From positions 1 to 32,922 of the forward strand of contig JAVBXO010000094.1 in assembly GCA_030824535.1 (NCBI GenBank): a DNA stretch of 32,922 nucleotides, in the 5' to 3' direction. The DNA comes from Azonexus sp. GTDB taxonomy: Bacteria; Pseudomonadota; Gammaproteobacteria; Burkholderiales; Rhodocyclaceae. This document shows, piece by piece, positions 1-32,922 of this stretch (positions are counted from its first letter, which is position 1; every line of letters starts with the position of its first letter). The notes below the pieces were generated by a model. That model did not search any database, was not told where the DNA came from, and saw only the letters and a list, made by a program, of their open reading frames with translations. The position numbers and the translations under genes are program-made.

Positions 1-792
1 GCCGGTATATTGCGTCGACGGATACCACAGGATGGCCGTCCCGGTTGCCGGATCGATATAGGCCAGGTTATAGGTATACAAGGTGTAATCCGTGGTGCTG
101 ACCTGGACACCGACCGTTGCATCCAAACCGGTTGAACTGCCGCTGGTGTATTGGAACTTGAAACTGCTATTGCCGCCGCTGGTCGGCGTTTCGTAGAGCA
201 GAACCTGGAAGTTGTAGCGGGTCGTCTGCCCATAGAGTTTGACGTTGACCCACGAGATGACCAGACGCCGGTTGGGCGCCGTTCCCAGCAATTCATACTG
301 CACCGAGGCGCCAATCGTGCCGTCAGCGGTACCGGCCACGTTATCGTTCCAGTACGGCATGATCATGTTGGCCGGCTGCGAGCCTGGACAACTCCCGCCA
401 TAAGCGCCCGGTGCTGCCGCCGGCAAAGTGGTGTTGTCGTAAGTCCGCCAGAAACCGGAATTATCGGTGCCAAAAACAATCACCCCATTCGAATAAATCC
501 GCGCCCCGGTCCGCACTACGCCGGCAAAGGTGAAAGTAAAGTCATTGGCCGGCGTCGTCGCGGCAGCAAAGCTGATGTCCGCATAATCATCGTCGCCATT
601 CGGGTAACCGGAACAGGCTGCGGCAGTCGTGGTATGCCAGGTCAGCGTCTGTGCCGCGCCGGACGGTGTGTCGTAACTGAAGGTGTCGGCACGGTAGGAA
701 TACGTCTGGGCCAGCGCCACTTGCGCAAGGGCCCACAGCATCAGAAATGCCAGCGCCTTGGCGCCCCCCGTCCAGTCGAGTAGTCGTTTCAT
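1..792 (-). CDS. mshQ: MshQ-like MSHA biogenesis/adhesin protein, N-terminal part (truncated by window start)
   Basis: Open frame of 264 codons from ATG at 792 to the window edge, absent from the ORF track because it has no stop in the window. Translation starts MKRLLDWTGGAKALAFLMLWALAQVALAQTYSYRADTFSYDTPSGAAQTLTWHTTTAAACSG and ends YIDPATGTAILWYPSTQYTG. It has a signal peptide and follows mshP; the mshQ name rests mostly on synteny. Confidence 0.7.
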   Translation of the reverse strand, partial: MKRLLDWTGGAKALAFLMLWALAQVALAQTYSYRADTFSYDTPSGAAQTLTWHTTTAAACSGYPNGDDDYADISFAAATTPANDFTFTFAGVVRTGARIYSNGVIVFGTDNSGFWRTYDNTTLPAAAPGAYGGSCPGSQPANMIMPYWNDNVAGTADGTIGASVQYELLGTAPNRRLVISWVNVKLYGQTTRYNFQVLLYETPTSGGNSSFKFQYTSGSSTGLDATVGVQVSTTDYTLYTYNLAYIDPATGTAILWYPSTQYTG

Positions 793-800
793 GGCCTCTC

Positions 801-1292
801 CTAGCAATCGTATGGCGGCGTGGTGATCGAGGCATCCCGGCATTTTTCCAGCGTCACCTCGATCTGACGCTCGGGCACCGGCACCTTGGGGCTGGTCGCA
901 ACCGCCAGCGAAACGATGCGGAAAATCCGGATGTTTCTACTACCTTCGCTGTAATGCCCACTCCCCGGATAAGCAGTACAGCTGACGGTGACCGTGTACC
1001 CGGGAATGCTTGGCCCTCCGACCGCCGGACAGTTGATCAAGTCAACATTGCTGAAGGTATCGGCATTGGGGTCGAGTTGATACATCCCCCACTCGGCACC
1101 CGCCCGCGCCGCCTGATAGGCACGTGCCCCCCCGACATCGGACGCCAGGTTGGCACTCGTCACTGACGTCAGGCTCACCATGAAAGCCGCCAGACCCGCC
1201 ATCAACAACAGCAGGAAGATCGCGGTAATCACCGATACCCCGCGCTGCTGCCCCGGGCTTCTCGCAGCAAGGACTGAAAAATGCTCGCTCAT
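801..1292 (-). CDS. mshP: MSHA biogenesis protein MshP (PilX-like minor pilin assembly protein)
   Basis: QRGVSVITAIFLLLLMAGLAAFMVSLTSVTSANLASDVGGARAYQAARAGAEWG; lies between mshO and mshQ. Confidence 0.8.
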   Translation of the reverse strand: MSEHFSVLAARSPGQQRGVSVITAIFLLLLMAGLAAFMVSLTSVTSANLASDVGGARAYQAARAGAEWGMYQLDPNADTFSNVDLINCPAVGGPSIPGYTVTVSCTAYPGSGHYSEGSRNIRIFRIVSLAVATSPKVPVPERQIEVTLEKCRDASITTPPYDC

Positions 1293-2161
1293 GGCGTATT
1301 CAGGACTTCAACCTGATGCAACAGGCTGACCGATTCACCATTGCGCGTCAGCGTCAGATTGAGTACCGCCATCCCGTTGCGCTGCAAAGCACCGGTCGCG
1401 GTAATGTAGCTAAAAGAACACGCCGAAACATTATTCACCAGCACCGCCGACTGCTCTACCGAACATGCCGCATGCACGCCCAACGCACCAAAGGCTGTCG
1501 GCTGGGGATTGGTAAAGTTGTAGCACCAATGGCGAGTCACCGTGCCGAGTTCGGGGTTCAGGGCATTGGCGGCACATTCGTAAGTCACCGGCCCGCCAAC
1601 AATGTGGAAGCGTTTTTGCGGTGACGCCAACGGAAACTGGGCGCCACTGAAAGTTATCGCGCTCAGCCCCCCACCAGCAGTGGCTGCCCGGCGACTATCG
1701 CCAGCATAGACATCCGAAATCCCCGGCCCCAGGTTGTAAATCACCAGTTGATCACCGTTGCCGATGGTCACCGTCGGGCCAAGAACATCAAAGCTGTTAT
1801 CGGCAATCGTCAAATCCAGCATATTGCCTTCGGCAACACCATCACCATCGGCATCACCGACATCGGCACGATAGCGCCCGGCATCCTTGATCGGTACAAA
1901 CTCCAGAAAATTTCCGCTTTGCCGCACACTATTGGGCAAAGCCGCCTGCAACTCCCGGGCGACGCGGTGCAAGGCCGTATCCGCGCCATCCGCCAACTCG
2001 GCACGATCACTGACATCGAAATAGGCATCGATCTGGGCGCGACCAAACAAGCCAACCATGCTGATGAGAATTCCCGCAATAACAATCGAAATAATCATCT
2101 CGACCAGCGTAAATCCGCGGTCGACTGCTGAAAACAGGCGAAAATCAGTAGCGCGGCGCAT
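1289..2161 (-). CDS. mshO: MSHA prepilin-like protein MshO
   Basis: Type IV prepilin N-terminus RGFTLVEMIISIVIAGILISMVGLFGRAQIDAYFDVSDRAELADGADTALHRVARELQAALPNSVR; synteny. Confidence 0.8.
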   Translation of the reverse strand: MRRATDFRLFSAVDRGFTLVEMIISIVIAGILISMVGLFGRAQIDAYFDVSDRAELADGADTALHRVARELQAALPNSVRQSGNFLEFVPIKDAGRYRADVGDADGDGVAEGNMLDLTIADNSFDVLGPTVTIGNGDQLVIYNLGPGISDVYAGDSRRAATAGGGLSAITFSGAQFPLASPQKRFHIVGGPVTYECAANALNPELGTVTRHWCYNFTNPQPTAFGALGVHAACSVEQSAVLVNNVSACSFSYITATGALQRNGMAVLNLTLTRNGESVSLLHQVEVLNTP

Positions 2162-2717
2162 AGCGAAAACGATAGCCGGTCAGGGCATAAGAATCCGTGC
2201 CGCGCGTCACCGTCACCGTCACACTGAGCGCCGCCGTATTATCGGCAAGACCGAAGGCCGTACCGGCATGGGCAACGGCAACCGCCGCGCTATAGCCCGT
2301 CATGACATTACCCCCCGCCACATCGCTGACATCACTCATGCTCCAACCAGCGTAATCGGCGACATTATCGAATACCGCGCCCACCCCGCCCGAGCGGGTT
2401 TCGCTAGCCGGCACCGGGCCGCTGCTGCTTTGGGGATTGACACAGCCTGCATAAGCAATCGCCGTTGTTGCGGCAGTGTCCTCCGGATCACACCAGCTGA
2501 ACGACTGGTGCAGTACCTCACCAAGAATTGATTCGGCTATCGCCATCAACTGCTTGGTTTGCATCGGGTCCGCACTGCGGCGTATCATCGGATTCAGGAC
2601 CGACACCAGTCCGATTACGCCGACGCTGACAATGACAATAAACATGATCTGCTCGACCAGCGTGACGCCGCGCTGGGCTACCCGGCGCAAACCGGATGGC
2701 GGCCAATCAATGGACAT
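2145..2717 (-). CDS. mshD: MSHA prepilin-like protein MshD
   Basis: Prepilin motif QRGVTLVEQIMFIVIVSVGVIGLVSVLNPMIRRSADPMQTKQLMAIAESILGEVL; synteny. Confidence 0.8.
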   Translation of the reverse strand: MSIDWPPSGLRRVAQRGVTLVEQIMFIVIVSVGVIGLVSVLNPMIRRSADPMQTKQLMAIAESILGEVLHQSFSWCDPEDTAATTAIAYAGCVNPQSSSGPVPASETRSGGVGAVFDNVADYAGWSMSDVSDVAGGNVMTGYSAAVAVAHAGTAFGLADNTAALSVTVTVTRGTDSYALTGYRFRYAPRY

Positions 2718-3156
2718 AGCCGGTCTCCGCAGCCACCGTAATCGCCAAAGCGGCCGGCAAATCAGTAAAGCTCAGCGTCGCAGCGCCTGTCAGCGGACTG
2801 CCCGCCGCATTAAAAATGATATCGGCCGGCACGCTTGAAAATGTCGCCGAGCCTCTGGCTGTGACTTGCATCGCATTGCCATCAGGTCCGGCCAGCGCCG
2901 AACCAACGGCACAATTGCTCGCACCGAAGGCCGTCGAAATGCTGACTACAGCGGTCGTCCCAGTGAAAGTCACACAGGTCGTCCGGTGCGCCGCAATCGC
3001 TGATTTCTGGGCGTAGCGCAAGGCGGACATCACTGAATCGCGGAAGCCGCGTTCGTCGAGACCTGAACTTCCACTCCACCGCGGTAAAACAGCGACCAAC
3101 AATATTCCGATAATCAGAATGATCACAACGAGTTCAACCAGCGTAAAACCTGCCAT
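2707..3156 (-). CDS. mshC: MSHA prepilin-like protein MshC (start re-assigned to MAGFTLVELV)
   Basis: MAGFTLVELVVIILIIGILLVAVLPRWSGSSGLDERGFRDSVMSALRYAQKSAIAAHRTTCVTF. The longer track ORF (to 3255) runs through a strong hairpin. Confidence 0.75.
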   Translation of the reverse strand: MAGFTLVELVVIILIIGILLVAVLPRWSGSSGLDERGFRDSVMSALRYAQKSAIAAHRTTCVTFTGTTAVVSISTAFGASNCAVGSALAGPDGNAMQVTARGSATFSSVPADIIFNAAGSPLTGAATLSFTDLPAALAITVAAETGYVH

Positions 3157-3172
3157 GCGTGCGCCGAAAGGC

Positions 3173-3198
3173 AGTAACCCGCCTTTCGGCGGGTTACT
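3173..3198 (-). other. Perfect 11-bp stem-loop with GAAA (GNRA) tetraloop between mshA and mshC
   Basis: Plus strand AGTAACCCGCC TTTC GGCGGGTTACT; transcribed as AGUAACCCGCC GAAA GGCGGGUUACU. Confidence 0.75.
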
Positions 3199-3308
3199 GG
3201 CCGTTTTATACGGCACGAAGGTTCTATGATTACCAGACGACACTAATGGCGACAAACGTCATAGTTAATCATTAAAGGAAGCACATACAGAACCGACACT
3301 AGTTTTGC

Positions 3309-3716
3309 TTATCGCGTACAGATGATCGTTGCCGTCGCATCCGTCGAACCACTGACAGCTGGATTGGCAGTAACAGTACAAGAAGCGGTAATAGCAGCAC
3401 CTGAACAATCCGCCGTCCCGGTAACACTCACCGTTCCGGGCACGCCACTTTGCAGCAGCAGAGCAGCCGTTGCCGCACAAGTCTGGCTGGTCGTCAGTGC
3501 AGTGCACTTCGGACCAGCAAAATTGTTGGCAGCACAGGCACCGTAATTAATAGCTGACGAGGAAGAAATGGCCCCGGCCACGCCAGAATTAGCTGCAGTT
3601 GCAGCTTCTGAACGCAGATCGACAAACTTCGGCAATGCCGTCGCCGCCAAAATACCGAGAATGACAATCACCACGACCAATTCAATCAGGGTAAAACCTT
3701 TTTGCACTGCTTTCAT
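3309..3716 (-). CDS. mshA: MSHA-type major pilin MshA
   Basis: [38 protein letters not shown]: classic type IVa prepilin leader with G/F cleavage site. Strong SD (AGAGGAG) upstream. Confidence 0.8.
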   Translation of the reverse strand: MKAVQKGFTLIELVVVIVILGILAATALPKFVDLRSEAATAANSGVAGAISSSSAINYGACAANNFAGPKCTALTTSQTCAATAALLLQSGVPGTVSVTGTADCSGAAITASCTVTANPAVSGSTDATATIICTR

Positions 3717-3743
3717 GTTCGACTCCTCTTAGAAATTAAAAAT

Positions 3744-4316
3744 TCAACACCCGGACGTATTCAGGGAACTTACGCTTGCGGCCGAATTAGGTGAACCTGC
3801 CTGAGTATAAGTGAAGAAGCAAGCGCTTGCATCCGTTGCTCCCACAACCCCAAACCTGGCGATGTTGCCGGTCACAGAATAAGTGTAGCCTTCAGTCTCC
3901 AGTTCCGCCTGACTGGGGTTGAATACCCCCGTCAGACCGGCGACCGACAGTATTCCGGGATTCCCGCCCAAGGCGCTGGCCAGCGGGTAGCCATAAGCCA
4001 TGTAAATCAAGCCGCTCTCGGTGCACACCGTGCCGCTACTAGCATTCTTGTTGTCAGCTATCCCGCCTCCGGCGCAGTTATTGGCATCAGCGACACCGCC
4101 CCGCGCCAGGGTCGTCGCATGCACCAGCGCAGCTGACGCCGACACGCTGCCGCGCGCGGCCTGCAACTTGGCAACGCGGGCATCGCGCTGCAGATCGATA
4201 AAGCGGGGGAGCGCCACCGCCGCCAGGATGCCCAAAATGATGGTCACCACCACCAGCTCGATGAGCGTGAAGCCTTGCTCGCGCCTAGCGCCGGGAAAAG
4301 CATGTCGGCAGTTCAT
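3744..4316 (-). CDS. mshB: MSHA-type pilin/prepilin MshB
   Basis: [55 protein letters not shown]; directly upstream of mshA. Confidence 0.75.
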
Positions 4317-4343
4317 ATTTACCTTTGCGCTATCAGGGTTTTG

Positions 4344-4372
4344 ATTCTAGCCATATGGCCCCTCTTACTCAA
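4344..4372 (-). promoter_or_regulatory. Candidate sigma70 promoter upstream of mshB
   Basis: Minus strand TTGAGT-N17-TAGAAT in the mshF/mshB gap, with a GCCATATGGC palindrome in the spacer. Confidence 0.45.
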
Positions 4373-4385
4373 CTACCGATAAGTT

Positions 4386-4850
4386 TCAAGGTCCGGTTTC
4401 CTTGCCCACACGCAGCAAACCGATACCGGCAGGAATGCCTCGTCCGCCAGCCAGGCCAGCCTGGCGGCTGAGCCGGAAGCGGGCAAGGTGCCCATCACGG
4501 AAAATGTAGATCAATTCCCTGGCCCCCTTGTCGAAATACCAGCAGCCGTTTTCTTGCGGCGGAAAATCAAACGCCCCGCGATACTCGGCCGGACGATCAG
4601 CAATCCAGTCCATCGGGTTGTCACTCTGCGGAAAACTGCCGCCAAAGGTTTCCCGATGTACCGCCACCTCCAGCAACTGCGCCCGTATCCCCATGACCTC
4701 CACCTGCATCCTGGCCTCTTCGGCATCGCCTTGCGCCCGGGACAGAATACGCAAGCCCGAATAGGCCAGTACGGCGATGATGATCACAACGATGGAAAAC
4801 TCATAGAGGCGGCGCATCCCGGGCCTAGCGTTTGAGTGCAACCTTGCCAA
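4386..4850 (-). CDS. mshF: MshF-like MSHA biogenesis protein
   Basis: MRRLYEFSIVVIIIAVLAYSGLRILSRAQGDAEEARMQVEVMGIRAQLLEVAVHRETFGG...DNPMDWIADRPAEYRG; between mshG and mshB. Start within the ORF is uncertain. Confidence 0.7.
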   Translation of the reverse strand: MARLHSNARPGMRRLYEFSIVVIIIAVLAYSGLRILSRAQGDAEEARMQVEVMGIRAQLLEVAVHRETFGGSFPQSDNPMDWIADRPAEYRGAFDFPPQENGCWYFDKGARELIYIFRDGHLARFRLSRQAGLAGGRGIPAGIGLLRVGKETGP

Positions 4851-6054
4851 GATCCCACATCGGCAGGAAGATGCCCAGCGCCAGGATCAGCACCATCACT
4901 CCCAGACAGACGATCAGGATAGGTTCGATCTGTTGCCCCAGGGTCTTCAGCTCGTATTCGACTTCGCGCTGATACATCTGACCGACCTCGTCCATCATGT
5001 CGTCGAGCGCGCCGGACTCCTCGCCCACGGCAATCATCTGCAAGACGACCGGCGAGAAAAATGCCGTCGCAATCGCTGCTCGCAGCACGCTTTCACCGCG
5101 CTCAACGGTATCGCGCATGCTGTCTATCCTGGCCGAGACGTAGCTGTTATCAACGGTTTGCGCGGCATTGCTCAGTCCCTGCATGAGCGGCACGCCACTG
5201 CGGGCACTCAGCGCAAAGCTGCGGGCAAAACGCGCCATGGCGGCTTTATGGATGATTTTCCCGGCAATCGGAATGCGCAAGGTCATGGTCTCCCATTGGA
5301 TGCGCCCAATGCGCGTCGCGGTCCAGCCGCGAAAAACCAGAATCGCGGCGACCAGCCCGAGCAGCATGACCCACCACCAATCGGTCATGAAATGCGAGAA
5401 GCCAAGAAGGATGCGCGTCATCAAGGGCAACTGGGCACCGAAGCCTTCGAAGACCTTGGCAAAGGCCGGAATGACAAAAATATTGACGACGACGATGGCG
5501 GCGGCCATCGCCAGCACGACAAACATTGGGTAGCGCAGGGCCGACTTCACCTGGTCACGCATATAGCGGTCAAATTCCAGGTGGTCGAAAAGACGCAGGA
5601 ATATTTCGTCCAGCAAGCCGGTGGACTCGCCAACACGCACCATGGAAATGTAGAAAGGTCCGAAAACCTTGGGATGGCGCGCCAGCGATACGGACAGTTC
5701 CCGGCCGCCCTCCAGGCTTTCACGAACGTCACGAATGACATCCCGCATCGCCGGATTGGTCGCCGACTCCTGCAAGCCGGCCAGGGCACGCATGATCGGC
5801 ACGCCGGCCTTGAGCAAGGTGTACATCTGCCGGGAAAAAAGCAGGACATCGAGGTGCTGGACACGGGGCCTGAAAAAACTCATGACATCAAAATCATCAC
5901 TTTTGCCTGTCTTGGCCTTGCCTGGCACGATGGACAGCGGCGTAATCCCACGCGCCACCAGCTGATCAGCTATCTGCCCCGAACTCTCCCCTTCAAGCAC
6001 GCCTTCAAGCAGCTTGCCGCCGGTATCACGTCCTTTGTAGGCGAAGGTCGGCAA
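4825..6054 (-). CDS. mshG: MSHA platform protein MshG (GspF/PilC family inner-membrane protein)
   Basis: MPTFAYKGRDTGGKLLEGVLEGES...LFSRQMYTLLKAGVPIMRALAGLQES...AVGEESGALDDMMDEVGQMYQREVEYELKTLGQQIEPILIVCLGVMV. Confidence 0.9.
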   Translation of the reverse strand: MPTFAYKGRDTGGKLLEGVLEGESSGQIADQLVARGITPLSIVPGKAKTGKSDDFDVMSFFRPRVQHLDVLLFSRQMYTLLKAGVPIMRALAGLQESATNPAMRDVIRDVRESLEGGRELSVSLARHPKVFGPFYISMVRVGESTGLLDEIFLRLFDHLEFDRYMRDQVKSALRYPMFVVLAMAAAIVVVNIFVIPAFAKVFEGFGAQLPLMTRILLGFSHFMTDWWWVMLLGLVAAILVFRGWTATRIGRIQWETMTLRIPIAGKIIHKAAMARFARSFALSARSGVPLMQGLSNAAQTVDNSYVSARIDSMRDTVERGESVLRAAIATAFFSPVVLQMIAVGEESGALDDMMDEVGQMYQREVEYELKTLGQQIEPILIVCLGVMVLILALGIFLPMWDLGKVALKR

Positions 6055-6059
6055 GAAAA

Positions 6060-7769
6060 TTATTCCTCGTACTGGTTGCTGATGCGCATCGCCTCGGCGA
6101 TGGTGGTCCGGCCCGTGACGACCAGGCGAACGGCATCGTGGCGCAGCGTTTCACCGGCCATCTGGGCGCGGGCAACCGTCATGAACTCGCCGAGATCCTC
6201 GTGATTAAGCGCCTGAACCACTTCCTCGCTCATATCCAGAAATTCATAAACCCCGCTACGCCCCAGGTAACCGGTATTGCCACAATGCACGCAACCGCGA
6301 CCGCGACGATAGGCGTGGGCATCGATCTGATCGCCGAGTTCGTAACGCAGCCATTCATGTTCGCCCGGCGTCGGCTTATAGGCTTCGCTGCAATTATTGC
6401 AAATCACCCGCACCAGCCGCTGCGCCAGGACCATGTTGACTGACAGCGCGACCATGTAGCGCGGCACGCCCATGTCGAGCAAGCGAATCGGCGTTGAAAC
6501 CGCATCGTTGGTGTGCAGGGTGGACAGCACCAGGTGACCCGTCATGGCGGCGCGCATGCCGATTTCCGAGGTTTCCTGGTCGCGCATTTCACCGATCAGC
6601 ACGATGTCCGGATCCTGCCGGAGCACGGTGCGCAAGACGCGGGTGAAGGAGAGATCAATCTTTTCATGAACCTGTACCTGGTTCAGGCCGGGCAGCCGGT
6701 ATTCGACCGGATCTTCAACGGTGATGATCTTCTTTTCCGAGCTGTTCAGCTCATTGAGTGCGGCATACAGGGTGGTCGTCTTGCCCGAACCGGTCGGACC
6801 GGTCACCAGCACCATGCCGCTGGGCCGCTTCAAGGCATGGCGGAAACGCTCCAGCACCCGCGTCGGCATGCCGACCATGTCCAGCCCCAGCAGGCCGGTA
6901 TCCTGGTTGAGCAGGCGCATCACCACGGATTCGCCATACTGGGTAGGCAAGGTGGAAATCCGCACATCCACCGGGTTGCCGCGCACCTTGATGTTGAAGC
7001 GACCGTCCTGCGGCAAACGCTTTTCGGAAATATCGAGTCCGGACATCAGCTTCAGACGCAGCGCAACGGCCGGCGAAACCTTGGCATCGGCTTCCGTTTG
7101 AATGTGCAGCACGCCGTCAATGCGGAAACGGATGCGCAGCAATTTTTCCAGCGGTTCGAAGTGAATGTCGGAAGCGCGCAAGCGCATGGCTTCCTCGAAC
7201 ACCGTCTGCAACAGCTTGACGACCGGGGCATCGTCCGCCCCCGGGGTCAGCCCAAGCAGATCGCCGAACTCGACCGACACGTTGCCCAGTTCTGCGGTCA
7301 ACTCCTTGGCCAAGCCGGAAATTTGCTCGGTCCGGTTATAAATGCGATCAACCAGCGCCATCAACTGGCTCTCGGTGACCACCGCCAGCTGAATATCCCG
7401 CCGGATAATGCGGCTTATTTCGTCGTAGGCCTGTAGATCAGTCGGATCGGATGTCCCGACCTGCAGACTACCGTCCGGCAGCTGATCTAGAATCAGCGCC
7501 CGGAAGCGGCGGGCCGGCGCTTCCGGCAGCAGCCTGATCAAATCAGGCTGGGGGGTAAAACTCTTGAGATCAACATAAGGAATGCGCAACTGGCGAGCCA
7601 GTGCCTGCGAAATACCTTCCTCGGTGACATAGCCGCTTTCGACGAAGACCCGCCCCAGTTTGCGTCCGGTACGCTTCTGTTCGTTGAGCGCAATTTTCAG
7701 CTGTTCTTCGGTCAGCAGACCCTGTTGAATCAGCAGATCGCCAAGGCGGACTTTTTGCGGGGGGGGCAT
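6060..7769 (-). CDS. mshE: MSHA pilus extension ATPase MshE (GspE/PilB family) with N-terminal MshEN domain
   Basis: Walker A GPTGSGKTTTLY, DPDIVLIGEMRDQET, LSTLHTNDA, and CNNC...CVHC zinc motif. ATG at 7769 is preceded by GGAG at proper spacing; the track start at 7781 is TTG. Confidence 0.92.
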   Translation of the reverse strand: MPPPQKVRLGDLLIQQGLLTEEQLKIALNEQKRTGRKLGRVFVESGYVTEEGISQALARQLRIPYVDLKSFTPQPDLIRLLPEAPARRFRALILDQLPDGSLQVGTSDPTDLQAYDEISRIIRRDIQLAVVTESQLMALVDRIYNRTEQISGLAKELTAELGNVSVEFGDLLGLTPGADDAPVVKLLQTVFEEAMRLRASDIHFEPLEKLLRIRFRIDGVLHIQTEADAKVSPAVALRLKLMSGLDISEKRLPQDGRFNIKVRGNPVDVRISTLPTQYGESVVMRLLNQDTGLLGLDMVGMPTRVLERFRHALKRPSGMVLVTGPTGSGKTTTLYAALNELNSSEKKIITVEDPVEYRLPGLNQVQVHEKIDLSFTRVLRTVLRQDPDIVLIGEMRDQETSEIGMRAAMTGHLVLSTLHTNDAVSTPIRLLDMGVPRYMVALSVNMVLAQRLVRVICNNCSEAYKPTPGEHEWLRYELGDQIDAHAYRRGRGCVHCGNTGYLGRSGVYEFLDMSEEVVQALNHEDLGEFMTVARAQMAGETLRHDAVRLVVTGRTTIAEAMRISNQYEE

Positions 7770-7846
7770 CCCAAGCTCCAAAAAACCTTAAGAAAGCTTA
7801 TTAACAATATGATTGTTACGTGAATTTCCGACAGTAGCCGTTTTTT

Positions 7847-7872
7847 GTCTGGTCGACAAGCGTCGACCAGAC
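7847..7872 (-). other. Perfect 11-bp stem-loop downstream of rhlE / upstream of mshE
   Basis: GTCTGGTCGAC AAGC GTCGACCAGAC. No U-tract follows on the minus strand. Confidence 0.6.
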
Positions 7873-7893
7873 TAGCCCTTCATCAAACGAAAA

Positions 7894-9174
7894 TCAGCGG
7901 TGGCGACTGCCCGTATGGTGCTGCTGCGGTCGACCGCCCTTGGCGGGCGTTTTCTGGCCCAGGGATTTGCCCGGCCCTTGCGGCTTGCGCGGACCGCGCG
8001 GCGGCTGGGGCGGACGCGGGGCAGCGACGGCCGAAGGTTCGAAGCCTTCGATGACCACCCGCTCCAGACTGCGCTTGATCAGCTTCTCGATGTCCTTCAA
8101 CTGCGGACGTTCGTCGTGGCAAACCAGCGAAATTGCCTCGCCTTCCATGCCCGCGCGACCGGTACGGCCAATCCGGTGCACGTAGTCCTCTGGCATATTG
8201 GGCAACTCGTAGTTGATGACGTAGGGCAGCGCATCAATATCGATGCCACGGGCGGCGATATCAGTCGCCACCAGCGCCACCAGTTTGCCATCCTTGAATT
8301 CGCTCAGCGCACGGGTCCGGGCGCCCTGTGACTTGTCGCCGTGGATCGCCGCCGACTTGATGCCGGATTTTTCCAGGGTTTTGGCCAGCGCATCGGCGCC
8401 ATGCTTGGTGCGGGCAAAAACCAGCACCTGATGCCAGCCGCGCGTCGCGAAAAGATGGCAAAGCAGTTCTTTTTTCTGCTCGCGATTGGTTTCGATAACC
8501 TTCTGCGTCACCGTTTCGGCCGCCGTATTGCGCGCCGCGACATCGACCGACACCGGCTGATGCAGCAAACCACTGGCCAGTTCGCGAATATCCGGCGAGA
8601 AGGTCGCCGAGAACATCAGATTCTGCCGCTGCTTGGGCAGCAAGGCGATGATCTTGCGGATATCGCGGATGAAGCCCATGTCGAGCATGCGGTCAGCTTC
8701 GTCGAGAACGAGAATCTCGATTGCCGAGAGATCAACCGTGCGTTGCTGGACATGATCGAGCAAGCGACCGGGGGTAGCGACCAAAATATCGACGCCACGG
8801 CGCAGGTTGGCAATTTGCGGATTGATGCCGACGCCACCGAACACGGCCAGGGAATTGATCGGCAAATGCTTGCCGTAAGTCCGCACGCTTTCCTCGACCT
8901 GGATCGCCAGTTCGCGGGTCGGCGTCAACACCAGCACGCGCGGCGTGCGGGCAACACGGGCCGGGCGGTTATTCGCGCCATCGGTCAGACGCTGCAGGAT
9001 AGGCAGCGTGAAGCTGGCGGTTTTGCCGGTGCCGGTCTGGGCCGTGGCCATCAGATCCTTACCGGTAAGGACAGCGGGAATGGCCTGCTGCTGAATGGGG
9101 GTCGGCGTGTCGTAGCCCTGATCGGTAACGGCACGCAGGATTTCGGCGCGCAGGCCGAGATTTGCAAAACTCAT
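7894..9174 (-). CDS. rhlE: RhlE-like DEAD-box ATP-dependent RNA helicase
   Basis: [86 protein letters not shown]; basic low-complexity C-terminus. Confidence 0.9.
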
Positions 9175-9395
9175 GGGGGAATCCAGAAACTGGGGCCGCG
9201 CCTTTCGTGGTAACACGAATTCAGTCAGGCAGGCGGCGCAACAAATTCGACAGCGGGGATGCTGAAGGCCGCGACTGGCAACGGCAAAAGAGCCGCCATT
9301 TTACGCTGCTTATGCCATGGCCGACGGGAAATAGGCAATTACGCCCAAAGTAATCGCCGTGCAAACACTTCCAGCCAGATGAGCGTCCGATAAAA

Positions 9396-9442
9396 AAATC
9401 AGCAAATATGCAGCAGGAGCCCCTTCCCCGGGCTCCTGCTGC
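9396..9442 (-). terminator. Rho-independent terminator downstream of metZ
   Basis: 13-bp stem GCAGCAGGAGCCC/GGGCTCCTGCTGC (9410-9422 / 9430-9442), followed on the minus strand by ATATTTGCTGATTTTTTTA. Confidence 0.75.
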
Positions 9443-9485
9443 GCCGCCCCGGCGCTGGCGAAGGCAGCTTTGTTAGCTTAATTGC

Positions 9486-10678
9486 TCAGATCAGCTGCAG
9501 GCCGCGATTCAAGTCGGCCTGCAAATCTTCAAGTGCTTCCAGACCCACGGCGATACGCAACAAGCCATCGCTGATCCCGGCGGCGGCCCGGGCTTCCGGC
9601 GTGATGCGGCCATGCGTGGTGGTCGCCGGATGGGTGATGGTGGTCTTGGTATCTCCGAGATTGGCAGTAATCGACAGCAAATGACAGTTGTCGACGACGG
9701 TCCAGGCCTGTTCGCGACCGCCCTTGAGCTCGAAAGAAACGATGGCACCGCCGCTTTTCTGCTGCGATTTGGCCAGTTCGTACTGCGGATGTGACGGCAA
9801 ACCGGGATAAAAAACCCGCGCCACTTTCGGATGCGCTTCCAGCCAGCCAGCCAGTTTGGCGGCATTGGCCGACTGCGCTTCGACGCGCAGCTTCATCGTT
9901 TCCAGGCCCTTGAGCAGCACCCAGGCATTGAACGCTGACAGCGTCGGACCGGCAGTGCGCAGGTACTTGAAAACCTCGTCGGTCAGTTTCTTCGGACCAC
10001 AGACCGCGCCACCGAGCACACGTCCCTGGCCATCGATGTACTTGGTCGCCGAATGCACGACCAGGTCAGCGCCCATTTCAAGCGGACGTTGCAGGATGGG
10101 CGTGCAGAAACAGTTGTCGACGGCGACGAGAATGCCGTGAGCGTGCGCTATTGCGGTCAACGCCCGAATATCGGCAATTTCCGTCAGCGGATTGGACGGC
10201 GTTTCGAGGAAGAACAGCTTGGTTTCCGGACGAATCGCCGCTTCCCAAGCCGCCGGATCGGTATGTGAAACAAAAGTCGTGGTGATGCCAGTGCGCGACA
10301 GGATGTTGTTGAACAGTTGCACGGTCGCGCCGAACAGGCTGTTCGAGGCCACGATATGGTCGCCCTGCTTGAGATGCGCCAGGCACACGGCCATGATCGC
10401 CGCCATGCCGCTGGCCATGGCCACGCAATCCTCGGCGCCTTCGAGCGCGGCGAGGCGCTCCTCGAACATGGTCACGGTCGGGTTGGAGAAACGGGCGTAA
10501 ACATTGCCCTCCTCTTCACCGGAAAAGCGCTTGGCAGCCTGAGCCGCGCTTTTGAAGACAAAGCTGGAGGTCAGGTACAGCGCTTCCGAATGTTCGCCGA
10601 ACTGGCTGCGTTCCTGGCCAGCGCGCACCGCCAGGGTTTCGAGACGGTAAGCCGGCGCGTCGTCGAATTTCTCGCTCA

Positions 10679-10679
<1 letters not shown>
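9486..10679 (-). CDS. metZ: O-succinylhomoserine sulfhydrylase (Cys/Met metabolism PLP enzyme)
   Basis: LETLAVRAGQERSQFGEHSEALYLTSSFVFKSAAQAAKRFSGEEEGNVYARFSNPTV, PLP-lysine region VVHSATKYIDGQGRVLGG; follows purF. Confidence 0.9.
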
Positions 10680-12220
<1,541 letters not shown>

Positions 12221-12234
12221 AGTATTTTTCCTGC

Positions 12235-12723
12235 CTAGCTGAATCGAATTCGTTTTGCCAAATCGTCCGGCAGCCACTGACGGGCTACCAGTACGGCTGT
12301 TTCCAAAGGCTTCGCCAACATTGCCTGGTTCCACCAGGTCTGTCGTGGCGCTGCCGTCATGCCGCCCAGGGCGACGAGTACCATACACACCAGCACGCCG
12401 CGCAGCAGTCCGAAGAGCATACCGAGGAGGCGGTCCGACACCGAGAGCCCAAGGGCCTTGACCATGTGACTGACGAGCATGCGCACCAGTGCCATGATCA
12501 CCAGAATGCCGATAAAGACCGCCGCACAGCCGGCCATTGTCCGGATCGCCGGATCGCCCAGACCACTGAATAACTGGCCGGCCGACTCGCCAAATTCGAC
12601 ACTGGCAAAAATTGCCAGGCCCCAGGCGACCAGCGCAATGACTTCCCCGACCACGCCACGCCACAAACCAAACAGCAGCGACAGGCCGACTACGCCCAGA
12701 ACGATGTAATCAAAAGTCGTCAT
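12235..12723 (-). CDS. cvpA: CvpA family membrane protein (colicin V production)
   Basis: MTTFDYIVLGVVGLSLLFGLWRGVVGEVIALVAWGLAIFASVEFG; upstream of purF. Confidence 0.9.
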   Translation of the reverse strand: MTTFDYIVLGVVGLSLLFGLWRGVVGEVIALVAWGLAIFASVEFGESAGQLFSGLGDPAIRTMAGCAAVFIGILVIMALVRMLVSHMVKALGLSVSDRLLGMLFGLLRGVLVCMVLVALGGMTAAPRQTWWNQAMLAKPLETAVLVARQWLPDDLAKRIRFS

Positions 12724-13529
12724 TACTTGGCTGCGACCACACCGCCAACACCGATCTTCTTCATCCGCTCCAGCGCCTTGTCGGCAGCTTCGCGATTGGC
12801 AAAGGGACCAGCGCGCACACGGGTCTTGCGCCCCTGTGGCGTATCGAGCGTTTCGGTGTAGGTACGGATACCCAGCTCACCGAGCTTGCTTTTCAATATC
12901 CTGACGTTTTCCTCATTGCTGAAAGCGCCAATCAGCACCAGATGTTCGCCACCCTTGCTTGGCGCCTTGTTCTCGGCCACCTGCCCACCAAGAATCGCCG
13001 CCACCCGCCTGGCTTCATCGGTTTTTTCCGGCGTCTTTTCCGGGATTTTTTCCGGCGCTTTCTCAAGCGGTTTTTCGACCGGCTTTTCTGCTTTCACCAC
13101 TGGCTTCTCAAGCGCTTTCTCCGGCTTCGGCAGGGGCTTTTCCGACTTTAGCGGCGACTTTTCAACAGGTTTTTCCAGCGGCTTGTCCTTGTTGGTCTCG
13201 ATCACCCGCGCCGTCGGCTTGCCCGCAGGCAGCGCTGGCGTTAGCGGGCGCGGCTCCGCCGCTGGCGGCAAGGGCGGCTTGGCGACCGCCGGCAGTTTTT
13301 CAAGCGGCGCGGGGGCAAACTTTTCTTCAGGGGCACTGGCAAACTTCGGCGCAAAGGCCTTGTCGTTCTGGCCGGGAATGCGGATATCCACATCCTGCAC
13401 CGGCTGCCGTGGCTCCTGGTCCATGACCAAGGGCAGCACGACGGCGACAACGGACACGAAAAAAATCGCCCCGATCAAGCGGCGACGGGCGCGTTTTTTG
13501 AGTTGCAACTGGGTGTCGTTGTCTTCCAT
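12723..13529 (-). CDS. DedD-like SPOR-domain protein
   Basis: N-terminal TM anchor RRRLIGAIFFVSVVAVVLPLVMDQEP, KP/EKP low-complexity linker, C-terminal SPOR HLVLIGAFSNEENVRILKSKLGELGIRTYTETLDTPQGRKTRVRAGPFANREAADKALERMKKIG. Confidence 0.85.
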   Translation of the reverse strand: MEDNDTQLQLKKRARRRLIGAIFFVSVVAVVLPLVMDQEPRQPVQDVDIRIPGQNDKAFAPKFASAPEEKFAPAPLEKLPAVAKPPLPPAAEPRPLTPALPAGKPTARVIETNKDKPLEKPVEKSPLKSEKPLPKPEKALEKPVVKAEKPVEKPLEKAPEKIPEKTPEKTDEARRVAAILGGQVAENKAPSKGGEHLVLIGAFSNEENVRILKSKLGELGIRTYTETLDTPQGRKTRVRAGPFANREAADKALERMKKIGVGGVVAAK

Positions 13530-13532
13530 GGA

Positions 13533-14840
13533 TCAGGCCTTGCGCCGTAACGCGGTCAGCGCGCCGGCCACCGTATAGAAAGAGCCAAAGGCGATGATTC
13601 TATCACTTTCGGCCGCCAGCCCCTTGGCCGCCTGCATCGCCTCCTGTGGCGAGGGGTGGCAGCAGACCTCGCCACCCAGCGCCTGCTCGGCAATGATCGC
13701 GGCCAAGGCTTCGGCCGAGGTGCCGCGCAGCCCGCCCAGCGTCGCCAGGTGCCAGTAATCGACCTTGCCCTTGAGCGGCGCCAGCGCGCCGGCAATATCC
13801 TTGTCGGCCAGCATGCCGACCACCGCGTAAGTACGGTCGAAAAAGCCCATGCTCGAAAGATTGTCAGCCAGCACCCGCACGGCTTGCGGATTATGACCAA
13901 CATCGAGAACGATTGCCGGTTTGCCGGGAATGACCTGGAAACGACCGGCGATTTCGGTTTCGATCAAGCCCGGACGAATCGCCTGCATCGTTACCGGCAA
14001 CTTGCCGGTCAGGGCGTCGAGCGCCGCTAGCGCCACGGCGGCGTTGAACAATTGTGTCGGCCCGCGTAATCCGGGATAAGCCAGCGAGCGACGCAAGACC
14101 TGTTCACCATTGCGACACCACCAGCGCCATTGCAGGCGATTTTCGCTGCTGGCCGGGTTGGGCCGCTCGAAACCGAAATCGCGACCAATCAGGCGCAAGT
14201 CGGCGCCGATAGCCGCTGCGTGATCGAGCAGGCTTTGCGGCGGCTGGGCATCAGCGCAGAAAGCCGGCTTGCCGGCGCGGAAAATCCCGGCCTTTTCAAA
14301 GCCGATACTTTCCCGATCCGGGCCAAGCCAGTCGGTATGGTCGAGATCGACCGTCGTCACAATGGAAATGTCCGGTTCGTAGGCGTTGACCGCATCAAGC
14401 CGGCCACCGAGACCCACTTCGAGAATCGCTGCCTCGACACCAGCGGCAGAAAAGACTTCCCAGGCTGCCAGCGTGCCGAATTCAAAGTAGGTCAGCGCCA
14501 CATCGCCAGCCTGCTGCCGCGCCGCTTCAACGCGGGCAAAGGCCGCACACAGCGTGTCGTCATCGACCGGCCGGCCATTCAGACGCACCCGCTCGTTGTA
14601 ATCGAGTATATGCGGCGAGGAATAGCAACCGACCTTGTAGCCGGCACGGTCAATGATGTTTTCCAGGTAGGCGCAGGTCGAACCCTTGCCATTGGTGCCC
14701 CCGACGATGATCACCGGACAGAACTCGCTTTGACCGAGCACCGCCTTGAGCTTGCGGATACGCTCCAGCCCCAGCTCAATGCCGGCCTGCCCCTTCGGAT
14801 GCAGCCCCTCGAGGTGGGCCAGCCAGTCGTTTTTAGTCAT
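13533..14840 (-). CDS. folC: Bifunctional folylpolyglutamate synthase / dihydrofolate synthase
   Basis: VIIVGGTNGKGSTCAYLENII, VGLGGRLDAVNAYEPDISIVTTVDLDHTDWLG, VLDVGHNPQA. Confidence 0.92.
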   Translation of the reverse strand: MTKNDWLAHLEGLHPKGQAGIELGLERIRKLKAVLGQSEFCPVIIVGGTNGKGSTCAYLENIIDRAGYKVGCYSSPHILDYNERVRLNGRPVDDDTLCAAFARVEAARQQAGDVALTYFEFGTLAAWEVFSAAGVEAAILEVGLGGRLDAVNAYEPDISIVTTVDLDHTDWLGPDRESIGFEKAGIFRAGKPAFCADAQPPQSLLDHAAAIGADLRLIGRDFGFERPNPASSENRLQWRWWCRNGEQVLRRSLAYPGLRGPTQLFNAAVALAALDALTGKLPVTMQAIRPGLIETEIAGRFQVIPGKPAIVLDVGHNPQAVRVLADNLSSMGFFDRTYAVVGMLADKDIAGALAPLKGKVDYWHLATLGGLRGTSAEALAAIIAEQALGGEVCCHPSPQEAMQAAKGLAAESDRIIAFGSFYTVAGALTALRRKA

Positions 14841-14912
14841 TAGTTGTTGGTTTCTAGTTGCTAGTCATCAATTGCCGGCCAGCCTTTAGCTAATAACCAA
14901 GGACTAATGACT
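14835..14912. repeat. Imperfect inverted repeat in the folC/accD spacer
   Basis: AGTCATTAGT (14835-14844) and its reverse complement ACTAATGACT (14903-14912), with further partial matches (TTGG/CCAA) on the inner side. Confidence 0.5.
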
Positions 14913-14924
14913 TGCAACTCACCT

Positions 14925-15794
14925 TCACGCTGCCGCCGGCAGCTTTTGCAGCAATGCCAGTGCGCGCGCCACCTGGTCGCGTAGTTCGCGACGGTCGACG
15001 ATCATGTCGATAGCGCCCTTTTCGAGCAGGAATTCGGAACGCTGAAAGCCTTCCGGCAGCTTTTCGCGCACGGTCTGTTCGATGACGCGTGGGCCGGCAA
15101 AGCCGATCAGCGCTTTCGGTTCGGCGATGACCACATCACCGACAAAGGCGAAGGATGCCGAAACGCCGCCCATGGTCGGATCGGTCAGAATCGAAATGAA
15201 TGGCAGGCCAGCATCGGCCAGCTTGGCCAGGGCAGCGGTCGTCTTGGCCATCTGCATCAGCGAAAACAGGCCTTCCTGCATGCGTGCACCGCCGGAAGCG
15301 GTAATGCAGATGAAGGGCATTTTCTGTTCCAGCGCCAGATGCACGCCACGCACGAAGCGCTCGCCGAGCACCGAACCCATCGAACCACCCATGAATTCGA
15401 ATTCGAAGGCAGCGGCAACCACCGGCATGGTCTTGATCGTGCCCTGCAGGACCACCAGCGAATCACTTTCATCGGTCGCCTGAGTGGCTTCCTTCAAACG
15501 ATCCGGATATTTCTTGGAATCCTTGAACTTCAGGCTGTCGACCGGCAAAACATCGGCGCCGATCTCAAAACGGCCTTCCGGGTCGAGCAACATGTCGAGC
15601 CGCTCGCGTGAGTTCAAGCGATGGTGATGGCTACATTTGGGGCAGACCTGCAGATTCTTTTCCAGATCGGTCGCGTAGAGCACCGCCTCGCAGGACGGGC
15701 ACTTGCTCCACAAGCCTTCCGGCAGATTGGAGCGGTGCTTGACCCCCTGTTCGCGTTTGATCTTCGGCGGCAGTAGTTTGGTCAGCCAACTCAT
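14925..15794 (-). CDS. accD: Acetyl-CoA carboxylase carboxyltransferase subunit beta
   Basis: Zinc ribbon [66 protein letters not shown]. Confidence 0.95.
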
Positions 15795-16597
15795 GCTTGT
15801 ACTCCATCAACACCGCGACGAATGTCGGCGACCAGCGCCTTGACGCTGGCACAGGCCGTTTCTGCGGTGGACTGCTCAATTTCTTCAATAATCCGGCTAC
15901 CGACAACGACAGCGTCGGCAAAGGCGGCAATACGTGCCGCCGTCGCGGCATCGCGGATGCCGAAACCGACACCCACCGGCAAACCGGTCTGCTCGCGAAT
16001 CATCGGCAAGCGTTCAGCCACAGCCTCGACATTCAGCGCGCCGGAACCGGTAACCCCGGCCAGCGAAACGTAATAGACGTAACCGCTGGCGATGGTGGCG
16101 ACATGGGCAATGCGTTCTGCGGTCGACGTCGGCGCAATGAGGAAAATCGGATCCATGCCGTTGAGCTTCATTGCCGTACCAAACTTCTCGGCTTCCTCGG
16201 GCGGATAATCGACGACCAGTACGCCATCAACCCCGGCTGCGGAAGCAGCAGCGGCAAACTTCTCCAGCCCCATGGCCTCGATCGGATTGGCGTAGCCCAT
16301 CAGCACGACCGGCGTCTGGACATCGGTCTTGCGGAATTCAACGACCAGGGCCAGCACCTTGCGCAGGGTCATGCCCTTGGCCAGGGCGCGCTCGGAAGCA
16401 CGCTGAATGGTTGGGCCGTCAGCCATCGGATCGGAGAAGGGCACGCCGAGTTCGATGACGTCGGCGCCGGCTTCGACCAGCGTGTGCATCAGCGGCAGGG
16501 TCAGCGTGGCATCCGGATCGCCGGCAGTAATGAAGGGAATCAGCGCCTTGCGGCCTTCGGCATTGAGCCGGTCAAATGCGGTTTTTATGCGCGACAT
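15791..16597 (-). CDS. trpA: Tryptophan synthase alpha chain
   Basis: [29 protein letters not shown]..., [26 protein letters not shown]; 4-bp overlap with accD. Confidence 0.95.
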
Positions 16598-17796
16598 CAG
16601 AAAACGATCCCCGACTTCTCGGCCACGGTATGCATGTCCTTGTCACCCCGGCCGGAGAGATTGACCAGCAGAATCTTGTCTTTCGGCAAGGTCGGCGCCA
16701 GCTTGGCGGCGTAAGCCAGCGCGTGGCTGGATTCGAGCGCCGGAATGATGCCTTCGATGCGGCACAGGGTATGGAAGGCGGCGAGCGCTTCGCTGTCATC
16801 GACCGGCTGGTACTCAGCACGGCCGAGATCCTTGAGCCAGGCGTGTTCCGGACCGACGCCGGGGTAGTCCAGACCGGCCGAAATCGAATGCGTTTCGATG
16901 ATCTGACCGTCTTCGTCCTGCAGCAGGTAGGTGCGGTTGCCATGCAGCACGCCGGGCACGCCAGCGGTCAGCGACGCCGAATGGCGACCGGTTCCCATGC
17001 CGTCACCGGCGGCTTCAACGCCGATCAGGCGGACGCCCTCGACGTTGATGTAGGGATAGAAAATACCCATCGCGTTGGAACCGCCACCGACACAGGCAAT
17101 CACCGCATCGGGCTGACGACCGGTCATTTCCGGCATCTGCGTCAGGCATTCCTCGCCGATGATCTTCTGGAAGTCGCGCACCAGCATCGGGTAGGGATGC
17201 GGGCCGGCGACAGTGCCGATGATGTAGAAGGTATTGTGGATGTTGGTGACCCAGTCGCGCATCGCTTCGTTCAGCGCATCCTTGAGCGTCTTCGATCCGG
17301 ATTCTACCGGCACGACCTTGGCGCCCAGCAGCTTCATGCGGTAAACGTTGGCGGCCTGACGACGGACGTCCTCGCTGCCCATGTACACCACACATTCCAT
17401 GCCGTAGCGGGCGGCAACCGTCGCCGTTGCGACACCGTGCTGGCCAGCACCGGTCTCGGCGATCACGCGCGGCTTGCCCATGCGCTTGGCGAGCATGGCC
17501 TGGCCGATGCAGTTGTTAACCTTGTGGGCACCGGTGTGGTTCAGGTCTTCACGCTTCAGATAGATCTGTGCGCCGCCAAGCAGCTCGGACCAGCGCTTGG
17601 CGTGATAAATCGGCGACGGACGGCCGACGAAGTGCTTGAGCTCGTATTCGTATTCGGCGCGAAAGGCCGGATCAGCCTGCGCTTCGGCATAGGCCTGCTT
17701 CAACTCGTCGAGCGCGCCAAACAGCGTCTCGGCAACGAACACACCACCGTAGGGACCAAAATGGCCCTTGGCGTCTGGGAAGTTATATTGACTCAT
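16597..17796 (-). CDS. trpB: Tryptophan synthase beta chain
   Basis: [61 protein letters not shown]. Confidence 0.95.
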
Positions 17797-18409
17797 CGGC
17801 TTTCCGTACTGCCGCCACGAAGGCAGCGATTTTGTCGTGATCCTTGATGCCCTTGCTCATTTCCACGCCAGAGGACACGTCGACCGCCTGCGGTCGCACG
17901 CGTTCAATGGCCTCACCAACGTTTTCTGCGGTCAACCCGCCTGAAAGCACCAAAAAGCCGGGCAGATCAGGCGGAATCAGGGTCCAGTCAAACACATGAC
18001 CGCCACCACCGTAGCCTTCAACAAAGGCATCGAGCAACAGCCCCCGCGCGTCGGAGAACGAGCGGGCGAATTCTACCAGATCGAGCCCCGGCCTCACCCG
18101 CGCCGCCCGCAGCCAAGGCCTTGAAAACTGACGGCAATACGCCGCATCCTCATCGCCATGAAACTGCAGGATATTGATCGGCAGCGCCGCGCAGCTCGCT
18201 CGCACCTGCTCCGGAGACGCGTTAACAAACAGTCCGACGACATCAATAAACGGCGGAATGCGCCGCGCCAGCTCGGCCGCGCGCCGTGGCGTCACGTAGC
18301 GCGGGCTAGGTGGATAGAAGACAAAACCGATGGCGTCCGCCCCTGCTGCAACGGCGGCATCGACATCCTCTTCTCGCGTCAGGCCACAAATCTTGATGCG
18401 GGTTTTCAT
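17783..18409 (-). CDS. trpF: Phosphoribosylanthranilate isomerase
   Basis: [59 protein letters not shown]. Confidence 0.93.
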
Positions 18410-19194
18410 GTCAGCAATCCATCGAGAAAATCGTCATCCGGGTCCGGCAAGCCCCAGTGCGGCTCATAAACCGGCCCGCGAAAATACAGACCATCCGGCG
18501 AAAAAGTCGGCGCGGCCAGCTTGCGGTCACGCATTTGCAGCAGTTCATCGACCCAGCTCGCCGGCTGCGCGCCCTTGCCAATATGCACCAAGGTACCAAC
18601 CAGGTTACGCACCATGTGATGCAGAAAGGCCGACGCTTCGAAATCGAAGACAAACATCGAACCGCATTGCCGCACTGACGCATGGCTCATGGTCTTGATT
18701 GGCGACTTGGCCTGGCACTCGGCCGCACGAAACGCCGAGAAATCGTGTTCCCCAAGCAGTCGACCGCAAGCGTCCTGCATGGCGGGCAAATCAAGCGGCA
18801 AATGAAACCAGCCCAGACGCCCTTGCCATAAACCGGGACGCTGCGGACGATTGAGCAGCAAATAGCGGTAACGCCGGCCACGGGCGCTGAAACGCGCATG
18901 AAACTCGTCGCTGACCGGCAGCGCCCAGCGCACCGCGACCCCCGCCGGCAAATGCGAATTGACCCCGCGCACCCAGGCGGTCAAGGGCCGCTCTACCGTG
19001 GTTTCGAAATGCACGACCTGCTGCGCGGCATGCACACCGGCATCGGTCCGCCCGGCACACAGCACGCCGATCCGTTCGCCGGCAATGGCCAGCAACGCAG
19101 ACTCCAGCGCATCCTGGACGGTCCGGCCATTGGTCTGGCTTTGCCAGCCGCGAAAATCGCTGCCACAGTATTCCAGCCCGAGGGCAATCCTCAC
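18406..19194 (-). CDS. truA: tRNA pseudouridine(38-40) synthase TruA (start re-assigned to GTG at about 19194-19197)
   Basis: VRIALGLEYCGSDFRGWQSQTNGRTVQDALESAL, CAGRTDAGVHAAQQVVHFET. GTGA overlap with the upstream gene stop at 19191-19193; the track ORF extends to 19260. Confidence 0.9.
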   Translation of the reverse strand: MRIALGLEYCGSDFRGWQSQTNGRTVQDALESALLAIAGERIGVLCAGRTDAGVHAAQQVVHFETTVERPLTAWVRGVNSHLPAGVAVRWALPVSDEFHARFSARGRRYRYLLLNRPQRPGLWQGRLGWFHLPLDLPAMQDACGRLLGEHDFSAFRAAECQAKSPIKTMSHASVRQCGSMFVFDFEASAFLHHMVRNLVGTLVHIGKGAQPASWVDELLQMRDRKLAAPTFSPDGLYFRGPVYEPHWGLPDPDDDFLDGLLT

Positions 19195-19781
19195 CACAAA
19201 CTCACTCCCAGCAAGAGCAGCCAGCCCAGCGCCAGCATCAGGTAGTCGGCTTTTTGCCAAGCAACAACACGCAACTGCATAACCCCATCCTCGCCAGCCT
19301 CCGGCAGCTGCGCCAGCATCTGCCGCCAGTCGCTCCGCGCCGGCAGGTCTTCGATACTTTCCATGACCAGCGCCAGCCGAACGACCAGGCGCTCACCATC
19401 AAGACCGCAGCGCCGCCAGGGCATCAGCAAGCCCCACAAACCTGACAGCAGTCCCTGTCGCCCCAAGCGCCCGAGCAAGGCCGCCAGGCAGGCCAGCACT
19501 GCCAGCAAACGTACCGCGTTGAGATTGGCTTCGCCAACACCTTCATAGGTCGGCGCCCAGGATTGATCAAACCACGCCTCACCAGCGGTGTTGTAAGCCA
19601 GAATCAGCCATAAGGTCAGCAGCAGCCAGCGCGCCCGGCGCACATAAGCCAGCCATTTCCGCCAGGCAATGGGGGCGCTCAACAAGGCGCACAGACCTAG
19701 GGCGAGCAGCCCCGGATAGCCAAAAAACTGCGTCGCGACAATGCCGGCCAGCCAGATCAACAATACTGCGCTTGGATGCAA
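19191..19781 (-). CDS. Small integral membrane protein with weak resemblance to ECF/CbiQ T components; function unknown
   Basis: LHPSAVLLIWLAGIVATQFFGYPGLLALGLCALLSAP...WLLLTLWLILAYNTAGEA...LNAVRLLAVLACLAALL...ERLVVRLALVMESIED. Preferred start TTG at 19781 with SD GGAGAGG six nt upstream; the track ORF extends to 19823. Confidence 0.6.
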   Translation of the reverse strand: MHPSAVLLIWLAGIVATQFFGYPGLLALGLCALLSAPIAWRKWLAYVRRARWLLLTLWLILAYNTAGEAWFDQSWAPTYEGVGEANLNAVRLLAVLACLAALLGRLGRQGLLSGLWGLLMPWRRCGLDGERLVVRLALVMESIEDLPARSDWRQMLAQLPEAGEDGVMQLRVVAWQKADYLMLALGWLLLLGVSLW

Positions 19782-19805
19782 AAATGGCCTCTCCAAAATG
19801 CACAC

Positions 19806-19822
19806 AGCCCCTTGCGGGGCCA
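19806..19822 (-). other. GC-rich hairpin after fimV (candidate terminator/attenuator)
   Basis: Minus strand GGCCCCGCAAGGGGCTGTGTGCATTTT: GCCCC-GCAA-GGGGC stem followed by a T-rich stretch. Confidence 0.45.
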
Positions 19823-19844
19823 TGTGGTGGCATTACAGCAAGAC

Positions 19845-22800
19845 TCAGACGCCCAGTCGGCCAAGCATCGCCTTGGCTTGTTCAACCAGATCAGGGGGAG
19901 CGCCGGCAATGACTTCGCGCAGCAGCTCGCTGGCACCGTCAGCATCGCCCATTTCCTCATAAGCCTTGGCCAGATCAAGCTTGGTATTGGCTTCTTCCCA
20001 ATCCTGACCATGTTCGGCCGCAGGTGCCGGCGCAAAAATCGAGGCCACCGCCGCCTCGACCACACCGCCCGCAGACTTGGGCGGAGCGAGATCGAGATCT
20101 ATCGTGGTGATATCGAACTTCGGCTGCTCCATGACCTGCGTCATGAACATCGACGCGCCAAGGTCAACATCGAAATCCAGGCTGCCGGAATCCGCATCTT
20201 CCGCCATCAGCCCGGCCCCCGCGATCACCGTTGCCGCTGGATCAATCGCTGGCTTGGCCGGAGCAACAGGTGGCGGCATGTCAAAATCAAAGTCCAGCGA
20301 CATTTCGCTCGACTTTTTGGGCGCTTCCCCAACGACTGGCTTGGCAGCTGCAGTCTGAGGCATCTCCAGCGCCCCCAGATCAAAGCTCGTATCCATGACG
20401 TTCATCGGATCCGGCATGATCATCGTGCCTTCAGCCGAGAAATTCGTTTCCGGCACCGAGTTGCCAGAAAGCGCAGCGCTTGCCCCAACGTTCAAATCAA
20501 AGTCAAGCGCACTGGGCTCTTCAACCGAAAGAATGCCGCTATTGCTACCCAGGTCGAAATCAAGCGTGATGACATCGTGCGCATCGCTGACTGGCGCCGC
20601 TGGTTTGCTGTCGCTCTTTGCAGCGAGCACCGGAGCAGGCTCCGGAACGCCCAGATCGAAATCAAGCGTCATCATTTCAGCAGCGGCTACTGGCTCAGGA
20701 GCGGGAGCAACCGGCTCGCCGGCCGACGGCAGGATCAGCGTGGATTTGGAAAAATCGTCGTCCGGCTTGGCCGCAAATACAGGAGCTTCGACCGGAGGAG
20801 CCACCGGGGCTGCCGCTGGCGTGAAGAATGGTTCAGGCTCGGGACTACTCTTGGAGAAGAAATCACTGCTTTCCGACAAGGAGGTTTGCGGCGCCTCACT
20901 GCGGGCAAATGGAGAATCCCCGGCGGCACCAAAATACAGCGGATTATTCGGGTCCAGCTTGACACCAAGCGCCGCAACCTTCGCCCAATCCGGTCCCTGA
21001 CCGTCGGTTTGCGCATATAGCTCACTGGCCAGGGTTTCAAACTGCTTCAGGCTGCCCCGCGAAGCATAAATCTCCAGCAATTTGGCATGAATTGCCGTGC
21101 GCTGAGGATCCTTGTTCAAGGCGTCGAGCAGGATTTCCTCGGCCTGGGTATCACGCCCATAGGCAATGTAAACATCAGCCTCGGCGACCGGATCAACCTC
21201 ATCGGTATCGATCATTGCGGCACCGGTCTGACTGAAGTCAGCCGTTTGCAACGGAATATTCGCCGTATCAACGCTCTGTCCGCCGGTCATCCGGAATACC
21301 GAATTGGGCCCAAGGCTGGAAGGTACAGGTGCTGTGCTGGCTAGCGGCGGTGAATCCTTGATTCCACGGCGGCGATACATGGCAAAGCCACCCAGACCCA
21401 ACAGCGCCAGCAAGCCTCCCACGCCACCAAAAAGCATCACGGGATCAGCCAGCAATGAATCAATCAGATCCGGCTCAGGCGGCGGCGGTGGCGGTGGTAC
21501 AACTACCCGCTTCGGCTTGGGTGCTGGCGGCTTGACCTCCTGCGTTGCCGGTTCAGCAGGTTTAACTTCCGCCGGTTTGACTTCAGCAGGCTTGGCCGGC
21601 TCGGCGGGCTTGGGTGGATCGGACGGCTTGAGCGGCGGCACTTCTGCAGCGCGAACCACTTCCTGCGGCTTGACTGCCGGCTCGACAGGTTTTGCCGCTT
21701 CTGCCACCGGACGCGGCGCTACCGGCGCTGGCGCGACGGCAGTAACTGGTGGCCGCACTTCTTCCTTTTTCGGTACAGCAGCCTGCTGTAGCTCTGCCAA
21801 TTTCTGATTTTTCATCTCCAGAAGTTTCTGGAGATCAGCGACATTCTTTTCCAGAGTTGCCAAGCGTTCCTGCGCCTCTTTGTAGGCCTTGTCGCGGGCA
21901 ATTCTGTCCTCCTCTACACCGGCCGACTTGAGCGCATCCGGCCCCTTGGCAGGAGCATCCGTCCTTGCAACCTTGACCTGATCCTTGGCCTTCTCCGCAG
22001 GAGGCGTCTTGTCCTCAAGCTTTGCCGAAATTTTGCCGGAGCTCGACTGAGCCGACGCAGCCTCATTTTTTGCTGGCGCATTGGCCGTCGCCGCCGCCAG
22101 CTTCTGGCGATAGCCATGCCAGTCCTGAGCTTGCGCCAGATAGGTACGGCGAGCCTCGGCAGGAGGAATGGACTCCAGTTCATCCTTCTGGGGAATCGCC
22201 AGAATGGCACCTTCCTTCAGACGATGAATACTCTTGCCGACAAAAGCATCAGGATTATTGCGGAACAGGCCAATCAGCATTTGTTCCAGTGAAACGCCGG
22301 GAACTCGCATCTCGCCTGCAATGCGCTGCAGCGTGTCACCATGATGGACCACGCGAGTTCCAGCCATTTCTGAAGATGGCTTTTTGACCTCTGCCGGGGA
22401 CTCGCTAACGGTCGGCTTGCGACTTGTCGGTCTTTCCGGAGCAGTTGCCTTGATATCCATGGCGCCGGCACCACGCACCGTCTCCACCACCTTGGCGTCG
22501 ACAATCGAGCGCACAGCAGACTGAGGCGCAAGATCCGGCGGATCAAGCAGGAAGGTATATTCGCGTACCAAGCGGCCGCTGGGCCAATCGAGCTCCATCA
22601 AAAAATCGACGAAAGGCTCATTGAGCGGTTTAAGCGAAGTCAGCTTGACAACAGTTTGCCCCGAAGGACGTTTTTCGAGATTAAAACGAAGATCGTTGAG
22701 GACTGAGGAATACTCGATACCGGCCTGCTTGAAGGCGTCTCTTTGGGCCAGCCTGACCGTCATCCCAAGCAATTCGTCCTTGTTGGCCGAAACATCCAAC

Positions 22801-23000
22801 TCAGCCCGCAAGGGTTGCCCCAGACCGGAAAAGACCGTCAGCTTACCCAAGCCAGCCGCTTCCGCCCCCCAAGGCGCAAAGGCCATGCAGGATGCAATAG
22901 CCATTGCTAGCACACGTTTATTGAACCTAGCGATATTCGTTTCGTTCACGGCGAAACCCTGAGCGTCGATTTTGGGGAGTTTGAAATTAACATCATGCAT
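19845..23000 (-). CDS. fimV: FimV/HubP-like pilus-associated peptidoglycan-binding protein
   Basis: LGKLTVFSGLGQPLRAELDVSANKDELLGM N-terminal domain, LysM-like VVHHGDTLQRIAGEMRVPGVSLEQMLIGLFRNNPDAF, Pro/Lys-rich region, TM VMLFGGVGGLLALLGLGGFAMYRRRG, acidic C-terminus ending TKLDLAKAYEEMGDADGASELLREVI. Confidence 0.92.
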   Translation of the reverse strand: MHDVNFKLPKIDAQGFAVNETNIARFNKRVLAMAIASCMAFAPWGAEAAGLGKLTVFSGLGQPLRAELDVSANKDELLGMTVRLAQRDAFKQAGIEYSSVLNDLRFNLEKRPSGQTVVKLTSLKPLNEPFVDFLMELDWPSGRLVREYTFLLDPPDLAPQSAVRSIVDAKVVETVRGAGAMDIKATAPERPTSRKPTVSESPAEVKKPSSEMAGTRVVHHGDTLQRIAGEMRVPGVSLEQMLIGLFRNNPDAFVGKSIHRLKEGAILAIPQKDELESIPPAEARRTYLAQAQDWHGYRQKLAAATANAPAKNEAASAQSSSGKISAKLEDKTPPAEKAKDQVKVARTDAPAKGPDALKSAGVEEDRIARDKAYKEAQERLATLEKNVADLQKLLEMKNQKLAELQQAAVPKKEEVRPPVTAVAPAPVAPRPVAEAAKPVEPAVKPQEVVRAAEVPPLKPSDPPKPAEPAKPAEVKPAEVKPAEPATQEVKPPAPKPKRVVVPPPPPPPEPDLIDSLLADPVMLFGGVGGLLALLGLGGFAMYRRRGIKDSPPLASTAPVPSSLGPNSVFRMTGGQSVDTANIPLQTADFSQTGAAMIDTDEVDPVAEADVYIAYGRDTQAEEILLDALNKDPQRTAIHAKLLEIYASRGSLKQFETLASELYAQTDGQGPDWAKVAALGVKLDPNNPLYFGAAGDSPFARSEAPQTSLSESSDFFSKSSPEPEPFFTPAAAPVAPPVEAPVFAAKPDDDFSKSTLILPSAGEPVAPAPEPVAAAEMMTLDFDLGVPEPAPVLAAKSDSKPAAPVSDAHDVITLDFDLGSNSGILSVEEPSALDFDLNVGASAALSGNSVPETNFSAEGTMIMPDPMNVMDTSFDLGALEMPQTAAAKPVVGEAPKKSSEMSLDFDFDMPPPVAPAKPAIDPAATVIAGAGLMAEDADSGSLDFDVDLGASMFMTQVMEQPKFDITTIDLDLAPPKSAGGVVEAAVASIFAPAPAAEHGQDWEEANTKLDLAKAYEEMGDADGASELLREVIAGAPPDLVEQAKAMLGRLGV

Positions 23001-23059
23001 TTAGCAATGCAAGCTAAACTCATTACCCCATTGTTTGCAAAAATCCGGCGTTTAGCATC

Positions 23060-23087
23060 AAAAAGCGAGGCCCAGCCTCGCTTTTTT
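23060..23087 (-). terminator. Bidirectional-looking rho-independent terminator between asd and fimV
   Basis: AAAAAGCGAGGC CCA GCCTCGCTTTTTT; stem 23065-23071/23075-23081 flanked by A and T tracts. Confidence 0.85.
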
Positions 23088-23095
23088 GTTTTCTA

Positions 23096-24229
23096 TCAAG
23101 CCTCTAGCAGAATGCGCAACATACGGCGCAGCGGCTCGGCAGCGCCCCACAAAAGTTGGTCGCCACAGGTAAAGGCCGCCAGATATTCCGGCCCCATGGC
23201 CATTTTGTGCAAACGCCCCACCGGTACAGTCAGCGTACCGGTGACGGCAGCCGGGGTCAATTCGCGCTCGGAAATCTCGCGATCATTCGGCACAACCTTG
23301 GCCCAGGGATTGGCCTTGGCCAGCATGTCGCTGATTTCATCGAGCGGTACGTCCTTCTTCAGCTTGATGGTCAGCGCCTGGCTGTGGCAGCGCATGGCGC
23401 CGATGCGCACGCACAAGCCATCGATGGGAATCGAACCGGCTGTACGGAAAGCCGGCTTGCCGAGGATCTTGTTGCATTCGGCACCGCCCTTCCATTCTTC
23501 CTTGGACTGACCGTTCTCGTAAGGCACGTCGATCCACGGGATCAGCGAGCCGGCGAGCGGCGTGTTGCGGAAGTTCTTCTTCGGGAAGCTGTCCGAACGG
23601 ATGGTTTCGGCGACTTTTCGATCAATATCGAGAATGGCCGAAGCCGGATCGGCCAGCAGGTCGGCGACCGACGAATGGATTGCCCCCATCTGGGCGATCA
23701 GTTCGCGCATGTTCTGCGCCCCTGCGCCGGAAGCAGCCTGGTAGGTCATCGAACTTGCCCATTCGATCAGGTCGTTCTGGAATAGCCCACCCAGCCCCAT
23801 GAGCATCAGGGAAACCGTGCAATTGCCGCCAATCCAGTTCTTGCCGCCCTTGACCAGGGAATCCTTGATCACGTTCATATTGACCGGGTCAAGAATGATC
23901 ACGGCATCGTCGGCCATGCGCAGCGACGAAGCAGCATCAATCCAGTGACCGTTCCAGCCAGCTGCACGCAGCTTGGGGAAAACTTCCTTGGTGTAGTCGC
24001 CGCCCTGGCAGGTAATGATGATCTCGCAAGCCTTCAGCGCATCGATATTCGAGGCATCCTGCAAGGGCAGAGAAGCTTCCTTGCCGCCAAACACCGGCGC
24101 TTTGCCGCCAGCCGCGGAAGTGGAGAAATACACCGGGTCTATATGAGCGAAATCGCCCTCTTCGACCATCCGCTGCATCAGCACGGAACCAACCATGCCA
24201 CGCCAACCGACCAAACCAACCTTCTTCAT
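23096..24229 (-). CDS. asd: Aspartate-semialdehyde dehydrogenase
   Basis: [44 protein letters not shown]. Confidence 0.95.
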
Positions 24230-24321
24230 GTCATTTCCTTTATGGCAAGTTGCCTAGAATCGAGGAGCTGGAGCCGCTAGAAAACCCACTCGATCCTAAT
24301 ACCTAACAGCTCAATCCTAAC

Positions 24322-25374
24322 TCACAGTGCAGCGAGTACCGCGTCGCCCATTTCTCTGGTGCCGACCTTGTTTGTGCCGCGCTCGTAGATGTCACCGGTG
24401 CGATAGCCTTGGGCCAGCACTTTCTTGACGGCATTCTCGACACGCTGCGCCTGATCTTCCATGTTGAAGGTGTAACGCAGCATCATCGCCACCGACAGGA
24501 TGGTTGCCAGCGGATTGGCAACGCCCTTGCCGGCGATATCCGGGGCTGACCCATGCGAGGGCTCGTACATCCCCTTGTTGTTGGCATCGAGCGAGGCGGA
24601 CGGCAGCATGCCGATCGAACCGGTCAGCATCGAGGCCTCATCGGAGAGGATGTCGCCAAACATGTTGCCGGTGACCATTACATCGAACTGCTTCGGTGCC
24701 TTGACCAGCTGCATCGCGGCATTGTCGACCAGCATGTGGCTGAGTTCGACATCCGGGTAATCCTTGCTGACCTCGATCATGACGTCGCGCCAGAGCTGGG
24801 TGGCTTCAAGCACATTCATTTTGTCAATCGAGCACAGCTTCTTGTCGCGCTTCTGCGCCGCCTGGAAGGCAACATGACCAATGCGACGGATTTCCGACTC
24901 GCTATACACCATGGTATTGAAGCCGACGCGCTCGCCGTTTTCTTCACGCACGCCACGCGGCTGGCCGAAGTAGATATCACCGGTCAGTTCACGAACAATC
25001 AGGATATCGAGCCCGGCAACCACTTCCGGCTTGAGCGTGGAAGCGTTAGCCAGTTCCGGGTAAAGAATTGCCGGACGCAGGTTGGCAAACAAGGCAAGAT
25101 CCTTGCGAATGCCCAGCAGGCCACGCTCGGGGCGCAACTCGCGGGCCAGCGTGTCCCACTTCGGACCACCGACAGCGCCAAGCAGGATGGCATCAGCTTC
25201 GGCCGTCAGCTTTTTGGTCACTTCCGGATAAGGCGTGCCATGGACGTCATAGGCTCCGCCACCAATCAGGCCTTCTTCAAGTTCAAAGCCAAGATCAAGC
25301 GCTTGCAATACACGCACGGCTTCCGCCATGATCTCGGGACCAATGCCGTCGCCCGGCAGGACACAAATTTTCAT
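24322..25374 (-). CDS. leuB: 3-isopropylmalate dehydrogenase
   Basis: [69 protein letters not shown]. Confidence 0.95.
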
Positions 25375-25389
25375 GCTCTCTCCTGATAG

Positions 25390-26028
25390 TTATGCGAACA
25401 GCCAGGGCTGTTCGATGCGGCGCTTGGCCTCGAATTCACGAATTTTTTCAGCATGCCGCAGGGTCAGGCCAATATCGTCCCAACCGTTGAGCAGGCACTC
25501 CTTGCGGAAGGCGTCGATCTGGAACGGAATGCCATGACCGTCAGCACGAACGACCGTTTGCCCGGCCAGATCAATCAACAGCTTGTAACCTGGCGTCGCT
25601 TCAACCTGCTGGAACAGCGCCTCGATTTCGGCAGCCGGCAGCACGATGGGCAGGATGCCGTTCTTGAAGCAGTTGTTGAAAAAGATGTCAGCAAAGGATG
25701 CGGCAATGATCGCCTTGAAACCGAAATCAAGCAGCGCCCATGGCGCGTGCTCACGTGAGCTGCCACAACCGAAGTTGGCGCGGGTTAACAAGACTTCAGC
25801 GCCTTGGTAACGCGGCTGATTGAGCACGAAATTCGGATTTTTCGGGCGACCGGCACTGTCCTGGCCCGGTTGACCAACATCCATGTAACGCCATTCGTCG
25901 AAGGCATTCGGACCAAAACCGGAACGCTTGATCGACTTGAGAAACTGCTTGGGAATGATGGCATCGGTGTCGACGTTATTACGGTCGAGCGGGGCCACCA
26001 GGCCCTCCAGACGTACGAACTTGTCCAT
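25390..26028 (-). CDS. leuD: 3-isopropylmalate dehydratase small subunit
   Basis: [54 protein letters not shown]. Confidence 0.95.
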
Positions 26029-26036
26029 TTGAAACC

Positions 26037-26165
26037 TTATCTGGTTGCGCGCTGGATGGCTTCGCCACCCTTTTCAATATCCCGACCCATCCCCTGCACC
26101 GTATTACAAGCGCTCAGGGAAGTCAGTGAAACTACGGTCAACAGCGCAAAAACGAGCTTTTTCAT
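26037..26165 (-). CDS. Entericidin A/B-family small lipoprotein (42 aa)
   Basis: [42 protein letters not shown]: lipobox LSAC followed by the entericidin-type [18 protein letters not shown]. Below the ORF-track size cut-off. Confidence 0.85.
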
Positions 26166-26179
26166 GAGTTCCTCCAGAA

Positions 26180-27586
26180 TCAGAGAATGTCACGCACATC
26201 GGCAAAGCGACCAGCAATTGCCGCCGCTGCCGCCATCGCCGGACTCACCAGATGCGTGCGTCCGCCAGGCCCTTGGCGACCTTCAAAATTGCGGTTCGAG
26301 GTCGAAGCACAACGTTCACCCGGCTCAAGACGGTCAGCGTTCATCGCCAGACACATCGAGCATCCCGGTTCACGCCACTCAAAACCGGCCGCCACGAAAA
26401 TCTTGTCGAGCCCTTCCGCTTCGGCCTGGCGCTTGACCAGCCCGGAACCCGGCACCGCCAGGGCCAGCTTGACGTTCGCGGCCACACTACGACCCTTGAG
26501 CACGGCCGCAGCTTCGCGCAAGTCTTCAATGCGGGAATTGGTGCAGGAGCCAATGAAAATCTTGTCGACGGGAATCTGCGCAATCGGCGTATTGGGATAC
26601 AGGCCCATGTACTGCAGCGCCCGCTCCATGCCTTCGCGCTTGACCGGATCGCTTTCCTTCGCCGGATCGGGCACGACGGCATCGATGGCAACGACCATTT
26701 CCGGCGAGGTACCCCAGGTAACCTGCGGCTTGATGGCTTCCGCCTTGAGCTGGACCACCCGGTCATACTGCGCGCCAGCATCGGAATGCAGGGTACGCCA
26801 GTAGGCCACGGCCTTGTCCCAGGTGTCGCCGGTCGGCGAGAAAGGACGACCTTTCAAATAATTGATCGTGGTGTCGTCGACCGCAATAAAGCCCAGACGT
26901 GCGCCACCTTCGATGGCCATATTGCATAGGGTCATGCGCCCTTCCATCGACAGGCTGCGAATCGCCGAGCCGCCGAATTCGATGGCGTAGCCCGTACCGC
27001 CGGCCGTACCGATGGTGCCGATAATCGCCAGCGCGACATCCTTGGCGGTCACGCCCTTGCCCAGCTTGCCTTCGACGGCAACGAGCATGGTCTTGGATCG
27101 CTTCTGCACCAGACACTGCGTAGCCAGCACATGCTCGACCTCGGAAGTACCAATACCGTGCGCCATACAGGCGAATGCGCCATGCGTCGAGGTATGCGAG
27201 TCACCGCAAACCACGGTCATCCCTGGCAGGGTGGCACCGTTTTCCGGGCCGACCACGTGCAGGATGCCCATGCGCGGGTCTTTGAACGGAAAATAGGCCA
27301 AGGCACCGACTTCGCGGATATTGGCATCCAGCGTTTCGACCTGAAGGCGCGAGATGGGATCGGTGATCCCCTCTTCCCAATGATCCGTCGGCGTATTGTG
27401 ATCCGGCGTCGAAACAATGGAGGAAACTCGCCAGGGCTTGCGGCCAGCCAGCTTCAAACCCTCAAACGCTTGCGGGCTGGTGACTTCATGCACGAGATGG
27501 CGATCAATGTAGAGAAGCGCCGTGCCGTCATCTTCCTGATGAACAACATGGTTTTCCCAAAGCTTGTCGTAAAGAGTCTTCGACAT
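26180..27586 (-). CDS. leuC: 3-isopropylmalate dehydratase large subunit
   Basis: [69 protein letters not shown]. Confidence 0.95.
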
Positions 27587-27616
27587 GGAACCTGAATTCG
27601 GTATTAAAGCGCCAGA

Positions 27617-28804
27617 TTATTGCACAGGATCAGGGCTTTTTGGCCTCCCCGGGCCGTCGACCGCAGCAGCCTCGCCCAGCCAGCGATAAATCATCAGAAA
27701 GCCGGCAAATGCAAACAGGGAGCCGAGAGAAAAACTCCAGCCCGCCCCCCATTGATCCCAGGTTCGACCGCTGATCAATGCCCCCAGCAAACCACCGGCA
27801 CCGAAGGACAAACTGGAATACAAGGCCTGCCCACGCGCCTGAGCCTTGCCAGGAAACCAGCGATTCACCGCGACGATGGCTGACGCGTGATAGGCGCCGA
27901 AGGTCAGTCCATGCAGCAACTGGGCGATGACAGCGATGAACAATGAAGACATGCCCCAGCCGATCATCAGGAAGCGCAGCACGGCAGCACCAAAACAAAG
28001 CAGCATCACCGCGCGCAGCGAATGCCGCTGCATCACTTTGGGCATCACCATGAATACGCCGATTTCGGCCATGACGCCCAGCGACCAGAGAATACCCACC
28101 GCCGTTTTACTGTAGCCATGATCAGCGAGATGAATCGAATAGAAAACGTAATAGGCACCATGCGCCACCGACATGGCGAAACAGGCCGCCATGAAAGCCA
28201 GCACCGCCGGCTGACGCAGAATTCCCAGAACCGGCAGCAACAGCGGCGCATGAGCAAGGGCCCGTGCCTCGGGCAAAAAGAGCGCACACAGCAGGATGCC
28301 ACCGAGGATCGCCGAGCAAACCCACAGCACTGCAATCGGCGGCAGAAAATCGAGCAGCGCCCCCGTCGCCATGACCGCGACGATGAAGCCTATCGATCCC
28401 CACAGGCGAATCCGCGAATAACGACCGCGATCTTCACGCAAATGATCAAAAGTCAGGGCTTCGACGAGCGGCAGCGCACCACTCCAGAAGAAAGCCAGCA
28501 CTGCCATGGCCAGTAACATGCCCGGCAGGCGATCAAGCCAGAAAAACGCCAGGAAGCCCGCCAACCCCACCGCACCGGCTAGGCGAATGATGCTCAGGCG
28601 CCAACCATAATGGTCAGCAATCCAGCCCCAGAAGTTGGGACCGAACAGTCGCATCAACTGCATCTGCGACATCAACAGGCCGATATCCCAGGCAGAAAAT
28701 TTCAGCGACTGAAGATAGAGCCCGAAATACGGGGAAAAAGCCCCGATAAAGGCAAAGTAGAAAAAGTAATACCCCGAGAGGCGCCAGTAGGGCAAAGCGT
28801 GCAT
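27617..28804 (-). CDS. MFS transporter (MFS_1-like / HppT-YcaD-type)
   Basis: Many hydrophobic segments; YYFFYFAFIGAFSPYFGLYLQSLKFSAWDIGLLMSQMQLMRLFGPNFWGWIADH...LLHGLTFGAYHASAIVAVNRWFPGKAQARGQALYSSLSFGAGG. Confidence 0.8.
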   Translation of the reverse strand: MHALPYWRLSGYYFFYFAFIGAFSPYFGLYLQSLKFSAWDIGLLMSQMQLMRLFGPNFWGWIADHYGWRLSIIRLAGAVGLAGFLAFFWLDRLPGMLLAMAVLAFFWSGALPLVEALTFDHLREDRGRYSRIRLWGSIGFIVAVMATGALLDFLPPIAVLWVCSAILGGILLCALFLPEARALAHAPLLLPVLGILRQPAVLAFMAACFAMSVAHGAYYVFYSIHLADHGYSKTAVGILWSLGVMAEIGVFMVMPKVMQRHSLRAVMLLCFGAAVLRFLMIGWGMSSLFIAVIAQLLHGLTFGAYHASAIVAVNRWFPGKAQARGQALYSSLSFGAGGLLGALISGRTWDQWGAGWSFSLGSLFAFAGFLMIYRWLGEAAAVDGPGRPKSPDPVQ

Positions 28805-28843
28805 CGGTCCATTTTACCGGACACCCGCTCGGGCGGAGGCAGA

Positions 28844-29107
28844 TTACTGGGCTGCCTGTTGGCCGGCACGGAATGCCAGAAGCATGTTATAAAGCTCATC
28901 CTTGAGCTTGATGCGCTGCTTTTTCATGTCTTCCATGGTGAAATCAGCAATCGGCATGTCATGCTCTTCGAGGTCTTCCACCTTGCCCGTCAGGCGATGG
29001 TAGCTGTCAAACAGCTTGGCGAAATGGGCGTTACCCAGCTTGAGGGCGTGAATTGCGTCAGCCAATTCCGGAAATTCGTGATGAAGGTCATGGTGTTCAA
29101 CTTGCAT
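28844..29107 (-). CDS. YdcH-like DUF465 family protein
   Basis: MQVEHHDLHHEFPELADAIHALKLGNAHFAKLFDSYHRLTGKVEDLEEHDMPIADFTMEDMKKQRIKLKDELYNML. Confidence 0.85.
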   Translation of the reverse strand: MQVEHHDLHHEFPELADAIHALKLGNAHFAKLFDSYHRLTGKVEDLEEHDMPIADFTMEDMKKQRIKLKDELYNMLLAFRAGQQAAQ

Positions 29108-29162
29108 AGATAGTCTCCCTTAATACGGCTACCGCCATCAAAGCGGCACAAAACTTTAAATT

Positions 29163-30263
29163 TTACGCGATTTTTCCGGGAATGCGCGGGGTCTGACAGA
29201 GCACATCAGCACACTGCGCACGATGCCGCAAGGCATGATCCATCAGCACCAAAGCCAGCATCGCCTCGGCAATTGGCGTCGCGCGAATGCCGACACAGGG
29301 ATCATGGCGCCCCTGGGTTGCCACCTCAATCGGCTGCCCGTAGACATCAATGGAATGGCGCGCCTGGGCAATCGACGAGGTTGGCTTGATCGCCATATTG
29401 ACGACTATCTCCTGCCCAGTCGAAATACCGCCAAGAATCCCGCCGGCGTGATTGCTGGCAAAGCCCTCTGGCGTCATTTCGTCGCCATGTTCGCTGCCCT
29501 TTTGGGCAACGGAAGCGAAACCAGCGCCAATTTCAACGCCCTTGACGGCATTGATCCCCATCATGGCATAGGCAATTTCAGCATCAAGCCGGTCATACAC
29601 CGGCTCGCCCCAGCCCGGCGGCACGCCAGCAGCGGTCACGGTAATTTTCGCACCAACAGAATCGAGCGACTTGCGCAGTTCATCCATATAGTTTTCCAGC
29701 CGTGGAACAATCGCGGCGTTCGGCGCAAAAAACGCATTGCCGTCGATATCATCGGCCGCAACAAACGGAATTTCAATCGGCCCGAGCGCACTCATCCAGC
29801 CGCGAATGCTGATGCCGAAACGCTCAAGCAGCCACTTGCGGGCAATCGCCCCGGCCGCAACGCGCACCGCTGTTTCACGCGCCGACGAACGACCACCACC
29901 ACGGTAATCGCGGAAACCGTATTTCTGGGTGTAGGTATAGTCGGCATGCCCCGGACGGAAGGTTTCGGCGATGTTGCCGTAGTCCTTGCTGCGCTGATCC
30001 TGGTTACGAATCAGCAGACCAATCGGTGTTCCCGTAGTCTTCCCTTCGAAAACTCCGGAAAGAATTTCCACGCTATCCGGTTCACGCCGCTGCGTCACAT
30101 GCCGCGACGTCCCCGGCTTGCGCCGATCCAGCTCGGCTTGAATATCGGCCTCACACAAGGCGAGGCCCGGCGGGCAGCCATCGACAACACAACCAATGGC
30201 CGGGCCATGCGACTCACCAAAGGAAGTTACGGTAAACAGAGTGCCAAAGGTATTTCCGGACAT
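29163..30263 (-). CDS. aroC: Chorismate synthase
   Basis: [73 protein letters not shown]. Confidence 0.96.
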
Positions 30264-30355
30264 GGAAGGGCCAATCGAATTCGCGGGGGCGGCAAGTTTA
30301 CCACGTTGGCAAAAAGCCCCGCCCCGGCCCGTTCACCGCAAAAACGATAGCGCGC

Positions 30356-30805
30356 TCAGGCCGGCGTCTCGTCCGGCCAGTTCTTGATGTAGTTCTTCAA
30401 CATCTTGTTCTCGAACCCCTGCTCTTCGAGAACGGCCTTGGCCACGTCCAGGAAAGAAATGACGCCCATCAGCATCGAGTCTTCGATCACCGGCAGATAG
30501 CGGGAATGTTTTTCGATCATCAGACGACGCAGGTCATTGGCCTCCATTTCCGGATAAGCCGTGACCGGGTCACGGACCATAACCTCGCCAACCAACACCC
30601 CGTCCGGACAAGCCCCGGTCTGCTTGAGTGCCAGCAAGACCTCGCGGAAGGAAAGCATGCCGACCATCTTCCCGCCAGACATCACCACCAGCGATCCAAC
30701 ATCGAGTTCAGCCATCAGGGTGATGGCCACAGTCAGCCGCTGCTCCGGGGTTGCAGTGTAAAGGGTGGCACCCTTGACGCGCAAAATCTCTCTAACCTTC
30801 ATCAA
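30356..30805 (-). CDS. Tandem CBS-domain protein
   Basis: MMKVREILRVKGATLYTATPEQRLTVAITLMAELDVGSLVVMSGGKMVGMLSFREVLLALKQ...VMVRDPVTAYPEMEANDLRRLMIEKHSRYLPVIEDSMLMGVISFLDVAKAV. Confidence 0.88.
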   Translation of the reverse strand: MMKVREILRVKGATLYTATPEQRLTVAITLMAELDVGSLVVMSGGKMVGMLSFREVLLALKQTGACPDGVLVGEVMVRDPVTAYPEMEANDLRRLMIEKHSRYLPVIEDSMLMGVISFLDVAKAVLEEQGFENKMLKNYIKNWPDETPA

Positions 30806-30962
30806 GCTTCTCCTGAAAATCCGTTTAATCGCCCGATCTTAGAACATCAGGCAAGTTTCGCAAAGACGAACGGAACCTCTAGCAAAAAACCCGGTCGATG
30901 ACCATTGCTGAAAACAAAAAAGTGCGTCCTCATAAATTTTTTCGATTCCGAGCGATTAATTC

Positions 30963-30991
30963 TTGCATATCGTCATAGTCATCTATACACT
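30963..30991 (+). promoter_or_regulatory. Candidate sigma70 promoter for the HTH gene
   Basis: TTGCAT-N17-TACACT in an AT-rich intergenic region about 80 bp before the start codon. Confidence 0.5.
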
Positions 30992-30997
30992 TCGATA

Positions 30998-31013
30998 TAT
31001 TACCTAGGTAATA
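30998..31013. promoter_or_regulatory. 16-bp perfect palindrome, candidate operator
   Basis: TATTACCTAGGTAATA, beginning about 7 bp after the predicted -10 box. Confidence 0.5.
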
Positions 31014-31070
31014 GTTTAAAAAGACGCTTGGGTAACCCAACAACGATCTGTACGAATGGAGAATCCGATC

Positions 31071-31376
31071 ATGGCAAACGTTAAGACCATCGAAAAAATC
31101 GACGCCCGCGAAATCCGCCGCAAACTTGGCCTGAACCAGCAACAGTTCTGGTCCACGCTCGGCGTGACCCAGAGCGGCGGTTCCCGCTACGAAAGTGGCC
31201 GCAACATGCCGAAGCCGGTGCGCGAACTACTACGCCTGGTTCACGTCGAACAAATCGACATCAAGTCGATCAAGCGTGAAGACTGGGAAATTGTTGAATA
31301 TCTCCGCTCGCAGGAGCCGGAACTGTTCAAGTCCCTGAAGAAGTCGGCACGCAGCTACGCCAAGAAAGCGGCCTGA
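31071..31376 (+). CDS. XRE-like helix-turn-helix protein
   Basis: MANVKTIEKIDAREIRRKLGLNQQQFWSTLGVTQSGGSRYESGRNMPKPVRELLRLVHVEQIDIKSI; SD GGAGA upstream. Confidence 0.85.
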   Translation: MANVKTIEKIDAREIRRKLGLNQQQFWSTLGVTQSGGSRYESGRNMPKPVRELLRLVHVEQIDIKSIKREDWEIVEYLRSQEPELFKSLKKSARSYAKKAA

Positions 31377-31419
31377 TTTCAGGCCTCCCGGTTTTCGCCC
31401 CTTGCGGGCCGTTGACCGC

Positions 31420-31464
31420 AGAAACGGGCATCACGGTGAGACGATCACCTTGATGCCCGTTTCT
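31420..31464 (+). terminator. Strong hairpin terminator of the HTH gene, overlapping the 3' end of the convergent radical SAM gene
   Basis: AGAAACGGGCATCA(c)GGTGA GACGA TCACC(t)TGATGCCCGTTTCT followed by TTATTG. Confidence 0.75.
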
Positions 31465-32267
31465 TTATTGATTTGCCCGGCAAATTGCTCCAGTTCGCTG
31501 GCAGCCAGACGCTGCAGCCGTGACGCTGCAGCCTGCAAGGACGGACGAGCCAGACCGTAGAGGTGGATCCCGGCCAATCGGGCAGCCACAGGCTTGAGCA
31601 GGCGACAGTACGCGGCACGCGATTCGTCCGACGGCGCTTGCCCATCGAGAGCAAACCAGCAAGTCTGCACCCAGGTCGTCACCAAGCCGGCACAGATGGC
31701 CAGATGTACCGCAGCCTTGTCCGGCAACAAGGGCACCCCGTTGATTTCCTGCACTTCAGCTGCCGTCGCCCGATCCAGTTTGAACCAGACCTCGCCACCA
31801 AGCTCAGCCAGCTTTTTCAGGCCAGCCTGTACCGCTGGCCGATGCATCAGACTGCCATTGCTAATCAGCCGGACGATCAGTTTCCCCCTCAATTGAAAGC
31901 GCTCCAGCACGCGCTCGACGCAAGCCATTGCCTCGGCAAACTCGGCCGCGCTGGTGGGCTCGCCATTACCTGAAAAGGCAATATCAACCAAGCGCCGCGC
32001 CTCCGGCGGCACCTGTTGCTGCATGAAATCGCCAAACAGGGCAGCCTCCAGGAAATCCGCCAACTCACGCTCCAGCCGCAGCAGATCAATCGGTGGCGGC
32101 CCGCCCCGGCTCAGGTTGTCGACCTGGCAATAAACACAGGCCCAGTTACAGGCATTGTTGGGATTGAGATTGATGCCCACCGACACGCCGCCGGCACGCC
32201 GGGAAATGACGGGATAGACATACATCAGGCCGGCACTGTCCCGGCGGTGATCATCAGTAGTAAGCAT
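31431..32267 (-). CDS. Radical SAM domain protein, function unknown
   Basis: MLTTDDHRRDSAGLMYVYPVISRRAGGVSVGINLNPNNACNWACVYCQVDNLSRGG (CxxxCxxC), DIAFSGNGEPTSAAEF; start re-assigned from 32366. Confidence 0.85.
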   Translation of the reverse strand: MLTTDDHRRDSAGLMYVYPVISRRAGGVSVGINLNPNNACNWACVYCQVDNLSRGGPPPIDLLRLERELADFLEAALFGDFMQQQVPPEARRLVDIAFSGNGEPTSAAEFAEAMACVERVLERFQLRGKLIVRLISNGSLMHRPAVQAGLKKLAELGGEVWFKLDRATAAEVQEINGVPLLPDKAAVHLAICAGLVTTWVQTCWFALDGQAPSDESRAAYCRLLKPVAARLAGIHLYGLARPSLQAAASRLQRLAASELEQFAGQINKETGIKVIVSP

Positions 32268-32276
32268 GGCCCATTG

Positions 32277-32282
32277 TATAAT
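32277..32282 (+). promoter_or_regulatory. Candidate -10 box for queD
   Basis: Consensus TATAAT about 29 bp before the queD ATG; no good -35 box seen. Confidence 0.35.
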
Positions 32283-32310
32283 CCGCCACCGATTTTCCAA
32301 GCAGACTGCC

Positions 32311-32763
32311 ATGTTGATTACCCGCCGACTCGAGTTCGATGCCGGGCACCGCATCCCGGACCACAAGAGCCAGTGCCGCCACCTGCACGGCCATCGCTAC
32401 GCCATCGAAATCACCCTGTCCGGCAACATCATCGACAAGGCAGGTGACGCCGCCAACGGCATGGTCATGGACTTTTCGCAAGTCAAGGATCTGGCCAAGA
32501 GCCATCTGGTCGATATCTGGGATCACGCCTTTCTCGCCTACGCTGGCGACAAGGTCATCGTCGACTTCCTGAATGCCCTGCCCGAGCACAAGACGGTGAT
32601 TCTTGACCGTGTGCCGACCGCCGAGAATCTGGCGCGGATTGCTTTTGAGTGCCTGGACGCGGTTTACCGCGATACCTACGGCAATCACCTGCAGCTCGAG
32701 CAGGTGCGCCTGTACGAAACGCCAAACTGCTGGGCCGATGCGGCGCGTGCCCGCCTCGACTGA
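32311..32763 (+). CDS. queD: 6-carboxy-5,6,7,8-tetrahydropterin synthase (6-pyruvoyl-tetrahydropterin synthase family)
   Basis: MLITRRLEFDAGHRIPDHKSQCRHLHGHRYAIEITLSG, MVMDFSQVKDLAKSHLVDIWDHAFL, PTAENLARIAFE; start re-assigned from 32266. Confidence 0.9.
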   Translation: MLITRRLEFDAGHRIPDHKSQCRHLHGHRYAIEITLSGNIIDKAGDAANGMVMDFSQVKDLAKSHLVDIWDHAFLAYAGDKVIVDFLNALPEHKTVILDRVPTAENLARIAFECLDAVYRDTYGNHLQLEQVRLYETPNCWADAARARLD

Positions 32764-32922
32764 ACACGCAAGACCCCATAAAACCGCCCTGGTCCTGACC
32801 GGTGGCGGCGCCCGAGCCGCTTACCAGACCGGCGCCCTGCAGGCTATCGCCCGACTATCCCGGCCGCGCTCGCGCAACCCTTTCCCGATTATTTGCGGCA
32901 CCTCGGCCGGGGCCATCAACGC
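32738..32922 (+). CDS. Patatin-like phospholipase, N-terminal part (truncated by window end)
   Basis: Open frame MRRVPASTEHARPHKTALVLTGGGARAAYQTGALQAIARLSRPRSRNPFPIICGTSAGAIN: GGGARAAYQ oxyanion-hole motif and GTSAG nucleophile elbow. Confidence 0.85.
   Translation, partial: MRRVPASTEHARPHKTALVLTGGGARAAYQTGALQAIARLSRPRSRNPFPIICGTSAGAIN

Follow-up and report, generated by a model that had tools for sequence, protein, structure and literature searches.

A long homopolymer at the start of a gene is usually classed as a phase-variation candidate from its architecture alone. A described case close to the one analysed here is the C6/C7 tract of Bordetella bvgS, a C run within the coding region in which a one-base change truncates the product, and which demonstrates that short C tracts can phase vary (PMC1891110). 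A different kind of start is found in E. coli, where genes with CCC-C after the AUG depend on m1G37-tRNA and EF-P (Gamper et al. 2015, reviewed in PMC6335274). The mshE gene described below resembles both: it has CCC-C after the AUG, and a naturally occurring, frame-broken C7 copy exists in one related genome (G036). It differs from bvgS in that the tract has the same length in nearly all species and MutS is present, and in being one motor ATPase gene of an environmental genus, sampled here with one genome per species. It differs from the E. coli starts in that its run comprises eight Cs over codons 2-4, occurs genus-wide and is accompanied by a non-coding GGG; a dependence on m1G37 and EF-P would be by analogy. 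Among the titles and abstracts listed, no paper addressed mshE together with phase variation.

The window is the whole 32,922-nucleotide stretch that was analysed. It comes from a draft genome of 451 contigs, the closest named relatives of which are Dechloromonas and Azonexus. The minus-strand frame 7769-6060 encodes a 569-residue protein beginning MPPPQKVRLGD..., so that the start M-P-P-P-Q-K-V given in the first-pass annotation is borne out. The product exceeds the cut-offs for PF05157, PF00437 and NF053729, with an MshEN motif (the MshE-related c-di-GMP motif, residues 8-60) followed by the T2SSE ATPase domain, and it matches solved chains of PilB, PilF and the MshE N-domain. This combination is shared with the MshE-type pilus extension ATPases (MshEN domain, PDB 5htl), and the gene likewise adjoins an mshG-like gene and pilin-like genes, which lie downstream. 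In contrast to that family, the product starts MPPPQK, whereas remoter relatives mostly start MARPEK, with varied codons; it also scores below the curated NCBIfam cut-offs for PilB (550.7 against 675.65) and GspE (543.2 against 630.25), and MshE-like is therefore the right name. Elsewhere in the window, a listed GTG frame of 661 amino acids (10679-12664, minus strand) overruns the colicin V production gene by about 146 codons; this amidotransferase/phosphoribosyltransferase gene probably starts further downstream.

The features of the mshE start region are collected in Table 1. The minus strand reads TTTTTTGGAGCTTGGG-ATG-CCCCCCCC-GCAAAAAGTCCGC, and the immediate surroundings of the start codon are GGAG-CTTGGG-ATG-CCCCCCCC-GCAAAAAGTC, with GGAG six bases 5' of the ATG. 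Inspection of the sequence confirms the earlier description of a C8 run directly after the ATG (ATG-C8-G, 7759-7769), and the GGAG that had been proposed as the Shine-Dalgarno sequence is present and invariant in the alignment of relatives. The leader further upstream is probably the promoter and 5' untranslated region of mshE. It is conserved throughout the genus and is possibly a promoter or regulator site of the pilus operon. A sigma-70 promoter was rejected, as no consensus match was found in the leader.

Table 1. Features of the mshE locus in the window.
Feature	Position	Strand	Basis or remark
ATG start codon of mshE	7767..7769	-	sequence; kept in alignment
C8 tract, mshE codons 2-4 (CCC CCC CC of CCG)	7759..7766	-	sequence and orthologues
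GGG, non-coding, abutting the ATG	7770..7772	-	invariant in 38/38 distinct C8 sequences
Invariant 17-base block GGGATGCCCCCCCCGCA	7756..7772	-	alignment
GGAG, Shine-Dalgarno sequence; GGAGG in most relatives	7776..7779	-	invariant at -10 to -7
TTG sharing the mshE frame, 5' of the tract	7779..7781	-	cannot rescue a slip
TTG out of frame with mshE; in frame only with C9	7773..7775	-	frame analysis
Conserved leader; relatives read TTCATATTGTTAACGCAGTTTCTTAAGG	7784..7814	-	alignment
mshE-like pilus extension ATPase (MshEN + T2SSE), 569 aa	6060..7769	-	domains, structure matches
mshG/GspF-like inner-membrane platform protein	4825..6054	-	domain matches

The repeat is uninterrupted and placed such that a change in length breaks the frame. 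With C7, the mshE frame is closed upstream by a TAA at -31 with no start codon on the way, and translation from the ATG yields a peptide of 12 residues. With C9, the peptide from the ATG is out of frame and the nearest in-frame start is the TTG one base after the GGAG. The more distant TTG shares the mshE frame (LELGMPPP) and sits upstream of the tract, so that, as had been noted before, it offers no rescue. The statement that gain or loss of a single base would disable mshE therefore holds.

A run of eight Cs is not rare in this DNA. The window contains three matches to runs of at least seven Cs against 6.8 expected, and the genome as a whole contains 58 overlapping C8 matches, corresponding to about 46 tracts; by itself, the C8 is therefore ordinary. 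Congeneric genomes have between 18 and 127 such matches, except for two, G024 and G020, in whose 4.0 and 3.5 Mb C7 runs are absent or nearly so (absent in G024). This looks like homopolymer truncation in the assembly, and these two genomes should not serve tract studies. ATG followed by at least seven Cs occurs five times in the window's genome; only the mshE match opens a long known gene, and ATG-C7+ as a common type of start was rejected, the other four matches opening frames of 18-83 codons. By our own arithmetic, the chance of a tract lying exactly after a start codon is ~0.02 (from ~46 tracts, an assumed ~4,000 genes and 8.4 million strand positions). What is unusual about the mshE tract is its place and its conservation, and the latter is the stronger argument. 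The same genome (G000) also contains runs of C10 to C11, as deduced from overlapping C8 matches (C112:9419-9428, C112:19758-19768, C142:4378-4387 and C349:506-515); being longer than the mshE tract, these are better first candidates for slippage.

Nearly all congeneric species keep the exact tract and the GGG before the ATG, and codons 2-4 are under far stronger constraint at their synonymous sites than the rest of the gene. The genus set of Azonexus and Dechloromonas comprised 77 genomes, one per species, as assemblies only, in which minority tract lengths are hidden. The distribution of mshE is patchy: 34 of the 77 genomes, several of them complete, lack an orthologue. The other 43 orthologues (31 from the first search and 12 from later ones) were not picked for C8, and 39 have exactly eight Cs (ATGCCCCCCCCG). 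There is no C9 among the 43 and no other length that would keep the frame (C5, C11). The exceptions are G036 (C7, frame broken), G074 (CCACCCCCG), G069 (GCCCCCCCG, MAPP) and G013 (MARPSE). G036 and G074 branch from within the C8 sequences in the gene tree, which makes both of them derived. Outside the genus but within the family, we found C8 in G240, CCACCCCCG in G088 and CCCCCACCG in G174. Three sequences (L091, L202, L204) keep Pro-Pro-Pro with other codons. All 38 distinct C8 sequences have the GGG at -3 to -1, although it was not a selection criterion, and it is retained in two sequences with unrelated leaders (L181 and L191).

Of the 140 fourfold-degenerate sites in 35 genes of the Pro-Pro-Pro type, most show several changes and those of codons 2, 3 and 4 only one each; nine of the remaining 137 sites have two changes or fewer. 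In 33 C8 genes, six of 149 fourfold sites are invariant, three of them being codons 2-4, a figure that only describes this set because the genes were picked for C8. In the rest of these genes CCC is a minority proline codon (177, against 570 CCG), and the third positions of codons 8-10 vary freely. The first-pass annotation had suggested looking for length heterogeneity in related genomes, and had named an invariant length or synonymous interruptions in close relatives as evidence against a switch. Heterogeneity was not found beyond the single C7, which may be an error. Invariance applies to the across-species part, at 39 of 43, and interruptions occur in part, namely in G074 (inside the C8 clade), G088 and G174.

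The C7 allele of G036 deserves separate description. This genome is a single contig, complete by estimate, with the broken mshE around G036:C1 2391688 (L215). The rest of the gene is open, with a dN/dS of 0.055-0.073 against the six nearest relatives; 172 pairs of comparable identity gave a median of 0.07, which indicates normal purifying selection. Within 60 kb around it, no other broken gene was seen among the genes compared with the window, and the one split match corresponds to the listed 10679-12664 frame, which is too long and runs into the colicin V production gene. The ratio of C8 to C7 runs in G036, 27 to 148, is low yet inside the range of other genomes. Genome-wide homopolymer truncation as the source of the C7 was not seen. 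The allele may reflect a recent slip, an OFF phase, or a single local error of assembly or base calling.

The reading first put forward for this tract was a phase-variable switch, in which the pilus motor is turned OFF and ON as slipped-strand events add or remove a C, and an unbroken run is favoured by selection because it can slip. Part of this stands: the C8 is uninterrupted and lies in a surface-appendage motor gene, a C7 removes every in-frame start, and G036 supplies a natural example in a genome where no general homopolymer truncation was seen. But a switch predicts variable length and is silent on the GGG, whereas the data show fixed length and a fixed non-coding GGG that has no role in slippage; for comparison, three close species of Bordetella differ in 74% of their long homopolymers (PMC1891110). 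The synonymous interruptions also count against it, as does MutS: it was found in 13 of 13 genomes tested (in the window's own genome only as a piece at a contig end), which gives no sign of a mutator background. Overall, the switch is weakly supported and we consider it unlikely. We put a similarly low probability on the view that the start is nothing special, Pro-Pro-Pro being conserved as protein and its codons being held by ancestry and general selection for an open, fast start. The C8 coding does rank, on average, seventh of 64 synonymous codings in predicted openness of the Shine-Dalgarno sequence, its region is predicted to be less stable than with most synonyms, and the three sequences that retain Pro-Pro-Pro through other codons are also in its favour. 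On the other side, CCC CCA CCG and CCC CCG CCG are predicted to be more open, yet the former occurs in one genome only and the latter in none; the GGG would reduce openness by pairing with the Cs; and the third positions of the nearby codons 8-10 are free. Amino-acid selection alone leaves the frozen CCC CCC CCG unexplained.

Less likely still, and in our estimation improbable, is a small RNA structure in which the GGG pairs with the C run, holds the AUG in a loop and so controls initiation. Predicted folds place the AUG in the loop of a GGG-CCC stem in eight C8 leaders, and L202, which has lost the full C8, has lost the GGG too. Against this, the C8 coding is predicted to destabilise the region relative to most synonyms, G074 keeps the GGG without C8, and the invariant columns leave covariation without a signal either way. 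The predicted stem is weak, and the folding is compatible with a structural role without calling for one. A known RNA element was rejected, as the mshE start region has no match in Rfam. CsrA, a usual reader of GGA at start sites, was found in none of 16 genomes, with a control search positive in E. coli, B. subtilis and T. maritima; CsrA binding at GGAUG was accordingly rejected. A C-rich ribosome-binding element was also rejected, given that the literature on such elements deals with C-rich sequence 5' of the AUG and finds pure poly-C poor (PMC3310771).

The mshE C8 looks more like a constrained translation-start sequence than a gain/loss switch. We propose, with moderate confidence, that it is part of a conserved translation-start element, GGAGG-N2-GGG-AUG-CCC-CCC-CCG, which is selected at the level of nucleotides and not only for Pro-Pro-Pro. 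Synonymous interruption is tolerated in G074, G088 and G174, which speaks against this proposal, and ordinary selection for an open start may explain part of the pattern, as judged from the predicted Shine-Dalgarno accessibility. We infer that initiation and the earliest steps of elongation are where the constraint acts. This location is favoured by the frozen codons and GGG taken together with the literature on CC[C/U]-[C/U] motifs, Pro-Pro-Pro and EarP; the force that holds the element would be translational, and its link to EF-P and TrmD is drawn by analogy with E. coli.

The m1G37 modification on tRNA is made by TrmD. CC[C/U]-[C/U] motifs are prone to +1 shifts, which m1G37 suppresses most strongly next to the start codon, and the GGG isoacceptor needs EF-P as well as m1G37 (PMC6335274). 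Three consecutive prolines stall the ribosome when EF-P is missing (PMC4176338), and E. coli proteins have an excess of polyproline motifs close to their N-termini (PMC5811046). The arrangement expected of an m1G37/EF-P-dependent start, CCC followed by C at the second codon, is present in mshE (AUG-CCC-CCC-CCG), and all 16 of the 16 genomes searched encode EarP, the rhamnosyltransferase of EF-P. In one of these, a one-contig genome, the EarP match is split over two overlapping frames (G045:C1:3076454-3077508), either by a frameshift or by a sequencing error. With CCC then C at codons 2 and 3, mshE would have the coding that is most shift-prone next to an AUG and most dependent on m1G37 and EF-P, and the three prolines would stall the ribosome without EF-P; TrmD-made m1G37 and EF-P would thus set the pace of MshE output, which would respond to changes in either. 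An occasional slip at the DNA level, as perhaps in G036, would be a cost of the sequence rather than its purpose. Rather doubtful, in our judgement, is the further proposition that, through the genus-wide GGG-AUG-C8-G, the cell's state of proline decoding (TrmD m1G37 and rhamnosylated EF-P) governs whether a pilus motor that binds c-di-GMP is made; rare DNA slips would be a by-product and would give rise to lineages lacking the motor.

A few dozen relatives point away from what architecture alone would suggest: both the length of the run and its synonymous sites are frozen, and so are three non-coding bases. Should the translational reading hold, it would link pilus assembly in an environmental group to EF-P and the modification of tRNA, and would offer a natural test of why a cell keeps the most slip-prone proline coding beside a start codon.
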